This document shows, piece by piece, positions 1 to 64,000 of a stretch of DNA of 64,000 nt. Source of the DNA: Winogradskyella ludwigii (GTDB lineage: Bacteria > Bacteroidota > Bacteroidia > Flavobacteriales > Flavobacteriaceae); the NCBI RefSeq assembly GCF_013403985.1, contig NZ_JABFDF010000002.1, positions 1 to 64,000 of the forward strand, written 5' to 3'. The first letter of the stretch is position 1; each line of letters begins with the position of its first letter. Under the pieces are notes generated by a model. It was not told where the DNA came from, searched no databases, and saw nothing but the letters and a program-made list of their open reading frames with translations. The position numbers and the translations under genes are program-made.

Positions 1-119
1 CTTCTAAACGGCTAAAAGAAATCTTTTGAACGTCTAAATATTAACCAAAAAGAGTCAACCTATATCAGTATAATACATCAACATTATTCATTCCTAGAAT
101 TCTATTCATAATTACGTAA

Positions 120-1250
120 ATGGAAATTAACTATAACATTGTCAGTTTAATCGATATACTCGGGTTAGTTCAAGGTGTGTTTTTAGGCTTGGTATTAATA
201 ATCGAGGGCAGACGCATAAAACCCAAGCTTTTTTTAGGCTTATTTTTAATTGCGTATTGCGCAGAACTCTTAAACTCAATCCTTCACGATTTAAACATTC
301 TTGAATCTGAACCTTGGTTGCTGTTTTTACCATTTAACTTTTTTTATTTAATACTTCCTTTATTCTATATATATGTTAAAGGAATTTCTAATATTAATTT
401 AACTAAAAAGAAAATTGTACTCATCCTTTTGCCTGGAATACTAGAATTTATAAGTTATACAGTACTTTTTATGCTAAGTGTGGGTACAAAAGTAAAATTG
501 CATAATTCAGAAAGTTTTTCTAATGTATTGTCTCTGATTGAAATATTATCATTTGCTTATTCAATATATTATATCTTTCTAACTATTAAATTCATTAATA
601 AGCAAAAAACAAAAGTTGAAGAATTTTACTCAAATACAGAAGGAAAATTACTCACTTGGGCAAAGGGTGTTCTTATGTTTCTGTTTACCTTTCTGATTAT
701 TATATTGTCTTCACTTTTTTTAGAAGGAATATTTTATGTTGATTACATCTATCCAGCCATTTCAATAATTAATGTCGTTTTTATTTTCTGGATAGGGATT
801 TCCGGTATAAAGCAGTCTAAGCTTTTTGTTACTAAAATCGCTAGTATTAAAAAGATAGACCATCAACAAAGTGATGTTAATGAAACCAATAATAGATTAA
901 AAACTAATAATAAAGATCATTATGAAAAGTTAATTGCATTAATGGATGATGAAAAATTATTTTTAGAGCCCAATTTATCTTTAGCAGATGTGTCTTTAAA
1001 ACTTAAAATAACGCAACGGAATTTATCGGAACTCATACGAGACGAGTCTGACAAAAACTTTAATCAATTTGTAAATCATTATCGAGTAGAAGAAGCAAAA
1101 AAGTTATTATTAGATACTTCAAACGATCATTTAAATATGTTAGGAATAGCTTTTGACTCAGGATTTAGCTCAAAAGCAACATTTTATAGTGTTTTTAAAA
1201 AACACACTTCCCTTACACCTACATCGTTTAAAAACAACACATTATCATAA
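120..1250 (+). CDS. Membrane-anchored AraC-family transcriptional regulator
   Basis: A 376-residue protein with two parts. Residues about 10-230 are a series of hydrophobic segments that read as about seven membrane helices. Residues about 270-372 are an AraC/XylS-type DNA-binding domain with two helix-turn-helix units; the second contains the typical pattern IAFDSGFSSKATFYSVFKKH followed by TPTSF. In Bacteroidota such 7TM-AraC proteins are thought to sense a signal at the membrane and act on nearby genes; the ligand is unknown. The ATG at 120 follows an AT-rich leader. A 12-base-arm palindrome (1279-1303) lies just downstream and may be an operator or part of a terminator. The family is certain; the target genes are not. 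Confidence 0.85.
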   Translation: MEINYNIVSLIDILGLVQGVFLGLVLIIEGRRIKPKLFLGLFLIAYCAELLNSILHDLNILESEPWLLFLPFNFFYLILPLFYIYVKGISNINLTKKKIVLILLPGILEFISYTVLFMLSVGTKVKLHNSESFSNVLSLIEILSFAYSIYYIFLTIKFINKQKTKVEEFYSNTEGKLLTWAKGVLMFLFTFLIIILSSLFLEGIFYVDYIYPAISIINVVFIFWIGISGIKQSKLFVTKIASIKKIDHQQSDVNETNNRLKTNNKDHYEKLIALMDDEKLFLEPNLSLADVSLKLKITQRNLSELIRDESDKNFNQFVNHYRVEEAKKLLLDTSNDHLNMLGIAFDSGFSSKATFYSVFKKHTSLTPTSFKNNTLS

Positions 1251-1278
1251 AACTACACGAGTCTATAATTATGTAATA

Positions 1279-1303
1279 AGTCTAGAAAACGGTTTTCTAG
1301 ACT
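1279..1303. promoter_or_regulatory. Perfect 12-base-arm palindrome between regulator and small membrane gene
   Basis: The arms 1279-1290 and 1292-1303 are exact reverse complements around one central base (AGTCTAGAAAAC, then GTTTTCTAGACT). It sits 29 bases after the AraC stop and about 40 bases upstream of the TAnnTTTG box at 1345. It could be a terminator stem for the regulator gene, since a run of T follows at 1312-1318. It could also be an operator for the next transcript; exact dyads with so small a centre are typical of dimer-binding sites. Confidence 0.5.
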
Positions 1304-1344
1304 CAACAAGCCTTTTTTAAGACTTAAAAAATAGTCCTTGGCCG

Positions 1345-1352
1345 TATCTTTG
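1345..1352 (+). promoter_or_regulatory. Bacteroidota -7 promoter box
   Basis: TATCTTTG matches the TAnnTTTG consensus of the Bacteroidota primary sigma factor and lies 26 bases upstream of the ATG at 1378. No clear TTG is seen at -33, so the palindrome upstream may mark an activator or repressor site. Confidence 0.55.
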
Positions 1353-1377
1353 CACCAGCAAATCAAGAATTAGAATT

Positions 1378-1581
1378 ATGAAGACTAATAAACTGACTTT
1401 GATGGTAATAATCTTTATCTGGATTCTTTTCATTTCTTGGGAATTACTTATAACAGAATGGAGTCTTATAAAAAACAAAGATGCATTTAGGGTAGACCTA
1501 CTTATTATTTTTCCACTACTTCAGTTTATTACAATTTATACATTAATTAAAGTATTTAGTAAAACCAAAATAACAAAATAA
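1378..1581 (+). CDS. Small two-helix membrane protein
   Basis: A 67-residue protein not recognised as a known family. It has two hydrophobic stretches (about residues 6-25 and 36-60) separated by a short polar loop, with a lysine-rich C-terminus, so it is probably an inner-membrane protein with both ends in the cytoplasm. It has its own TAnnTTTG promoter box at 1345 and lies 35 bases ahead of the lipoprotein gene at 1617, so the two may be co-transcribed. Function unknown. Confidence 0.6.
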   Translation: MKTNKLTLMVIIFIWILFISWELLITEWSLIKNKDAFRVDLLIIFPLLQFITIYTLIKVFSKTKITK

Positions 1582-1616
1582 ATAATTGCGCAAAAGTGCG
1601 CTAAAAATTAAAAAAA

Positions 1617-2381
1617 ATGAAAATTAAAAATTTATTTAAAACAGTAATTTGCTTATTAACTTTAAGCTTAACATTTAGTTGTTCTAGCGATGATGATTCT
1701 ATGAATCCACCAACAGATAATAGTAGCTTTACAACTAATTCCAACACAGATTTTTTTATAAATTTTGATGGGACTGTAAATCTAATAGTTTCGGGAACTT
1801 TTCAAGAAGATAGTGGTTTTGGGACAGTAACAGACAGAGGTTTTGTTTATGGTACTTCATCTAACCCTGAAGTTGGTGCTAATAATACTTCAGGTATATC
1901 TGGTAGTAATTCTGATGCAACAGGCTATATAGAAAATTTAACAAGTGGTCAAACTTATTTTATAAGAGGTTATTTTGAATACAGTGATGGCACTTATTTC
2001 TATGGAAACGAGATACAAGCAAGTACTGATGTTGATGCGAGTACTAGTAGAAATGTTACTATAGATATAGAATCAGACGCGTTTTTAATTCAGACAGACT
2101 TTATCACAGTAACATTAAATATTAATAATGTTGTTAAAGAAATGCCTATAGAATTTGGTGTTGAATATAGTGTAAATAGCGATTTCACTAACAGTAGTAC
2201 AAATGCAATTGAGAATTTTGATGGTATACATAACGAAGGTACTATTGTAATTACTAGTTATTCTGCTGTAGCAGAACCTCTAATGTCAGGAACTCAATAC
2301 TATTTTAGGCCATACGTAAAATATGCTGACAATACAGTAACAAATGGCGGAACTAGTATAGCTAATTTCGCTACAAACTAA
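1617..2381 (+). CDS. Surface lipoprotein with fibronectin-III-like repeats
   Basis: A 254-residue protein with a lipoprotein signal peptide; the lipobox ends in LTFSC with Cys22 as the lipidation site, followed by SSDDD. Such an acidic stretch after the cysteine fits Bacteroidota lipoproteins exported to the outer surface. The mature part is Ser/Thr/Asn-rich and contains two similar modules (about residues 45-135 and 150-250) with the pattern GFVYGTS...L.SGQTYFIRGYF..., which resembles the fibronectin-III-like fold common in flavobacterial surface proteins. No catalytic motif is visible. It is followed by a hairpin element with an inner terminator-like stem (2428-2458). Confidence 0.7.
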   Translation: MKIKNLFKTVICLLTLSLTFSCSSDDDSMNPPTDNSSFTTNSNTDFFINFDGTVNLIVSGTFQEDSGFGTVTDRGFVYGTSSNPEVGANNTSGISGSNSDATGYIENLTSGQTYFIRGYFEYSDGTYFYGNEIQASTDVDASTSRNVTIDIESDAFLIQTDFITVTLNINNVVKEMPIEFGVEYSVNSDFTNSSTNAIENFDGIHNEGTIVITSYSAVAEPLMSGTQYYFRPYVKYADNTVTNGGTSIANFATN

Positions 2382-2400
2382 ATAGAATAAAACGTTTGCT

Positions 2401-2527
2401 AACAACGTATATAAAAAATAGCTAATTAAGCGCAAATCATAATGGTTTGCGCTTTTTTAATATCTTTAGGCAAAGAGAAAAGTATTGAATACCTAAACGC
2501 TACTTTTCATATACAAGACCGTTGTGC
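2401..2527. repeat. Hairpin element E1 (cassette-boundary-like)
   Basis: Left arm TATATAAAAAATAGC (2408-2422) pairs at 13 of 15 positions with right arm 2499-2513. Outside it ACAAC (2402-2406) pairs with GTTGT (2521-2525). The right side carries CAAGACCGT (2514-2522), so about six bases stay unpaired on one side only. The loop holds an exact 9-bp stem (2428-2454). Element E2 at 5651-5790 has the same layout and the same CAAGACCGT with different arm sequences. It resembles, but does not match, integron attC sites. Confidence 0.6.
2428..2458 (+). terminator. Intrinsic terminator inside hairpin element E1
   Basis: AAGCGCAAA (2428-2436) and TTTGCGCTT (2446-2454) form a perfect 9-bp stem with a 9-base loop, followed by a T run. 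It would end transcription from the lipoprotein gene at 1617-2381. Confidence 0.75.
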
Positions 2528-2594
2528 AACATATGAACGATGAACTTTCCTGAAATAGGTTGACTAAAAATTAAACCATTAATTATAGTCACTT

Positions 2595-2699
2595 ATGAAA
2601 ACACAAAATGAACACTGGCGAAAAAAAAGCTACCAAAAAGCCACTTTAGAGACCAAACTTTTAGTCGTTGACCAAATCAAGTTTGGGCATCTGATATAA
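2595..2699 (+). pseudogene. IS3 orfA N-terminal fragment
   Basis: A 34-codon frame begins with MKTQNEHW and continues RKKSYQKATLETKLLVVDQI, which reads as the N-terminus of a Bacteroidota IS3-type OrfA (helix-turn-helix protein). After about 28 codons it runs out of frame into orfB sequence and stops at 2697. The helix-turn-helix core and the leucine-zipper region are missing. Confidence 0.6.
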
Positions 2700-3163
2700 C
2701 ATACATTAGAACAATAAAAGGATTTTGTTATCTAGCTTTAATAACAGACATGTACTCTAGGAAAATAGTTGGTTATGACCTAAGTGATAGCCTAGAGCTT
2801 AAAGGATGCGTGAGAGCCATAAATAAGGCCATTTATCAAGCTAAAAACATTAAAGGACTAATACACCACTCTGATAGAGGAATACAGTATTGTAGCAACG
2901 TATACACACAAATACTCAAAAGAAAAAAGATAGATATTAGTATGACAGAGGAAAATCATTGTTACGAAAATGCGATGGCAGAACGTGTAAATGGCATCTT
3001 AAAAGATGAGTTCTATCTAGACCAAACCTTTGAAAACGTAGCACACGCAAAGAGAGCTGCAAAAAATGCAATTAATTTATACAACGAAATAAGATTACAC
3101 TTATCTTTAGATTATAAAACACCAAATATGGTATACAAATTATCAGCCTACATTCAATTTTAA
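2672..3163 (+). pseudogene. IS3-family transposase OrfB, C-terminal part
   Basis: The open frame begins at 2672, right after a stop, and reads PNQVWASDITYI, the start of the rve integrase core; the first internal ATG is at 2750. The catalytic triad is visible: D in SDITYI, D in HHSDRGIQYCS and, 35 residues later, E in NAMAERVNGILKDE. The catalytic core is therefore intact, but the N-terminal half of OrfB (HTH_21 region and the -1 frameshift start) is gone. The end YNEIRLHLSLDYKTPNMVY matches the family C-terminus. The fragment may still be translated from ATG 2750 as 137 residues lacking the first Asp, and then could not be active. Confidence 0.85.
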
Positions 3164-3223
3164 CCTGTAGCCATATTTCAGGACTAGACATTGGCAAAAA
3201 GCAATCTAACTAAAACAAAAATT

Positions 3224-3445
3224 ATGAAAAAAAACAATTTCTATTATTTTAAAAAAGCCATTATTTTGAGTATTCCAATTGCAGTATTTGTAATTGTTCG
3301 TGACTTATTTGATATTGGACTTTATGACATTTCTGCTATTATGAAAACATTTGCAAAAGGACTTTTTGTTGGAATTATAACTGGTGTCATTTTAGGGATT
3401 ATAAATATTTTCGCAAAAGTTGAGACATTTATGAAAAAGAAATGA
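3224..3445 (+). CDS. Small membrane protein, unknown function
   Basis: A 73-residue protein starting MKKNNFYYFKKAI, with two hydrophobic helices (about residues 11-28 and 44-65) and a lysine-rich C-terminus (ETFMKKK). The frame is open from a TTG at 3191, but the ATG at 3224, preceded by an A-rich leader, is the better start. The gene lies just outside the right end of the IS3 remnant, so its own promoter may have been displaced by the insertion. Not recognised as a known family. Confidence 0.5.
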   Translation: MKKNNFYYFKKAIILSIPIAVFVIVRDLFDIGLYDISAIMKTFAKGLFVGIITGVILGIINIFAKVETFMKKK

Positions 3446-3505
3446 AACGAAAAATAGAGTTTTTAGCTTGTTTGTAAAATTGAAATCTGAACTGTAAGAC
3501 TAAAC

Positions 3506-3554
3506 CCGAATTGAATTAGGAGTAAGCAAGTTGCGGATTTGCTCACTCAATCGG
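3506..3554. repeat. Imperfect hairpin between two tiny membrane genes
   Basis: GTAAGCAA (3522-3529) pairs with the TTGCTCAC side (3539-3546), and outside it CCGAATTGA pairs with TCAATCGG, with a one-sided bulge. No T run follows, so it is not a normal terminator. It may be a degenerate relative of the hairpin elements at 2401 and 5651, but the CAAGACCGT motif is absent. Confidence 0.3.
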
Positions 3555-3594
3555 AATTGAAAAGAATAATATTAATAAACTTAACAAATAAAAA

Positions 3595-3771
3595 ATGATG
3601 AAATTATTACAAGGGTTTGGCTATTCTATATTATTTATTTTATTAGGAATTTATATTCTAAACACGAATGATTCAACTCTTGGAAAAATAATCGGAACAA
3701 GTTGTATTGTGTTTTTTAGTGGACTACTATTATGGGCAATATATAAAAAAACTAAAAATTCAAGTAAATAA
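3595..3771 (+). CDS. Tiny membrane protein (58 residues)
   Basis: The frame opens with two adjacent ATGs (3595 and 3598) after an A-rich leader and stops at 3769-3771. The product starts MMKLLQGFGYSILFILLGIY and has two hydrophobic helices joined by a short polar loop (NTNDSTLGK), ending in KKTKNSSK. The hydrophobic pattern and the positive tail support a real inner-membrane protein, although it is short. No family recognised. It lies between imperfect hairpins in the cassette-like part of the window. Confidence 0.45.
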   Translation: MMKLLQGFGYSILFILLGIYILNTNDSTLGKIIGTSCIVFFSGLLLWAIYKKTKNSSK

Positions 3772-3805
3772 GTTGCATCTCTAAAAAAAACAACGAAATG
3801 GCAAT

Positions 3806-3817
3806 ACCGTTATATGC
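3806..3817. repeat. Short boundary motif related to hairpin element E2
   Basis: ACCGTTATATGC here contains GTTATATGC, the exact reverse complement of GCATATAAC at 5651-5659, the outer left end of hairpin E2. The two copies bracket the YHYH lipoprotein and its partner (3932-5511) in inverted orientation. The rest of the 3772-3931 gap is A-rich with nothing else recognisable. Confidence 0.35.
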
Positions 3818-3931
3818 TATTAAAAAAAAAGAAAACCTCATAAAAAAATTTAAAAAAAACTAACTTGCACAAGGTCTTTTTAATAAGAAGACATCTAAAA
3901 TAGAATATATTAAATTAAAACTTATAAAGTT

Positions 3932-4906
3932 ATGAAAATTAAACTAACATCAATGCGCTTTATTGCCTTATCCTTATCACTTTTTATAATGGCTTTAGGT
4001 TTAGAATCATGTAGTTCTGATGATAATTCGGATGCAGATGAGGAAACGGACAATTCAGAATGTGTTCAACAAGAATTGGCAGAAGGAAGTGGAGTTTGTG
4101 ATACACAATTAGCTTTTGATTCATCTGTAACAATTAGTATTGATGGAACTGATAGGGTTATCACAACTAATAGTATTCCTGATCATTTAGTAGGAACCTT
4201 TATTAATGGAGATATTACCGAACAGAATGAAACTTATACAATAACTACAGATCCTGAACTTACAGGAAATTTAATTTCGCTAGAGGGCGATAATGGTCCT
4301 GAATATATTTTTGGTGTCTTATTAGATGGTGTTGAATTAGACCCTATTGCAGCTGAACCTTGGCCACATAGTGATCTTGGAGTTATGGATCCTGATGTAA
4401 ATTGGGATTGGAATTTAGAAGCATTAAATGTTCCAATAGGTTTAGACTGTAACTACTCACATGTTCAACCTACTGGTAAATATCATCATCATGGTACACC
4501 AACATTATATGATTTAGTTGCAGATGCCGACGGAACTGAAATGGTACAAGTTGGATGGGCTGCTGATGGTTATCCTATTTATTATAAATACGCATACACT
4601 GATGCTGATGATAGTAGCTCTGCTGTTATAGAAATGACCTCAAGTTATGAATTGTTAACAGGCGATAGACCTGGAGATGGTGTATCGGCACCTTGTTCTG
4701 AGTACAATGGTGCATATTCTGCAGATTACGAGTATGTTGATGGACTCGGAACTCTTGATGAGGCGAATGGAAGAACAGGTGTAACCCCTGAGTTTCCTAA
4801 TGGTACATTTTATTATATATTGACTGATGGTGATTCTTTTCCAAGTATCCCAAGATACTTTAGAGGAACACCTTCTGATGACTTCCAACAAGGGCCAGGG
4901 AATTAA
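3932..4906 (+). CDS. YHYH-domain lipoprotein
   Basis: A 324-residue lipoprotein; the signal peptide ends in LESC with Cys27 as the lipid anchor, followed by SSDDNSDADEE, typical of surface-exposed flavobacterial lipoproteins. The central region carries the histidine-rich YHYH signature (CNYSHVQPTGKYHHHGTP, with YHHH at residues 184-187) and the neighbouring pattern GWAADGYPIYY, both characteristic of the YHYH domain. The C-terminal part ends ...FYYILTDGDSFPSIPRYFRGTP, also a family feature. The histidines could bind a metal, but the biochemical role of the domain is unknown to me. It is followed after 26 bases by a secreted single-helix protein and probably forms an operon with it. Confidence 0.85.
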   Translation: MKIKLTSMRFIALSLSLFIMALGLESCSSDDNSDADEETDNSECVQQELAEGSGVCDTQLAFDSSVTISIDGTDRVITTNSIPDHLVGTFINGDITEQNETYTITTDPELTGNLISLEGDNGPEYIFGVLLDGVELDPIAAEPWPHSDLGVMDPDVNWDWNLEALNVPIGLDCNYSHVQPTGKYHHHGTPTLYDLVADADGTEMVQVGWAADGYPIYYKYAYTDADDSSSAVIEMTSSYELLTGDRPGDGVSAPCSEYNGAYSADYEYVDGLGTLDEANGRTGVTPEFPNGTFYYILTDGDSFPSIPRYFRGTPSDDFQQGPGN

Positions 4907-4932
4907 AAAAAATCTTAAAAAACGAATCAAAT

Positions 4933-5511
4933 ATGTATAAATTATATTTATCATGTTTATTCTTTATCATGTGTATACCTTTTACGTATGCACATGATTC
5001 TGATATAGCTTATTTTGATATTACAACAGAAGGTACTCAAACTATAATTCATGCTGAATTTTCATGGAGTATTCGAAATGCCTTAATTGCATTCGATTCT
5101 AATTATAATAATGCTAAAACAATAGAAGATATTAATGACATATTTTTACGTTACACCAAAGAGAAGTTAAAAATTTTTGACACAAAAGACAAACAATTAC
5201 ATTTATTAAAAGTTGTTCTTGAAAAGAATAATGAAGAACATAACCATGCCACACGTTACACATTAATATTCGAGGGTTCAGATATTAGTAAAGTTTCAAA
5301 TACCATGATGTTTGAACAGAGTAACTCTCAAAAAAACTATCATTGGTATGTAAACAAGGACGGAAAAAAGGAAGAAGCAATTACAGACAACACTGCTTCA
5401 TCTTTTAATATCACCACAGAAACTGCTAGTTATTTAAAATATTATTTAATTGTTGGTGCAATACTGTTGTTAAGTTTACTGATTTTTTCTTTTAAAAGAA
5501 AGACAAGGTAA
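4933..5511 (+). CDS. Secreted protein with C-terminal membrane anchor, YHYH partner
   Basis: A 192-residue protein with a clear signal peptide (residues 1-20, cleavage likely after TYA) and a single C-terminal hydrophobic helix (about 167-186) followed by FKRKTR. This suggests a periplasmic domain held to the inner membrane. The extracytoplasmic domain (HDSDIAYFDI... onwards) reads as a beta-rich domain with some likeness to small flavobacterial proteins that precede HupE-type or DUF6702-type genes, but I cannot assign it to a family. It follows the YHYH gene at 26 bases, so the two are probably co-transcribed and may act together. Confidence 0.6.
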   Translation: MYKLYLSCLFFIMCIPFTYAHDSDIAYFDITTEGTQTIIHAEFSWSIRNALIAFDSNYNNAKTIEDINDIFLRYTKEKLKIFDTKDKQLHLLKVVLEKNNEEHNHATRYTLIFEGSDISKVSNTMMFEQSNSQKNYHWYVNKDGKKEEAITDNTASSFNITTETASYLKYYLIVGAILLLSLLIFSFKRKTR

Positions 5512-5650
5512 ATTGTAATAAAATAGAATTTATGCTAACTATAGTAAAAGATTCTATTAATTTTTAAGAGCCAAATTAGATTGAAAATTATACTTGTGGA
5601 AAAAATCATGTTATGATATCTGTGAAATTGAATAAACTACTGATTAAACA

Positions 5651-5790
5651 GCATATAACACCGTGTATAATTAATTGCTTTTTTTAGATTACGTGTGAAA
5701 ATTCCGCTGGAATTTTCTCAGGTTCGTTCAATTTTTGCTAAATTACTTGCTAAACCACGCAACTAATTTATACACAAGACCGTAAGCGTA
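5651..5790. repeat. Hairpin element E2 (cassette-boundary-like)
   Basis: Left arm GTGTATAATTAATTGC (5663-5678) pairs with right arm 5759-5775 with one mismatch and one bulged base. The right arm is followed by CAAGACCGT (5775-5783), identical to E1 at 2514-2522 and again creating a one-sided unpaired stretch. The loop holds an exact 9-bp stem GAAAATTCC/GGAATTTTC (5697-5717). The 5512-5874 gap holds this element and part of a 44-base direct repeat, but no gene. Confidence 0.65.
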
Positions 5791-5822
5791 ACTTCAAAAT
5801 CTATTCTTATAATTCTTAATTC

Positions 5823-5866
5823 AACTCAGAAGACCACAACCAGACATTATCAATTACACCTTGTTT
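5823..5866 (+). repeat. 44-base direct repeat, copy A
   Basis: A 44-base stretch just upstream of the lipoprotein gene at 5875 recurs at 6332-6375 with 7 differences. The copies lie about 509 bases apart on either side of that gene, which is the pattern left by a segmental duplication or a mobile cassette boundary. Confidence 0.6.
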
Positions 5867-5874
5867 AACACCTT

Positions 5875-6288
5875 ATGAGAAATTTAACTATCATTTTAAC
5901 TTTTATAACTCTATTCTTGAGCTGTACTTATGAAGAAGGCGGAATTAATGACGAAATGAAAACGAAACTTATTTCCTTTGGACAAGAAACAATTGGTTAT
6001 GCTAATGCTGAAAATAATACGCATGGAAAAGTTATAGAGAAAAGGAATAATGGAATTTTGACTTTGACCTATTTTACTGAAGAAACGGGTTGTCCCCATT
6101 TTGAAGGAGGATACAAAATAATCAACAAAACTTTGACCCTTTATTATCAGGATGTGTATTTTCAACCTTTAAAATGCATTGATTTTTTTAAATTGGAATA
6201 TAAAATAAAGGATGAAAATATTAATTATGAAAACATTAAAGTTGTAAGGCTAAAACCAATAAAAAAAGGATTAAGTGTTAAAGACTAA
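5875..6288 (+). CDS. Small lipoprotein, unknown function
   Basis: A 137-residue protein with a short lipoprotein signal peptide ending in LFLSC (Cys17 lipidated), followed by TYEEGG. The mature part has alternating beta-like segments and two further cysteines (in EETGCPHFEGG and PLKCIDFF) that could form a disulfide in the periplasm. No family recognised. It is flanked by the two copies of a 44-base direct repeat and by hairpin E2, so it may have been acquired as a unit. Confidence 0.55.
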   Translation: MRNLTIILTFITLFLSCTYEEGGINDEMKTKLISFGQETIGYANAENNTHGKVIEKRNNGILTLTYFTEETGCPHFEGGYKIINKTLTLYYQDVYFQPLKCIDFFKLEYKIKDENINYENIKVVRLKPIKKGLSVKD

Positions 6289-6331
6289 AAAAACAAACCA
6301 TAAGTACATCAAAGCGCTCACTTCCTTTTTT

Positions 6332-6375
6332 AACTCAAAAGACCATAATCTCACATTATCAATTGCATCTTGTTT
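6332..6375 (+). repeat. 44-base direct repeat, copy B
   Basis: Second copy of the repeat at 5823-5866 (37 of 44 bases identical). It lies downstream of the lipoprotein gene and upstream of the cupin lipoprotein gene at 6520. The surrounding 6289-6519 gap holds no other recognisable element. Confidence 0.6.
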
Positions 6376-6519
6376 TTCATAATTTTTTCGAAAATTGAAA
6401 ATAAAATAGTGATGATATTCTTAATTCTTAAAATCGGATTAAAAATAAAACAGGCATTCGCAATCCACATTTGATTCCACTATATTTAGATTAACTTTTA
6501 TCTTAAAATCAAATATTTT

Positions 6520-7218
6520 ATGAAACATATTATGCTTTCATGTACTGTAATTATTGGTGTTTTATTATCTAGTTGTGCCAATAAAACCGAACAAACCACA
6601 GTTGTAGAATCTAAAACAGAAATTAAAAAAGACGTAAAAAAAGAATTAAAATTTACCAATGCGCAATTCTATGATGCAGATGGAAAATTTTTAGAAGAAA
6701 AAGCAAAAGACGCTTTAATGGAAATGCTTGAATATCATAATTATCCAATTTTTGATGGTTTAAGAGAAAAAATATGGCTTACAGATTATAACCAAGGTAA
6801 TTATGCCCAATTAGGTTTGGCTTCTGTAATGTTTGTGAATAATACAGAAGACAAATATATGCTAATGGATATCTTCTTATTACCCAATCAAATGCTTGGC
6901 GAACACATGCATTTTGCTGCCGAAGGTAATCCTGTAAAAATGGAAGGTTGGCAAGTAAGACATGGCAAAAGTTATATTGTAGGTATTGGAGAAAACAATC
7001 GTGATCAATTTCCGCAAGTTGTAGTCCCAAAAGAACATTGGGATGGTAAAGTTACCTCCAACTATATTATTGAAGCTGAAGAAGGTGATTTTGCGTCATT
7101 AGCAAAAGCGGAATCTCCACACTGGCAAATGGCAGGACCTGAAGGTGTGGTAATTACAGAAGTAGGAAATGTGCACACAAATTCTGGAGTGCTTAGATCT
7201 GACCCTAAAATGAATTAA
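6520..7218 (+). CDS. Cupin-domain lipoprotein, sugar-isomerase-like
   Basis: A 232-residue lipoprotein (lipobox LLSSC, Cys19) with a lysine-rich linker before the mature domain. The core is a cupin: the pattern LLPNQMLGEHMH (E128, H129, H131) followed by NPVKMEGWQVRHG gives the usual His/His/Glu metal set, and ESPHWQMAGPEGVVITEVGNVH supplies the second cupin motif. The arrangement resembles the D-lyxose isomerase-like cupins, which act on free sugars, but those are cytoplasmic, so a periplasmic sugar-related role is only an inference. It is followed after 28 bases by the TfoX-like gene. Confidence 0.7.
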   Translation: MKHIMLSCTVIIGVLLSSCANKTEQTTVVESKTEIKKDVKKELKFTNAQFYDADGKFLEEKAKDALMEMLEYHNYPIFDGLREKIWLTDYNQGNYAQLGLASVMFVNNTEDKYMLMDIFLLPNQMLGEHMHFAAEGNPVKMEGWQVRHGKSYIVGIGENNRDQFPQVVVPKEHWDGKVTSNYIIEAEEGDFASLAKAESPHWQMAGPEGVVITEVGNVHTNSGVLRSDPKMN

Positions 7219-7246
7219 TACGATTTCCCTTAATAAAAAAACCTTC

Positions 7247-7636
7247 ATGGCTTACGATGAATATTTAGCAGACCGAATTAGGCTTCAACTAAATGAAAAA
7301 CACATACATTTTGATGAATTAAAAATGATGGGAGGTTTACTTTTTAAAGTCGATAACAAAATGCTTTGTCACATCCATATTAATAAAAATTATGGAGACA
7401 GCCTCATAATGGCTAGAATTGGAGAAGCGGTTTACCAAAACGAAATTGAAAAACCAGACTGCTTACCCATGGATTTTAGCCGAAAACCAATGAAAGGCTA
7501 TATTTATATAACTCCAGATGGTTTTGATACCGAAAACGACTTGTCTTATTGGATAGACTTATGCTTGGATTTTAATCCGTTAGCGAACGCTGCTAAGTCT
7601 AAAAAGAAGCAATCTTCACAAAATAAAACGGAATAA
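7247..7636 (+). CDS. TfoX N-terminal-domain family protein
   Basis: A 129-residue cytoplasmic protein with the TfoX-N fold signature: an N-terminal helix (LADRIRLQL), then MMGGLLFKVDNKMLCHI, a beta-hairpin core and the late KGYIYITPDGF segment followed by a helix. In gammaproteobacteria TfoX controls competence, but short stand-alone TfoX-N proteins like this are widespread and of unknown role. The C-terminus is a short lysine/serine tail. Start ATG 7247 has no alternative nearby. Confidence 0.8.
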   Translation: MAYDEYLADRIRLQLNEKHIHFDELKMMGGLLFKVDNKMLCHIHINKNYGDSLIMARIGEAVYQNEIEKPDCLPMDFSRKPMKGYIYITPDGFDTENDLSYWIDLCLDFNPLANAAKSKKKQSSQNKTE

Positions 7637-7659
7637 AAACTCAGTTAATTCCTAAATAG

Positions 7660-7667
7660 TACATTTG
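7660..7667 (+). promoter_or_regulatory. Bacteroidota -7 promoter box
   Basis: TACATTTG fits TAnnTTTG and lies 20 bases upstream of the TTG start at 7687, so the leader would be about 15 bases. The short leader supports the TTG start of the next gene. Confidence 0.6.
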
Positions 7668-7686
7668 CAGTCCAACCACTATTAAT

Positions 7687-8784
7687 TTGAAAGTAAATCG
7701 TCTGTATTTTATTGATGCTGTAAGAGCATTTGCCATCTTAATGATGTTGCAAGGTCATTTTATAGACACACTTTTAGATGCCTCCTATAGAGACAGCAGT
7801 AATACTGTTTTTAAAACTTGGGAATATTTTAGAGGGATTACAGCTCCGACATTTTTCACCATCTCTGGTCTTATTTTTTCTTACTTATTAATACGTGCAA
7901 AAAACAGCGGAAATATAAAGAAACGTATGCGCAAAGGATTCACGCGAGGGCTTATGCTCATTGGAATTGGCTACTTACTTCGTGTTCCGCTTTTTGAATG
8001 GCTTATAGGAGAATTTAACGATTACTTTCTTATTGTTGATGTTTTACAATGCATTGGTTTATCTCTAATATGTATTGTTATTATCTATAGAATTACGTGC
8101 AAAAAGACCTTAATTTTTTCCCTGTTAATGCTCATCTTAGGCATAGCCATCTTTGTAACTGAACCGCTTTACAGATATTTAGAATTACCACATATTCCTT
8201 TAGGACTCTCTAATTATTTTAGTAAGGCTAATGGATCTGTTTTTACTATAATTCCTTGGTTTGGCTATGTCGCGTTTGGAGCTTTTATTTCGACGTTATT
8301 TTATCGTTATGTGGAACGTCCTAAGTTTAAAATAGCCATTGTGTCTGGATTTTTTGTCTTTGGTATTTCTCTCGTATTTGGGTCGTCTTGGTTACTCATG
8401 AAACTGTATCACGTTTTTGATATTTCAATTTGTAAAGACGTTGCTTATTATAATTATTTATTCACTAGACTTGGAAATGTTTTAGTTTTATTTGGGTTAT
8501 TCTATTTGGCAGAGGATTATATAAAGCAGCCTTTAGTTCTAAGAATAGGGCAAAAAACCTTATCCATTTACGTGATTCATTTTATTATCATTTACGGTAG
8601 TTTTACAGGTCTTGGCTTACACCAACTTATTGGTAGAACTCTAGAACCTTGGCAAGCAATACTTGGTGCTTTAGTTTTTCTTACCACAGTTTGTTTTATT
8701 TCATTTTATTATGGAAAAACCAATGCTTTTGTCTATTCTAAATTACAGAAGATCATGGATAAGATTAAAAAGTATACGCATTAA
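7687..8784 (+). CDS. DUF1624 / heparan N-acetyltransferase-like membrane protein
   Basis: A 365-residue integral membrane protein with about ten hydrophobic helices. The N-terminus (RLYFIDAVRAFAILMMLQGHFID) is the signature of the DUF1624/HGSNAT-type acyltransferase family: a charged Asp/Arg in the first helix and a His at the end of the second half. Family members are proposed to move acyl groups across the membrane to sugars or envelope components. The start is a TTG at 7687, 20 bases after a TAnnTTTG box; the next in-frame ATG would cut into the first helix. It stands alone, so the substrate cannot be guessed. Confidence 0.8.
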   Translation: MKVNRLYFIDAVRAFAILMMLQGHFIDTLLDASYRDSSNTVFKTWEYFRGITAPTFFTISGLIFSYLLIRAKNSGNIKKRMRKGFTRGLMLIGIGYLLRVPLFEWLIGEFNDYFLIVDVLQCIGLSLICIVIIYRITCKKTLIFSLLMLILGIAIFVTEPLYRYLELPHIPLGLSNYFSKANGSVFTIIPWFGYVAFGAFISTLFYRYVERPKFKIAIVSGFFVFGISLVFGSSWLLMKLYHVFDISICKDVAYYNYLFTRLGNVLVLFGLFYLAEDYIKQPLVLRIGQKTLSIYVIHFIIIYGSFTGLGLHQLIGRTLEPWQAILGALVFLTTVCFISFYYGKTNAFVYSKLQKIMDKIKKYTH

Positions 8785-8828
8785 TTGCAGTAACTTTATT
8801 TATTTTTAAATTATAAAATATTTTCGAT

Positions 8829-9281
8829 ATGAAGATTTACCAATTAGCAACCTTAGTTATTCTATTAAGCTTTCTATCTTGTAACAGAATAGCGACGAAG
8901 ACAAAAGAAGGAATTAACAAAGGAGGAGAAGTTGTTGGAGAAAGTGCGACTGAGTTTTTTGAAGGGGTTTCTGAAGGTGTAGACAAGACATTAGAGTGTA
9001 AGATTACCCTTTCTAAGGATTTACAAGAAAATGGTTTAAAAACTGGTGTTTATGATATTGACAGTCATTCTAGCAGTAAAAATAATAAACTCACGTTATA
9101 CCTAATATTTGATAAAGACCTGAATAAAGAAGTAATTGCCAAAGCATATAATAAATCTGGATTAGAAATAGGAAGAGCCAAAATTTTAATTAATGGTACA
9201 AAAGGCGAAGCAAATTATTATGATTTTCTGTTTGACGAACGCACTGATATTGGTTTTAGAAACAAAATTACTATTGAATAA
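8829..9281 (+). CDS. Small lipoprotein, unknown function
   Basis: A 150-residue lipoprotein; lipobox SFLSC with Cys18. The segment after the anchor (NRIATKTKEGINKGGEVVGESATEFFEGVSEGVDKTLECKI) is a long amphipathic helix, and the rest is a compact beta-rich domain ending in a FLFDERTDIGFRNKITIE segment. The pattern occurs in flavobacterial conserved lipoproteins without known function. A terminator-like stem follows at 9280. Confidence 0.6.
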   Translation: MKIYQLATLVILLSFLSCNRIATKTKEGINKGGEVVGESATEFFEGVSEGVDKTLECKITLSKDLQENGLKTGVYDIDSHSSSKNNKLTLYLIFDKDLNKEVIAKAYNKSGLEIGRAKILINGTKGEANYYDFLFDERTDIGFRNKITIE

Positions 9282-9312
9282 AAAAGCCACCTAATTAAAG
9301 ATGGCCTTTTCC
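9280..9312 (+). terminator. Terminator after small lipoprotein gene
   Basis: A GCCA/TGGC stem flanked by AAAA and TTTT around a loop of about 12 bases, with a T-rich tail, begins at the stop codon of the gene ending at 9281. Confidence 0.5.
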
Positions 9313-9374
9313 TTTTCATGACAATTAAATCCCATTCAAATAAAAGAATAGTTATCAATAGCACTTTACTTACG

Positions 9375-9382
9375 TAATTTTG
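9375..9382 (+). promoter_or_regulatory. Bacteroidota -7 promoter box
   Basis: TAATTTTG matches TAnnTTTG and lies about 38 bases upstream of the ATG at 9420. The -33 region has only a weak TTA. Confidence 0.45.
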
Positions 9383-9419
9383 ATATTTATGGTTTTATAA
9401 CTCTTAAAATAATTTGAAC

Positions 9420-9899
9420 ATGATGACACTTATTATAGAAAAATTTTACACAGCTTTAAACAATAGCGATGGTCCAACTATGGTGTCTTGTTATCATGAC
9501 GATGTTGTCTTTAAAGATCCTGCCTTTGGTATTTTAAAAGGAGAACGTGCCAAAGCGATGTGGTTAATGCTCTGTAAGTCTCAAAATGGAAAAGGGTTTA
9601 AAGTTGAATTCTCAGAAATAAAAGCCAATGACACCATTGGTTCTGCACATTGGGAAGCGTTTTATACGTTTAGTCAAACAGGTAGAAAAGTACATAACAA
9701 AATTGATGCTTCATTTAAATTTAAAGATGGTCTAATTATAGAACAGACTGATGAATTTGATTTACACAAATGGGCAAAACAAGCTATGGGAATTAAAGGT
9801 ATATTTTTTGGTGGTATGCAATTCTTTAAAAATAAACTACAAGGAAAAACCAATGCGCTTTTAGATCAGTTTTTAAAAGAAAAAAGCCATCTAAATTAA
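9420..9899 (+). CDS. NTF2/SnoaL-like protein
   Basis: A 159-residue cytoplasmic protein with the NTF2-like fold. The N-terminal helix (IIEKFYTALNNSDGPTMVSCYHDDVVFKDPAFG) is followed by a helix-strand set with the pattern GSAHWEAFYTFSQTGRKVHNKIDASFKFKDGLIIEQTDEF, which forms the cone-shaped pocket of this family. SnoaL-like members include ketosteroid isomerases and many proteins of unknown substrate. The frame is open from a TTG at 9414, but two ATGs (9420, 9423) are the likelier starts. A terminator stem overlaps the last codons. Confidence 0.75.
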   Translation: MMTLIIEKFYTALNNSDGPTMVSCYHDDVVFKDPAFGILKGERAKAMWLMLCKSQNGKGFKVEFSEIKANDTIGSAHWEAFYTFSQTGRKVHNKIDASFKFKDGLIIEQTDEFDLHKWAKQAMGIKGIFFGGMQFFKNKLQGKTNALLDQFLKEKSHLN

Positions 9900-9914
9900 T
9901 AGATAGCTTTTTTT
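9883..9914 (+). terminator. Terminator overlapping the stop of the NTF2-like gene
   Basis: AAAGC-CATCTA and TAGATA-GCTTT pair with one mismatch around the stop codon and are followed by seven T. Confidence 0.6.
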
Positions 9915-10015
9915 ATAATATTTAATTTACAATGTTTCTTTTTAGGGACTCAGAGTTTACTTTATGTTTCATCGCACTTTATATAAATCAAATCTTGTGC
10001 CACAAATCATAGTAT

Positions 10016-10564
10016 CTAGCTATATGCTTTTACTTTTCCTTCAACTCCTTTAAAAAAAGATTTCATAAATTTAAAATCGGCTTCTACATTGTCTGTAGGA
10101 TAGAAAGGTTCTGATATTTTATTTTGCTTATTTTTAAAATCGAACGTGTACATAATAATAGGAACGTTGGCTTTTTTAGCAATATAGTAGAATCCTGTTT
10201 TCCATTTATCTACTTTTTTTCTCGTTCCTTCTGGTGATAATGCCAGTCTAAACTCGTCTTCGCCTTCAAAAAACTTTGCAATAGACTCTACTTTGTTTTG
10301 TCCGGAAGTTCTATCTAAAGCTTTTCCGCCTACAGCTCTAAAATAATAACCAAATGGCCATGTAAAGAGTTCTTTCTTTCCAATAAAGTTAGTATTGAGG
10401 TGAGTCACTTTTCTTAACAAAAGGGATATGTAGAAATCTGCCCAACTTGTATGAGGAGCTGCTATTATAACCGCTTTTTTAACGGTGTCTTGAGAAAAAG
10501 TAGTGTTTCCAACAACTTTCCAACCTAATAACTTAAAATAAATAAATTTAGCTAACCAAAGCAT
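10016..10564 (-). CDS. PlsC-family lysophospholipid / lipid acyltransferase
   Basis: A 182-residue protein of the PlsC-like glycerophospholipid acyltransferase fold. The catalytic HX4D motif is HTSWAD (H38, D43), and the substrate-binding motif LSPEGTR lies further on. The hydrophobic N-terminus (MLWLAKFIYFKLLGW) would sit at the membrane. The short length matches the small flavobacterial 1-acyl-glycerol-3-phosphate acyltransferase-like group rather than the full PlsC. It is the last gene of a minus-strand run that begins at kdsB, 43 bases after kdnB, so it may act on lipid A or phospholipids for the envelope. Confidence 0.85.
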   Translation of the reverse strand: MLWLAKFIYFKLLGWKVVGNTTFSQDTVKKAVIIAAPHTSWADFYISLLLRKVTHLNTNFIGKKELFTWPFGYYFRAVGGKALDRTSGQNKVESIAKFFEGEDEFRLALSPEGTRKKVDKWKTGFYYIAKKANVPIIMYTFDFKNKQNKISEPFYPTDNVEADFKFMKSFFKGVEGKVKAYS

Positions 10565-10607
10565 CTACAACTATTTGATTTATAAGGTTAAAAAACATGA
10601 ATTAGAA

Positions 10608-11690
10608 TTACATCTTTTTGTAAAGGTCCAGAAGTTTTTGTCTGGTCATAATGGTTTTCCAGTTTTTACCAATGGCATTTTCCCAAAGCGGCTCTAAACT
10701 TAACGCCACATCGATCATTTTATCAAATTGATCTTGATCTAAATTAGCACAAATACCTTGAGGTAACTCAATATTGTGTTTGGCCTTCATTTGCTTAAAA
10801 ATAGCAACACCTTCAGGATAATAATCCTCCAAGTGATCAAATACAATACAGTTACCAATACCATGCTTAACACCCAATAAATAGCCTAAACCGTAACTTA
10901 ATGCGTGTGCAACACCAACTTGAGAATACGCAATACTCATTCCGCCGTGCCATGATGCCATCATTAACTTATCTTGAGCCTCTTCTTTGCTTAAAGTATC
11001 TTCTAAAAATATTTCTTTACAAAGCTCAAATGCTTTCTCTCCATAACTCTGACTGAAGGCATTTAAATATGTTCCTGTTAAAGATTCTACACAATGTACA
11101 AAGCAATCCATACCTGTATAAAACCATTGATCTTTTGGTACATCTTTAGTTAATTCTGGATCTAAGACTACTTGATCAAAAGGTGTAAAATCACTATTAA
11201 TTCCTAGTTTTCTTACAGGACCTGTTAAAATCGTAGTTCTAGATACTTCTGCTCCTGTACCAGAAATTGTAGGAATACCAACATGAAAAATAGCTGGTTG
11301 TTTAATTAAATCCCAACCTTGGTAATCTTTAGACTCTCCTTTATTAGTAAGCATTAAAGACACCGCTTTTGCAACATCTAAAACAATACCACCTCCGATA
11401 CCAATAATACCAGATGGCAGTTCGCTATACTCAAGGATAATATCTTCTACCAACTGATCTATTTGATCTGTTTTAGGCTCTTCTAATGTAGGAACATATA
11501 TAATTTTGTCTTTGTAAGACAATCGTATTCTAGACGTTAACCAATGATTGCCCTTAAAGACATCATCAACATAAAATATAAATGGTGCATTACGTCCTTT
11601 GCGTTTTGGCGCGAGAATTTCATCGAGTTGATTGAAACTTCCACGTCCGAAAACTACTCTGGACACCATTGGATAATTTTTGTATATCAT
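10608..11690 (-). CDS. kdnB: Kdo 8-oxidase KdnB (iron-containing alcohol dehydrogenase)
   Basis: A 360-residue iron-dependent alcohol dehydrogenase. The nucleotide-binding motif GIGGGIVLDVAKAVSLMLTN and the conserved HVGIPTISGTGAEVSR are present; the metal ligands are D and H in TGMDCFVHCVES, H in VGVAHALSYG and H in KHGIGNC. As remembered, the sequence is close along most of its length to Shewanella oneidensis KdnB (VFGRGSFNQLDEIL, KLGINSDFTPFDQV, DQWFYTGMDC), which oxidises the C8 hydroxyl of Kdo before transamination to 8-amino-Kdo. The nearby kdsB supports this. No KdnA-type aminotransferase gene is in the window. Confidence 0.8.
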   Translation of the reverse strand: MIYKNYPMVSRVVFGRGSFNQLDEILAPKRKGRNAPFIFYVDDVFKGNHWLTSRIRLSYKDKIIYVPTLEEPKTDQIDQLVEDIILEYSELPSGIIGIGGGIVLDVAKAVSLMLTNKGESKDYQGWDLIKQPAIFHVGIPTISGTGAEVSRTTILTGPVRKLGINSDFTPFDQVVLDPELTKDVPKDQWFYTGMDCFVHCVESLTGTYLNAFSQSYGEKAFELCKEIFLEDTLSKEEAQDKLMMASWHGGMSIAYSQVGVAHALSYGLGYLLGVKHGIGNCIVFDHLEDYYPEGVAIFKQMKAKHNIELPQGICANLDQDQFDKMIDVALSLEPLWENAIGKNWKTIMTRQKLLDLYKKM

Positions 11691-11725
11691 TTACTTTATA
11701 TCTTTAACAAAAATAACAACTTAGT

Positions 11726-12355
11726 TTAGATTTCTTGACTATTTAAATGAAATTGTAATCTTTCATTAAAAAGTCCAACATGGTAGCCATCTACCAAGGC
11801 ATGATTAACACTTATTGCTACATGCATTTCTTTTTTTGATCCTATACTTTCCATTTTACTAAAAGCTAATTTTGGTATGGAATCTTTTTCACCTTTAAAC
11901 GGTTCTTTGTGACCTGTAAAATTAACCCATGGCAACGATGAACAATGTACGCAATCCATTGAATTTTCAGGCGGAAACAAATCATTTGAATTAAATACTC
12001 TTTCTTTTTCTTCTAAAAAATTAGCTTGAAATTTAAGAATATCTTCATCATATTTCACAAACGTGAATCCAAACGTTTTATTTGGTCTTAATATCGTTGG
12101 AGAGGCATGAATAGTATCAAAAACAACAACCTCGTTAGCGTCGTTTATTCTGTATTTTAAATTCTCTACGTCATTTACAGCACTCATAGTTGCATGCAAA
12201 TAAGTCACAAAAAAAGACACCTCGTGCAAACGAGAAAACTCGTAAGCTTTAGTGACATCTACCTTTATAGTAACTCCAAAATAGGGATCATTAAATGTAT
12301 TAAAAAACTCAAAATGAGCTTGTCTATTCCAGGTATGTTTATCTAATATTTTCAA
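11726..12355 (-). CDS. Chloramphenicol-acetyltransferase-fold O-acetyltransferase
   Basis: A 209-residue protein of the CAT (type A) fold. The catalytic histidine is in SVNHALVDGYHVG (H185, with D189), the HXXXDG signature near the C-terminus; the N-terminal part (NRQAHFEFFNTFNDPYFGVTIKVDVT) matches the family start. Most CAT-like proteins in environmental Bacteroidota are not resistance proteins but acetylate other acceptors. Placement between kdnB and a HAD phosphatase in a Kdo gene run hints at acetylation of a sugar or envelope component, but that is inference. It lies 1 base from the HAD gene, so they are in one operon. Confidence 0.85.
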   Translation of the reverse strand: MKILDKHTWNRQAHFEFFNTFNDPYFGVTIKVDVTKAYEFSRLHEVSFFVTYLHATMSAVNDVENLKYRINDANEVVVFDTIHASPTILRPNKTFGFTFVKYDEDILKFQANFLEEKERVFNSNDLFPPENSMDCVHCSSLPWVNFTGHKEPFKGEKDSIPKLAFSKMESIGSKKEMHVAISVNHALVDGYHVGLFNERLQFHLNSQEI

Positions 12356-12356
12356 A

Positions 12357-13064
12357 TTACGAATTAAAAAAACTTAAAATTTCCGTTAAATTCTCTACCG
12401 TTTTATAATCCGATCCATTAGCTTCTTTTTTTGATACGGTTTCATGTTGCCAAGTGGTATGAAATGGCACATGAATGGCCTGAGATCCAATTTTTACTAA
12501 TGGTAAAATATCAGATTTAAGGGAATTACCAACCATTAAAAAAGCTTCTGGCTTAATATCTAATCGTTTTAATAAGTGTTCATAATTAGTATCATGCTTT
12601 TCACTTAAGACTTCAATATGATGAAAATATTTTAACAATCCTGATTTTTCTAATTTTCGTTCTTGATCTAATAAATCGCCTTTTGTAGCTACAATTAACC
12701 TATAATCTTTAGACAATACTTTAAGTACCTCTTCTACTCCATCGAGCAATTCAATGGGTTTATTAATCATGTCTTTACCTAGAACTAGTATTTTAGAAAT
12801 GACATCATTAGAAACTGTTCCATTGGATAAATCCACAGCCAATTCAATCATAGATAATATAAAACCTTTTACTCCATAACCGTATGTTGGAAGGTTTACA
12901 ATTTCCATTCTAAATAGCTCTTGGTCTATTTTATTTGGCGTCTCGTAATGCGATAATAGTTGACCAACTTCTTCTTCAGCTTCTCTAAAGTAAGTTTCGT
13001 TAACCCATAACGTATCATCTGCATCAAAACCAATGACTTTTATGTTGCTGTAATCTACTTCCAC
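12357..13064 (-). CDS. HAD-superfamily hydrolase
   Basis: A 235-residue haloacid-dehalogenase-type phosphatase. Motif I is GFDADDTLW (nucleophile D14, D16), motif II is the IVATKG segment, and motif III/IV is [20 protein letters not shown] helical cap is inserted after motif I, as in subfamily I (YjjG/CbbY-like) phosphatases. It overlaps the end of kdsB by 10 bases. The Kdo pathway needs a phosphatase (KdsC) for Kdo-8-phosphate, but KdsC is a capless C0-type HAD, so this protein is not KdsC. The substrate is unknown. Confidence 0.8.
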
Positions 13065-13783
13065 AAACGCTTAGCTTTTTCTAAATCTTCTGGTGTATCT
13101 ATTTCTACTCCTTCTATTTTGGTTTCGACCATTTTAATACGTTTTCCGTATTCTAAATATCTGATGCATTCAATTTTCTCTGAAGCTTCAAGAAACTGCA
13201 TTGGTAAAACGGTAAATTCTAATAAAGCTTCTTTTCTAAACGCATAAATTCCTTTATGTTTAAAGTAACGGGTTCCTACATTTTTATCTCTTGGAAAAGG
13301 AATTGGACTTCGGGAAAAATATAACGCAAAATTTTGCTGATCTACAATAACTTTAACCGTATTGGGATTACTAATTTCTTCCCAATCGCTAATTTCTACC
13401 ATTAAAGAGGCTAAATCTATTTCTTTGTCTTTATCCGCTTTAAAGACTTCAACAACTTTTGCCAGACTTTCACGTTCTGTAAAAGGCTCGTCTCCTTGCA
13501 CATTTATTACTATATCGCAATCTATATGAGCAACAGCTTCCGCTATTCTATCACTTCCAGATTCGTGTTCTTTAATGCTCATAATAGCTTTACCACCATT
13601 ATTTACAATCTCATTAAAAATGATGTCACTATCTGTAACCACGTAGACTTCACTAAATAATTCAGTGGCAACTGTGGCTTCATATGTTCTTAAAATAACG
13701 GATTTTCCTGCTAAATTTTGCATCAACTTACCTGGAAATCGCGACGCACTATAACGTGCAGGAATCATGGATATAATTTTCAT
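13055..13783 (-). CDS. kdsB: 3-deoxy-manno-octulosonate cytidylyltransferase KdsB
   Basis: A 242-residue enzyme that joins CTP and Kdo to make CMP-Kdo, the activated sugar for the LPS inner core. The N-terminal [14 protein letters not shown] is the nucleotide-binding motif; NVQGDEPF contains the metal-binding Asp, and the [16 protein letters not shown] segment is typical of KdsB. It starts the minus-strand operon kdsB-HAD-CAT-kdnB-plsC. In organisms with KdnA/KdnB the homologous enzyme uses 8-amino-Kdo, so the true substrate here may be Kdo or Kdo8N. Confidence 0.93.
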
Positions 13784-13834
13784 CTCTATAAAATGAGTTC
13801 AGATTCAAAAATAAGATTTAAAAGCCGATTTCGA

Positions 13835-14392
13835 TCAATTTCCGCGTAACTTTTTATAGAGTTTAAAAACCATATAGAATATAAAGAAGACTAAAATAAT
13901 AGCCAGTATTGGTAAAAATATAGAGACTATGGACATTACTATTGAGGTTCCGGTTTCTATTGTTGAAACTATTGGATTTCCAAAACCTGCTGTAGATACT
14001 GTAGAGCCTAATCGTGTTGCACTTGCAGAACTTTTTACAGCTGCTGCTGTGCCTCCACCTGCAATAATCGCTAATGCCCAAGTTATAACAGGACTTAAAT
14101 CTGCAACCGTCGAGACCATAACTGCAGTACCTGCAATAGTTGCCAATGGAATAGCTATGGTATCTAAAAAATTATCAACCACAGGAATATAATACGCTAC
14201 AATTTCTACTATAGTTGCTATGCCCAACGTAATAACAGCTGTTACACTGCCAATCCATTGCCAAGATTCATTAAGTTCCCAAACATTAAAATAGGCTGCT
14301 AAACTTAACGCGAACAAAGGTAAAAACACTCTAAAACCTACTGAAGCGGAAAGACCGATACCTAAAAATATACTTAGTATTGTTTCTGTCAT
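13835..14392 (-). CDS. DUF4126 membrane protein
   Basis: A 185-residue protein with four or five hydrophobic helices. The N-terminus (FLGIGLSASVGFRVFLPLFALSLAA) and the glycine/alanine-rich middle (AIIAGGGTAAAVKSSASATRLGSTVSTAGFGNP) are characteristic of DUF4126 proteins, whose function is unknown. An 8-base tandem repeat lies just upstream (14411-14445). It is 52 bases from kdsB and may be read into that operon. Confidence 0.8.
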   Translation of the reverse strand: MTETILSIFLGIGLSASVGFRVFLPLFALSLAAYFNVWELNESWQWIGSVTAVITLGIATIVEIVAYYIPVVDNFLDTIAIPLATIAGTAVMVSTVADLSPVITWALAIIAGGGTAAAVKSSASATRLGSTVSTAGFGNPIVSTIETGTSIVMSIVSIFLPILAIILVFFIFYMVFKLYKKLRGN

Positions 14393-14410
14393 ATTTATAT
14401 AGATTAATTA

Positions 14411-14445
14411 GACTTTTAGACTTTTAGACTTTTAGACTTTTAGAC
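14411..14445. repeat. 8-base tandem repeat GACTTTTA, 4.4 copies
   Basis: GACTTTTA is repeated exactly four times and begins a fifth copy. The array fills most of the gap between the helicase stop and the DUF4126 start and overlaps the last base of the helicase stop codon. An 8-base unit is not a multiple of three, so length changes by slippage would alter spacing of the DUF4126 leader rather than a protein. Confidence 0.85.
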
Positions 14446-15884
14446 TAAAAATCATTCTTTTCAACAAACATCTCATCCTTAAAGCCTATTAAATAGAGTT
14501 TATCCTTCGCTCTAGTAATCGCTGTATATAACCAACGTATGTAATCTCTATCCATACCATTTGGTAAATACGGTTGCTCTACAAAAATGGTATTCCACTG
14601 TCCACCTTGAGATTTATGACAAGTTATAGCATAAGAAAACTTGACTTGTAAGGCATTAAAATACTTATTATTCTTAACGCCAAGGAAGCGCTTGTATTTT
14701 GTTTCACCTTCATAATCTTTAGAAACCTCTTGGTATAAGCGGTTAGATTCTTCATAACTGAGTGAAGCACTTTCTACATCAATTGTGTCTAACAGTAAAA
14801 CCGTTTCAAAAGGTTTCATATTAGGATAATCTACCAATCTCAGTTTTACTTCGGCAAATCTAAAACCATATAATTCTTTAATGCTGAAAATCTCGAGCAC
14901 TTCAATGATATCGCCATTAGCAATAAATCCAGCTTCGCTTGCAGGCTTCAACCAAAAATAATTATTCTTAACCACCATTAAATAATCGCCAGCAGACAAT
15001 TCTGATTCATTAAATAAAATACGTTGCCTTATTTGTTGGTTGTATGCATTTGCACGCTTGTTACTTCTAACAATAATAGCGGTTTCTTCGTAACCATCTG
15101 CACTGTATGCATCGTTAATAGCATCCATAATTTCATAACCGTCAATTAAACGTACACTATCTGTAAATCCGTTTAAATCGAATTTAAAACTCTCATAAAA
15201 GTTAGATTCTAAAACGGCTCTTAATTCTGTTGCGTTGCTTAAAATACCGGAATCTTGTTCTTGTCTTACAACTTCATCCAATTCTATTCCTACAACATCT
15301 TTATTATAGTTTAAACTGAGTTTGTTTTCATCCAAGGCTGGACTTAAATCTGATTTTACAGGTGGTAATTGCGCTTTATCGCCAATTAATAATAATTTAC
15401 AATTATGACCCGAATATACATATTGCATTAAATCATCGAGAAGCGAACTGCTATCAAATGCTTTTGTATCTGATGGTGTATCCGGAATCATAGATGCTTC
15501 ATCAACTATAAAAATTGTGTTTTTATGCTTGTTAGGTTGCATCACAAAATTAACTCCTCCTCCTTTATCTTTTTTAGGAAAATAAATCTTCTTGTGAATG
15601 GTAAAAGCTTCTTTTTTTGAATAATTTGAAATGACCTTAGCTGCTCTTCCTGTCGGTGCTAATAACACGGCACTTTGCTTTACTTGCCATAAATTTGATA
15701 CAATTGTACCAATAATACTCGTTTTTCCGGTACCTGCGTACCCTTTTAGTAAATAGATTGAATTTTTATTAGTATCAAAAATAAATTGAGACAATTGCAT
15801 TAACACCATGTCTTGTTTAGACGTTGGTGCAAAAGGAAATTTAGATTTTAAAAGCGAATAGAATGCAGAAGCATTAGAAATCAT
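14445..15884 (-). CDS. RecD/Dda-like ATP-dependent DNA helicase
   Basis: A 479-residue superfamily 1B helicase. Walker A is GYAGTGKTS (48-56), Walker B is IFIVDEASMI, then GDKAQLPPV (motif III); near the C-terminus lies SYAITCHKSQGGQWNTIFVE, the UvrD_C_2 region, and LYTAITRAKDKL (motif VI). It lacks the long N-terminal part of true RecD, so it is closer to the phage T4 Dda-type helicases that unwind 5' to 3'. In Flavobacteriia this gene is a stand-alone repair helicase and usually annotated as an AAA family ATPase. It is divergent from the gene at 16201 over a 316-base AT-rich gap. Confidence 0.88.
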   Translation of the reverse strand: MISNASAFYSLLKSKFPFAPTSKQDMVLMQLSQFIFDTNKNSIYLLKGYAGTGKTSIIGTIVSNLWQVKQSAVLLAPTGRAAKVISNYSKKEAFTIHKKIYFPKKDKGGGVNFVMQPNKHKNTIFIVDEASMIPDTPSDTKAFDSSSLLDDLMQYVYSGHNCKLLLIGDKAQLPPVKSDLSPALDENKLSLNYNKDVVGIELDEVVRQEQDSGILSNATELRAVLESNFYESFKFDLNGFTDSVRLIDGYEIMDAINDAYSADGYEETAIIVRSNKRANAYNQQIRQRILFNESELSAGDYLMVVKNNYFWLKPASEAGFIANGDIIEVLEIFSIKELYGFRFAEVKLRLVDYPNMKPFETVLLLDTIDVESASLSYEESNRLYQEVSKDYEGETKYKRFLGVKNNKYFNALQVKFSYAITCHKSQGGQWNTIFVEQPYLPNGMDRDYIRWLYTAITRAKDKLYLIGFKDEMFVEKNDF

Positions 15885-16200
15885 ATACAGAACTGATTTA
15901 AAACATTTTAAATTGATTATAGCTGATATTTACATTCAATTATTGTCTTTTTTACGATATTTCACCCTTTTTAATTGGTCTAAAAAAACCTTTAATTAAT
16001 TAAAAAAGAATATATTTTATAACGTGTAAAAAAGTGGAAATCAACTCAAAATAAATATATAGCAAGATACTATTATTCTCTATTTTTAGAGGCCATATTC
16101 AATTAAGTTGTATTTTTTTAATTAATTTTATTTAGATAGTTTTAAGCAACAAAAAAAAATTGTAGATTTGCGATAGACCTTAACTAATAAAAATGTATCT
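15885..16200. other. Divergent intergenic region
   Basis: A 316-base AT-rich gap between the helicase (minus) and the membrane protein gene (plus). The only recognisable element is the TAGATTTG box at 16163-16170 with TTTT 19 bases upstream. No small ORF or stable hairpin with a T run was found. Confidence 0.5.
16163..16170 (+). promoter_or_regulatory. Bacteroidota -7 promoter box
   Basis: TAGATTTG matches TAnnTTTG and is preceded by TTTT (16140-16143) with a 19-base spacer, close to the TTTG-N19 arrangement. It would drive the operon 16201-18288 with a leader of about 25 bases. Confidence 0.65.
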
Positions 16201-16923
16201 ATGGTAATTTTAGCAATTGTATTAATTATAGTATTGACTATAGTGATTGTGTGGGTAATTGATAAATTTGTTCCGAAGAAAATAAAGCCGGTAATTAATA
16301 TATTACTTTGGATTTTAATTATTTTCTTAGGTTACACAACTTATATGTCTGTATATAAAGAAATACAGTTTAATGAATTAAAAGAAAAACGTTTTTCTGT
16401 TGTTATTGATAGATTAATTGACATTAGAGATTCTGAATTAGCCTATAAAGATGTTAACGGATCTTACACAGACAATTTTGATAAGCTTATCAAATTTGTA
16501 GAAACAGGAAAAGTGCCAATTACACAAAGACGTGATACTTTAGTTTTAGATGAAGAGCGCACCAAAGCATTTGGTGGTGTAGAAACCATGAAAACTATTA
16601 CATTAATAGATACGCTAAGTTATTACTCTGTAAAAGATTCTCTTTTTAAAGGAAGTGATCGTTACAAAAAAATGATGGATGTTACTGTTGGTAAAGAAGG
16701 TGCTAAGTTTGTTCTTAAAGCTGGAAAATTAGATGAGTTTTCAGTATTTGAAGCAAGCGTAGATAAATCAATTGTTTTAGATGACCAAGAGCCTTACTTA
16801 GTAGAAAAAGAAAAACAAGTAGTATCTGTTGACGGTGTTAACGGTCCGGCTTTAAAAGTAGGTTCTATGGAAGAAGTGTTCACTAAAGGAAACTGGCCAA
16901 AAAGCTACACAAATAAAGAATAG
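16201..16923 (+). CDS. Conserved membrane-anchored protein upstream of DUF3822
   Basis: A 240-residue protein. The N-terminus has two hydrophobic helices (about residues 2-22 and 30-50); the rest is soluble, with a helical stretch (FNELKEKRFSVVIDRLIDIRDSELAYKDVNGSYTDNFDKLIKFV) that resembles the start of pilin-like or type II secretion-like folds. That likeness is an impression, not a family call. In Flavobacteriia this gene regularly precedes DUF3822 and rsmD, with the stop 1 base before the next start. Function unknown. Confidence 0.65.
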   Translation: MVILAIVLIIVLTIVIVWVIDKFVPKKIKPVINILLWILIIFLGYTTYMSVYKEIQFNELKEKRFSVVIDRLIDIRDSELAYKDVNGSYTDNFDKLIKFVETGKVPITQRRDTLVLDEERTKAFGGVETMKTITLIDTLSYYSVKDSLFKGSDRYKKMMDVTVGKEGAKFVLKAGKLDEFSVFEASVDKSIVLDDQEPYLVEKEKQVVSVDGVNGPALKVGSMEEVFTKGNWPKSYTNKE

Positions 16924-16924
16924 T

Positions 16925-17731
16925 TTGAAAATAAACGATATTAAAGAACTGTCCATTCAAATTAATTTGAATGGGCTTTCTTTTTGTATATTAAATAGAA
17001 CAACCAACACTATTGAATTTCTCAAAACTATTCCATTTGAACAAAAACTTACACCTATTGATGTTCTTAATGAGTTAAAAGCAGAATTAAGTAGTAACAC
17101 GGTTTTCTCTGGAGACTTTAATTCAGTGATTGTAATTCATCAAAATGAATTAGCAACATTAGTTCCTAAAAATCTATATGATGCAGAACATAAAGTCGAT
17201 TATCTAAAATTTAACTCAAAAATACTTAGAAACGATTTTATTACTGAAGATGAAATTGCTATAAATAATAGTGTAAATGTATACGTACCCTATGTAAACA
17301 TTAACAACTACATCTTTGAAACTTTTGGAGAGTTTGTTTACAAACATTCATCTAGTATACTAATAGATTCCATTTTACAAGATTCCAAAACGTCTGAAGA
17401 CTCCGTAGTTTACATCAATGTAAATACAGATACGATAGAATTAATAGTGGTAGAAAACAATAAACTTCAACTGTTTAATGTGTTTAACTATTATAGTAAA
17501 GAAGATTTTATCTATTATGTTTTATTCGTTTTCGAACAATTAAAACTCAATGCAGAAACCACACATATACAGTTAAGTGGCAATATTATAATCGGAGATG
17601 ACTTATATGTAATTCTCTATACTTATGTAAGAGATGTGACTTTTATAGAAAGAGCTTATGATTTTGTAATAGCTGCAGAAATAGACAAACGCTATTCTCA
17701 CCAACACTTTTTAATTTTAAATTCCTTTTAA
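16925..17731 (+). CDS. DUF3822 family protein
   Basis: A 268-residue protein that fits DUF3822, a Bacteroidota-specific family with an actin-like ATPase-type fold. Seen features: an N-terminal beta core (LSIQINLNGLSFCILNRTTNTIEFL), a middle segment VYVPYVNINNYIFETFGEFVYKHSSSILID and a C-terminal IQLSGNIIIGDDLYVILYTYVRDV. It begins with a TTG at 16925, right after the stop of the previous gene, and its last base overlaps the rsmD start, so translation is probably coupled. Its role with RsmD is unknown. Confidence 0.75.
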   Translation: MKINDIKELSIQINLNGLSFCILNRTTNTIEFLKTIPFEQKLTPIDVLNELKAELSSNTVFSGDFNSVIVIHQNELATLVPKNLYDAEHKVDYLKFNSKILRNDFITEDEIAINNSVNVYVPYVNINNYIFETFGEFVYKHSSSILIDSILQDSKTSEDSVVYINVNTDTIELIVVENNKLQLFNVFNYYSKEDFIYYVLFVFEQLKLNAETTHIQLSGNIIIGDDLYVILYTYVRDVTFIERAYDFVIAAEIDKRYSHQHFLILNSF

Positions 17732-18288
17732 TGCGTATAATATCTGGATTGTATAAAGGCAGACGTATAACTGCCCCTAAAAAATTACCTGTAAGACCAA
17801 CTACAGATATGGCTAAGGAAGCCCTTTTTAATATTTTGAACAATCAATATTATTTTGATGACATTTCTGTGTTAGATTTGTTTTCTGGAACTGGTAATAT
17901 TAGTTATGAATTTGCATCAAGAGGAGCAGAAAACGTTACTGCTGTAGATGCTAATTTTGGTTGTATTAAATTTATAAATGAAACAGCCGAAGATTTTGAC
18001 ATGACCATTACCACTATTAAAAGTGATGTTTTTAAATTTTTAGAAAAGTCTAAACAAAAGCACGATATCATTTTTGCAGATCCTCCTTATGCACTTGAAT
18101 TGGATGCCTTTTCAAAAATCCCAGAATTAGTCTTTAAAAATGAATTATTAGAAGACAACGGCATATTGGTTGTAGAACACTCAAAACATACCGATTTGAG
18201 CCAATTACAATATTTTGCCTATTCTAAAGGTTATGGAGGTAATATGTTTAGCTTTTTTGAACGACCAACTTTAGAAGCCGTAAAATAA
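17731..18288 (+). CDS. rsmD: 16S rRNA (guanine-966-N2)-methyltransferase RsmD
   Basis: A 185-residue SAM-dependent methyltransferase that modifies G966 of 16S rRNA. The N-terminus MRIISGLYKGRRI and RPTTDMAKEALFNIL are the RsmD signature; VLDLFSGTGNISYEFASRGA is the SAM-binding motif I, and FADPPYALE holds the catalytic DPPY. The length equals the family norm. It closes the operon that begins at 16201 and is followed by a bidirectional terminator. Confidence 0.95.
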   Translation: MRIISGLYKGRRITAPKKLPVRPTTDMAKEALFNILNNQYYFDDISVLDLFSGTGNISYEFASRGAENVTAVDANFGCIKFINETAEDFDMTITTIKSDVFKFLEKSKQKHDIIFADPPYALELDAFSKIPELVFKNELLEDNGILVVEHSKHTDLSQLQYFAYSKGYGGNMFSFFERPTLEAVK

Positions 18289-18324
18289 AGCACAACGATA
18301 CATCAAAAACACTATAACAAAACA

Positions 18325-18350
18325 AAGCTCTTTGAACTATCAAAGAGCTT
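18325..18350. terminator. Bidirectional terminator between rsmD and rnpB
   Basis: AAGCTCTTTG (18325-18334) and CAAAGAGCTT (18341-18350) form a perfect 10-bp stem with a 6-base loop. On the minus strand TTTGTTTT follows, so it can end the RNase P RNA; on the plus strand GTTTGTTT follows for rsmD. Confidence 0.8.
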
Positions 18351-18362
18351 GTTTGTTTAAGT

Positions 18363-18687
18363 AAATCTATAAGCCGAATTCTGTACGTTTTCTTTTCATG
18401 AAATGAATTCCTAAAAAGAAAAGCCCTTATCATTTATCTACGCTTACTGTTGCCAGCAAACTTTAGCTGCCTACCCTCTAACAATCGCGCGTGTACGCTC
18501 AAACGTTAGTATACATGACATTGCACCACATAGAGTTTACCTGGTTTCACTACAGCATTACCTGTACATACTTTCTGTTGCACTTTTCCTCACCTTTCGA
18601 TGGGTGGCTGTTAGCCACTATGATTGCACTATGGTGTTCGGACTTTCCTACCCTAAATAAATTTAGAATCGATAAGGCGATCTACTT
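18363..18687 (-). ncRNA. rnpB: RNase P RNA (bacterial type A)
   Basis: On the minus strand the 5' part reads GGTAGGAAAGTCCGAACA, the universally conserved P4/CR I segment, and the 3' part reads ACAGAATTCGGCTTATAG, the conserved 3' pairing partner. The spacing of about 325 bases, stem-loops between them and the convergent terminator fit a type A ribozyme. The ends are approximate: 5' end set about five bases after the promoter box, 3' end after the GGCTTATAG motif. It cleaves 5' leaders from pre-tRNAs; the protein subunit gene rnpA is not in this window. Confidence 0.93.
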
Positions 18688-18691
18688 GTTG

Positions 18692-18699
18692 CAAAAGTA
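18692..18699 (-). promoter_or_regulatory. rnpB promoter -7 box
   Basis: On the minus strand TACTTTTG matches TAnnTTTG and is immediately followed by the RNase P RNA. The expected -33 TTG is not evident, so the box is supported mainly by its position. Confidence 0.6.
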
Positions 18700-18763
18700 C
18701 ATAAATTGTTAATAACTCATCTTAAATTTTAATTCATATAAACAGCTATTAATTGGTTATTCT

Positions 18764-18771
18764 TAAATTTG
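18764..18771 (+). promoter_or_regulatory. Possible dnaX -7 box
   Basis: TAAATTTG fits TAnnTTTG and lies about 62 bases upstream of the TTG start of dnaX. No -33 element is clear. Confidence 0.4.
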
Positions 18772-18833
18772 TAATTCAGTTACTTATTTAAGTTTAATAA
18801 CATCGAAGGATGTTTAATATAGTGCCGTAAATA

Positions 18834-20555
18834 TTGGAACATTTTGTAGTATCAGCTCGTAAATACAGACCACAGACCTTTCAGGATGTTGTGGGCCAGC
18901 AAGCTATTACCAATACATTACTCAATGCTATAGAAAACAATCACTTAGCGCAAGCCTTATTATTTACTGGACCAAGAGGAGTTGGTAAAACAACATGTGC
19001 TCGTATTTTGTCTAAAATGATAAATAGTGATGGTAACACTTCAGAAGACGAAGATTTTGCCTTTAATATATTTGAACTCGATGCTGCATCTAACAACTCT
19101 GTAGATGACATTAGAAGTTTAACTGATCAAGTTAGGATTCCACCACAAGTAGGAAAGTATAAAGTTTATATTATTGATGAGGTACACATGTTATCTCAAG
19201 CCGCTTTTAATGCGTTTCTTAAAACATTAGAAGAGCCACCAAAGCACTGTATTTTCATTTTAGCAACAACAGAGAAGCATAAAATTATCCCAACGATATT
19301 ATCGCGTTGTCAGATTTTTGATTTTAAGCGTATCACGGTTTCAGATGCTAAAGAATATTTAAAATATATTGCCAAAGAACAAGGTGTTACCGCAGAAGAT
19401 GATGCCTTACACATTATTGCTCAAAAAGCAGATGGTGCTATGCGAGATGCCTTATCTATTTTTGACCGCGTGGTTAGTTTTTCTGGTAAAAACTTAACAA
19501 GACAGGCCGTTACTGAGAATTTAAACGTTCTAGATTACGAAACCTATTTTACAAGTACTGACTTTATTTTAGAAAATAAGATTCCTGATTTACTAGTACA
19601 ATTTAACACCATTCTTTCTAAAGGTTTTGATGGCCATCATTATATTGCTGGTTTAGCCTCTCATTTTAGAGATTTAATGGTTTGTAAAAATCCGGCGACT
19701 ATTCCATTGTTAGAAGTTGGTGAAGATACGAGCCAGAAATACATGGAACAATCACAGAAAACATCTCATAGTTTTCTCATGGAAGGGATTCGGTTGGCTA
19801 ATGACTGCGACCTTAAATATAAGACCAGTAAAAATCAACGCTTATTAGTTGAATTAACGCTTATGCAACTTGCCTCTATCACTTTTGATGGAGAAAAAAA
19901 AAATCTTAAGCACTTCATAATACCACCTTCGTATTTTAGAGCAAAAGGTATTACTCCTATTCCTGTTACAAAACCTAAAGCGGAAGCTCCTGCAAAAGCT
20001 ATCGTTTCAAAAGAAGCTGTAATTGCGCAAGCCCCAGTTTCAACAATTCAAAATCCAGTTGTTAATACTCCTAAAATAGCCATAAGTCAGTCTAAAAAGT
20101 CCACATCTGGTTTATCCTTAAAAAGCATAAGAGAAAAGCGAGCACATCAATTACGACAAATGGAAGTTGTTATTGACGAAGACAACTTACCAAAACAGCC
20201 AGTAAAACAAGAAGCTTTAACAGAAGCTTGGAAAGAGTACACCGCTAAAATGGATCAGAAAGGTGAAAAAATCATGGCGTCTATTTTACAAATGGATATG
20301 CCTAAATTAAAAGACACTACCATTTACTTAACATATTCTAATAATACCAATAAAATTGAATTGGAGCGTGCAGAGTTTCCATTAATGGCTTTTTTAAAGA
20401 AGAAATTACTGAATTACGACCTTAAATTAGATATTACAGTTAACGAAGAAGTGGCTAAAAAATACGCATTTACGCCTTTAGAGAAATACGAAAAGTTAGC
20501 AGAAAAAAATCCTAACCTCGAGGTTTTAAGACAGACTTTTGGATTAGACATATAG
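18834..20555 (+). CDS. dnaX: DNA polymerase III subunits gamma/tau DnaX
   Basis: A 573-residue clamp-loader ATPase. The start is a TTG (18834; MEHFVVSARKYRPQTF). Walker A is GPRGVGKTT (46-54), Walker B is VYIIDEVHML, sensor 1 is TEKHKIIPTILSRCQ, and AMRDALSIFD is sensor 2. C-terminal part (about 380-573) is the tau-specific region that contacts DnaB and the polymerase. The usual zinc-binding Cys module between Walker A and the ELDAAS motif is absent: only C55 remains, and the segment is short. I believe this is common in Flavobacteriia. No slippery heptamer for making gamma was looked for in detail. Confidence 0.95.
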   Translation: MEHFVVSARKYRPQTFQDVVGQQAITNTLLNAIENNHLAQALLFTGPRGVGKTTCARILSKMINSDGNTSEDEDFAFNIFELDAASNNSVDDIRSLTDQVRIPPQVGKYKVYIIDEVHMLSQAAFNAFLKTLEEPPKHCIFILATTEKHKIIPTILSRCQIFDFKRITVSDAKEYLKYIAKEQGVTAEDDALHIIAQKADGAMRDALSIFDRVVSFSGKNLTRQAVTENLNVLDYETYFTSTDFILENKIPDLLVQFNTILSKGFDGHHYIAGLASHFRDLMVCKNPATIPLLEVGEDTSQKYMEQSQKTSHSFLMEGIRLANDCDLKYKTSKNQRLLVELTLMQLASITFDGEKKNLKHFIIPPSYFRAKGITPIPVTKPKAEAPAKAIVSKEAVIAQAPVSTIQNPVVNTPKIAISQSKKSTSGLSLKSIREKRAHQLRQMEVVIDEDNLPKQPVKQEALTEAWKEYTAKMDQKGEKIMASILQMDMPKLKDTTIYLTYSNNTNKIELERAEFPLMAFLKKKLLNYDLKLDITVNEEVAKKYAFTPLEKYEKLAEKNPNLEVLRQTFGLDI

Positions 20556-20616
20556 TCGATAATGGATATTTATTCCATATGAATTGATATCATTAGAATT
20601 TATAAAATCATAACGA

Positions 20617-20784
20617 ATGAAAAAACACCTACCTTTAGTAGTTCTTATGGCTAGTGCGCTTTTAATTATTATCAATTTTATATTTGCAGAAAAATTTGAT
20701 CGTAGTTTTTGGATATCTACCATATCAAGTCTTTTAATTATTATTTCTATGGTTTTAACCATTAAAGAGCAAAAAAATAAATAA
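20617..20784 (+). CDS. Tiny two-helix membrane protein
   Basis: A 55-residue frame starting MKKHLPLVVLMASALLIIIN, with two hydrophobic helices (about 5-23 and 33-48) and a lysine-rich end (KEQKNK). The ATG at 20617 follows a short AT-rich leader, and the next gene starts 24 bases after the stop, so they may be one transcript. The charge pattern supports an inner-membrane protein. Family unknown. Confidence 0.5.
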   Translation: MKKHLPLVVLMASALLIIINFIFAEKFDRSFWISTISSLLIIISMVLTIKEQKNK

Positions 20785-20808
20785 TCAATTTATTTAAAAA
20801 TCAATTAG

Positions 20809-21390
20809 ATGAAACATTTATTAGGACTTTTAATCATCATAATTAGCTTCACGAGCTGCGAAGGCCGAAAAACAAAAAGTCAAGCCTTATCTGAAAGTAT
20901 ACAAAAGTTTAATAAAACTGTTAATTTTGAAACCAACACCTTTATACCAGAAACCTATTTAGAACAAGAAATAGATACGTTAATGAGTAATGGATATCGC
21001 GTGAAGATAAAGACCTATGCTGATATGTCTAATGCTGTTCAGTTTTCAAAAATAAAAGACACCATAAACCAACAGACACATTATAGAAATTTCAAGTTTG
21101 ATATTCTTGTAGAAAAAGAAGGTCAACTCATTTATAAAGAAAGTTTTGATAAACACAAAGCAAATCAACTTTTTGGTTATCGCGATGATTATGTACCAGA
21201 TTCTCCACTATATGACTTTGATAAACTAGGCGTCTTACAATCTATACAAGTAGATGACGAACCTTCATTAAAAAACACAGTACTTATAGATGTTATTTAT
21301 GCAATACCAGAAAGCAACCGCTCTGCGATCCATACCCTATTTGTTAATGATAATGGAACTATAAATATGGTACATGTAACACAAAAATAA
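20809..21390 (+). CDS. Conserved lipoprotein upstream of miaE
   Basis: A 193-residue lipoprotein: lipobox SFTSC with Cys17, followed by EGRKTKSQ. The mature part has a long N-terminal helix-like stretch (SESIQKFNKTVNFETNTFIPETYLEQEIDTLMSNGYRVKIK) and then a beta-rich domain. No family is recognised with confidence. It lies 2 bases upstream of miaE, so the two are co-transcribed, but a functional link is not evident. Confidence 0.6.
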   Translation: MKHLLGLLIIIISFTSCEGRKTKSQALSESIQKFNKTVNFETNTFIPETYLEQEIDTLMSNGYRVKIKTYADMSNAVQFSKIKDTINQQTHYRNFKFDILVEKEGQLIYKESFDKHKANQLFGYRDDYVPDSPLYDFDKLGVLQSIQVDDEPSLKNTVLIDVIYAIPESNRSAIHTLFVNDNGTINMVHVTQK

Positions 21391-21392
21391 TT

Positions 21393-21974
21393 ATGTTAGG
21401 ACTAAAATTACCAACCGACCCTAGATGGGTAAATATTGTTGAAAAGAATATTGAAGAGATCTTAACAGATCATGCCTATTGCGAACAAAAAGCTGCAAGT
21501 ACTGCTATTTCATTAATTGTAGGTTTCCCGGAATACACGGAACTTGTACAAGAAATGGTAGCCTTAGCTACCGAAGAAATGAGCCATTTTAAAATGGTAC
21601 ATGATAGACTCTTAGAAAACGGCTGGACATTGGGAAGAGATAGAAAAGACGATTATGTAATTGCCCTTATAAAGTTTTTTCCTAAAGGAGGCAGCAGAAC
21701 AACGCAGTTAGTACATCGTTTGCTTTACGCTGCTCTTATTGAAGCACGAAGCTGTGAGCGTTTTAGATTACTATCTGAAGAACTAGAAGACAAAAAACTA
21801 GCCAAGTTTTATAAAAAACTGATGATTAGTGAAGCAGGACACTATACGATGTTTTTAAATTTTGCTAGACAATATGGAGACCGAAAAGAGGTTGACGAAA
21901 AATGGGATCAACTTCTTGATTACGAAGCTAGTATTATGAAAAACTTAGGAGACAAGGAAACTATTCATGGATAA
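21393..21974 (+). CDS. miaE: tRNA-(ms2io6A)-hydroxylase-like diiron protein
   Basis: A 193-residue MiaE-family protein, which hydroxylates the isopentenyl group of modified A37 in tRNAs. The ferritin-like diiron site is visible in four segments: DHAYCEQKAAS, ATEEMSHFKMV, EARSCERFRLL and SEAGHYTMFL, each supplying Glu or His ligands. The length fits the family. MiaA and MiaB are needed to make its substrate and would be elsewhere. A TAATTTTG box overlaps the stop codon and may drive the next gene. Confidence 0.9.
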   Translation: MLGLKLPTDPRWVNIVEKNIEEILTDHAYCEQKAASTAISLIVGFPEYTELVQEMVALATEEMSHFKMVHDRLLENGWTLGRDRKDDYVIALIKFFPKGGSRTTQLVHRLLYAALIEARSCERFRLLSEELEDKKLAKFYKKLMISEAGHYTMFLNFARQYGDRKEVDEKWDQLLDYEASIMKNLGDKETIHG

Positions 21975-22009
21975 TTTTGTAGCTTTAGCATAATCAAAAG
22001 ATATTCATT

Positions 22010-23545
22010 ATGAAAAAAATCTACTTAGCCTTTATTTTCTTATCATCAATTTGTTATTCTCAAGACGAAGCATTATTAGGTCAATGGACCATGAATTCAT
22101 TCTTTGAATTCGATGTCATTTATGAGACCCCTTCCAATCCAATTACAATAGAAATTAATAGTAATAGTATAACGATTCAAAGTTATTGCGGTAACACCTA
22201 TCTCGATTTATATACAACATCCACCACAGAAAATATTATTGAAATTACTGAATCAAATTGGGACCTCTCTACTTGTAGTGAAGACAACGTCGGTTGGGAA
22301 ACAGCTATTAGTCTTCTTTTCAATATTAACGATGGAGCTCCTAATGATTTAACTTATAGTATAACCGAGAATGGCACCACCACTTCTTTAGAACTAAACC
22401 GTATACTTTTTACCAATGATGAAACACCCGAAGGTGTAACTGGGTACTTTACAAAAATCAATACTCCTAATGAGCAAATAGTTGATAATTGGTATTTAAA
22501 ATCTGTTACTAAAAATGGGGCAACTTATAACAATGTGTATGATAATTTACCTATTACTTTTACAAATACTAATGACTCGGACAATTACTTAGAATTTTCC
22601 GCCTCATCATCGTGTAATTATATAAATGGCTCATATTCTTCAACAGATACTGAGATTACAATTAATCAAGCTACCATCACATTAGCAGATTGCTATAATC
22701 AACCTAACGGCATTTACGAGAATTTATATTTACCAGTTTTAACTAATAATTACACTTATCCTAGTATTCACTCTTATGTAATATCTGGTAACGGAGACGA
22801 ACAAACGTTAACACTTAGTAACGCTAATGGAGATTCAATAGTGTACCAGAAAACAGAAACAAACGCTGTATTAATTAGAGATTGGTATTTACAAGCCGTA
22901 ACAGATAATGGAATAACATACAACCAACAATCTACAGAATCACCCAGTCTAAATTTTGGATCTGAACCTGATATTATTTTTGGGTTAATTCCCTTTGATG
23001 GCACTGGAGTCTGCAACACATTTAATGGAGATTATGATATTTATCTAGGTAATGGAGATGAAATTGATATTTTAAATTTTACACCAACAACAAATGTTTG
23101 CGATCCATCTAGCGACTTTGAAAATGCCTATTTTTCATTATTAAATGATGAACCTGCAAATACCTTTAGTTTTGAAATTATAAATAATGGCGAAAATTTA
23201 ATCCTGACAAGTCTTTCTGCCAGTGAAGATCGTTCTGCTACTGACACCAACACCGTTATAACATTTAGTAAGCAAGTCCTTTCTACAACTAATTTTGATC
23301 GTAAAACTCAATTAATAAGCATTATAAAGAATCCTGCTGAGGATAATTTGTTACTAGAAATCTCTGATGATTTATTATTTCAAAATTTAAAGTATTCAAT
23401 ATTTAACACAGAAGGAAAATTAGTTTCAAATTCAGAATTAAATACAACAAGCATAAATATGAACAGCTTATTATCTGGACTTTATTTTATAAGTTTCAGT
23501 GCTGATAATGGTACCATACAGACTTTAAAATTTGTTAAAAAATAA
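22010..23545 (+). CDS. T9SS type A secreted protein with lipocalin/META-like repeats
   Basis: A 511-residue secreted protein with a signal peptide (residues 1-18, ending ICYSQ). Three similar modules follow, each opening with a conserved W: LLGQWTMNSF (about 26), VDNWYLKSVTKNGATYNN (about 160) and IRDWYLQAVTDNGITYNQ (about 290), with cysteine pairs in each (CNYINGSY, CNTFNGDY). This is the pattern of the META/lipocalin-like domain repeated. Residues about 435-511 (IIKNPAEDNLLLEISDDL... GLYFISFSADNGTIQTLKFVKK) are a type A T9SS sorting domain, so the protein is exported to the cell surface or released. Function of the repeats unknown. Confidence 0.8.
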   Translation: MKKIYLAFIFLSSICYSQDEALLGQWTMNSFFEFDVIYETPSNPITIEINSNSITIQSYCGNTYLDLYTTSTTENIIEITESNWDLSTCSEDNVGWETAISLLFNINDGAPNDLTYSITENGTTTSLELNRILFTNDETPEGVTGYFTKINTPNEQIVDNWYLKSVTKNGATYNNVYDNLPITFTNTNDSDNYLEFSASSSCNYINGSYSSTDTEITINQATITLADCYNQPNGIYENLYLPVLTNNYTYPSIHSYVISGNGDEQTLTLSNANGDSIVYQKTETNAVLIRDWYLQAVTDNGITYNQQSTESPSLNFGSEPDIIFGLIPFDGTGVCNTFNGDYDIYLGNGDEIDILNFTPTTNVCDPSSDFENAYFSLLNDEPANTFSFEIINNGENLILTSLSASEDRSATDTNTVITFSKQVLSTTNFDRKTQLISIIKNPAEDNLLLEISDDLLFQNLKYSIFNTEGKLVSNSELNTTSINMNSLLSGLYFISFSADNGTIQTLKFVKK

Positions 23546-23568
23546 AGCCTCAACAAAAGTTAAGGCTT
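23545..23568 (+). terminator. Terminator after T9SS cargo gene
   Basis: AAGCCTCAAC and GTTAAGGCTT pair with one mismatch around AAAA, beginning at the stop of the gene. A weak T-rich stretch follows; it could also serve the convergent gene at 23595. Confidence 0.55.
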
Positions 23569-23594
23569 ATAAAATATATTGTAAGTGATATGTT

Positions 23595-24125
23595 TTAGAG
23601 TTTTATTCCAAAACCAAATTGCATAACATGATTTTTAGCTTCTAAATCTGTTGAATCTTCATCGAGGATATTAGTGATTCCGTAATAATATCTTACATCA
23701 AGAAACAATTCGTCTGTGATCATATATTCTACTCCTGCTACTCCAGAAAATGCAAACGTAGAAAAACCATCTCTATAGCCCCAAGTTTTTAATGCTATTT
23801 GTGGTCCGGCGCCTATAGTAAGATCATCAGACAATGCAAATCTTAAAAGAATTGGAAGTTTAATATAATCTGCTCTAAGGTTACGATCTTCTGCACCTTC
23901 TGCAGACCATTGTAATTCTGTTAGTAGCGATAAATCATCCGAAAGACTAAAATCTACGAAGCCACCAAAAGCAAAACCATTTCTGTGTTTGTTTTCAAAA
24001 TTAGCATCTGGATCAAAATCTAAGTTAGATACATTAAGTGCGCCTCTAACTCCATATAGAATATCTTGAGACATTACAATTGATGTTGCCGAAACAAATA
24101 ATAAGGCAAATAAATATTTTTTCAT
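23595..24125 (-). CDS. Outer-membrane beta-barrel (OmpX/PorT-like) protein
   Basis: A 176-residue protein with a signal peptide (ends TSIVMSQ, cleavage near residue 19) and repeated amphipathic strands ending in aromatic residues, closing with VMQFGFGIKL, a normal C-terminal strand for BamA-dependent barrels. Eight strands would fit the length. The start pattern DILYGVRGALNVSNLDFDP resembles the flavobacterial outer-membrane beta-barrel (PF13568-type) group. Ligand or function unknown. It is convergent with the gene before and stands alone. Confidence 0.8.
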   Translation of the reverse strand: MKKYLFALLFVSATSIVMSQDILYGVRGALNVSNLDFDPDANFENKHRNGFAFGGFVDFSLSDDLSLLTELQWSAEGAEDRNLRADYIKLPILLRFALSDDLTIGAGPQIALKTWGYRDGFSTFAFSGVAGVEYMITDELFLDVRYYYGITNILDEDSTDLEAKNHVMQFGFGIKL

Positions 24126-24229
24126 AATTTTCGATTTGAGAATTCGAAGATAAATTAAATAATAATTTAAGGATAATTTATAGGTTTATTATAAAAAATA
24201 TCGGTCGAATGGGTTGTTTATTGCTTAAT

Positions 24230-25135
24230 TTATAGCTCTACACTAGAAACAGTTTCAAAATACATACTTTTTATAATACCATCAGAAAGTCCAATTTTTG
24301 GTACGTAAATATCTTTTGAACCACTCCATTTCATCGCCGATAAATAAATTCGGGTTGCAGGAATAATAACATCTGCTCTATCTTGATTTAGATTTAACTT
24401 TGTTATACGTTCTTCATAAGAATAATTCTGCAACATCTTATAGTAACTGGTTAGATAAAAATAAGTTAACGGCTTACCAGCATCTTTACCTGAGATTTTA
24501 AAAATTTTGTTAATGTTACCACCAGAACCTATCAACTCTATTTTATCATACTGCTTAGTATTGTCTTTAATCCAGTACTCTAATTCTTGCCAAGTTTCAT
24601 TTTTAACAATATCATTTAATAACCTTACTGTTCCTATTTTAAATGACCTAGACTGTTTTTTATCGCCGTTATGGATGATAGAAAACTCAGTACTTCCTCC
24701 ACCAACATCTACGTACAAATAAGTTTTATTAGGATTTATAAAGGATTGCAAGTCGGTTGCCGCAATAATAGCTGCTTCTTCCTCTCCATCAATAATCTCT
24801 ATATTTATACCACAAGTTTCTAATATCTTTTCTGATAATGGAATGCTATTTTTAGCCTCTCGCATTGCCGATGTTGCACAAGCTTTATAACGTGTTACTC
24901 CATGTGATTTTATAATAAGACTAAACGCTTTCATTGTATCAATCATACGTTCTTGGTTATATTCAGATATTTCACCTTTAAGAAAAACATCTGCTCCCAA
25001 TCTAATAGGCACACGAACTAAGGAATTTTTTTTAAAAATGGTAGGTTCGTTGTCTTGTTCTATAATATTAGAGATTAATAACCTAACGGCGTTAGATCCA
25101 ATATCTATTGCTGCATATTTCTGTATTTTCAGCAT
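24230..25135 (-). CDS. ppx: Exopolyphosphatase / Ppx-GppA phosphatase
   Basis: A 301-residue Ppx/GppA-family enzyme that removes phosphate from polyphosphate or pppGpp. The actin-like ATPase motifs are visible: AAIDIGSNAVRLLI (phosphate 1), YLYVDVGGGSTEFS (phosphate 2) and IGSGGNINKI (adenosine). It lacks the C-terminal HD domain of the long Ppx form, as is usual for the short Bacteroidota type. It starts 2 bases after the ppk1 stop, so sixA-ppk1-ppx form an operon. Whether it prefers polyP or pppGpp cannot be told from the sequence. Confidence 0.88.
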   Translation of the reverse strand: MLKIQKYAAIDIGSNAVRLLISNIIEQDNEPTIFKKNSLVRVPIRLGADVFLKGEISEYNQERMIDTMKAFSLIIKSHGVTRYKACATSAMREAKNSIPLSEKILETCGINIEIIDGEEEAAIIAATDLQSFINPNKTYLYVDVGGGSTEFSIIHNGDKKQSRSFKIGTVRLLNDIVKNETWQELEYWIKDNTKQYDKIELIGSGGNINKIFKISGKDAGKPLTYFYLTSYYKMLQNYSYEERITKLNLNQDRADVIIPATRIYLSAMKWSGSKDIYVPKIGLSDGIIKSMYFETVSSVEL

Positions 25136-25137
25136 AA

Positions 25138-27192
25138 TTATCCTTCTAATTTATTTAAATAATACTTGTATGTATCAAATTGAGCCCTTACACTTGGATT
25201 GTTATTTCTGCGATAGTAATTATTTTGTTTTTCGTCTATGATACGTGATTTCACATTATCATTCCAACAGATATCAAACAAATGCTGTAACTCGCGTTTA
25301 ATATCAACATCATAAATAGGGCAACTTACTTCTACTCTATTATCTATATTCCTTGTCATCCAATCTGCAGAAGAAATATAGATTTTGGGATCATTATGAT
25401 TACAAAATACATATAAACGCGTATGTTCTAAAAACTTATCAATGATACTTATAATTTCAATATTCTCGCTCATACCTTTTACTCCTGGCACCAAACAACA
25501 AAGACCTCTGACTATCATTTGTATTTTTACTCCAGCTCTACTTGCCTCGTACAATTTATCAATCATTTTGTAGCTACTTATACTATTCATTTTTAGCTTA
25601 ATATAAGCTGGCTTACCGTTTTTAGCGCTTTCTATTTCGTTATCAATTAATGCAAATATTCTGCTCTTTGTATAATGAGGTGAGGTTATAATATGTTTGT
25701 AGCGATTAACCTTATAATTAGCTTCAAAAAAGTCGAATACTTTATTTACATCTTTCAAAATTTTCGAATTCGCCGTCATTAACGTAAAATCAGTATATAT
25801 TTTGGCTGTAGATTCATTAAAATTACCAGTACTAATAAATCCGTATCTCACTAACTTATCATTTTCTTCGCGCTCAATAACACACATTTTACAATGTACT
25901 TTTAAGCCTGTAACGCCAAATAACATGGTTATGCCTTCATCTTGCATTTGCTCTGCATAATTGATATTCGCAGCCTCATCAAAACGTGCTCTAAGTTCAA
26001 TTGAAACTGTTACTTTTTTACCATTTTTAGCTGCATTAATTAAAGAACTGGCTACATGAGAAATCTGAGCAAGTCTATAAATAGTAATTTTTATAGTCTT
26101 TACTTTGGGATCTAAAGCGGCCTCTCTTAAAAATCTCACGATATATGAAAACGTATGATAAGGCGTATAAACTAAATAATCTTTTTTAGCAATAGTTTTA
26201 AAAATACTCTCTTCTAAATTTAAGCCCTTAACGGGAAGTGGTTTAATTTTATCATATAATAAGTCCGTTCTTCCTAAACTTGGAAAACGCATATAGTCTC
26301 TCCGGTTATGATAACGTCCTCCTGGAATAATACTTTCTTTTTCGTCTATAGACATATATTTTAAAAGAAAACTTAAAGTGTCTTTATCAATACTCTGATC
26401 ATAAACAAACCGAACAGGAACACCACTTTGTCTATCTTTTACACTTTCCGACAGTTTATCGATAAAACTCTTACTTAAATCACTATCAAAATCTAACTCA
26501 CCATCTCTTGTAATCTTAATCATGTGAGCACTAATCGTATCGTAATTAAAGATACTAAAAATATCATCTAAACAATATCTTAAAATATCGTCTACCATAA
26601 TAATATAGTTATTATCTGTTGTACTTGGTAGCACCACAAAACGATCCATTTCGGAAGAAATTTCAATCAGTGCCACCTGATTTTTCCCGTCTGAGTTCGT
26701 CATTTTCACTGTTAAGTACGCAGAAATATCCATAAGATCTGGCAATGCCACATCTTCATTTAGCATAATAACAACCAGAGCTGGACTTAACTCTTGATAA
26801 AAATAATTCTTTATAAATTCATGATGAGCCTCATCAATTTCAGTCTCATTTATATGATAAATATTCTCATTTTTAAGCTCAACATCAATTTCTTCTAAAA
26901 TTTCTAAACTCCGACTCTGATGCTCAATAACAACTTGAGTTATCTCTTCTAAAAGATCTCCTGCTTTAATACCTCCTAATTCAGATTTACCACCTTTTCC
27001 TGCTTCATAAATTCGTTTAACAGTTGCATATCGTACTTTAAAAAATTCATCTAAATTATTAGAAAAAATACCTAAAAAACGTAAGCGCTCAATCAGTGGA
27101 ACATCCTTATCTGCAGCTTCTTGCAGAACCCGTTCATTAAATTTTAACCAACTTAATTCTCTATTAATGTAAACATTTTTGTTTTTTATCAT
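25138..27192 (-). CDS. ppk1: Polyphosphate kinase 1
   Basis: A 684-residue PPK1 that makes polyphosphate from ATP. The start at 27192 (MIKNKNVYINRELSWLKFNERV) is chosen because it overlaps the sixA stop as ATGA and begins at the family N-terminus; a longer frame reaches 27252. The two catalytic histidines are H433 (VHCKM) and H590 (LEHTRLY), matching the E. coli pair H435/H592. The RELSWLKFN and NELF-type start, the PLD-like core and FNESTAKIYTDFTL are all present. It is co-transcribed with ppx and sixA. Confidence 0.95.
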   Translation of the reverse strand: MIKNKNVYINRELSWLKFNERVLQEAADKDVPLIERLRFLGIFSNNLDEFFKVRYATVKRIYEAGKGGKSELGGIKAGDLLEEITQVVIEHQSRSLEILEEIDVELKNENIYHINETEIDEAHHEFIKNYFYQELSPALVVIMLNEDVALPDLMDISAYLTVKMTNSDGKNQVALIEISSEMDRFVVLPSTTDNNYIIMVDDILRYCLDDIFSIFNYDTISAHMIKITRDGELDFDSDLSKSFIDKLSESVKDRQSGVPVRFVYDQSIDKDTLSFLLKYMSIDEKESIIPGGRYHNRRDYMRFPSLGRTDLLYDKIKPLPVKGLNLEESIFKTIAKKDYLVYTPYHTFSYIVRFLREAALDPKVKTIKITIYRLAQISHVASSLINAAKNGKKVTVSIELRARFDEAANINYAEQMQDEGITMLFGVTGLKVHCKMCVIEREENDKLVRYGFISTGNFNESTAKIYTDFTLMTANSKILKDVNKVFDFFEANYKVNRYKHIITSPHYTKSRIFALIDNEIESAKNGKPAYIKLKMNSISSYKMIDKLYEASRAGVKIQMIVRGLCCLVPGVKGMSENIEIISIIDKFLEHTRLYVFCNHNDPKIYISSADWMTRNIDNRVEVSCPIYDVDIKRELQHLFDICWNDNVKSRIIDEKQNNYYRRNNNPSVRAQFDTYKYYLNKLEG

Positions 27193-27677
27193 GCTTTTAA
27201 TTCCTTTGGGAAAATTACAAATTCTGTAATTCCCTGTTTTAAATCTTTCCAATCGTCAATCTCAAAGTTTAGCTTAACTAAGCCACTAGTTGGAAGATTG
27301 TCAATATAAGTGTCCCCAAATATATTAGAAATTGACGTGAAAGCATGGTTGTGACCAAAAATCATAACCTCATTAACGTCATTTGGTAATGTTTTTATAA
27401 AGTTAATAACATTTTGCCCCTCAAAATCATATAAGTCTTCAACAACGGTAATTTCGCTTTCTGAAATATCAAGTGATTTTAGAAAAATCTTACAAGTACT
27501 TAAGGCTCTATTTGCAGGACTTGAAAAAATGGTCTTAGGAATGTCACCTTTAACTCCTAACTCCTTAGAAATCAACTCAGAATCGTTTACACCTCTTGCC
27601 TTTAAAGGCCTGTCTCTATCGGTTACATCATGCTCCCATGATGATTTTCCATGTCTAATAAGTATAACTTTTTTCAT
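27189..27677 (-). CDS. sixA: Histidine phosphatase (SixA-type)
   Basis: A 162-residue member of the phosphohistidine phosphatase branch of the histidine phosphatase superfamily. The catalytic motif is VILIRHGKSSW with H9; the second histidine is in MIFGHNHAFTS. The ATG at 27677 gives the family start (MKKVILIRHGK); a TTG at 27710 would add 11 unusual residues. It is the first gene of the polyphosphate operon; SixA of E. coli removes phosphate from the ArcB histidine, but here the target may be different. Confidence 0.88.
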   Translation of the reverse strand: MKKVILIRHGKSSWEHDVTDRDRPLKARGVNDSELISKELGVKGDIPKTIFSSPANRALSTCKIFLKSLDISESEITVVEDLYDFEGQNVINFIKTLPNDVNEVMIFGHNHAFTSISNIFGDTYIDNLPTSGLVKLNFEIDDWKDLKQGITEFVIFPKELKA

Positions 27678-27710
27678 TTTTATTCGATTAAACGCGTTTT
27701 TTTTCGACAA

Positions 27711-28277
27711 AAGGTTGCGTATGTCCGTTTTGACGAGTATATTGCCCCTTTAACATTGATATTTGGATAACATATTAGTTATAAGTTCTTTTGCAGTAAT
27801 AAAATGATTTTAAAAACCCCAAATTAATAAATATTTTAATAAATCCATTTTTTGGTATTGTATACCAAGTATTCCCTCCCTCTGAATATTTTAATTATCT
27901 AATTTAGGCTAAACCAGTCTAAACCGTAATTATTTTATTTAATTATCGAAAAAAATAAAACATCGCAAAGCGACTATAAAATTTGTTTAATAAATTTAAA
28001 TAAGAAAGCAAATATTACTATTATATTTGTAATAGGTTTCTTACCTTCTAAATACCAAAGCTTAAAGCTATTAATTATTAAGAGCTTTAGCCAACGATGA
28101 AGAGTATTAAACTATTTCTTTTAAATAAAATTGAGAACATAGGTAACAAAATTAATTTAAATGTATATGATTATGTATAGCACAAGTATTTAAATTTTAA
28201 CAAAACATTTTCATCATTAAAACAGCAAAATCAAATTTTAAAGTAATCATAAACTGGTTAACTTAATAAAGTTCAAA
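27711..28277. other. Intergenic region upstream of the adhesin operon
   Basis: A 567-base AT-rich gap between sixA (minus) and the adhesin (plus). A TATATTTG box fitting TAnnTTTG lies at 28022-28029 and would give a leader of about 240 bases, which is long. No convincing -33 box, hairpin with a T run or conserved ORF was seen; a 27-codon frame at 28097-28180 has no other support. Confidence 0.4.
28022..28029 (+). promoter_or_regulatory. Possible -7 box for adhesin operon
   Basis: TATATTTG matches TAnnTTTG, 248 bases upstream of the adhesin start. In AT-rich DNA such boxes occur by chance, and the -33 element is not clear. Confidence 0.3.
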
Positions 28278-31200
28278 ATGAAACACTTATACAGTCCCAA
28301 ATCAAAAATACCTACGAGACCTATTTTAACCTTAGCGTTAATTATGGTTTTTGTCATGGTAAGTTCTAACGCTTTTAGTCAAGTATTGGCTCCGGTAAAA
28401 CAAAATACGTCTAATTCTAAACAATTGCCGACTGGTGATCTAAATGCAGCTTCACTTTCTAAAAATTTCCCGCAGTCTAACTACGATGATTTAGAAAGTA
28501 TGTCAAGAGGAGAAGCAGATCTCAATTTTAATTGTGATGATGGTTTTGGCTATATTCTAACAAACGTAATAACTTCTAATGGATACGTTACAGGTTTATA
28601 TACATTTGATTTATCTTCAAACACACTTAGTTTAGTTAAAGATCCACTTATCCCGAATACGACAACCTCTCAGTTTGTAAACGCAATTGGTTACAATGTT
28701 GTGGATAATTATTTATATGGTTTATTACAACGTAGCAATAAGGTTGTTAAAATTGATAGTAATGGAGATTTAGAATTATTCACCGTTACTGGTTTAACTA
28801 ATTATACTAGTAATAATTATGCCTCTGGAGATATTGATGAAAACGGCATACTATATATATACGGAAGCAGTAAGTTTGTAGCAATTGATTTAAATCCAAC
28901 AAGTCCAGATTATTTAATTGCTAATACTGTATTAAATTATTCTGTTACTATTAATGACATGGCTTTTAGTCCTGTTGACAATAACTTGTACATGTTAACT
29001 AGTACAGGATCACGATCATTATTAAAATTTGATACAACAACAAATACAATAAGTACTATAGGACAAGTATCTGGTTTAGAGTCAGAAACTCATAATTCTT
29101 TTGGTACAGCTTACATGGATGCTCTAGGTAACATGTATGTAGCAAATAATAATTCAGGAAATACTTATAAAATAGGAACACCTCACTTAGGTGGTTTAAC
29201 AGCGACTTATTACAGTAATCTACCTGGCGTTAGTCCTGGTGATGGTGCGCGTTGCCCTTCGCAACCTACAAAACCAATGGCAAACCCTGACGATATATGT
29301 TTTACTTCAGATATGTCGGATGTTATAATAAATGTTGCTGCTAATGATTCTGAAGGAACTTACGCTATAGATCCAGCATCTGTTCAACTTATTGATCCTG
29401 CAACTTCAGTGGCTTCAAGTTCTGTAACTGTTGCTGGTCAAGGTACCTTTACCATAGGCGCTAACGGCGAGGTAACTTTTGAAGCTTTATCTACTTTTAC
29501 AGGAACGTCTATTGAATATACTATTTTAGATGTTATTGGATATTCTTCTAATATAGGTCTGATTACAATTAATTTAAATAATACTGAAGCACCAACAGGT
29601 GAAGCAACTCAAGAATTTTGTGAGAACGAAAATGCTACAATAGCAGATTTAGAGGTTACGGGAAATAATATCACGTGGTACTCTAGTTCTAACAATAATA
29701 CAGCGTTAGATTCTAATGCGACTTTAAATGATGGCACTACTTATTATGCCTCTCAAACAAACTCTGAAGGATGTGAAAGCACAGAACGATTAGCCATTAC
29801 AGTTAATTTTAGTGACGACATGACTTTGGTTAGTCCTGAAGAAACAAGTTGCGTTGCTGTCGGCGGAACTCTATATACAATTGAAGCTACGTTTACTGGT
29901 ACAGCTCCTTTTACAGCTTCTGGAGATGGACAATCAGGAACATTTACGGATAATAACGATGGTACTACTACTTGGATTTCTAGTGAAATTGAAAGTTCTG
30001 TTGAAACTTATAATGTTACAATATCTGATCAGTGTGGATCTCTAGTTCTAACAGGTTCTTCACCTGCTGAATGTTTAAATACACCTTTTGATTGTGACGA
30101 TGGTTTTGCTTATATTATTGTTAATGAAAGAGACAGTCAAAATGATTTTGTTTCGGGGTTATATTCTTATGATTTAGCAACACATACGCAAACCTTAATA
30201 AAAGCTCCATTAATTGAAGACACCTCAGTATCTCAATTTGTTAACGGCATAGGTTATAATACTTTAGATAATAATATTTATGGTTTACAACAATTCACCA
30301 ATAATATTGTAAAAATTGACGCCTCTGCGAATGTTGAGTTTCTTCCTATTACTGGTTCATTTACTATTGGAGATTACAGTTCTGGAGATATAGACGATAA
30401 TGGGATGTTAGTTTTACATGGTGAGAACAAATTTGTTTCTATTGACTTAAACCCGTCAAGCCCTAATTACCTAACAGCTACAACATTATTAAACTATACT
30501 GTAAATATTAATGATATAACACACAATCCTGTAGATGGAAATTTCTACATGGTTACAAGTACAACTAACAGAAAGTTATTGCGTTTTAATACCAATACTA
30601 ATACAGTAGATGACCTTGGTTTAGTAACTGGGTTAAGTTCAGAGACTAATAACTCTTTTGGAACCGCTTACATGGATATACTTGGAAATATGTTTATAGC
30701 AAACAACAGTTCAGGGAATATTTATAGGATTGCTACACCACACACAGGGAATTTGGTAGCAACACTATTTAGTAGTCTAATTGATGTACAACCTGGAGAT
30801 GGTGCTCGATGCCCTTCTCAGTTAGTAACTCCAATGGCTGATGATGATTCTATTTGCTTTATTGAAGAAAACACAGAAATTGAAATCAATGTTTTAGAAA
30901 ATGATAGTGAAGGAACTTACAGCATAGATCCTAACTCTGTTCTACTTATAGATCCAATTACATTAACACCTACTAATACAGTAACTATTTCTGGACAAGG
31001 AACATTTACTGTTGGTAGCAATGGCATTGTAGTCTTTGAAGTTTTACCAAGTTTTACTGGAGCCTCTGTAGAATATACAATTGCAGATATCATTGGATCC
31101 ATATCATCGCCTGCAACTATTACAGTGAGTTTAAATGAAACTCCAATGCCTACTGGAGATGATGTTCAAGAGTTTTGTGCATCTAGTGAACCTACAATTG

Positions 31201-33485
31201 CTAATCTAAATGCTACTGGAGAAAACATACAATGGTATACTGACGAAACTAGCACATCACCAATCGATTCTACAGAAATGTTAGTTGATGGGGAAACTTA
31301 TTACGCAACTCAAACTACTTCTGAAGGTTGTGAGAGTATAGAAAGATTAGCTGTAACCGTTAATTTCACTGCGGACATTACCTTGGTAACTACCGAAGCA
31401 TTAGAATGTTCAGATGATGGTTCTACATATACCATAGTTGCTACATTTACAGGGTCTGTACCTTTTACAGCAAATGGTAATGGTCAACCTGGTACTTGGG
31501 TTACTAACAGTAACGATACATTTACTTGGACTTCTGATGCAATTTCAGGTGATCAACCATATAATGTTGAAATACAAGATGTAAATTCTTGTAATACAAT
31601 TACCTTATCAGGAGAAGCAGCTATATGTTGTGAGTTTGAAGTTACTTGTCCTACTTTCGAGGAAACTACTTTAGAGTGTTACGGAGATTTACCTTCTCAA
31701 ATAGCTTACACAACTGCAGAGTTTGAAGCCTTAGGAAATGGTGATGGTACAATAGGAAATAATCCTTGTGGAGTCATTGAAATTACGGCTCAAAATAGTA
31801 GCGATCAAGGTACTTGTGAACAAACAATTACACGTACTTACACGATTACCTCATACGAAGACACCAATGCAAATGGAATTCATGATGAGAATGAAACTAC
31901 AATTTTAAATAGTGAAGAATGCACACAGTTAATTGTTGTAAGCGATACCACAGTACCTACTTTTTCAGTACCTGCTAATATTACAATAGAATGTGATGCT
32001 GATATTTCTGATTTAACTTTAACTGGTGATGTTACTGACGAAGCTGATAACTGTGCTACGGATCTTGAAGCGACTTTTACTGATAGTATAGTTGACGGGA
32101 TTTGTCCTGGTTCAACAATTATTACAAGAAATTGGTCTTTAACTGACGATTGTAATAACACTACAACTTTTGCTCAAACCATTACAATTATAGACACAAC
32201 AGCACCAACCTTTTCAGTTCCTGCGGATATCAGTTTAGAATGTGATGTTGATGTTACGGATTTAGCCTTAACTGGTGATGTTACTGACGAAGCAGATAAT
32301 TGTGCTTCTAATCTAGAAGCTACTTATTCTGATAGTGTTGCAGACGGAACTTGTCCATCAATTTCTATTATAACAAGAACTTGGTCTTTATCTGATGATT
32401 GTGATAATACAACAAGTTTTATTCAAACTATTACAATCCAAGATACAACTGCACCAGTATTTAATGAAACATTACCAGCTGATTTAAATGCTGAATGTGA
32501 TGCTGTACCTTCAGCAGAAACATTAACTGCTACTGATAGTTGTGGTACTGCAGATGTTGTTTTTGTAGAAGAAATTACAAATGGATCTTGTGATAGTGAC
32601 TATATTATAGAGCGTAAATGGACAGCAACAGATACTTGCGGAAATGAAGCGATACATATTCAAATAATAACTGTTCAAGATAATAGCGCTCCTACACTAT
32701 CAGGCTCGCTTGACACAACTTTAAACGTTACTTGCGATAGTATTCCTGTAGTACCTAGTTTAGTATTTGAAGATTCATGCTCAAGTAATATAGCTGTATC
32801 ATTTAACGAGACAACTAATCAGGCTGATGGTGTTGACACTTATAATATTATTAGAACTTGGACGGCTTCAGATGATTGTGGTAACGAAGGTATATTTACT
32901 CAAACTATCACTGTAGAATTAAGTAATGTAATAGAAGCGACAGATGCAAACCGTTGTATACTTGATACTGAATTTGATCTGTTCGATTTATTATCTGGAG
33001 ATTTTAATATGAATGGAACATGGAGTGTTACTTCTGGTGATGCTAATATTAATGGAAGTTTATTTGACCCTTCTACTGCAGAAGTTGGTGTTTATACTTT
33101 TATGTACAGTATTTCAGATGACCTTTGTTCTTCAGAAATAGAAGTAAATGTAACCTTAGATGATGATTGTGTTGTATTAGCATGTGGAGAAGATGATGTT
33201 GTAATATCTAAAACAGTTACTGCAAATGGAGATGCTTACAATGAGTTCTTCGCCATTACTGGTGTTGAAGATTGTGGATTTGTAATAGAGCTTCAGATCT
33301 TCAATCGATGGGGAGCTGAAATTTACAAGTCTAATAATTACTTAAACAATTGGAATGGAGATGCACACAGTTCTTCTGTAGGTAGCTCTGGAAAAGTTCC
33401 AACAGGTACATATTATTATATTATTAATCTAAAAAATAGTGGATTAGCACCTATTGCAGGTCCTATCTACGTAGCCACAAATTAA
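28278..33485 (+). CDS. Giant T9SS type B adhesin with internal duplication
   Basis: A 1735-residue secreted surface protein. Signal peptide residues 1-35 (ends SSNAFSQ). Residues about 74-603 and 604-1125 are two long, clearly homologous copies, each with a DUF6923-like beta-propeller-type part (CDDGFxYI... SPGDGARCPSQ), a cadherin-like segment and an Ig-like_T9SS module (EFC...W...YYASQT.SEGCES). Then come four roughly 83-residue HYR-like repeats (about 1223-1550), each opening with DTTxPTFSVPA-type patterns and a paired-cysteine core. Residues about 1640-1735 are the gliding-motility-associated type B sorting domain (VTANGDAYNEFF ... IFNRWGAEIY). It heads an operon with SprF-like and OmpA-like genes. 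Confidence 0.9.
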   Translation: MKHLYSPKSKIPTRPILTLALIMVFVMVSSNAFSQVLAPVKQNTSNSKQLPTGDLNAASLSKNFPQSNYDDLESMSRGEADLNFNCDDGFGYILTNVITSNGYVTGLYTFDLSSNTLSLVKDPLIPNTTTSQFVNAIGYNVVDNYLYGLLQRSNKVVKIDSNGDLELFTVTGLTNYTSNNYASGDIDENGILYIYGSSKFVAIDLNPTSPDYLIANTVLNYSVTINDMAFSPVDNNLYMLTSTGSRSLLKFDTTTNTISTIGQVSGLESETHNSFGTAYMDALGNMYVANNNSGNTYKIGTPHLGGLTATYYSNLPGVSPGDGARCPSQPTKPMANPDDICFTSDMSDVIINVAANDSEGTYAIDPASVQLIDPATSVASSSVTVAGQGTFTIGANGEVTFEALSTFTGTSIEYTILDVIGYSSNIGLITINLNNTEAPTGEATQEFCENENATIADLEVTGNNITWYSSSNNNTALDSNATLNDGTTYYASQTNSEGCESTERLAITVNFSDDMTLVSPEETSCVAVGGTLYTIEATFTGTAPFTASGDGQSGTFTDNNDGTTTWISSEIESSVETYNVTISDQCGSLVLTGSSPAECLNTPFDCDDGFAYIIVNERDSQNDFVSGLYSYDLATHTQTLIKAPLIEDTSVSQFVNGIGYNTLDNNIYGLQQFTNNIVKIDASANVEFLPITGSFTIGDYSSGDIDDNGMLVLHGENKFVSIDLNPSSPNYLTATTLLNYTVNINDITHNPVDGNFYMVTSTTNRKLLRFNTNTNTVDDLGLVTGLSSETNNSFGTAYMDILGNMFIANNSSGNIYRIATPHTGNLVATLFSSLIDVQPGDGARCPSQLVTPMADDDSICFIEENTEIEINVLENDSEGTYSIDPNSVLLIDPITLTPTNTVTISGQGTFTVGSNGIVVFEVLPSFTGASVEYTIADIIGSISSPATITVSLNETPMPTGDDVQEFCASSEPTIANLNATGENIQWYTDETSTSPIDSTEMLVDGETYYATQTTSEGCESIERLAVTVNFTADITLVTTEALECSDDGSTYTIVATFTGSVPFTANGNGQPGTWVTNSNDTFTWTSDAISGDQPYNVEIQDVNSCNTITLSGEAAICCEFEVTCPTFEETTLECYGDLPSQIAYTTAEFEALGNGDGTIGNNPCGVIEITAQNSSDQGTCEQTITRTYTITSYEDTNANGIHDENETTILNSEECTQLIVVSDTTVPTFSVPANITIECDADISDLTLTGDVTDEADNCATDLEATFTDSIVDGICPGSTIITRNWSLTDDCNNTTTFAQTITIIDTTAPTFSVPADISLECDVDVTDLALTGDVTDEADNCASNLEATYSDSVADGTCPSISIITRTWSLSDDCDNTTSFIQTITIQDTTAPVFNETLPADLNAECDAVPSAETLTATDSCGTADVVFVEEITNGSCDSDYIIERKWTATDTCGNEAIHIQIITVQDNSAPTLSGSLDTTLNVTCDSIPVVPSLVFEDSCSSNIAVSFNETTNQADGVDTYNIIRTWTASDDCGNEGIFTQTITVELSNVIEATDANRCILDTEFDLFDLLSGDFNMNGTWSVTSGDANINGSLFDPSTAEVGVYTFMYSISDDLCSSEIEVNVTLDDDCVVLACGEDDVVISKTVTANGDAYNEFFAITGVEDCGFVIELQIFNRWGAEIYKSNNYLNNWNGDAHSSSVGSSGKVPTGTYYYIINLKNSGLAPIAGPIYVATN
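28530..31650 (+). repeat. Long direct duplication inside the adhesin gene
   Basis: Codons 74-603 and 604-about 1125 of the adhesin encode homologous modules. The DNA copies have diverged considerably, so the duplication is old, but motifs such as NNSFGTAYMD and PGDGARCPSQ are retained in both. Confidence 0.8.
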
Positions 33486-33499
33486 TTAAAACTTAACCG

Positions 33500-34435
33500 A
33501 TGAAGTTATCAAAAATTATAAGTATTGCGATACTAGTTTTGAGTGGTTCTACTGTCTTTGCTCAGCAGCTACCTCAATTTACGCAATATATGTTTAACAC
33601 CATTTCTATTAATCCCGCTTATGCTGGTAGTAGAGAAACACTAAGTGTTGTGGGTTTACATAGAAGTCAATGGGTTGGTTTAGATGGAGGACCAGAAACA
33701 CAAACATTATCTATTCATGCTCCTTTGCGTAATGAAAACATGGGATTAGGAGTATCCTTTATCAATGATAAATTAGGATATGAAAATTTCTCATACCTCT
33801 ATGCAGATTACTCATATACTATTAAAGCTACAGAAAACGTAAAATTAGCCTTTGGTATTAAAGGTGGATTAACGCATTATAGCCTAGACGAAGAATTACT
33901 AACAGATCCTTCTGTGGTAAACGATCAATTTTTCAATGATGTATCTAACCGTTGGAGTCCAAATTTTGGAGCTGGTTTATATCTTCATTCATCACGTTGG
34001 TATCTTGGTTTATCTGCACCGAGAATTTTAAATACAGATTATAACAACGGAGGTAGTGGTTCTGTAGACTATGTTGCTCTAGAACGTATTAGTTATTACT
34101 TTACAGGTGGTTATGTTTTTGATTTAAGTAATAGTGTTAAATTAAAACCATCAGCATTACTAAAAGCAACAAACGGAGCGCCTTTATCTTTTGATCTTTC
34201 TGCAAACTTTCTCTTCAATGATAAAGTTTGGTTAGGCGGAGCATACAGAGTTAATCAATATACTGCTGCTATTGGTGGTATTGCAGATTTTCAAATATCA
34301 AAACAATTAAGAATTGGTTACGCTTACGAGTATCCACTTTCAGATATTAGACCTTACACAAGTGGTACACATGAAGTATTACTAATGTTTGAAGTCTTTA
34401 AAAGTAAACGTATTAAATCGCCAAGATATTTCTAA
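33500..34435 (+). CDS. T9SS membrane protein, PorP/SprF family
   Basis: A 311-residue outer-membrane barrel of the PorP/SprF family. Signal peptide residues 1-20 (ends STVFA). Family marks: QLPQFTQYMFNTISINPAYAGSRETLSVVGLHRSQWVGLDGGPETQTLSIHAPLRNENMGLGVSF at the mature start and the closing strand LRIGYAYEYPLSDIRPYTSGTHEVLLMFEV. In Flavobacterium johnsoniae SprF is needed to export SprB, and each large type B cargo tends to have its own SprF-like partner; this one is 14 bases downstream of the adhesin, so it is probably that cargo's dedicated partner. Confidence 0.92.
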   Translation: MKLSKIISIAILVLSGSTVFAQQLPQFTQYMFNTISINPAYAGSRETLSVVGLHRSQWVGLDGGPETQTLSIHAPLRNENMGLGVSFINDKLGYENFSYLYADYSYTIKATENVKLAFGIKGGLTHYSLDEELLTDPSVVNDQFFNDVSNRWSPNFGAGLYLHSSRWYLGLSAPRILNTDYNNGGSGSVDYVALERISYYFTGGYVFDLSNSVKLKPSALLKATNGAPLSFDLSANFLFNDKVWLGGAYRVNQYTAAIGGIADFQISKQLRIGYAYEYPLSDIRPYTSGTHEVLLMFEVFKSKRIKSPRYF

Positions 34436-34448
34436 AAAGACCCCAATT

Positions 34449-36365
34449 ATGAAGATCAAAATATTAGCGCTCGTTATAATTTTAAGCAGTTCGTTTTCTT
34501 TTGCACAAACAAAATTAGCGGATAAATTCTTTGAGAATTATGGTTACGTTAAAGCCATAGAATTATATGAAAAAGCTGTTGACAAAGGAGATAAAAGTGC
34601 ACACGTACTAACCCGTTTAGGTGATGCCTATTATAATAACTCTAACTCTGAAAAAGCGGCCTATTGGTACAATGAAGCTTTAACAGAACATAGTAATATT
34701 GAAGCAGAGTATATTTATAAATATATTCAATCACTAAGAAGTGTTGGAAAATACGAAGAAGCAGATGTTTGGTTTAAAAAACTAAGCGACGCACAGCAAG
34801 GAGATAGTAGACTTAAAGGTTATAATCCTGATGAAGTTGACATTTTTGATAAATTAACTTCAAAGAATGATGACCTTATAGTAACCATTGAAAATTTACC
34901 ATTCAATTCGGAAAATTCAGATTTTGGATCTTATGTGTTTAACAATACACTTTACTTTGCCTCTGCTAACAGTGATGACAAAAAAGTATATAATTGGAAT
35001 AAAGAACCTTTTCTAGATATTTTACAAATTGAACTTAAAGATGAAGAAGACGGTACACAATCTTATGGTACTCCTACTGAAATCGAAGCCGATAAAATAA
35101 ATACCAATTATCATGAAGCTTCTATTGCTATTACAAATGATGGTAAAACTATGTATTTCACTAGAGATAATACATCTAAACGTAATAGACTTAAATACGA
35201 TAAGGAAGGTACAACACATCTAAAACTATATAAAGCAACTTTAGTTGATGAGCAATGGTCAGATGTTGTAGAATTACCATTTAATGACGAATTGTTTTCA
35301 ACAGGTCATCCCGCTTTAAGTCCAGATAATAAAACATTATACTTTGTATCTGATCGTGAAGGTGGCATTGGACAGACTGATATCTATTCAGTTGTAATTA
35401 ATTCTGATGGCACATATGGTACTCCAGAAAATTTAGGAGATACCATAAATACTGAAGGAAGAGAAATGTTTCCTTACATAAGTAATGATGGTACATTCTA
35501 CTTTTCTTCAGATGGACATTTAAACTTAGGCTTATTAGATATTTTTAAGTCTAATATCTTAACAGAAGAAGCAACCTCAGAACCTATAAACCTTGGAGCA
35601 CCATTTAATAGTGGTTATGATGACTTTGCATATTTCATAAATAGTGAAACTAAAAAAGGATTCTTCTCTTCTAATAGACCAGGTGGTAAAGGAAGTGATG
35701 ATATTTACAGTTACACAATAAATGAATGTAAACAAGTAATTACAGGTACGGCTAAAGAAGAAGGTACAGATATTATCCTTAGTGGAGTTACAGTACAATT
35801 AATTGACGAAACAGGTAAAATAATTGAAGAAGTTACAACGACTGAAGATGGTATGTATACTTTTGATGTAGATTGTGGTAAGCCTTATACTGTATTAGGT
35901 AGCAAGCCTGATTATAAGGATGACAAAAAATCTATTACTACAGATAAAGAAAACGAAAAGGTTAATACTTTAGATTTATCTCTAAGTTCTTTAATTAAAA
36001 ATAATCAAATTGTAATTAATCCAATATTCTTTGATTTTGATAAATCAAATATTAGAACTGATGCAGAATATGAATTAGAAAACATCGTAGATGTTCTACG
36101 TAAGCATCCTGAAATGGTTATTAAAATTGAATCTCATACAGATAGTAGAGGTCGTGATCGCTATAACTTGAAACTATCAGATAGGCGTGCTAAATCTACT
36201 AGAGATTATCTTTTATCAAGAGATATCGCTACAAATAGAATAGAAAGCGCTATTGGTTATGGTGAAACTCAACTTTTAAATGACTGTGGCAATAATTCTA
36301 ATTGTACTGCAGAAGAGCACCAATTAAATAGACGTTCATATTTCTATATTATAGATCAAGAATAA
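34449..36365 (+). CDS. OmpA-family lipid/peptidoglycan-associated protein of the adhesin operon
   Basis: A 638-residue protein with a signal peptide (residues 1-20, ends SFA). The start at 34449 (MKIKILALVIIL) is chosen 13 bases after the SprF stop; a longer frame overlaps SprF by 47 bases and lacks a signal at its beginning. Order: TPR-like region (about 25-105), WD40/PD40-like propeller blades (about 170-430, with ALSPDNKTLYFVSDREGG), a carboxypeptidase-regulatory/Cna-B-like domain (about 440-510) and an OmpA C-terminal domain (about 520-638, FDFDKSNIRTDAEYEL ... ESHTDSRG) that binds peptidoglycan. This is the standard third gene of adhesin-SprF-OmpA loci. Confidence 0.92.
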   Translation: MKIKILALVIILSSSFSFAQTKLADKFFENYGYVKAIELYEKAVDKGDKSAHVLTRLGDAYYNNSNSEKAAYWYNEALTEHSNIEAEYIYKYIQSLRSVGKYEEADVWFKKLSDAQQGDSRLKGYNPDEVDIFDKLTSKNDDLIVTIENLPFNSENSDFGSYVFNNTLYFASANSDDKKVYNWNKEPFLDILQIELKDEEDGTQSYGTPTEIEADKINTNYHEASIAITNDGKTMYFTRDNTSKRNRLKYDKEGTTHLKLYKATLVDEQWSDVVELPFNDELFSTGHPALSPDNKTLYFVSDREGGIGQTDIYSVVINSDGTYGTPENLGDTINTEGREMFPYISNDGTFYFSSDGHLNLGLLDIFKSNILTEEATSEPINLGAPFNSGYDDFAYFINSETKKGFFSSNRPGGKGSDDIYSYTINECKQVITGTAKEEGTDIILSGVTVQLIDETGKIIEEVTTTEDGMYTFDVDCGKPYTVLGSKPDYKDDKKSITTDKENEKVNTLDLSLSSLIKNNQIVINPIFFDFDKSNIRTDAEYELENIVDVLRKHPEMVIKIESHTDSRGRDRYNLKLSDRRAKSTRDYLLSRDIATNRIESAIGYGETQLLNDCGNNSNCTAEEHQLNRRSYFYIIDQE

Positions 36366-36392
36366 TAGTCTATTCTAATAATGAATTGTAAT

Positions 36393-36425
36393 AAAAGCAA
36401 GCTTGTAAAGAGCTTGCTTTTTTTT
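36393..36425 (+). terminator. Strong terminator closing the adhesin operon
   Basis: AAAAGCAAGCT and AGCTTGCTTTT form an 11-bp stem around a 7-base loop, followed by eight T. It ends the adhesin-SprF-OmpA transcript. Confidence 0.9.
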
Positions 36426-36530
36426 GTGTTTATTTTTTACGCATGACTATTGAATAAAATTAAATCCAATATGTTTCAAAATAATAGTTTTAAATATCGT
36501 TTTTTTTATATTGAATAAAACCTATTAAAA

Positions 36531-37433
36531 ATGAAGTACATATTACCATTCATAGTATTATGGTTATCCCCTACCTCACAATCCCAAACTTTAAAAGGAA
36601 CCGTTTTAGACAGTCTTTCTAAGAAACCATTATCCTATGCCAACTTTGTAATAAAAGGTAAAAATATAGGTGCTTATAGCGATGAATTAGGCAACTATAG
36701 CATATCTATTATAAAAGTATCCCGTAAAGATACTCTAGTGGTGTCCTTAATAGGTTATCACCCTCAAAAAATTAGTTTAGCAGACTTCATAGGTTCCAAA
36801 AATCTAAATTATAATTTTGAACTTTCACCTAAAACAGAACAATTAGAAGAAGTTTTTATACTCAATAAAGCGAAGACCTATTATAATCATTCTATAAAAC
36901 TAACAACAGGAAATAGAAACCAAGTTTTTCCTGCTACAATACCTTTTGGTTACGAAACAGCAACCTTAATTGAAAATCCAAAACAAAAAAAAGGAAAGCT
37001 AATTGAGCTACACATAAAATTTAAGGATTCTAGTAGAGAGCTCTACGAAACACATCAAACGTATTACAGATTGGCTTTTTATACTATTAATGATTTAGGA
37101 TTTCCTGGCCAACTCTTATATTATGAAAGCATAATTATAAAACCAGAAATAGATAAAAAAAATTATAAATTTGATTTAGAAGATAAAGCTATACCTTTTA
37201 CAGAAAAAGGCATCTTTGTTAGTCTCGAAACGGTAAAACCAGACAACGTAAAACTAAAAAGCTCGATGTATCTTACAACACCTAGTCTTCTTCATACGCA
37301 TACTAAAAAGGCATTAAAGTATACCCGATTTGGCTCTAATGATTGGTCTCTAAAATCTAGGAAATCTGTTTTTAAAAAGAGATTATTTGCTGTTCCTTTT
37401 TTAAAATTAAATATAGTATATGAGAAGGATTAG
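36531..37433 (+). CDS. Carboxypeptidase-regulatory-like domain protein
   Basis: A 300-residue secreted protein with a signal peptide (residues 1-18, ends TSQSQ). Residues about 20-105 are a carboxypeptidase-regulatory-like (CarboxypepD_reg) domain with the usual pattern LKGTVLDSLSKKPLSYANFVIKGKNIGAYSDELGNYSI and VVSLIGYHPQKI. This domain normally starts TonB-dependent receptors, but here it is followed by a 195-residue unrelated region and no barrel. It is probably a periplasmic or outer-membrane-attached protein of unknown role. Confidence 0.75.
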   Translation: MKYILPFIVLWLSPTSQSQTLKGTVLDSLSKKPLSYANFVIKGKNIGAYSDELGNYSISIIKVSRKDTLVVSLIGYHPQKISLADFIGSKNLNYNFELSPKTEQLEEVFILNKAKTYYNHSIKLTTGNRNQVFPATIPFGYETATLIENPKQKKGKLIELHIKFKDSSRELYETHQTYYRLAFYTINDLGFPGQLLYYESIIIKPEIDKKNYKFDLEDKAIPFTEKGIFVSLETVKPDNVKLKSSMYLTTPSLLHTHTKKALKYTRFGSNDWSLKSRKSVFKKRLFAVPFLKLNIVYEKD

Positions 37434-37462
37434 ATAAAACTCAACACTATTAAACTATACTA

Positions 37463-37960
37463 TTATCGCTTAATAAACATATTTGTAAAATACCATTTAC
37501 CATTGCTATTTTGCTCAGCAGACACATCAAAATCTGTAAAATCACCAATAATATTATCTAAATGACTAGGACTAGCTATCCAAGCATTTACAACTGATTG
37601 TGCTGAACTAAAACCATAAGCTACATTTTCTGAAACAACATTAGCATCTGCATTTTCTTGTAAACTTTGTTTTCTTAAAAAGAAATTATCGTGAGATACA
37701 TTATCAACTTCTATCATGTAATCTGTATGTGTAGAAGCAACAGCTTTAACCGTAGGGTGATGTTGTAAAGCACTTAAACCTTCATTGATTCTATAAGCAT
37801 TAATAAGACTCATAATTTCAATCTCAATGTCTTTAGCATCTGGAGCAACAGGAACTTCAATTGAGTTTAAAGCTTCGTCTTCCATAGTGTCTTTAGCACA
37901 AGATGTAAAACTAAAAAGTGTAATAATAGCTAAGATAGGGACTAGTTTAGCGATTCTCAT
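37463..37960 (-). CDS. CAP-domain lipoprotein
   Basis: A 165-residue lipoprotein; lipobox FSFTSC with Cys21. The mature part is a CAP (SCP/PR-1) domain: LINAYRINEGLSALQHHPTVKAVASTHTDYMIEVDNVSHDNF, then NVVSENVAYGFSSAQSVVNAWIASPSHLDNIIGDFTDF and YFTNMFIKR. The His/Glu/His set of the CAP pocket is present (H71-type, E in SENVA, H in SPSHL). Bacterial CAP proteins are extracellular; their function is generally unknown, though some bind lipids. A nested inverted repeat lies upstream (38072-38147). Confidence 0.85.
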   Translation of the reverse strand: MRIAKLVPILAIITLFSFTSCAKDTMEDEALNSIEVPVAPDAKDIEIEIMSLINAYRINEGLSALQHHPTVKAVASTHTDYMIEVDNVSHDNFFLRKQSLQENADANVVSENVAYGFSSAQSVVNAWIASPSHLDNIIGDFTDFDVSAEQNSNGKWYFTNMFIKR

Positions 37961-38071
37961 AATGTAGGTTATTTAGGTTTGGGAATACTAAATTAACCAC
38001 ACATTTTTGTTTAACTGTTAATAAAACGTTAAAATCGGTAAACAGCATGTAGTTTGTCGATATTTAATGTA

Positions 38072-38147
38072 AATCATCGATTAAATACACTTTACAAACT
38101 AAATATTATGTTTTTAAACATGTAAATAATGTATTTCGTCGATTATT
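38072..38147. repeat. Nested inverted repeat upstream of the CAP gene
   Basis: Arms 38072-38089 and 38130-38147 match at 15 of 18 positions as reverse complements (AATCATCGATTAAATACA left). Between them ATGTTT-TT-AAACAT (38108-38121) is an exact shorter dyad. No T run follows. It lies about 110 bases upstream of the CAP start and 105 bases after the pdxH stop, so it may be an operator or a structured leader. Confidence 0.5.
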
Positions 38148-38251
38148 CGGTATTGCGATTTTTAAAATAATGAGGCCTAATAAAAAGATCTTATTCTTAG
38201 ATAAAGACAACCGATAATTCTAATATAAGATCTCAAATTAGCCAAATTAAA

Positions 38252-38899
38252 TTATGGTGCTAACCGCTCTAATTTCCAATTATAGTCTTCTTGTAATTGG
38301 TAACGAATTCTATCGTGAAGTCGGTTTGGTCTACCTTGCCAGAATTCTAGTTCTACTGGCTTAATAATAAATCCTCCCCAATTATTCGGTCGTTCTATTT
38401 CTTTACCTTCAAATTTTAATTCTAAAGCTTTTAATTTATTTTCTAATTCTGCTCTATCTTTAACAACTTCACTTTGATTAGAAGTAATAGCACCTAATTG
38501 ACTTCCTCGAGGTCTAGATTCAAAATAACCATCACTTAAGTTTTCTGCAATTTTTTCGGCTTTACCTTTAATTATAATTTGGCGTTCTGCAGAGTGCCAA
38601 AAGAAGGATAAACAGACATTGGGATTTGCTAGAATCGCTTTTCCTTTTTCACTATTGTAATTGGTATAAAAAATAAAACCTTCGTGTGTGTATTTTTTAA
38701 GCAGCACTACTCTACTCTTTGGGTAACCATCTAAACCTATTGTAGAAATAGTCATAGCGTTGGTTTCATCGACATTAAAATGGCTATCTACTTCTACAAA
38801 CCAATTTCTAAATAGCTCAATTGGGTTCTCTGGTACATTATCTAATAATAATTCTCCTTTTTCGTAAGATTTTCTATAATTACCTAAGTCTGCATTCAT
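38252..38899 (-). CDS. pdxH: Pyridoxamine 5'-phosphate oxidase PdxH
   Basis: A 215-residue FMN enzyme that makes pyridoxal phosphate from PNP or PMP. The FMN-binding segments are visible: TISTIGLDGYPKSRVVLLKKY, FYTNYNSEKGKAILANPNVCLSFFWHSAERQIIIKG and the C-terminal FWQGRPNRLHDRIRYQLQ...WKLERLAP, which ends in the family-typical RLAP. The length equals the E. coli enzyme. It is divergent from the gene at 38982. Confidence 0.97.
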   Translation of the reverse strand: MNADLGNYRKSYEKGELLLDNVPENPIELFRNWFVEVDSHFNVDETNAMTISTIGLDGYPKSRVVLLKKYTHEGFIFYTNYNSEKGKAILANPNVCLSFFWHSAERQIIIKGKAEKIAENLSDGYFESRPRGSQLGAITSNQSEVVKDRAELENKLKALELKFEGKEIERPNNWGGFIIKPVELEFWQGRPNRLHDRIRYQLQEDYNWKLERLAP

Positions 38900-38981
38900 T
38901 ACAAATTTATTTAAAATTTTATTCCTTTTTTATTTTTTCAATTACAATATTCCCTATAAATTTAAGCATAAAAACACATAA

Positions 38982-39413
38982 ATGAGATTTGAAGACAGTA
39001 AATATTCTAAGCGTTTTACATATAAAAAAGAAGTATTTTCATTTGGAACACTATATGTTACAGAGCAATTTTTACTATCAGAGATAAATGAAGGTGTTCA
39101 TGTAGATATTAACATTGCTACCGAGTTAATATCTAGATTTAATGACCATATTATGAAAGGTGTAAAAATTGGTTATATCGCTAACCGTTATAACTCATAC
39201 TCTTTTGATCCACAACTTTGGGTTGATTTCAATAATGAATACGATATTTTTGTTGCCGCTGCAATTGTAACGTACTCTAACTTTAGCTATCTCAATGCTT
39301 CTTTAGAAAAAGAATTTTTTAGTAAAAGTTTAAAACGCTGTAAGAGTTTAGATGAAGCCGTTGAATGGATTTTAGATTTAAATGAATTTAAAATTGAGGC
39401 TAATCAAAATTAA
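38982..39413 (+). CDS. Conserved small cytoplasmic protein
   Basis: A 143-residue protein of a conserved flavobacterial type with no assigned function. It reads as a single alpha/beta domain: strands with the FTYKKEVFSFGTLYVTEQFLLSEINEGVHVDI pattern, then INIATELISRFNDHIMKGVKIGYIANRYNSYSFDPQLWVDF and a C-terminal helix (SLDEAVEWILDLNEFKI), somewhat like the STAS/SpoIIAA fold. The start is ATG 38982; it ends 14 bases inside the convergent rnz gene. Confidence 0.6.
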   Translation: MRFEDSKYSKRFTYKKEVFSFGTLYVTEQFLLSEINEGVHVDINIATELISRFNDHIMKGVKIGYIANRYNSYSFDPQLWVDFNNEYDIFVAAAIVTYSNFSYLNASLEKEFFSKSLKRCKSLDEAVEWILDLNEFKIEANQN

Positions 39414-40308
39414 ATGCTTTACCATCTTTAGACAGTAATACATTTTCAAACACCATTTTTGCTTCAGATTTAAATTCTTTATAGCTATTATAACGTGTAG
39501 AATAATGTCCTAATATTAATGTACCAACATTAGCTTTTTTGGCTATCGTAGCGGCCTGCTTTGCTGTACTGTGTTTTGTTCTTGCACAAAGCGATTCATT
39601 TTTATCTAAAAAAGTAGACTCATGGTACAAAACTGAACAGTCTTTAATAATTGGAATGATATCTTCATTATAAATAGTATCACTACAAAACGCATAACTT
39701 TTTGCTGGTATCGGATCTTTAGTTACTTTTTTGTTACTAATTAAAATGCCGTCTTCATTTTCTACATCAAAGCCTTGTTTTAATTTCCTGAAATATGCTT
39801 TATCAATATTAGCTTCGGTTACTAAATTAATATCAATTTTACGCTCATTCTCTTTTTCTTGGAATAGAAACCCATTTGTGTAAATGCGGTGTTTTAAAGG
39901 AATCGTATGAACTTCAACTTTATCATCTTCGTAAATTAATTCAGATGTTTTAGAACTTAACTCATGAAAAATAAGTTGGTACTTTGTCCAACTATCCGAT
40001 AGTTTCATTTGAAGCGTTATCACTTCTTTTAATCCTTTTGGTGCATAAATATGAAGTTCTGTTTCACGAGTTAATAAACCAAATGTGCTTATTAAGCCTG
40101 TTAAACCTAAATAATGATCTCCATGAAGATGTGAAATAAAAATATGTTTAATGCGTGAAAACTTAACCTTATTACGTCTTAACTCTACTTGTGTACCTTC
40201 TCCACAATCAATCAAAAACATATGGTTCTTAATCTCTAAAACTTGTGACGTTGGATTTATATTAATACCAGGTGTTGCACTATGACAGCCAAGAATAGTT
40301 AATTTCAT
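39400..40308 (-). CDS. rnz: Ribonuclease Z
   Basis: A 302-residue metallo-beta-lactamase-fold endonuclease that trims tRNA 3' ends. The zinc motif HLHGDHYLGL is intact, with further ligands in the CSVLYHESTFL and LILGHYSTRY segments; LTILGCHSATPGININPTSQVL is the family N-terminus. The length fits the short RNase Z (ElaC) form. It shares its 3' end with a convergent gene (14-base overlap) and follows the small gene at 40372 in a pyrR-pyrB-orf-rnz run. Confidence 0.95.
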   Translation of the reverse strand: MKLTILGCHSATPGININPTSQVLEIKNHMFLIDCGEGTQVELRRNKVKFSRIKHIFISHLHGDHYLGLTGLISTFGLLTRETELHIYAPKGLKEVITLQMKLSDSWTKYQLIFHELSSKTSELIYEDDKVEVHTIPLKHRIYTNGFLFQEKENERKIDINLVTEANIDKAYFRKLKQGFDVENEDGILISNKKVTKDPIPAKSYAFCSDTIYNEDIIPIIKDCSVLYHESTFLDKNESLCARTKHSTAKQAATIAKKANVGTLILGHYSTRYNSYKEFKSEAKMVFENVLLSKDGKAFNFD

Positions 40309-40371
40309 TAAATATTTTTTTCTTAAATATTAAGGTATTGAAATCTTTTAAAGCAGACGAATAAATGGTTT

Positions 40372-40704
40372 TTAAAACCCTAAATCACGCTCTATATCTT
40401 CCATTTCAATAATGTCGTAAGCTTCTTGCATTGTTGGCACTACAACGATTTCATCTGGAACACTGTCTAAATCCACTTTTTCAGAAACTATAACAAAGCT
40501 CTTTTTAGATCCACGATGATTATTACTTAAACGTAAAAATTCAATAATATCTTCTAATGAAATTTCATCTAAACTAGACAATTTAACAATAAGATGATAA
40601 TTTTCATATTCAGCATATCCTTCCTCTATTTTACTAACTAAAGATGTAACAGATGCTTTTTCTTGAGTAATTATGGTAATATTTTGGTCTCTATCTATGA
40701 TCAT
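40372..40704 (-). CDS. Small conserved protein between pyrB and rnz
   Basis: A 110-residue cytoplasmic protein without a recognised catalytic motif. It looks like a single STAS-like alpha/beta domain (ITIITQEKASVTSLVSKIEEGYAEYENYHLIVKLSSL, then SFVIVSEKVDLDSVPDEIVVVPTMQEAYDIIEMEDIERDLGF). In Flavobacteriia this gene is regularly found just ahead of rnz and sometimes carries the name ribonuclease Z by mistake. It starts 3 bases after the pyrB stop and is part of that operon. Function unknown. Confidence 0.65.
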   Translation of the reverse strand: MIIDRDQNITIITQEKASVTSLVSKIEEGYAEYENYHLIVKLSSLDEISLEDIIEFLRLSNNHRGSKKSFVIVSEKVDLDSVPDEIVVVPTMQEAYDIIEMEDIERDLGF

Positions 40705-40707
40705 ATG

Positions 40708-41637
40708 CTATTGTTTTATTTTAGATGCTAAAAGATAAATTACTGCCATTCTTACAGCAACACCATTTTCTACTTGATTTAATATAATGGCTTGTTTAGA
40801 ATCTGCAACATCACTTGTAATTTCTACACCACGATTTATAGGCCCTGGATGCATAATTACAATCTCTTTCTCTAAGCTATCTAATAGTTCTTTATTAACT
40901 CCGTATTGTTGCTTATACTCTCTTGTTGAAGGAAAATAACTAATATCCATACGTTCATTCTGCACACGTAACATATTAGCAACATCACACCATTCTAAAG
41001 CTTTTTTAAGATTGGTTTCTACTTTAACACCTAAATCTTTAATATATTTTGGCAATAATGTCTTTGGTCCGCAAACCATAACATTAGCTCCTTGTAATTG
41101 AAGTGCGTATATATTTGAAAGTGCAACACGACTATGCAAAATATCTCCAACAATAACTACATTTTTCCCTTTTACACTTCCTAATTTTTCTCTAATAGAA
41201 TACGAATCTAACAAGGCTTGTGTGGGATGCTCATGTGCTCCATCTCCTGCATTAATAATACTTGCATTTACATGTTTTGAAAGAAATACTCCAGCTCCAG
41301 GATTTGGATGACGCATAACAACCATATCTACTTTCATAGATAATATGTTATTAACGGTATCTATAAGTGTTTCTCCTTTTTTAACTGAAGATTGCGATGC
41401 TGAAAAATTAATAACATCTGCTGACAAACGTTTTTCTGCCAACTCAAACGATAATTTAGTACGCGTAGAATTTTCGAAAAACAGATTTGCTATGGTAATA
41501 TCTCTTAATGATGGTACTTTTTTTATAGGTCTATTAATAACCTCTTTAAACTGATCTGCAGTTTCAAAAATAAGGTCGATATCTTCTTTGGTAAGATATT
41601 TAATTCCTAATAAGTGATTGACACTTAATTCGCTCAT
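40708..41637 (-). CDS. pyrB: Aspartate carbamoyltransferase catalytic subunit
   Basis: A 309-residue enzyme joining carbamoyl phosphate and aspartate in pyrimidine synthesis. The carbamoyl-phosphate-binding motif is FENSTRTKLSFE; MRHPNPGAG, NAGDGAHEHPTQALLD and MHPGPINRGVEI are the other conserved blocks. The length fits the catalytic chain; no regulatory PyrI gene is next to it. It follows pyrR (66-base gap) and is the second gene of the operon. PyrR may control it, as in many bacteria, but no PyrR-type attenuator stem was identified. Confidence 0.97.
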   Translation of the reverse strand: MSELSVNHLLGIKYLTKEDIDLIFETADQFKEVINRPIKKVPSLRDITIANLFFENSTRTKLSFELAEKRLSADVINFSASQSSVKKGETLIDTVNNILSMKVDMVVMRHPNPGAGVFLSKHVNASIINAGDGAHEHPTQALLDSYSIREKLGSVKGKNVVIVGDILHSRVALSNIYALQLQGANVMVCGPKTLLPKYIKDLGVKVETNLKKALEWCDVANMLRVQNERMDISYFPSTREYKQQYGVNKELLDSLEKEIVIMHPGPINRGVEITSDVADSKQAIILNQVENGVAVRMAVIYLLASKIKQ

Positions 41638-41702
41638 TTTTTTATTGGCTTTTGGCTATAAGCTTATTAGCTTTTAGCGATTCTCTATATGTATTAAAAA
41701 TT

Positions 41703-42242
41703 TTATTTATCTACCAAATAAACAGCATCTTCTCCTTCATTCTCAACCCACTTTACTTTTACTTTCTGGTTGTCAATAGCATCAACTTGTCGTCCTCTAT
41801 AATTGGGCTGAATTGGTAAATGACGACTAAAACGTCTATCTATTAAGGTCAATAACTCAATATCTTTTGGCCTTCCAAACGATTGGATAGCTGTTAGTGC
41901 AGATCTAATACTTCGACCTGTATATAAGACATCATCAATAAAAACCACGTTTTTATCTTCGACAATAAAATCTATAATAGTAGTATTTGCTTCTAAGGGT
42001 TTCTCGCCTCTTCTAAAGTCGTCTCTAAAAAATGTGATATCTAAATGACCGAGTTCAATATCTTTAATCTGATATTCTTCAGTTAATATTTTTGCTAATC
42101 TATTGGCTAAAAATTTCCCTCTAGGTTGAATACCTATTAAAACGGTTTCAGAAAAATCGTCATGATTTTCAATAAGTTGACAAGCCAATCTATGAAGGGT
42201 AATATTAACTTCTTTTGAGTTTAGTAGTACTTTATGACTCAT
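41703..42242 (-). CDS. pyrR: Pyrimidine regulator / uracil phosphoribosyltransferase PyrR
   Basis: A 179-residue PyrR-type protein. The PRPP-binding loop is VVFIDDVLYTGRSIRSAL, and LIGIQPRGKFLANRLAKIL is the nucleotide-binding part. The start ATG 42242 (MSHKVLLNSKEVNITL) is chosen as the family N-terminus; an ATG at 42257 would add five residues. In Firmicutes PyrR binds pyr leader RNA; in Bacteroidota it may mainly act as uracil phosphoribosyltransferase. It heads the pyrR-pyrB-orf-rnz run. Confidence 0.92.
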   Translation of the reverse strand: MSHKVLLNSKEVNITLHRLACQLIENHDDFSETVLIGIQPRGKFLANRLAKILTEEYQIKDIELGHLDITFFRDDFRRGEKPLEANTTIIDFIVEDKNVVFIDDVLYTGRSIRSALTAIQSFGRPKDIELLTLIDRRFSRHLPIQPNYRGRQVDAIDNQKVKVKWVENEGEDAVYLVDK

Positions 42243-42349
42243 ATAGTTTCCAAGCATTGTTGGTTTACAAAGTTAGGATAAAAATCTTTGTTTGCAATGG
42301 TTATTCTTGCAAAGGCGCAGAGTAGGAAAGATAACAATACAGGAATCGA

Positions 42350-42817
42350 TTAAGTAGTCTTCTTTTTTATTCTGAATATTAAAATACTAACCAATGTTCC
42401 AACAACGAACCCTAAGAATAGAAAATATTCAAAATAAAATTCATTAATAGGATATGTTAATTTTGTTTCAGCCAAAAAGTCTACACTCGATAAAAATTTT
42501 AACTCTCTATTTATATAAAACACTCTTAAAAGCCAAGATATAATTCCGGTTCCAATTAATAAACCTACAGCAATTACACCTTTGTAAAAAAAATGAATCT
42601 TAGTAATTTTTCGAATAATTAAATAAAGAATTGGAACGGCCCCAATAGCGAGTGAAAATAATAAATTGGAATAAAATTGTTTTGAAACCAACCTGTTTTC
42701 AAAAATTACATTATCCGTTTTAACCATAGCATATGAAAATTCCATAAACGATTTTTGAATAAAGAATCCAACAATGATAAATGCCAATATTGCTATTATA
42801 TATTTTACAACTCTCAT
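42350..42817 (-). CDS. Four-helix membrane protein, unknown function
   Basis: A 155-residue protein with about four hydrophobic helices (starts MRVVKYIIAILAFIIVGFF). The start ATG 42817 is chosen because the longer frame to 42901 would be read out of the rpsA terminator stem (42843-42869). The loops hold few charged residues except a short extracellular-looking stretch (YAMVKTDNVIFENRLVSKQF). No family recognised. It lies between pyrR and rpsA. Confidence 0.6.
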   Translation of the reverse strand: MRVVKYIIAILAFIIVGFFIQKSFMEFSYAMVKTDNVIFENRLVSKQFYSNLLFSLAIGAVPILYLIIRKITKIHFFYKGVIAVGLLIGTGIISWLLRVFYINRELKFLSSVDFLAETKLTYPINEFYFEYFLFLGFVVGTLVSILIFRIKKKTT

Positions 42818-42831
42818 AAATATTAAATTAT

Positions 42832-42869
42832 AAATATAAAAAAAAGCCTCCCGAAAATCGAGAGGCTTT
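42832..42869 (-). terminator. rpsA terminator
   Basis: On the minus strand a 12-bp stem with one mismatch (AAAGCCTCTCGA and TCGGGAGGCTTT) around TTT is followed by a T run (42832-42842 read as T). It lies 44 bases after the rpsA stop. Confidence 0.88.
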
Positions 42870-42912
42870 AATTTATAGATTAATGAGATTCCTTTTTTCA
42901 AAGGAATTGGGA

Positions 42913-44742
42913 TTATTTTTTCCCGTCCATTTTATCTTTAAGAGCTTGTAAAGCATCATTTGCATCACCTAAAGTTGGTTTAGCTTCAGCCGCTTGAGCA
43001 GTCTGTTTTCTAACAGCTTGCTTAACAATTTTAGCTTCTTCTTCTCTAAATACTGCTGTATGAGATGCTACAACACGTTTGAATTCTTTATTAAATTCAA
43101 TGATCTTGAATTCTGCTTCTTCACCTTTACCAAGTTTAGAACCATCTTCTTTCTCTAAGTGACGTGCTGGTACAAATGCAACGATATCTTCGTTAAAATC
43201 AATTGTTGCTCCTTTATCCACCATTTCAGTGATAGCAGCTTTATGAACTGTATCTAAAGCGAACTCAGTTTCGTACTTATCCCAAGGGTTATCTGTAGTT
43301 TGTTTATGACCTAAAGATAATTTACGCCCTTGTACATCTAATTCTAATACAACAACTTCTAAAGTATCACCTACGTTACAGAACTCAGATGGATGCTTAA
43401 TTTTCTTAGTCCAAGATAAATCAGAGATATAAATTAATCCGTCGATACCTTCTTCTAATTCAACAAAAACACCAAAGTTTGTAAAGTTACGTACAATACC
43501 TGAATGCTTAGAACCTACAGGATACTTAGTAGTAATATCAGTCCATGGATCTGGCGTTAATTGCTTAATACCAAGAGACATTTTTCTGTCTTCTCTATCT
43601 AAAGTTAAGATAACAGCATCGATTTCATCACCAACTTTTACGAAATCTTGAGCTGAACGTAAATGCGTTGACCAAGACATTTCACTTACGTGAACTAATC
43701 CTTCTACACCTTCTTCTACTTCAACAAAAGCACCGTAATCAGCGATTACAACAACTTTACCTTTTACTTTATCTCCAACTTTTACACCTTCACCTAAAGC
43801 TTCCCATGGATGCTTAGATAATTGCTTAAGACCTAATTGGATTCTTGATTTGTTTTCATCAAAATCAAGGATTACAACATTTAATTTCTGATCTAACTCA
43901 ACAATCTCATTTGGATGGTTGATACGTGACCATGATAAATCTGTAATGTGAACTAAACCATCTACACCACCTAAATCGATAAACACACCATAAGAAGTAA
44001 TATTTTTTACAATACCTTCTAATACTTGTCCTTTTTCTAGTTGACCAATGATTTCTTTCTTTTGTTCTTCAATATCAGCTTCAATTAAAGCTTTATGAGA
44101 AACTACTATGTTTTTGAATTCGTGGTTGATTTTCACAACTTTAAATTCCATAGTTTTATTTACATACTGATCGTAATCTCTAATTGGCTTCACATCGATT
44201 TGAGATCCTGGTAAGAAAGCTTCTATACCAAATACATCTACGATCATACCACCTTTAGTTCTACACTTTACAAAACCGTTAACGATTTCTCCAGTATCAT
44301 GTGCATTGTTAACACGCTCCCAAGCTTTGATTACTCTAGCTTTTCTGTGCGATAATACTAATTGACCAGTTGCATCTTCACGCACATCAATTAATACTTC
44401 AACTTTGTCACCAACTTTAAGACCTGGATTGTAACGGAACTCATTAAGAGAAATTACACCTTCAGATTTTGCGTTAATATCAATAATTGCATCACGATCT
44501 GTGATTGTAATTACAGTACCTTCTACAACTTCGTCATCTAAAGTGTCAACGAAATTTTCTGATACTAATTTTTCAAACTCTTCTAATTTAGTGTCTTCAA
44601 CTTGCTCAATTCCTTCTTCGTAATTGTGCCAATCGAAATCTGCTAAGAATTTTTCTGGGTTTGCTTGTGCTTCAGAGATTACTGGAGCTTTTACTGCTTC
44701 AGTTGCTTCAACCTCAGCTTGATTTGTTTCTTTTTCAGACAT
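42913..44742 (-). CDS. rpsA: 30S ribosomal protein S1
   Basis: A 609-residue S1 protein with six S1 (OB-fold) RNA-binding domains; repeats with the pattern GVFVELEEGIDGLIYISDLSW and SYGVFIDLGGVDGLVHITDLSW are visible from about residue 220 to 500. The N-terminal 45 residues are acidic and Bacteroidota-specific (MSEKETNQAEVEATEAVKAP). The C-terminus is alanine/lysine-rich. It binds mRNA leaders, which matters in Bacteroidota, where Shine-Dalgarno sites are weak. It has its own strong promoter (44864-44894) and terminator. Confidence 0.97.
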   Translation of the reverse strand: MSEKETNQAEVEATEAVKAPVISEAQANPEKFLADFDWHNYEEGIEQVEDTKLEEFEKLVSENFVDTLDDEVVEGTVITITDRDAIIDINAKSEGVISLNEFRYNPGLKVGDKVEVLIDVREDATGQLVLSHRKARVIKAWERVNNAHDTGEIVNGFVKCRTKGGMIVDVFGIEAFLPGSQIDVKPIRDYDQYVNKTMEFKVVKINHEFKNIVVSHKALIEADIEEQKKEIIGQLEKGQVLEGIVKNITSYGVFIDLGGVDGLVHITDLSWSRINHPNEIVELDQKLNVVILDFDENKSRIQLGLKQLSKHPWEALGEGVKVGDKVKGKVVVIADYGAFVEVEEGVEGLVHVSEMSWSTHLRSAQDFVKVGDEIDAVILTLDREDRKMSLGIKQLTPDPWTDITTKYPVGSKHSGIVRNFTNFGVFVELEEGIDGLIYISDLSWTKKIKHPSEFCNVGDTLEVVVLELDVQGRKLSLGHKQTTDNPWDKYETEFALDTVHKAAITEMVDKGATIDFNEDIVAFVPARHLEKEDGSKLGKGEEAEFKIIEFNKEFKRVVASHTAVFREEEAKIVKQAVRKQTAQAAEAKPTLGDANDALQALKDKMDGKK

Positions 44743-44863
44743 GTGCTGAATAATAATTTGTATTCTATAGTTTTTTGAAAGATTCGCGGAAAAACCTACA
44801 GAAGTTATTAATTATATTTGTTTGTTCCCTCTTCTACTTTCTTTAATCCGCTAAAAAGGAGTG

Positions 44864-44894
44864 CAAAAGTACAACATTTATAGAGTTATACAAA
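44864..44894 (-). promoter_or_regulatory. rpsA promoter, near-consensus Bacteroidota type
   Basis: On the minus strand TTTG (44891-44894) is followed by a 19-base spacer and TACTTTTG (44864-44871), an almost perfect TTTG-N19-TAnnTTTG promoter. The leader to the rpsA ATG is about 115 bases. Confidence 0.88.
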
Positions 44895-45030
44895 ACATAT
44901 TTATTTAAATATAATACCCTAAAAATAGGTGAGTTAAATATGAATATCACATTACGTTTACAAAACCATAACATAACCATTATGCCCTTATAATTCTTTC
45001 AGTTTAATTTTATCTCAAAGGATTAAAATT

Positions 45031-45459
45031 ATGAAAAAACTACTTTTTTATTTTGCGTTTTCATTATTATGCTTGTTTAGCTGTAATGACAATAGTAATG
45101 ATATTATCCCCTTACAAGAATCGAGCATCATGGGCCAATGGTTAATAAACAGTAAAGGCATTAATAATTTGACTTCAACAGAATCTATATGTTGTGAATT
45201 CATAATTTTCACTGAAGATGATGAGGACGAAGATGAAGATGACGATGATAGTAACATTCTAACAGGAAACTACAACTTTAATGGAGATACCTATGGCACA
45301 TTTAGTATGGACTTAAATAATAACACCATAACACGTATTACTGAAAATGGGAATTCTTACACTCAAGAGTATTTAATTACTGTAAATTCATTAGAACTAT
45401 GGTATTACGAAGGCGTTGATCGCTATTGGGTAAAATATTCTTTGTATCCCGATGAATGA
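45031..45459 (+). CDS. Lipocalin-like lipoprotein with acidic stretch
   Basis: A 142-residue lipoprotein; lipobox LCLFSC with Cys18. The mature part begins like lipocalin-like flavobacterial lipoproteins (SSIMGQWLINSKGINN, with the conserved GxW) and has an acidic run of Glu/Asp (residues about 67-77, ending DDDDS). Such acidic runs can bind calcium, but that is inference. It stands alone upstream of the YgaU-like LysM gene. Confidence 0.65.
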   Translation: MKKLLFYFAFSLLCLFSCNDNSNDIIPLQESSIMGQWLINSKGINNLTSTESICCEFIIFTEDDEDEDEDDDDSNILTGNYNFNGDTYGTFSMDLNNNTITRITENGNSYTQEYLITVNSLELWYYEGVDRYWVKYSLYPDE

Positions 45460-45551
45460 TATTTATACATATAATTAAAAATAAAGTGACCTAAGTCTAT
45501 TTTTTGTTTCATATAAACAAGAATATCAAAATGATGCTTTATAGCAAAAAC

Positions 45552-45568
45552 TTGGCACATAATTTGGT
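45552..45568 (+). promoter_or_regulatory. Sigma-54-type promoter candidate
   Basis: TTGGCAC (45552-45558), a 4-base spacer and TTTGG (45563-45567) place GG at -24 and GG instead of GC at -12, a close match to TTGGCAC-N5-TTGC. The predicted start lies about 28 bases upstream of the LysM ATG. No TAnnTTTG box competes nearby. Confidence 0.5.
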
Positions 45569-45606
45569 ATATTTACAATAGTATTAACAATTAAAACATT
45601 AAAACA

Positions 45607-45984
45607 ATGGTTAAAGCAAAATATCAAGAAGTATTAGATTTAGGAGAAAAATTAAACATTCAGAATGGTGATATTAGTGAAAAAGAAGGTGTACTACAAG
45701 TAAAAGGTACAGCCGCTACACAATACGATAAAAACTTAATTTGGGATAAAATAAAAGAAGTTGGTGGAGATAATCCTGCTGATATTATGGCAGATATTAA
45801 TGTTGCTGATGAATCTGTGTACGCAAGACATACAGTAGCTTCTGGTGAAACTTTAGGAAAAATTGCAAAACAGTATTATGGTGAGCCTGGAAAATATCAA
45901 AAAATATTTCAAGCAAACACTGATATTTTAAAGAATCCAGATGTAATTCATCCTGGTCAAGAATTAGTTATTCCTAATTTATAA
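45607..45984 (+). CDS. LysM / YgaU(Kbp)-like protein
   Basis: A 125-residue cytoplasmic-type protein without a signal peptide. Residues about 1-70 are a BON-like domain (LDLGEKLNIQNGDISEKEGVLQVKGTAATQYDKNLIWDKIKEVG) and 75-125 are a LysM domain (RHTVASGETLGKIAKQYYGEPGKYQKIFQANTDILKNPDVIHPGQELVIP). This is the layout of E. coli YgaU/Kbp, a potassium-binding stress protein. A sigma-54-like promoter upstream would fit stress-linked control. A strong bidirectional terminator follows. Confidence 0.88.
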   Translation: MVKAKYQEVLDLGEKLNIQNGDISEKEGVLQVKGTAATQYDKNLIWDKIKEVGGDNPADIMADINVADESVYARHTVASGETLGKIAKQYYGEPGKYQKIFQANTDILKNPDVIHPGQELVIPNL

Positions 45985-46010
45985 TAGGTAAGACTATATA
46001 ATTTATTAAA

Positions 46011-46063
46011 AAAAGCGACTTTATTTCGGCTACGTACTGTATTCGAAATAAAGTCGCTTTTTT
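46011..46063. terminator. Bidirectional terminator
   Basis: A long stem of about 18 bp (AAAAGCGACTTTATTTCG against its complement 46044-46061) around a 15-base loop, with A and T runs on both sides, lies between two convergent genes. Its right tail overlaps the stop of the lipoprotein gene at 46062. Confidence 0.9.
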
Positions 46064-46463
46064 AATGTCTCTTAAATATGAGATCAGGTCCATCGACATG
46101 AGACAAACCTAATTTCATTGTACCATTGGTTAAGTCATAGCTCCAATAGGTTTGATCTATTTTTACCGTAAAAATAACTAAATCAGAAATACCCTCTACC
46201 ACACCTTCTTCTATCTCGTACTGGTATATACCATTTGTATATATACCTTGTTCCGCTCCAGATACTATTAAGGTTCCATCTTCACGAAAATCATATATAA
46301 TATTGGCATCTGAATAATCTACTATAGAACTGCCTGCAGTGGTGTAATTTCTTATTTCTGACAATTTCCATTCATCAATAATTTTATTTGCAGATGAGAA
46401 CTCGTCATCTGAACAACTAAAAATACTAACAAACATTACTATTAAAAGATGTTTAATTTTCAT
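46062..46463 (-). CDS. Lipocalin-like lipoprotein
   Basis: A 133-residue lipoprotein; lipobox SIFSC with Cys17, followed by SDDEFS. The mature part has the lipocalin-like pattern IIDEWKLSEIRNYTT ... YDFREDGTLIVSG ... YEIEEGV and a closing strand (LIFKRH), as in many small flavobacterial lipoproteins (PF13648-type). Function unknown. It is convergent with the YgaU-like gene. Confidence 0.7.
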   Translation of the reverse strand: MKIKHLLIVMFVSIFSCSDDEFSSANKIIDEWKLSEIRNYTTAGSSIVDYSDANIIYDFREDGTLIVSGAEQGIYTNGIYQYEIEEGVVEGISDLVIFTVKIDQTYWSYDLTNGTMKLGLSHVDGPDLIFKRH

Positions 46464-46526
46464 GTTGCTCTTATTTTGTAAATTATGTAGCTGTAATTTA
46501 GTAAAATTAGAGAGACTTTGGCACCA

Positions 46527-47216
46527 TTATTTAGAAATCAATTCTTCTGCTAAACCAATTAAACGTTCTAATTGTTCTTTAATAGTTAAGTTGGAATTAT
46601 CTATCTCTAAAGCATCATCTGCTCTTACCAATGGAGAATCTTCCCTTGTAGAATCTATGTGATCTCTTGTGGTTACATTTTCTAGCACATCTTCATAGCT
46701 CAATTGATCACCACGATCTAATAATTCGTTATAACGACGCTTTGCTCTGGTTTCTGCAGAAGCTGTCATAAATATTTTTAATTCGGCATCAGGAAAAACC
46801 ACTGTTCCAATATCTCTCCCATCCATAACAACACCTTTGTCTTTACCCATAAGTTGCTGTTGCTCTACTAACTTTCGTCTAACTTCAGATAAAGTAGCAA
46901 TTGGACTTACAAATTTTGAAATTCTAAGGGTTCTAATATCAGCTTCTATATTTTTTCCGTTTAAATAAACTTCTGCGAAACCAACAGCTTCATTAAATTT
47001 AAAAGTTATACTTATATCTCCTAATCTACTTATTAATGCTTCTTTATCAAAAACATCTTCACTAATAAATTTATTTTCAAGGGCAAAATAAGCGACCGCT
47101 CTATACATGGCACCTGTATCTACATAAATATAGTTCAGTGTTTTTGCTAATTGTTTAGCGATTGTACTTTTACCTGTAGACGAAAATCCATCTATGGCAA
47201 TAACAATTTTTTTCAT
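46527..47216 (-). CDS. cmk: Cytidylate kinase
   Basis: A 229-residue (d)CMP kinase. Walker A is IDGFSSTGKST, then VVMDGRDIGTVVFP and the CMP-binding region YVDTGAMYRAVAYF, and the ARRR-like lid is KRRYNELLDRGD. The start ATG 47216 (MKKIVIAIDGFSSTGKS) is chosen as the family start; a longer frame to 47249 would overlap porQ. It follows porQ, a pairing that is conserved in Bacteroidota. Confidence 0.95.
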   Translation of the reverse strand: MKKIVIAIDGFSSTGKSTIAKQLAKTLNYIYVDTGAMYRAVAYFALENKFISEDVFDKEALISRLGDISITFKFNEAVGFAEVYLNGKNIEADIRTLRISKFVSPIATLSEVRRKLVEQQQLMGKDKGVVMDGRDIGTVVFPDAELKIFMTASAETRAKRRYNELLDRGDQLSYEDVLENVTTRDHIDSTREDSPLVRADDALEIDNSNLTIKEQLERLIGLAEELISK

Positions 47217-47232
47217 TGAAGTTGTATTTGAT

Positions 47233-48264
47233 TTAATTTCGTCTTCCACCTAAATCTATCTGAAGTCCGAAAAAACTAGTGTTAGAAGCTCCTGAGTATC
47301 TAGCATGCGTATAACTAAAACGCATTTTATTTAATTTGATTCCTACACCAACTGAGAGTCCTGAGAAATTTCTTTGATCTACGATTCTTAATTCTTCTGC
47401 TCGTCTAAAATTATAACCTAATCTTAGATTGAAACCACCTTCTGGAAATAATTCTGCTCCTAAAATTAAATGCCGTAATCCTTCGTTTAAAAAGCTAACT
47501 TTTTCTTCTGTCTGATTGCCATCTAAATCCGTTGTAGCACGTGCTGGATTAGAGACAGCGATTGGCCATTTTTGTAAATTCTCTAAAGTAACATGCCAAC
47601 GTAAAGGTACATTTTCTAAGGTTTGAGACATTCCAAAATTGACTTCGAATGGTAAAGGTTCATTTTGTCCTGCATAAGTAGAAAACTGTGTTCCAATATT
47701 TCTAATGGTTAAAGCAGCGTGGAAATCGAGTTTTTCGTTAATATACATTGCACCAAAATCTACAGCGCCACCAATAGAATTGTACTGCTCTAAAGCCGAT
47801 GTAATAATCTTAACATTAGCACCTATATAAATATCTGTGTATGGAATGTTATAATTGTAACCAGCAGATATAGCAGTTTCGTTACCATTAAATGTTCCTG
47901 TTGAGTTTCCGTCTACGTCGTAACCATCAAAAGACCCGTAATTAATATAGGTGACTCCAATATGAAGGGTTTGTACGTGTCTGTCCCAAGTATAAGCGTA
48001 TGCAGCTGTTCCGTAACTAATACCACCTAAATAACTAGAATAATTTACTGCTAATTGATTGCCCATTTCGTAATTAATGGAAGCGGGATTGTAAAGTGCC
48101 TCTGTAACGTCGTGATCGAAATTAGTAATTATTTTACCACCTAAGGCCGCTTGTCTTGGAGAGGATACTAAGTTTAAAAATTGATAAGTCGCTTCTCCAC
48201 CCAATTGGGCGAATGCTGGTAATGCCATGAGCATTAAAAATAAAGTAAGAATCCTCTTAATCAT
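47233..48264 (-). CDS. porQ: T9SS outer-membrane protein PorQ
   Basis: A 343-residue outer-membrane barrel. Signal peptide residues 1-19 (ends LPAFAQ), then LGGEATYQFLNLVSSPRQAALGGKIITNFDHDVTEALYNPASIN, the PorQ/FadL-like plug start, and many amphipathic strands to the closing FFGLQIDLGGRRN. In Porphyromonas PorQ works in the T9SS attachment complex with PorU, PorV and PorZ, which process and anchor cargo. It supports the presence of a full T9SS in the organism; the core genes are not in this window. Confidence 0.9.
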   Translation of the reverse strand: MIKRILTLFLMLMALPAFAQLGGEATYQFLNLVSSPRQAALGGKIITNFDHDVTEALYNPASINYEMGNQLAVNYSSYLGGISYGTAAYAYTWDRHVQTLHIGVTYINYGSFDGYDVDGNSTGTFNGNETAISAGYNYNIPYTDIYIGANVKIITSALEQYNSIGGAVDFGAMYINEKLDFHAALTIRNIGTQFSTYAGQNEPLPFEVNFGMSQTLENVPLRWHVTLENLQKWPIAVSNPARATTDLDGNQTEEKVSFLNEGLRHLILGAELFPEGGFNLRLGYNFRRAEELRIVDQRNFSGLSVGVGIKLNKMRFSYTHARYSGASNTSFFGLQIDLGGRRN

Positions 48265-48337
48265 AGACTTTGCAAAGTAACTAAATCTATCTTAAAACGA
48301 TGATATGATTTTTTTATTTTTCACGTGTCATTTTTTT

Positions 48338-48925
48338 CTACTGAATCTTCAACTTTTGACCAATTTTAATGGTGTCAGTTTTTAAGCCATTTAAACTTTT
48401 AAGACGCTTTACCGTAGTTCCATTCTCTAAAGCTATACGATATAAATTATCTCCTTCTTTAACAATCCAAAATGATGGATTTGAGTTTTTAGTTACCACA
48501 TCAAAATTTCTAATTCTTAATTTTTGACCTTTTTGAATAAGTGTAGTCTCTAAATTATTGGCTTTTTTTAATTCATTTAAACTCGTTTTGTACGTTACCG
48601 AGAGTTTAAATAAGTTATCGCCTTCTTTTACAATGTAAAAATCGGAGGTGTTATCTTCTATTAATTTAGATTCCTTTAAAGAAATGGTACTAATTGAATC
48701 TGTAATTAAAACAGGCTTGGATTTTGTTTTTACTGAATCAATGTCCGTTTGAACCGATTGACTGTTTAAATTAATCAACGTGATTTCACCAGTAATAGCA
48801 TTTAGTTTTGCAGGCTTTCCATCTAATATAACATCTTTAAGCCTTACATTGTCTTGAGCACGAATACTCATTAACGATGTAAAGCTTAATAAAAATGTTA
48901 CGATTAGTTTAAAGCTTTTTAGCAT
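48338..48925 (-). CDS. Secreted protein with two LysM domains
   Basis: A 195-residue protein with a signal peptide (residues 1-23, ends SIRAQ) and two LysM domains at the C-terminal half: [40 protein letters not shown] (about 97-140) and [40 protein letters not shown] (about 152-195). LysM binds peptidoglycan, so it is a periplasmic wall-binding protein. Its start overlaps the lon stop by 17 bases, so the genes share a transcript. Role in proteostasis is not shown. Confidence 0.85.
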
Positions 48926-51362
48926 TATTTACTTTCTGTTTTGTAAGTGCTAGTTTTAAAACATCACTCATATCTTTTACATAATGAAACGTTAAACCTT
49001 TTAAATATTCTGGTTTAATCTCTTCGATATCTCTTCTGTTATCTTCACATAATAAAATCTCTTTAATACGTGCGCGTTTCGCTGCTAAGATTTTTTCTTT
49101 GATACCACCAACTGGTAATACCTTACCTCTTAACGTAATTTCACCTGTCATTGCCAAGCTCTTTTTTACTTTACGTTGCGTAAACAGAGAAACTAACGAC
49201 GTTAGCATTGTTACACCTGCACTTGGACCATCTTTTGGAGTCGCTCCTTCTGGCACGTGAATGTGTACATTATACTTTCCAAAAACTTCAGGATCAATAC
49301 CAAACTCTTCTGCATTTGCTTTAATGTACTCCATCGCAATGGTTGCAGATTCCTTCATGACTTTACCTAAGTTACCTGTAATAGACAAGGTACCTTTTCC
49401 TTTAGATAAAATAGATTCTATAAATAAAATATCTCCGCCAACACTTGTCCAAGCTAATCCTGTTACTACACCAGCAACATCATTGTTTTCGTATTTATCG
49501 CGCTCCATTCTAGGACTTCCTAAAATCTCAATAACATCTTCATTAGAAATTTTGATGTTATACTCCTCTTCCATTGCAATGTTTTTGGCCGCATAACGTA
49601 CCATTTTTGCAATTTGCTTTTCTAAACCTCTTACTCCAGATTCGCGTGTATAACCTTCTACTATTTTTTCGAGTTGTGGTTTTGCAATTTTTAAGGATTT
49701 ATCAGTTAAACCATGTTCTTTTAACTGCTTTGGTAGTAAATGTCTTTTTGCAATTTCTACTTTTTCTTCAATCGTGTAACCAGTTACATTTATGATTTCC
49801 ATACGATCTCTTAATGCAGGCTGAATAGTATTCAAACTATTAGATGTTGCAATAAACATCACTTTAGATAAATCGTATCCCATTTCTAGGAAGTTATCAT
49901 AAAACTCATTGTTTTGCTCTGGATCTAAAACCTCTAACATAGCAGACGATGGATCTCCTTGATGACCTGTAGACAATTTATCTATTTCATCTAAGACAAA
50001 TACAGGATTCGAAGTTTTAGCTTTCTTTAAACTCTGAATAATTCGTCCTGGCATAGCACCAATATAGGTTTTTCTATGACCTCTAATTTCTGCCTCATCA
50101 CGTAAACCACCTAATGAAATACGCACATATTCTCTTCCTAAAGCCTCTGCTACAGATTTCCCAAGAGATGTTTTACCAACACCTGGAGGTCCATAAAGAC
50201 ACAAAATCGGAGACTTCATATCATTTCTTAGTTTTAAAACAGCCAAATATTCTATGATACGTTTTTTAACATCGTCTAAACCAAAATGATCACGGTCTAA
50301 GATTTTCATGGCACGCTTAAGATCAAATTTATCTTTACTAAATTCATTCCAAGGTAAATCTAAAAACAGATCTAAATAATTACGTTGAATAGAATAATCA
50401 GACACTTGCGGATTCATGCGCTGCATCTTTGATAATTCCTTTTCAAAATGCTCCTTCACTTTCTTATCCCACTTCTTATCTTTAGCACGAGCTTTCATCT
50501 CTTCTATGTCTTCTCCAGAAGATACTCCACCACCCAATTCTTCTTGAATGGTTTTCATTTGCTGATGTAAGAAATACTCACGCTGTTGTTGGTTCATATC
50601 GCTCTGAACCTTATTCTGAATATCATTTTTAAGCTCAAGCTTTTGATATTCCATATTCATGAATTTCAGCGTTTGAAGTGCTCGTTCTTTAAGATCATTA
50701 ATCTTTAGTAACTCTTGCTTTTCTTCGACTTTAAGATTCATGTTGGACGATACAAAATTCACTAGGAACGAATCGCTTTCAATATTTTTAATCGCAAAAC
50801 TAGCCTCTGAAGGTATGTTTGGACTTTCCTTTATAATATCTAAAGACAAGTCTTTAATAGACTCAATAATGGCTCTAAATTCTTCATTATCTTTTGCTGG
50901 TTTTGCTTCCGGAATATCAGAAATAGTCGCTGTTAAATAAGGCTTTTCTGAAATTACCTCATTAATAGCAAAACGCTTTTTACCTTGTATAACCACTGTT
51001 GTGTTACCATCAGGCATTTTTAGAACTTTTAAAATACGCGCAACTGTACCTGTTTTATAAATATCTTTAGCTGTTGGGTTTTCAACCGCTTCATCTATTT
51101 GCGATACCACACCAATTACTTTTCCGCCTTTGTTGGCATCATTAATTAGTTTAATAGATGCGTCTCTACCTGCTGTAATCGGAATTACAACACCAGGAAA
51201 TAAAACGGTATTTCGCAACGGTAAAATTGGTAACGAATCTGGTAAAGATTCTTTGTTTATTAACTCTTCATCCTCAGGAGTCATTAATGGAATTAATTCT
51301 GAATTCTCATCAAAATCCTGAAATGACAGATTGTCTAAATTTAAAAAATTTGATTTTCCCAT
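48909..51362 (-). CDS. lon: ATP-dependent protease La (Lon)
   Basis: An 817-residue Lon protease. Order: N-terminal substrate-binding domain (about 40-240), coiled region, AAA+ module with Walker [11 protein letters not shown] and Walker [11 protein letters not shown], and the protease domain with the catalytic Ser714 in [10 protein letters not shown] and the Lys in [15 protein letters not shown]. It degrades damaged and regulatory proteins. The first gene of the lon-LysM pair, with a long AT-rich leader region (51363-51593) shared with the divergent sigma gene. Confidence 0.97.
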
Positions 51363-51593
51363 ATATATATTTAAGTCATTCTGTCATTAATAACCACAGA
51401 ACAACATTATTTTAAATGTATTAATAATTAACTAAATACTGAACATCAATTGATTATAAGATATTCAAAGTTATTCACACTACTGTATTTTCAATTGTTA
51501 TGCCATTACCTTTATAACTAAATATTATTTTATTTTTTTCAAACTGTAACAATAACAAAAAGTCGTCCTCTATAAGTAAAAGCAATTGTTTTT

Positions 51594-52148
51594 TTGACAT
51601 CAACCAATCAAAATATCGAACAGTTATTACAACTTTGTAAATCTGGTAACCAACGTGCACAGTTGGAAATTTATAACAGATACAACAAAGCTATGTACAA
51701 TACAGCAATAAGAATTGTAAAAGATTCTTTTAAAGCTGAAGACATTATGCAAGAGTCTTTTTTAGCGGCTTTTACAAAATTGAATACGTTAGAAGACGCT
51801 AATATGTTTGGTTCATGGTTAAAACGAATCGTGATAAACAATAGTATTGGTTATTACAACAAAACTATAAAACAAAACGAAGTTCCGTTAGATACTGTAA
51901 TTTACAAAGTAGAAGATGATATGGGTATTGTAGAAAGTGACCCCGTAAACGAAAAAGTAAAACAGATTTTGGATATTATGAAGACGTTAAAACCTAATTA
52001 CAGTTTAAGCCTAACATTACATTTAATTGAAGGTTACGATTACGAAGAAATTTGCGAAATCATGGATATTACTTATGCCAATTGTAGAACGATGATATCT
52101 AGAGCAAAAGAGAGTTTGCGAAAAAAAATAATATTAAAAGCCTCATGA
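51594..52148 (+). CDS. ECF-type RNA polymerase sigma factor
   Basis: A 184-residue sigma-70-family (ECF) factor. Region 2 is NRYNKAMYNTAIRIVKDSFKAEDIMQESFLAAFTKL..MFGSWLKRIVIN; region 4 is the helix-turn-helix YDYEEICEIMDITYANCRTMISRAKESLRKKI. The start is a TTG at 51594, which puts the first residues just ahead of region 2. It overlaps the next gene by 4 bases (ATGA), the standard sigma/anti-sigma arrangement, and it probably regulates its own operon. Confidence 0.92.
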   Translation: MTSTNQNIEQLLQLCKSGNQRAQLEIYNRYNKAMYNTAIRIVKDSFKAEDIMQESFLAAFTKLNTLEDANMFGSWLKRIVINNSIGYYNKTIKQNEVPLDTVIYKVEDDMGIVESDPVNEKVKQILDIMKTLKPNYSLSLTLHLIEGYDYEEICEIMDITYANCRTMISRAKESLRKKIILKAS

Positions 52149-52702
52149 AAAAAGACCATATAAACGATTTATTTGATGACTTACAAGATGAGTTTAATAT
52201 TGAAACTCCTCAACGCAATCATGAACAACGATTTTTAGAAAAGCTAAAAGCTACTGACTTGGTTTCAACTGAAGTCAATAAAAGATTTCGTTTCAACTGG
52301 AAACCTTATCTGGCAGTCGCTGCTGTCATTGCGATTTGTTTTGGTGTGTTTACCGCAATACCAAACCAACCTGAAACTTTAGATTTAGCAAGTGTTTCAA
52401 TAGAAATGTCAGAGACACAAGACTTTTTTACCGTTACTATTGAAAATGAACTAAAGAAACTAAACAAAGAACGTTCTCCTTTAACTGAACAAATTATTTC
52501 AGATGCCTTAGCACAAATTGAAATACTTGAAAAAGATTATAAAAAATTAAAAACAGATTTAACCGAAAGCGGAAAAAACCAACGTGTTATTTATGCGATG
52601 ATTTCCAACTTTCAAACACGAATAGATATTTTAAATACGGTTTTAGAACAAATTGAAACTGTAAAACAATTTAAATCCAACTCCAATGAGAACATTTTAT
52701 AA
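52145..52702 (+). CDS. Putative anti-sigma factor
   Basis: A 185-residue protein with an N-terminal cytoplasmic part (about 1-50), one membrane helix (about 52-70, PYLAVAAVIAICFGVFTAI) and a periplasmic helical part rich in Lys/Glu. No zinc-type HXXXCXXC anti-sigma motif is seen, but the position directly behind the sigma gene with a 4-base overlap, and the single-helix architecture, fit an anti-sigma factor that holds the sigma at the membrane. Family assignment is by context. Confidence 0.65.
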   Translation: MKKDHINDLFDDLQDEFNIETPQRNHEQRFLEKLKATDLVSTEVNKRFRFNWKPYLAVAAVIAICFGVFTAIPNQPETLDLASVSIEMSETQDFFTVTIENELKKLNKERSPLTEQIISDALAQIEILEKDYKKLKTDLTESGKNQRVIYAMISNFQTRIDILNTVLEQIETVKQFKSNSNENIL

Positions 52703-53777
52703 ACTCTGCTTTTTTCTAATCTTGATGCCAACACTTTTACTAGCATCAAATGAGACACCTAAAGCGGCAAAACACGAAAAACAGAAAATCCTAAAAAAAT
52801 CTTTTAATGTAAATGCTGATGCTACATTTAATATTACCAGTAGATATGGGAATATTGATATTATTACGTGGGACGAAAACCGCATAGATATTCAAGTCAC
52901 CATAAAAGTGGAAGGTAATAATGAGGATAAGGTCAATAAAAAATTAGCAGAACTCGATGTCGCTTGGCAAGCTGCACCTCATAAAGTTACAGCAATTACC
53001 TCAATTGAAGGCAGTAGCGCTAGTACATCTTGGTGGAATAAAAAATTAGGGGACAATGTAAAGATAGAAGTTAACTATGTGGTTAAAATGCCTATTACAA
53101 ACAACGTAAAGCTTTTTAACGATTATGGCTACATCAATTTAGACAAACTTAAAGGCAATGCCTATATAAAATGTGATTATGGTAAGGTCACCACCAAAGA
53201 ACTCATGGGAACATCTAACACCATACGATTAGATTACACTAGAAACAGTTATTTTGAATTTATAAACAACGGCACCATTGAAGCCGATTATAGCGAATTT
53301 ACGGTTGCAAAAGTTAAAGATTTAAATCTTGAAGCCGATTACACCACCTCAATCATTGAAATTGCCGAGAATGTCGTTTACGAATGTGATTATGGTTCAC
53401 TCAAAATTGATAACATCAACAATTTAGATGGTAATGGTGATTATTTAGCGCTACGACTTGGTACAGTCTTCAAAACTGCTAATATCAGTTCCGATTATGG
53501 TTCCATAAAAATTGATCGTTTGGTATCAAAAACTAAGACTGTAAACATCAATTCTGAATTCACCGGAATAACAATTGGGTTTGATACTGATTTTAACTTC
53601 AATTTTAATATTGGAATTGACTTTGGTACTTTTAGAGAACCTGAAGGTTTTATATATAAAGTAAAAAACGTTGGTAACATCGGAAAACAATATATAGGAC
53701 ATCATGGTGATCAAAACACAGAGAATTTAGTTTTTATTGATTCGGAATATGGCAGCATAACTTTTAAAAAGAATTAA
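52686..53777 (+). CDS. DUF4097-like putative adhesin
   Basis: A 363-residue secreted protein with a signal peptide (residues 1-20, ends LLLAS). The mature part is a right-handed beta-helix-like repeat domain (NADATFNITSRYGNIDIITWDENRIDIQVTIKVEGNNEDKVNKKLAEL, then many short repeats with YG or GN turns such as DYGYINLDKLKGNAYIKCDYGKV), matching DUF4097/putative auto-transporter adhesin proteins. It overlaps the anti-sigma gene by 17 bases, so the three genes form an operon; it may be an effector of the sigma module. Confidence 0.8.
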   Translation: MRTFYKLCFFLILMPTLLLASNETPKAAKHEKQKILKKSFNVNADATFNITSRYGNIDIITWDENRIDIQVTIKVEGNNEDKVNKKLAELDVAWQAAPHKVTAITSIEGSSASTSWWNKKLGDNVKIEVNYVVKMPITNNVKLFNDYGYINLDKLKGNAYIKCDYGKVTTKELMGTSNTIRLDYTRNSYFEFINNGTIEADYSEFTVAKVKDLNLEADYTTSIIEIAENVVYECDYGSLKIDNINNLDGNGDYLALRLGTVFKTANISSDYGSIKIDRLVSKTKTVNINSEFTGITIGFDTDFNFNFNIGIDFGTFREPEGFIYKVKNVGNIGKQYIGHHGDQNTENLVFIDSEYGSITFKKN

Positions 53778-53803
53778 GTAAAAAAACTTAATATTAAACA
53801 ATT

Positions 53804-53970
53804 ATGAAACGACTATAATCAATTACAGTATTCGTTTTTCTTTTAAGCACAACACTATCTGGTGCACAATGGAGAAAATCTAAAAATGCTTTTAGCTGGT
53901 TTTGGAAATATTGATTTAACTATTGATGCAAAACACAAAAAGCAAAAATTGTAAGATCTATTGAAATTAG
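53804..53970 (+). pseudogene. Decayed secreted-protein gene remnant
   Basis: Just after the DUF4097 gene, ATG 53804 starts MKRL, then an in-frame TAA (53816), and reading on in the same frame gives SITVFVFLLSTTLSGAQWRKS, which is clearly a signal peptide with an AQ cleavage site. After one frame change the text reads GNIDLTIDAKHKKQKL before another stop. This looks like a former DUF4097-type gene broken by a stop and a frameshift. Only short fragments remain before the terminator at 54001. Confidence 0.65.
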
Positions 53971-54000
53971 TGATTAATCTTTATTTACAACGAAAAATAA

Positions 54001-54035
54001 AAAAAAGGATAAGCGTACACTTATCCTTTTTTTTT
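54001..54035. terminator. Bidirectional terminator
   Basis: AAAAGGATAAG and CTTATCCTTTT form an 11-bp stem with a 6-base loop, flanked by A and T runs on both sides. It separates the sigma operon from the convergent lipoprotein gene. Confidence 0.9.
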
Positions 54036-54053
54036 GTTATTTAAAATTGTACC

Positions 54054-54857
54054 TTAATTAAGGCTATAGCTCACTAATGTTCCAGCACTTTGGTCGCCAA
54101 CAAACTCAATTAACCCAACATTTTTCGCATAAAAATAGTCTACAATAGAACCTGTTCCTGCTGCTACTAATGTAAGTCTTACATGTAAAACATTTTCATA
54201 TTCAACACCTTCTACAGTTCGAGTTAAATCTCTTCCCATCATTTCAAAATTATACACTGCACTAAAATCAATATCTGGAACATCTGGGTAATTTGAATCA
54301 TTAGGTACATAAGAAATTGTATAACTAACATTACTTACCCATTCCTCTCCTACTTCGGCAGTATCTACTAACATTTTAGTTGTAATATAACTTGTTGTAA
54401 CATCATAACCAGGTAATGTATAACCACCAATTGCTGTTCTAATATAATAACTATCTCCAGACTTTAGTAACCAAGATTCAGAATTAAATAAGTCGTCAAA
54501 CTTGTAATAAGTTTCTCCATTAATTTCTTCAGTTCCAATCATATTATATGTTACACTGCCATAAAAAGTATCATCAAAATTCCAAATATTACCAATTGCT
54601 CTTGGCCAATAATCTCCTGTAGAATCCTCACCTGTTCCTGAAGTGTCACCATCATCTGTTCCTCCATCATCATTTCCTCCATCATCTGTTCCTCCATCAT
54701 CTGTTCCTCCATCATCATTTCCGATATCATCATTTCCGGTATCATCAGAGACACCTGAAATCAAATCCGAATCTAATGGTTCATTTTCACAAGATTGCAT
54801 TGAGAAAACACAAATTAAAATAATAAAAGCGAAGGCTAGTTTGGTAATTTTCATCAT
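54054..54857 (-). CDS. Lipoprotein with acidic-glycine tandem repeats
   Basis: A 267-residue lipoprotein; lipobox SMQSC (Cys23). Residues about 38-72 are an in-frame tandem repeat with the unit DDGGT/DDGGN, so a flexible acidic linker separates the lipid anchor from the domain. The linker may place the domain on the cell surface; Asp-rich repeats can bind calcium, but this is inference. The rest (from about residue 82, YWPRAIGNIWNFDDTFYGSVTYNMIGTEEING...) is a beta-rich domain of unknown function. The DNA repeat is at 54649-54738. Confidence 0.7.
   Translation of the reverse strand: MMKITKLAFAFIILICVFSMQSCENEPLDSDLISGVSDDTGNDDIGNDDGGTDDGGTDDGGNDDGGTDDGDTSGTGEDSTGDYWPRAIGNIWNFDDTFYGSVTYNMIGTEEINGETYYKFDDLFNSESWLLKSGDSYYIRTAIGGYTLPGYDVTTSYITTKMLVDTAEVGEEWVSNVSYTISYVPNDSNYPDVPDIDFSAVYNFEMMGRDLTRTVEGVEYENVLHVRLTLVAAGTGSIVDYFYAKNVGLIEFVGDQSAGTLVSYSLN
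54649..54738. repeat. 15-base tandem repeat, six copies
   Basis: Units of 15 bases, CCATCATCTGTTCCT with minor variants (CCATCATCATTTCCT, ATATCATCATTTCCG), are placed head to tail. They encode five-residue DDGGT/DDGGN repeats on the minus strand. The unit is a multiple of three, so copy-number changes would lengthen or shorten the linker without breaking the frame. Confidence 0.85.
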
Positions 54858-54890
54858 AATTAAGTTTTATATAAAACAAACATACTACAT

Positions 54891-56273
54891 TTATTTATTT
54901 TTGCTTGGTACTCTGAATAAAAGGATAATACCTCCAATAAAAAAGAGAACCAAAAATAATATGGCATTTCTCATGCTACCTGTTATTTGATCTATGGTAG
55001 CAAAAATGACCATTCCTATAACTATTCCTATTTTTTCAGCGACATCAAAAAAACTAAAATATGAGGTTGTATCTTCTGTTTCTGGCAAAAATTTAGAATA
55101 TGTAGATCTTGCTAAAGCTTGTACTCCTCCCATTACTAAACCAACAAAAGACGCTGCAATATAAAATTGGAGTGGTGTTTCCATAAAGTAGGCATAAAAA
55201 CAAAGTGCCATCCAAAAGAAATTGATTACAATCAGTGTTTTTATATTTCCGAATTTAGCAGAGGCTCTCGACGTTAAAAATGCTCCAAGGATTGCTACCA
55301 ATTGAATTACAAGAATACTAACAATTAATCCTTGAGTTTTTGCATCGGATCCTCCCCATGCAATTTCTTCTTCACCAAAATAAACAGCCACCAACATAAT
55401 AGTTTGCACTGCCATACTAAAAACAAAAAAGGCCACTAAGTAACGTTTTAGTCTTAAGTTTTGTTTTAATTGATGCCAAACTTCTTTCAATTCTTTTAAG
55501 CCATTAAACACAACATCTTTGGTCACCTTACCTCCTTTAGACACCCCTTTTGGAAGTATGTAAAATGTATATTGGCTAAATACTGCCCACCACAGACCAA
55601 CTGTAATAAAGGAGATTCTCATGGCTTCAAACGATGCTTTATTCTTTGCTGTCTGCAAGGCCTCTGTAATTTCTGCTTCTGTACCTGTTTTTAAAATGGT
55701 CTGAGATATACTAATATCAAATCCAAACCAATCTGGTTTCATTACCATTGCTAAATTAACAAGCAATAAAATAACACTACCAAAATAGCCCATACTAAAG
55801 CCTTTGGCACTGATGCGATCTTGCTGTTCTGGAAATGCAATATCTGGTAAATATGAATTGTAAAACACCAAACTTCCCCAATATCCAATCAATCCCATGA
55901 AATAAAACAGTAGACTTAAATGGATGCTTTCAAGACTAAACCAATATAAACCGATACAACCCGCGCTACCAACGTAGCAGAAAAACTTCATGAAGTTCTT
56001 TTTATTACCTACATAATCTGCAATACCAGAAAGAATTGGAGATGTAAAAGCAACAACCAAAAACGTGAACGCAGTGACATAAGTTATTAATGCTGTACTC
56101 TTAAAAACCATTCCAAAAGCAGGAACCGTTTTTTCTACTTGAGACACAAACAATGCCGAATAGAATATTGGAAATATTGAAGACGCAATTGTTAGGGTAT
56201 AAACCGAATTTGCCCAATCGTAAAATGCCCATGCATTCAGTAATTTTTTACTTCCTTTTTCTAGTTTACTCAT
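54891..56273 (-). CDS. Atg22/UMF1-type MFS transporter
   Basis: A 460-residue transporter with 12 hydrophobic helices. The N-terminus (NAWAFYDWANSVYTLTIASSIFPIFYSALF) and the ISAKGFSMGYFGSVILLLVN segment are the signature of the UMF1/Atg22-like MFS group. Yeast Atg22 exports amino acids from the vacuole; the bacterial substrate is unknown. It is preceded by the M48 gene and ends 34 bases from the repeat-lipoprotein gene start. Confidence 0.88.
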   Translation of the reverse strand: MSKLEKGSKKLLNAWAFYDWANSVYTLTIASSIFPIFYSALFVSQVEKTVPAFGMVFKSTALITYVTAFTFLVVAFTSPILSGIADYVGNKKNFMKFFCYVGSAGCIGLYWFSLESIHLSLLFYFMGLIGYWGSLVFYNSYLPDIAFPEQQDRISAKGFSMGYFGSVILLLVNLAMVMKPDWFGFDISISQTILKTGTEAEITEALQTAKNKASFEAMRISFITVGLWWAVFSQYTFYILPKGVSKGGKVTKDVVFNGLKELKEVWHQLKQNLRLKRYLVAFFVFSMAVQTIMLVAVYFGEEEIAWGGSDAKTQGLIVSILVIQLVAILGAFLTSRASAKFGNIKTLIVINFFWMALCFYAYFMETPLQFYIAASFVGLVMGGVQALARSTYSKFLPETEDTTSYFSFFDVAEKIGIVIGMVIFATIDQITGSMRNAILFLVLFFIGGIILLFRVPSKNK

Positions 56274-56287
56274 AAATTTTTGTAATA

Positions 56288-56313
56288 AAAAAGCTGCTCA
56301 AATTGAGCAGCTT
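56288..56313 (-). terminator. Terminator after M48 peptidase gene
   Basis: On the minus strand AAGCTGCTCAATTTGAGCAGCTT (a stem of about ten base pairs with almost no loop) is followed by TTTTTTA. It lies 28 bases after the stop of the M48 gene. Confidence 0.75.
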
Positions 56314-56340
56314 CTAAAGTAAACAAATATTATTAGTTTT

Positions 56341-57165
56341 TTAATTTATAGGTCTAAATGATGTTACACCAAATTTCTTAGCCTCTGCTTTCGCTTTAGG
56401 TGCTAAAGCTTTTAAATTTTCAATTCTAGAATCATTACTTGGGTGTGTACTTAAAAACTCTGGTGGCGATTCTCCTCCACTATTGGCTTTCATACGTTCC
56501 CAAAGCACTGAAGCTTCGTCAGGGTTATAACCTGCAATTGCCATTAAATAAATACCTATGTCATCTGCTTCTGTTTCATGACTTCTACTAAATGGTAACA
56601 TACCTCCAACACTAGAAACAACACCAAAAGCTTGATTATAAATCCCTAAGTTTTTATCGTCTTGCAAAGCAACATTACCTGCTAGAGATATTCCTTGTTG
56701 AATGTAAGCAGCACTCATACGTTGCTGACCATGGTTTGCTAAAGCGTGTGCAACTTCATGTCCCATAATTGCTGCAACACCAGTTTCATTTGCTGCAATA
56801 GGAAGTATGCCTGTGTAAAATGCTATCTTTCCTCCTGGCATACACCATGCATTTACTTGTTCAGATTCAATAAGTTTATATTCCCATTTATAATCATCCA
56901 AATAACCTTGATTACCGTTTGCATTAAAATACTGTTCTGCAGCGGCAGCAATACGCTGACCAACACGAGTAATCATTTCTGCATCAGATGTTCCTGTAAC
57001 CACTTTACTCTCTGTTAGCACTTCATTATATTGCGCAAATGAAGATGGAAATAACTGATCGTTACTTACAAATGCCATCGTTTTCTTACCTGTGAATGGA
57101 TTTGTTGCACATGAAGATATGAAAGCAACAACTGTAAGACTCAATACTATTTTATTAAATTTCAT
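56341..57165 (-). CDS. M48-family metallopeptidase lipoprotein (BepA/LoiP-like)
   Basis: A 274-residue lipoprotein (signal peptide ending FISSC, Cys19) of the M48 peptidase family. The zinc motif is MGHEVAHALANHGQQRM (H136, E137, H140), with the third ligand in SRSHETEADDIG. It has no TPR domain, so it resembles LoiP or YcaL rather than BepA. Such periplasmic peptidases clear misassembled outer-membrane proteins. It lies 77 bases from the GH31 gene and is followed by a terminator. Confidence 0.9.
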   Translation of the reverse strand: MKFNKIVLSLTVVAFISSCATNPFTGKKTMAFVSNDQLFPSSFAQYNEVLTESKVVTGTSDAEMITRVGQRIAAAAEQYFNANGNQGYLDDYKWEYKLIESEQVNAWCMPGGKIAFYTGILPIAANETGVAAIMGHEVAHALANHGQQRMSAAYIQQGISLAGNVALQDDKNLGIYNQAFGVVSSVGGMLPFSRSHETEADDIGIYLMAIAGYNPDEASVLWERMKANSGGESPPEFLSTHPSNDSRIENLKALAPKAKAEAKKFGVTSFRPIN

Positions 57166-57192
57166 AGTTTACATTTAATTAAACATTACGTG

Positions 57193-57211
57193 TACAAACT
57201 TATAGTTTGTA
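57193..57211. repeat. Hairpin between GH31 and M48 genes
   Basis: TACAAACT and AGTTTGTA form a perfect 8-bp stem around TAT, in the 77-base gap between the two minus-strand genes. No clear T run follows, so it could be a weak terminator for GH31 or a leader stem for M48. Confidence 0.45.
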
Positions 57212-57242
57212 TTTATTTGACCCTAAATTAGGTATTTGGTCA

Positions 57243-59660
57243 CTATTCGTTTGACTTAATACCTAGAATATGTAACTCAGAAAAATTCTTATCTACAACA
57301 ATGGATGTTATCCCATTTACTTTCAGACTCTTGTGAGCAATTTTCTCATTATCTAATTGTACCTCAACCATATCAAACGGTAAACCATGAAATTGAATAT
57401 TGAACGTTTCATAAGTTGTTACGTATTTACCCTCTTTAAATTGGTTAATTATTAACTCATTAGCCTTTCCTCTAAGTGTAAAATTCCTTAAACTATATCT
57501 TCCTTTTGTATAATCGAAACCATCATTAGCATCGCTAAATAATTCACTAGATTCCTTACCTTCCTTATAATAAACATCTAAAGTTATTTCTGTAATTTCC
57601 TTTTCTCCAACGTATTGTTGAATAGGGTATTTAGGAATTATAGCACCTTCTTTTACAAAAATTGGCATACTATCTATATCTGCATCAACCCACATTTCTT
57701 TACCACCTTTAACAACTTCATCTGTCCAGTAATTATACCAATTACCTTTAGGGACATACATACGTCTTCCTTTGGCGTTAGGTTCTAAAACAGGACAAGC
57801 TAATATTTGTTCTCCAAAAATAAATTCGTCGGTTCTGTAATGTGTTTGCACATCTGCTTGATCATACAATACTAAAGATTTTAATATTGGTGTTCCGTGG
57901 TCTACATAATTCCAAAATGAAGTATATAAATATGGTAATAATTGGTAACGTATTTCAATGAATTTTCTAACAATATCTGTTACATCTTCATCGAAAGCCC
58001 AAGGTTCTTGATCTCCATGATCTCCAGAAGAATGTACTCTAAAAAATGGGTGAAAAATACCTAATTGAATCCAACGTGTAAATAATTCGCCTTGTGGCTG
58101 CTCTGCAAACCCACCAATATCACTACCAGCAAAAGAGAAACCAGACATTGCCATACGTTGTGCTTGCATGTTGGCAATCCATAAATGCTCCCAAGTTGCT
58201 ACATTATCTCCTGTCCAAGTAGACGTATAACGTTGCGTACCAGAATATGCTGAACGTGTAATTACAAACGGACGTTTTGGATATGAGTATTTCTTTAAAC
58301 CTTGGTATGTGGCTCTCGCCATTTGCATCCCATAAATATTATGCGCTTTTCTATGACTACAAGGGTTTCCGTCATAATCATGACGAACATCATCTGGGAA
58401 TGTTTTATTTGGCACTTCCATTACAGCAGGCTCATTCATGTCATTCCAAACCCCTTTTACCCCAATATCTTCAATAAGTTCTTGAAACAAACCAGACCAC
58501 CAATCTCTAACTTCAGGATTTGTATAATCAGGAAAATAACATTCTCCAGGCCAAACTTTTCCTTTCATATAATCACCATCTGCACGTTTACAGAAGTAAT
58601 CTTTCTCTAAAGCTTCTTTAAAAACAGAATACTCTTTATCAATTTTAATTCCTGGATCAATAATAGCAACGGTTTTAAAACCATCATCTAATAATTCCTT
58701 AACCATACGTTTTGGATCCGGAAAATAGTCTTTATTCCAAGTGAAACAACGAAACCCTTCCATATAATCGATATCTAAATAAATAGCATCACAAGGGATT
58801 TGAAGTTTTCTAAATGTTGAAGTGATTTCTTTCACCTTAGCTTCTGGATAGTAACTCCATTTACATTGGTGAAAACCTAATGCCCAAAGTGGTGGCAAAT
58901 GGTGTGGTTTCCCTGTTAAATCTGTATAACTCTCTACAACATCGTTCATTTTAGGTCCGTAGAAGAAGTAATAATTCATCTCACCTCCTTGTGCCCAAAA
59001 GCTTGTTACATTTCTACGTTCTTGTGCAAAATCGAAGGAAGACTTAAATGTATTATCAAAGAAAATACCATAAGCTTTACCATGGTGTAAACCTGTGTAA
59101 AACGGAATGGCTTTATATAATGGATCCGTATCTTTTCCGTAGGCATATGAATCGGTTGCCCAATTACTGTAACGTTTTCCTTTTAGATTAAGATGATTAG
59201 GTTTATCTCCAAGTCCATAATAGCTTTCTCCATCATTAGAAACCTTACTCATTTTAACGATGTTACCACCAAACTCATAACTTTCCTCCCAGTGAAAACC
59301 TCCTTCATCTTGGTTTATAAGTGTGCCATCTATTGCATCGAAAATACGTACACCTAGATTTGCCTTAAAAATTTCACAGCGTAGTTTAGACGTTGTAATT
59401 TCGTAGTACTCTTCTTTTTCTTCAATTTCTAGTTTGTTATAACCAATACTGGCATATTTAGTTATAGCATAAGAAAAATCATTATCAAAATTACCAACTG
59501 TGGTATATCTAAATCTTAGAAGACTATCTCTAACGACTGTTAGTTGAAGAATAACATCGTTATCAGTTGAAAAATATAAAGTATCAACATCTTTTTTGAA
59601 GTCTATTATTTTTGAAGGAAATAAATTTCCTTTATTCTCTAATTCTGTATTTACAATCAT
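57243..59660 (-). CDS. Glycoside hydrolase family 31 alpha-glucosidase
   Basis: An 805-residue GH31 enzyme without a signal peptide, so probably cytoplasmic. The catalytic nucleophile is D407 in GVWNDMNEPAV; the acid/base is in the TWTGDNVATWEHL segment. An N-terminal galactose-mutarotase-like domain (about 1-230) precedes the barrel, and a beta-rich C-terminal part follows (PIFVKEGAIIPKYP onwards). It hydrolyses alpha-1,4- or alpha-1,6-linked glucose chains from maltodextrin or glycogen. In this window it stands near glgB, which fits storage-glucan metabolism. Confidence 0.93.
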   Translation of the reverse strand: MIVNTELENKGNLFPSKIIDFKKDVDTLYFSTDNDVILQLTVVRDSLLRFRYTTVGNFDNDFSYAITKYASIGYNKLEIEEKEEYYEITTSKLRCEIFKANLGVRIFDAIDGTLINQDEGGFHWEESYEFGGNIVKMSKVSNDGESYYGLGDKPNHLNLKGKRYSNWATDSYAYGKDTDPLYKAIPFYTGLHHGKAYGIFFDNTFKSSFDFAQERRNVTSFWAQGGEMNYYFFYGPKMNDVVESYTDLTGKPHHLPPLWALGFHQCKWSYYPEAKVKEITSTFRKLQIPCDAIYLDIDYMEGFRCFTWNKDYFPDPKRMVKELLDDGFKTVAIIDPGIKIDKEYSVFKEALEKDYFCKRADGDYMKGKVWPGECYFPDYTNPEVRDWWSGLFQELIEDIGVKGVWNDMNEPAVMEVPNKTFPDDVRHDYDGNPCSHRKAHNIYGMQMARATYQGLKKYSYPKRPFVITRSAYSGTQRYTSTWTGDNVATWEHLWIANMQAQRMAMSGFSFAGSDIGGFAEQPQGELFTRWIQLGIFHPFFRVHSSGDHGDQEPWAFDEDVTDIVRKFIEIRYQLLPYLYTSFWNYVDHGTPILKSLVLYDQADVQTHYRTDEFIFGEQILACPVLEPNAKGRRMYVPKGNWYNYWTDEVVKGGKEMWVDADIDSMPIFVKEGAIIPKYPIQQYVGEKEITEITLDVYYKEGKESSELFSDANDGFDYTKGRYSLRNFTLRGKANELIINQFKEGKYVTTYETFNIQFHGLPFDMVEVQLDNEKIAHKSLKVNGITSIVVDKNFSELHILGIKSNE

Positions 59661-59866
59661 AGTGTAATTTCATTTGTAAATTATCTACAAAAAAACGGAA
59701 AAAATTGAACTATTAAAAACCTTAAACACAGTATTTACATCTAATTACAAACAATTGTGTTTTGGAGCAAGGATTTTATCAGTATCATAATTTTTATCGT
59801 CATTTTAGTAATTCGATTATCAAATCTCCTGTCTTAAGCTTATGAAGATTGTACTATTAATTGATG

Positions 59867-60721
59867 CTAATGATAGCCTAGTTTTGTAACCACTAAAGTG
59901 ATACAAGCCATGACAATAATAACATATAATAATCTTAACTTAATGTTATTACTCAGAAAGATTCCACAAATCGCTAGTAATGCCATAAAACCTGTTTCAA
60001 GTCTTGTGCAGAGTATACCAATAATCATCGCAGCAAAAAGCAGGTGCGCCCAAATGCTTCTAGGTTTCCATAACAATGCTAAAGCTACAATAAATTCTAC
60101 AGCAACAGTAACCCAAGCAAAGATAACGCTGATAAAGCTAAGATTTGAAAACACGTCTTTTAAGACAATACTTTCTAATCCATTTGGATCTAATTCTGAC
60201 ATTGCTAAAACACTTTCCTTATTGCTTTTTGCTAGCTCTAAGCTTTCAGGAAAGAAATTAAAAAACACTCCAAAAACGGAACCTCTATTCAACATATAAT
60301 AATAAAAATCACCACTCATAAATTGGCTAGACATTATTTTTTGGGCAGCTGAAGCTATTAACACAACTACCAAGAGCATTTGGATATTTTTTAGAAGTAT
60401 ATCACTTCGCTTATGATAGGCATAAAAGATAACTGGAATCACCATAAAAATGAGCATGAAATGATGATTGGCAACCAAGAAATAAGCACGACAAAGATCT
60501 ATAATAAGAAGTATTAAAAAACCAATCCAGACTATAGGATGTTTTGTTTTATTGCGAAAAAAAAACCAAATTAAGAGGCCTATAAAAATTACAGGAAGCT
60601 TGGCAACACGGTATTTTTCTGCAACAATAAGAATATAGATCCCAAGCACTAAGAGCAGTAATTGAATGGCTCTTTCAATGTTATCCTTTAAACTATCTTC
60701 TATGTCTGACCAATATTTCAC
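59867..60721 (-). CDS. Multi-pass membrane protein, unknown function
   Basis: A 284-residue protein with about eight hydrophobic helices and few charged loops. It is not recognised as a transporter family; the segment AQKIMSSQFMSGDFYYYMLNRGSVFGVFFNFFPESLELAKSN in the middle is a larger outside or inside loop. It overlaps the preceding gene (60718-61125) by 4 bases, so the two are translationally coupled and likely work together. HTTM- or DoxX-like membrane proteins have a similar look, but I cannot confirm either. Confidence 0.65.
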   Translation of the reverse strand: MKYWSDIEDSLKDNIERAIQLLLLVLGIYILIVAEKYRVAKLPVIFIGLLIWFFFRNKTKHPIVWIGFLILLIIDLCRAYFLVANHHFMLIFMVIPVIFYAYHKRSDILLKNIQMLLVVVLIASAAQKIMSSQFMSGDFYYYMLNRGSVFGVFFNFFPESLELAKSNKESVLAMSELDPNGLESIVLKDVFSNLSFISVIFAWVTVAVEFIVALALLWKPRSIWAHLLFAAMIIGILCTRLETGFMALLAICGIFLSNNIKLRLLYVIIVMACITLVVTKLGYH

Positions 60722-61125
60722 AGTTCTGATTTTTTTAAATGAATTTCATTAATCAAAACTCTAGTATAGTTGGAATTTTCTGGATTCACCTCTGGCTTCC
60801 AAACTTGTATGTGAATACTATCCTTTTCAGAGGTTTCTAAAACAAGCTTTGCAGCCATTTTAAGATTTTTATCGTTTGGCATTAACTTTAATCGACCTAA
60901 AACGGTTTTCATTTCATTATTATCAACAATCATAGAGTCTACAGACAACCCTGGAATGTAAATTTGATCGTAATAATAGTGGATTCCTGTGTACATACCA
61001 TAACCACCACCTTTCCATTTAGTAAGACTTTGCGTGTTTACAAATAAGAGCTGAATGGCAATGACAACAATTGCAACAATTGGAATGCCATATTTTAAGA
61101 AAAACTCTTTTGGTGTATTAGCCAT
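60718..61125 (-). CDS. Single-helix membrane protein coupled to 59867
   Basis: A 135-residue protein with one N-terminal membrane helix (about 11-29, GIPIVAIVVIAIQLLFVNT) and a beta-rich soluble domain, probably outside the cytoplasm. It overlaps the multi-pass gene by 4 bases. The sequence has a GGGYGMYTGIHYYYDQIYIPGL segment typical of small flavobacterial proteins paired with membrane proteins of unknown function. Family unknown. Confidence 0.6.
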   Translation of the reverse strand: MANTPKEFFLKYGIPIVAIVVIAIQLLFVNTQSLTKWKGGGYGMYTGIHYYYDQIYIPGLSVDSMIVDNNEMKTVLGRLKLMPNDKNLKMAAKLVLETSEKDSIHIQVWKPEVNPENSNYTRVLINEIHLKKSEL

Positions 61126-61218
61126 TGGTTATAATTGTATTGCGAAGGTATGGAAATTGTAATATTGAAAGCTCTATATATTATTTGATCCTTTAAAACT
61201 TAAACTAAATAAGATCAT

Positions 61219-61629
61219 TTATTTCCAAAATTGCCACCATTTCTTTTCTGTGTTTAAGTCGTCGTTTTTAAAAGGATTACCAAAAGGATCTTTTAAATAT
61301 TCCTCATCATACTTTTCACCTTCTTCTCCTAGAACTTCAGCGTTTAAGTTGTTAGCTATTGAAATCATTTTTTCAATCATCCAGTGTTCAGGATTCTTAA
61401 CGCTTATCCATCCTAGTTTTTCATAAAATGTAAAAGGAACTTCACCTTTATTGGTTATCCAAAGTCCACCATTTGGTGTTGGCACAGTTATAATGTCATC
61501 ATTTCCTAAACTTGCAGAAAATTCTTCAATTCTTTCAAATTCAGGGTCAGAGTTTATATAAGTTATCCACTCCTCTTTTGTTATTAGGCCATTTTCTTCA
61601 TCTCTTTGTATGTTTAACTCGTAGCCCAT
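61219..61629 (-). CDS. Small cytoplasmic protein, unknown function
   Basis: A 136-residue protein starting MGYELNIQRDEENGLITKEEWITYINSDPEF, with an acidic middle and a Trp-rich C-terminus (EKKWWQFWK). No signal peptide or membrane helix. It resembles small immunity-like or DUF-type proteins found beside unrelated genes in Flavobacteriia, but I do not assign a family. It lies 90 bases from glgB's terminator. Confidence 0.5.
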   Translation of the reverse strand: MGYELNIQRDEENGLITKEEWITYINSDPEFERIEEFSASLGNDDIITVPTPNGGLWITNKGEVPFTFYEKLGWISVKNPEHWMIEKMISIANNLNAEVLGEEGEKYDEEYLKDPFGNPFKNDDLNTEKKWWQFWK

Positions 61630-61661
61630 TTAGAATTTAATTATTAAAGATATGTAACTTG

Positions 61662-61702
61662 TAAAAAAAAGACCTGTCAGATTTTAAAAGCATTACAGGT
61701 CT
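61662..61702 (-). terminator. glgB terminator
   Basis: On the minus strand AGACCTGT and ACAGGTCT form a perfect 8-bp stem around a 17-base loop, followed by TTTTTTTT. It lies about 23 bases after the glgB stop. Confidence 0.8.
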
Positions 61703-61724
61703 GAATTCTAATAAAACGCTCTAA

Positions 61725-63764
61725 CTACTTAGACTTTGATTTTACTTTTGTCTTTTTTGTTGTCTTAGCTTTTGTTGTTACTTTGGCTTTAGGCTTAGTT
61801 ACAACTTTTGCTTTTGGTTTTGCTTTGGCCTTAAGTTTTGGTTTTGGTTTATCAACGTTTTCATATTTAAAAGCCACCATACCTAATGGTGGTATATCAA
61901 TCCTTACAGATTGATCTCTAAAATGCCAAGCCTCCGATTCTGTTGTCTTTACCTTATTTTTAAATTGACCACTTCCAAAATACTGACTTAAATCACTATT
62001 AAAGACTTCATTTAATTTTCCTTTTCGTGGCACTCCAATTTTATAGTTTTCTTTTGGAATCGGTGTCATGTTACACGCAATAATGAGATCGTCTTTTTCA
62101 TCGTTTCCTTTTCTAATGTATGTGAATACCGAGTTTTGAGAATCACTATAATCTATCCATTCAAAACCTTCTGCTGAAAATTGTTTTTCAGACAATGCTG
62201 GTTCACTTTTATAAAATGTATTTAAGTCTTTAATAAGTTGTTGCACTCCTTTATGTGGTGCAAATTCTAATAAATGCCAATCGAGACTAGTTTCGAAATT
62301 CCATTCGCCACTTTGCCCAAATTCGCATCCTTGAAACAATAATTTAGTTCCAGGATGTGTAAACATATAACTATACAGCAGTCTTAAATTCGCAAAACGC
62401 TGCCACTCATCTCCTGGCATTCTTCCTAAGATTGATTTCTTACCGTAAACCACTTCATCATGACTTAAAGGCAACATAAAGTTTTCTGTAAACGCATAAG
62501 TCATAGAAAACGTTAAGTCATTTTGATGAAATTGTCTATAAACTGGCTCTTTGGCAAAATACTGAAGTGTATCGTGCATCCAACCCATCATCCATTTCAT
62601 ACCAAAACCTAAACCTCCCATAAAAGTGGGTTTAGATACCATTGGAAATGCTGTAGATTCTTCTGCAATAGTCTGCACATCTGGAAAAGAAGAATAAACG
62701 GCTTCATTCATTTCTCTTAAAAACGCCATGGCTTCTAAATTTTCATTGCCACCATACATATTTGGATCCCATTCTCCATCTTCTCTACTGTAATCTAAAA
62801 ATAACATGGATGCCACAGCATCAACACGTAAACCATCGGCATGGTATTGATCCAACCAAAAAATGGCATTACTTATTAAAAAGGATTTAACTTCATTTCT
62901 ACCATAATTGAAAATTAAACTCTTCCAATCGTTATGATAGCCTTTTTTGGGGTCTGGATGTTCATAAAGTGCTGTTCCATCAAACAAACCTAATCCATGT
63001 GCATCTTCTGGAAAGTGAGATGGAACCCAATCGAGAATAATTCCTATATCGTTTTGATGAAATTTATCGACTAATAATTTGAATTCTTCTGGATAGCCAA
63101 ATCGAGATGTTGGCGCAAAATAACCTGTAAGCTGATAACCCCAAGATGGATCATAAGGAAACTCCATCACAGGCATTAATTCTACATGCGTAAAATTCAT
63201 CTCCTTGACATAAGCCACCAATTCGTCTGCCATTTCTACATATGACATGAATCGCCCTTCCTCGACCTTCTTTTTCCAAGAACCTAAATGGACTTCATAA
63301 ACCGAAAATGGTGCGTCTAAAGCATTATGCTTTTTACGTTTTTTCATCCATTTACTATCCTTCCAAGTGTAAGGTTCATCCCAAACAATTGATGCTGTTT
63401 TAGGATTGTGCTCAGATCTTCTAGCATAAGGATCTGCTTTTTCGGTTTTAATATCGTTGTTACTGCTTTGTATTTTATATTTATACACACTGCCTTTCCC
63501 TGCACCAGGAATAAAGCCTTCCCAAATTCCGCTAGAATCCCAACGTACATTTAATTGGTGCTCTCCTTCGACCCAAAAATTGAAGTCTCCAACTACAGAA
63601 ACATGTTTTGCACTTGGTGCCCAAACAGCAAAATACACTCCTTCTACTCCATCTATAGTAGTGATGTGAGATCCAAATTTTTCGTATAAACGATAGTGTT
63701 TTCCTGCTTTAAAAAGATTGATGTCGAATTCTGTAAAACGACTGTGTGCAATTACTTTTGCCAT
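61725..63764 (-). CDS. glgB: 1,4-alpha-glucan branching enzyme
   Basis: A 679-residue branching enzyme. The N-terminal CBM48 domain is at about 20-120; the GH13 core holds DWVPSHF, GLRVDAVASM with the nucleophile D315, and the acid/base segment AEESTAFP. The start ATG 63764 lies 3 bases after the upstream stop, so it is in an operon with the maltokinase-like gene. Its last 43 or so residues are an unusual Lys/Ala/Pro/Thr-rich tail (KPKPKLKAKAKPKAK onward) that ordinary GlgB proteins lack; it could bind nucleic acid or polyanions, or be neutral. Confidence 0.95.
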   Translation of the reverse strand: MAKVIAHSRFTEFDINLFKAGKHYRLYEKFGSHITTIDGVEGVYFAVWAPSAKHVSVVGDFNFWVEGEHQLNVRWDSSGIWEGFIPGAGKGSVYKYKIQSSNNDIKTEKADPYARRSEHNPKTASIVWDEPYTWKDSKWMKKRKKHNALDAPFSVYEVHLGSWKKKVEEGRFMSYVEMADELVAYVKEMNFTHVELMPVMEFPYDPSWGYQLTGYFAPTSRFGYPEEFKLLVDKFHQNDIGIILDWVPSHFPEDAHGLGLFDGTALYEHPDPKKGYHNDWKSLIFNYGRNEVKSFLISNAIFWLDQYHADGLRVDAVASMLFLDYSREDGEWDPNMYGGNENLEAMAFLREMNEAVYSSFPDVQTIAEESTAFPMVSKPTFMGGLGFGMKWMMGWMHDTLQYFAKEPVYRQFHQNDLTFSMTYAFTENFMLPLSHDEVVYGKKSILGRMPGDEWQRFANLRLLYSYMFTHPGTKLLFQGCEFGQSGEWNFETSLDWHLLEFAPHKGVQQLIKDLNTFYKSEPALSEKQFSAEGFEWIDYSDSQNSVFTYIRKGNDEKDDLIIACNMTPIPKENYKIGVPRKGKLNEVFNSDLSQYFGSGQFKNKVKTTESEAWHFRDQSVRIDIPPLGMVAFKYENVDKPKPKLKAKAKPKAKVVTKPKAKVTTKAKTTKKTKVKSKSK

Positions 63765-63767
63765 AAA

Positions 63768-64000
63768 TTAATTATTAATAATATTTGAAATGCCTTTTAA
63801 CGGAATTACAGCCCATTTAGGACGAGAATTAAGCTCGTAACCTAGTTCATAAACCGCTTTTTCAAGCATTGCATATTTGAGTAAAAAAATACGTTCTTGG
63901 CTGTAACCTATATTAAGATTTGCCTCTTGTACTTTAGTGATATATGTTCCTAAAAAAACATTTTTTAAATATTGGTAAAGGATTTCTCCGGCTTCAAATA
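63768..64000 (-). CDS. Maltokinase / trehalose synthase-like protein, C-terminal part
   Basis: A partial gene cut off by the window edge: 76 codons before the TAA at 63768. The end contains MLEKAVYELGYELNSRPKWAVIPLKGI, the C-terminal motif of maltokinase domains, which in Bacteroidota are often fused to a trehalose synthase. The kinase makes maltose-1-phosphate, the donor for glycogen chain growth. The gene stops 3 bases before the glgB start, so the two are one transcription unit. The N-terminal part lies beyond the window. Confidence 0.8.
   Translation of the reverse strand, partial: FEAGEILYQYLKNVFLGTYITKVQEANLNIGYSQERIFLLKYAMLEKAVYELGYELNSRPKWAVIPLKGISNIINN

Follow-up and report, generated by a model that had tools for sequence, protein, structure and literature searches.

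8-Amino-3,8-dideoxy-manno-octulosonate (8-amino-Kdo, hereafter called Kdo8N) is reportedly synthesized in Shewanella oneidensis by a KdnB-KdnA-KdsB pathway described by Gattis et al. in 2013, and the kdnA, kdnB and kdsB genes of Shewanella are clustered. Where the sugar is discussed in PMC6357163 it is termed a hallmark of Shewanella, with its C8 resonance in Shewanella sp. HM13 put at 44.8 ppm. A passage of a review on marine LPS ascribes it to this genus and sets it apart from every other LPS structure known at the time (PMC3210612). KdnB figures as a Shewanella enzyme in the list of PMC5125639, and the section of PMC4052302 that deals with Kdo8N treats it under Shewanella and remarks on its confirmation in 'other bacterial species'. 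The term for KdnB also occurs in a paper on Leptospira. The core of Capnocytophaga canimorsus is given with one residue, written as Kdo, in the part of PMC3342949 that presents it. In the literature searched, which lies largely outside subscription journals, we found no paper on the Kdo8N/KdnA/KdnB pathway in Flavobacteriaceae.

Here we analysed a kdsB-kdnB locus of Winogradskyella ludwigii. It is part of the window, i.e. the whole 64,000-nucleotide stretch of DNA under study, which belongs to contig C22 of the source genome (4.0 Mb in 29 contigs, all searched). Two of the three Kdo8N genes are found in the window and the third one, kdnA, is unlinked; Kdo8N is very likely made from two loci in this organism.

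The kdsB-kdnB locus and the unlinked kdnA gene

On the minus strand, the genes are ordered as follows: a RecD-like helicase, a DUF4126 protein (13835..14392, PF13548), kdsB (13055..13783), a HAD hydrolase (12357..13064), a CAT-fold acyltransferase (hereafter CAT; 11726..12355), kdnB (10608..11690) and, at the downstream end of the run, a plsC-like acyltransferase (10016..10564, PF01553). The placement of kdsB, HAD, CAT and kdnB, all on that strand, is as given in a preliminary description of this DNA. Intergenic gaps in the run are 1 to 52 bases long, with 10 bases shared by kdsB and HAD and spacings of 1 base between HAD and CAT, 35 between CAT and kdnB, and 43 between kdnB and the plsC-like gene, and HAD and CAT are probably co-transcribed with the kdsB/kdnB run. 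The order kdsB-HAD-kdnB-plsC is conserved in 80/80 nearest kdnB loci among the matches listed, which are those of the closest relatives and hence related loci, indicating that the arrangement is not due to chance. Among these same matches, CAT is present in 36 of the 80 loci and the DUF4126 gene, an optional neighbour upstream of kdsB, in 43. All of the 29 top-ranking kdnB loci from named genomes carry the label Winogradskyella.

The 360-residue KdnB protein, a member of the Fe-ADH family, matches the solved protein 5k8c, named Kdo 8-oxidase, over residues 1-359 with 453 bits. Among other solved proteins, 3rf7 (Fe-ADH) reaches 450 bits and the next match 94. Asp195, His199, His262 and His276, presumably the metal-ligand positions of the Fe-ADH family, are all kept, in columns that are invariant in seven aligned relatives. 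Its score to 5k8c and the kept ligand positions identify this protein as a KdnB orthologue.

The preliminary description pointed out that no DegT-type aminotransferase gene is present in the window, and it proposed that either KdnA lies elsewhere or some other Kdo derivative is the substrate of the acetyltransferase and the phosphatase. The genome-wide DegT search that it suggested yielded 13 matches (E <= 0.001), five of them strong. All 13 are outside the window, the sole one on the window contig being at C22:320588, and KdnA turned up on a different contig, at G000:C26:74767-75957. The C26 protein scores 465 bits over residues 1-392 to the solved protein 5k8b, named 8-amino-3,8-dideoxy-alpha-D-manno-octulosonate transaminase, and 176 bits to the next solved protein, in a comparison that covered this DegT protein alone. 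We take both 5k8b and 5k8c to be Shewanella proteins. NCBIfam was indecisive for KdnA because all strong DegT proteins, that of C26 included, are under cut-off; the best model is LegC for the latter and of the PseC, LegC or DesI type for the four others. We regard the C26 protein as the KdnA orthologue of the Kdo8N pathway, and its match to 5k8b rules out that KdnA is truly missing from the genome. Thus, the first branch of the proposed alternative holds, whereas the second, with CAT and the phosphatase in place of KdnA, is not supported (see below).

The remainder of the pathway is also encoded in the source genome, with KdsC (C26:90572, approximately 15 kb from kdnA) and KdsA (C11:276955) both over cut-off, and a WaaA-type domain at C27:152203. 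Together with KdnB and KdnA, these complete the set of genes for the conversion of Kdo to Kdo8N and its transfer. The three kdn and kds genes do not form a single cluster here, kdnA being unlinked, and a one-cluster arrangement is not needed for the function of the pathway. Among the matches listed, kdnA was not found in the flanks of any of the 80 nearest kdnB loci (up to 8 kb on each side, shorter at contig ends), and the split is therefore usual in this group.

In the pathway that we propose, KdsA and KdsC would make Kdo, KdnB would oxidise it at C8, and the C26-encoded KdnA would transaminate the KdnB product to yield Kdo8N. The single KdsB would then activate Kdo8N to CMP-Kdo8N, in a step where Glu227 would recognise the ammonium group at C8, and WaaA would move the sugar onto lipid A. 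HAD and CAT, close neighbours of these genes, would have a separate task. We infer these reactions in the source organism, the role of Glu227 and the presence of Kdo8N in its LPS from sequence. The Kdo8N cluster is largely ordinary and belongs to a pathway of an already described type.

Covariation of KdnA, KdnB and KdsB residue 227

A sample of 120 Flavobacteriaceae genomes, one per genus, was searched for KdnA (E <= 1e-60) and KdnB (E <= 1e-40). Each protein was found in 80 genomes, and both in 77 (Fisher p 7e-24, with kinship ignored, related genomes not being independent). That two mostly unlinked genes are present and absent together agrees with the prediction of a two-step pathway. The discordant genomes are G048, G052 and G083, with KdnA only, and G062, G066 and G099, with KdnB only. 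Of these, G048, G062, G066 and G083 are <90% complete, the KdnA match of G052 is weak (40% identical), and in G099 a 270-residue frame 44% identical to KdnB is found beside a KdnA in two frames. In a separate draw of 296 Bacteroidota genomes, in which rich genera weigh more, KdnB is present in 22; among the Flavobacteriaceae of this draw, at least 20 genomes lack KdnB, with a single genus accounting for 17, versus 10 that have it, and large genera can be devoid of KdnB.

Among genomes that are 90% complete or more, one was seen to encode a full-length KdnB without KdnA, that of the Flavobacteriaceae G236, so that the KdnB-without-KdnA situation imagined in the preliminary description does exist in another species. 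This KdnB (51% identical) occupies its usual place between HAD and plsC, with Gln and Arg replacing the metal ligands His199 and His262. The best KdnA match of G236 (2e-34) is on a par with other DegT proteins, and Gly occupies position 227 of the KdsB of this genome. Judging from these replacements, the G236 KdnB has probably lost its chemistry.

KdsB matches were found in 117 of the 120 genomes of the family sample (none in G048, G079 and G083), with two copies in G004, G033, G049 and G065 and one in most. The window kdsB, whose product is over the TIGR00466 cut-off and is a predicted CMP-Kdo8N synthetase, is the only kdsB of the source genome at E <= 1e-25. We aligned 111 KdsB proteins and ranked the columns by how they separate KdnB-positive from KdnB-negative genomes, with both G052 and G099 grouped as negative (the latter counts as positive in the Fisher analyses). 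The top separator is column 227, the codon of which is at 13103..13105 on the minus strand in the window, with Glu in 73/73 KdnB-positive genomes and Gly in 32, Ser in 3, Ala in 1 and Glu in 2 of the 38 KdnB-negative ones. Six KdnB-positive genomes were outside the 111-row alignment, which their matches did not cover (G019, G038, G071, G084, G107 and G115); read individually, all of them have Glu227, bringing the total to 79/79. Lys177 is the second column and a weaker one (70/73 versus 6/38). Among the matches listed, the residue is Glu in 77/77 of the 80 nearest loci that are readable at position 227, three being unreadable. Our survey of Glu227 encompassed the family draw and the phylum draw, and it added six KdnB-positive genomes of the family with Glu227 (G148, G222, G248, G314, G342 and G350).

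On a KdsB tree computed without columns 227 and 177, there are 10 changes in kdnA/kdnB status and 9 in Glu227; each of the 9 falls on a branch where the status changes too, compared with 5 coinciding changes for the next best of 216 columns. This quick tree has stars on 8 of its 108 inner branches, and parsimony ties were settled by a fixed rule, which makes the ten change points an estimate. The starred branches provide five independent pairs, of which, averaged over 200 pairings, 4.9 agree in the trait, with a median sign-test p of 0.0625, the pairs being too few for significance. The exception on the tree concerns G021 and G117, on whose branch Glu227 is present and kdnA and kdnB are both absent; therefore, either Glu227 is compatible with Kdo or these genomes lost the two genes recently.

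The residue equivalent to Glu227 is Gly in four solved KdsB proteins, 1gq9, 1vh1, 3jtj and 3k8d, which we take to be KpsU and the enzymes of E. coli, Yersinia and E. coli, respectively. By the offset at the end of the alignment with 2y6p, Asp229, two residues after Glu227, aligns with Asp219 of the Aquifex KdsB, described as its Mg-A ligand in the pertinent part of PMC3149649. This vicinity of the active-site metal makes position 227 a likely place for substrate contact, and a Glu placed close to the sugar would go well with an ammonium group at C8. One might argue instead that Glu227 covaries with KdnA and KdnB for a reason unrelated to the substrate, such as a contact between KdsB and KdnB, given that kdsB lies next to kdnB or is fused with it and that Lys177 covaries too, more weakly. 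We deem this explanation rather doubtful, since the predicted position of Glu227 in the active site argues for a role towards the substrate and since Glu227 is also kept where kdnB is well away from kdsB, e.g. in G244 and G152.

We thus favour recognition of Kdo8N by Glu227, and gene organisation is in line with it. kdsB and kdnB make up one open frame of 611-643 residues in 15 of the 80 KdnB-positive family genomes, and Pfam domains of both proteins were confirmed in the one fused frame that was checked. A reading of these frames as HAD fusions was rejected, as they are KdsB-KdnB. In addition, kdnA, kdsB and kdnB form a contiguous trio in both G025 and G312, and kdnA directly adjoins kdsB in G148. 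Such adjacency and fusion support the idea that KdsB is the enzyme acting on what KdnB and KdnA yield.

Outside the Flavobacteriaceae, Glu227 is present in 6/6 genomes with close KdnA and KdnB homologues (49-59% and 59-65% identical, respectively), namely G152, G233, G244, G267, G369 and G312, from two families. More distant pairs are accompanied by Cys or Ser at position 227 in G210, G263, G306 and G365 (KdnB 49-52%, KdnA 43-48% identical), and by Gly or Ala in G262/G286 (KdnB 44%, KdnA 40% identical). Going by these residues, distant KdnA-KdnB pairs may serve another sugar, or Glu227 may not be universal.

The HAD hydrolase and the CAT-fold acyltransferase

The HAD protein harbours the Pfam Hydrolase domain with its D14/D16 motif kept and is related to 3ddh and 2pke. 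We considered whether it might be KdsC and rejected this assignment: TIGR01670, the Kdo-8-phosphate phosphatase family, is absent from its NCBIfam matches at E <= 0.01, and with the canonical KdsC encoded on C26, HAD is not needed as a Kdo-8-phosphate phosphatase. The CAT protein (Pfam CAT, 92 bits) has a His185-xxx-Asp189-Gly motif, of which His185 and Asp189 are conserved in 97% or more of the 79 sequences aligned. It falls short of the cut-off in each of the four NCBIfam CatA models, with a best score of 103 versus 270 bits.

When G099 is set aside, 60 of 79 family loci have HAD between kdsB and kdnB; it is absent from that place in the 15 fused loci and in G025, G046, G092 and G112. Seven genomes, five of them with fusions, encode a 51-57% identical relative elsewhere. 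Conversely, HAD is found beside kdsB without kdnB in seven genomes, with CAT in G021 and G077, which lack both kdnA and kdnB, and without CAT in G002, G059, G064, G102 and G117. KdnB is present in 67/77 HAD-positive versus 13/43 HAD-negative genomes (Fisher p 5e-10, kinship ignored), an association that a locus shared by descent would produce; the link breaks both ways. As for CAT, it is part of the kdsB run in 23 of the 120 genomes, two of which (G021 and G077) are without kdnB. The CAT fragments of G051 are not counted in this number, and G051 is included among the 41 CAT-positive genomes. KdnB is not significantly associated with CAT (31/41 CAT-positive versus 49/79 CAT-negative genomes, Fisher p 0.16), and HAD is (37/41 versus 40/79, Fisher p 1.6e-5, kinship ignored), the two also being paired away from kdsB in G003 and G114. 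We conclude that HAD and CAT constitute a module of their own, not tied to Kdo8N.

These data also bear on whether Kdo8N, or CMP-Kdo8N, is N- or O-acetylated by CAT in the species that carry it, with HAD dephosphorylating the same sugar. The position of the two genes in the operon and their mutual association, on and off the locus, would fit such a modification. It is nevertheless improbable in view of the lack of significant CAT-KdnB association and the retention of CAT in G021 and G077; Kdo8N acetylation in CAT-bearing species is thus possible but not favoured. That the 8-oxo-Kdo released by KdnB is not aminated at all and that CAT and HAD build another Kdo derivative from it, as the second branch of the preliminary description had it, is very hard to sustain: CAT has its catalytic residues and is closely spaced with HAD and kdnB, but KdnA is present and goes together with KdnB across the family, CAT is found in a minority of kdsB runs, HAD is missing from the fused loci, and both persist where there is neither kdnA nor kdnB.

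Proposed breadth of the pathway and comparison with described systems

Returning to the synthesis of Kdo8N from two loci, we lean slightly towards a broader picture, in which Kdo8N would be the inner-core sugar in most genera of the Flavobacteriaceae and in scattered Bacteroidota outside this family, with several losses and perhaps more than one gain, in which a Gly/Glu switch at KdsB position 227 would decide between activation of Kdo and of Kdo8N, and in which the fused KdsB-KdnB proteins would couple two steps. A search of plasmids and phages for a Shewanella KdsB or KdnB sequence gave no match within the thresholds applied. Viral contigs contained one 39% identical relative.

If the genera with KdnA and KdnB (80/120 each) do make Kdo8N, an amino-bearing linker sugar would be common in the outer membranes of Flavobacteriaceae, with consequences for membrane charge and for the reading of LPS analyses in this family. 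Glu227 would then represent a one-residue genomic marker for the sugar and a testable determinant of specificity. How widely the pathway occurs in Flavobacteriaceae merits closer attention, as do the Glu227 switch and the kdsB-kdnB fusions.

Relative to chloramphenicol acetyltransferases of the CatA type, the window CAT shares the Pfam CAT domain and the His-xxx-Asp-Gly motif and differs in remaining under all four NCBIfam CatA cut-offs. The window KdsB resembles ordinary CMP-Kdo synthetases (e.g. 3k8d and 2y6p) in its family, its QGDEP motif and the Mg ligand Asp229, but it has Glu227 in place of the Gly that precedes this Asp. Finally, the similarities with the S. oneidensis pathway are the high scores of KdnB and KdnA to 5k8c and 5k8b, respectively, and the location of kdsB beside kdnB. 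Unlike in that pathway, kdnA is unlinked here (linked in G025, G148 and G312), HAD and CAT are part of the run, and kdsB and kdnB form one frame in 15 relatives.

Fused kdsB-kdnB frames and the plsC-like gene

A single open frame of 611-643 residues encodes KdsB and KdnB in 15 Flavobacteriaceae genomes (loci L186-L200; e.g. L188:3689-5602), and both the HAD hydrolase and the CAT-fold acyltransferase genes are absent between its two parts. In the window, the kdsB-kdnB run ends with a gene for a short plsC-like acyltransferase (10016-10564), which closes the run in all 80 nearest loci and also adjoins kdsB in loci L231 and L232, which lack the HAD, CAT and kdnB genes; this enzyme is possibly linked to LPS or lipid synthesis.

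KdsB position 227 and KdnA/KdnB content

Neither kdnA nor kdnB was found in genomes G021 (locus L225) and G117 (L254), whose KdsB proteins retain both Glu227 and Lys177. Either the loss of kdnA/kdnB is recent, or Kdo is tolerated by Glu227. A KdnB-like frame occupies the usual operon position in genome G236 (L293:1501-2577), with two of the four metal ligands substituted (H199Q and H262R); no KdnA ortholog was found in this genome, and position 227 of its KdsB is Gly. The KdnB-like protein is probably a dead or repurposed KdnB.

A further DegT gene and other KdnA-KdnB pairs

At G000:C27:150651-152691 the source genome codes for a further strong DegT aminotransferase; its gene lies near the WaaA-domain gene and adjoins one for an epimerase, judged by eye to be GalE-like. 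In genome G099 (L184), a 270-residue KdnB frame adjoins a KdnA split over two frames, a pair in decay. In other Bacteroidota families (L292, L294, L295 and L296), a distant KdnB adjoins a distant KdnA (43-48% identical), and Glu227 is missing from KdsB in the same genomes; these pairs perhaps serve a related pathway with a different sugar.
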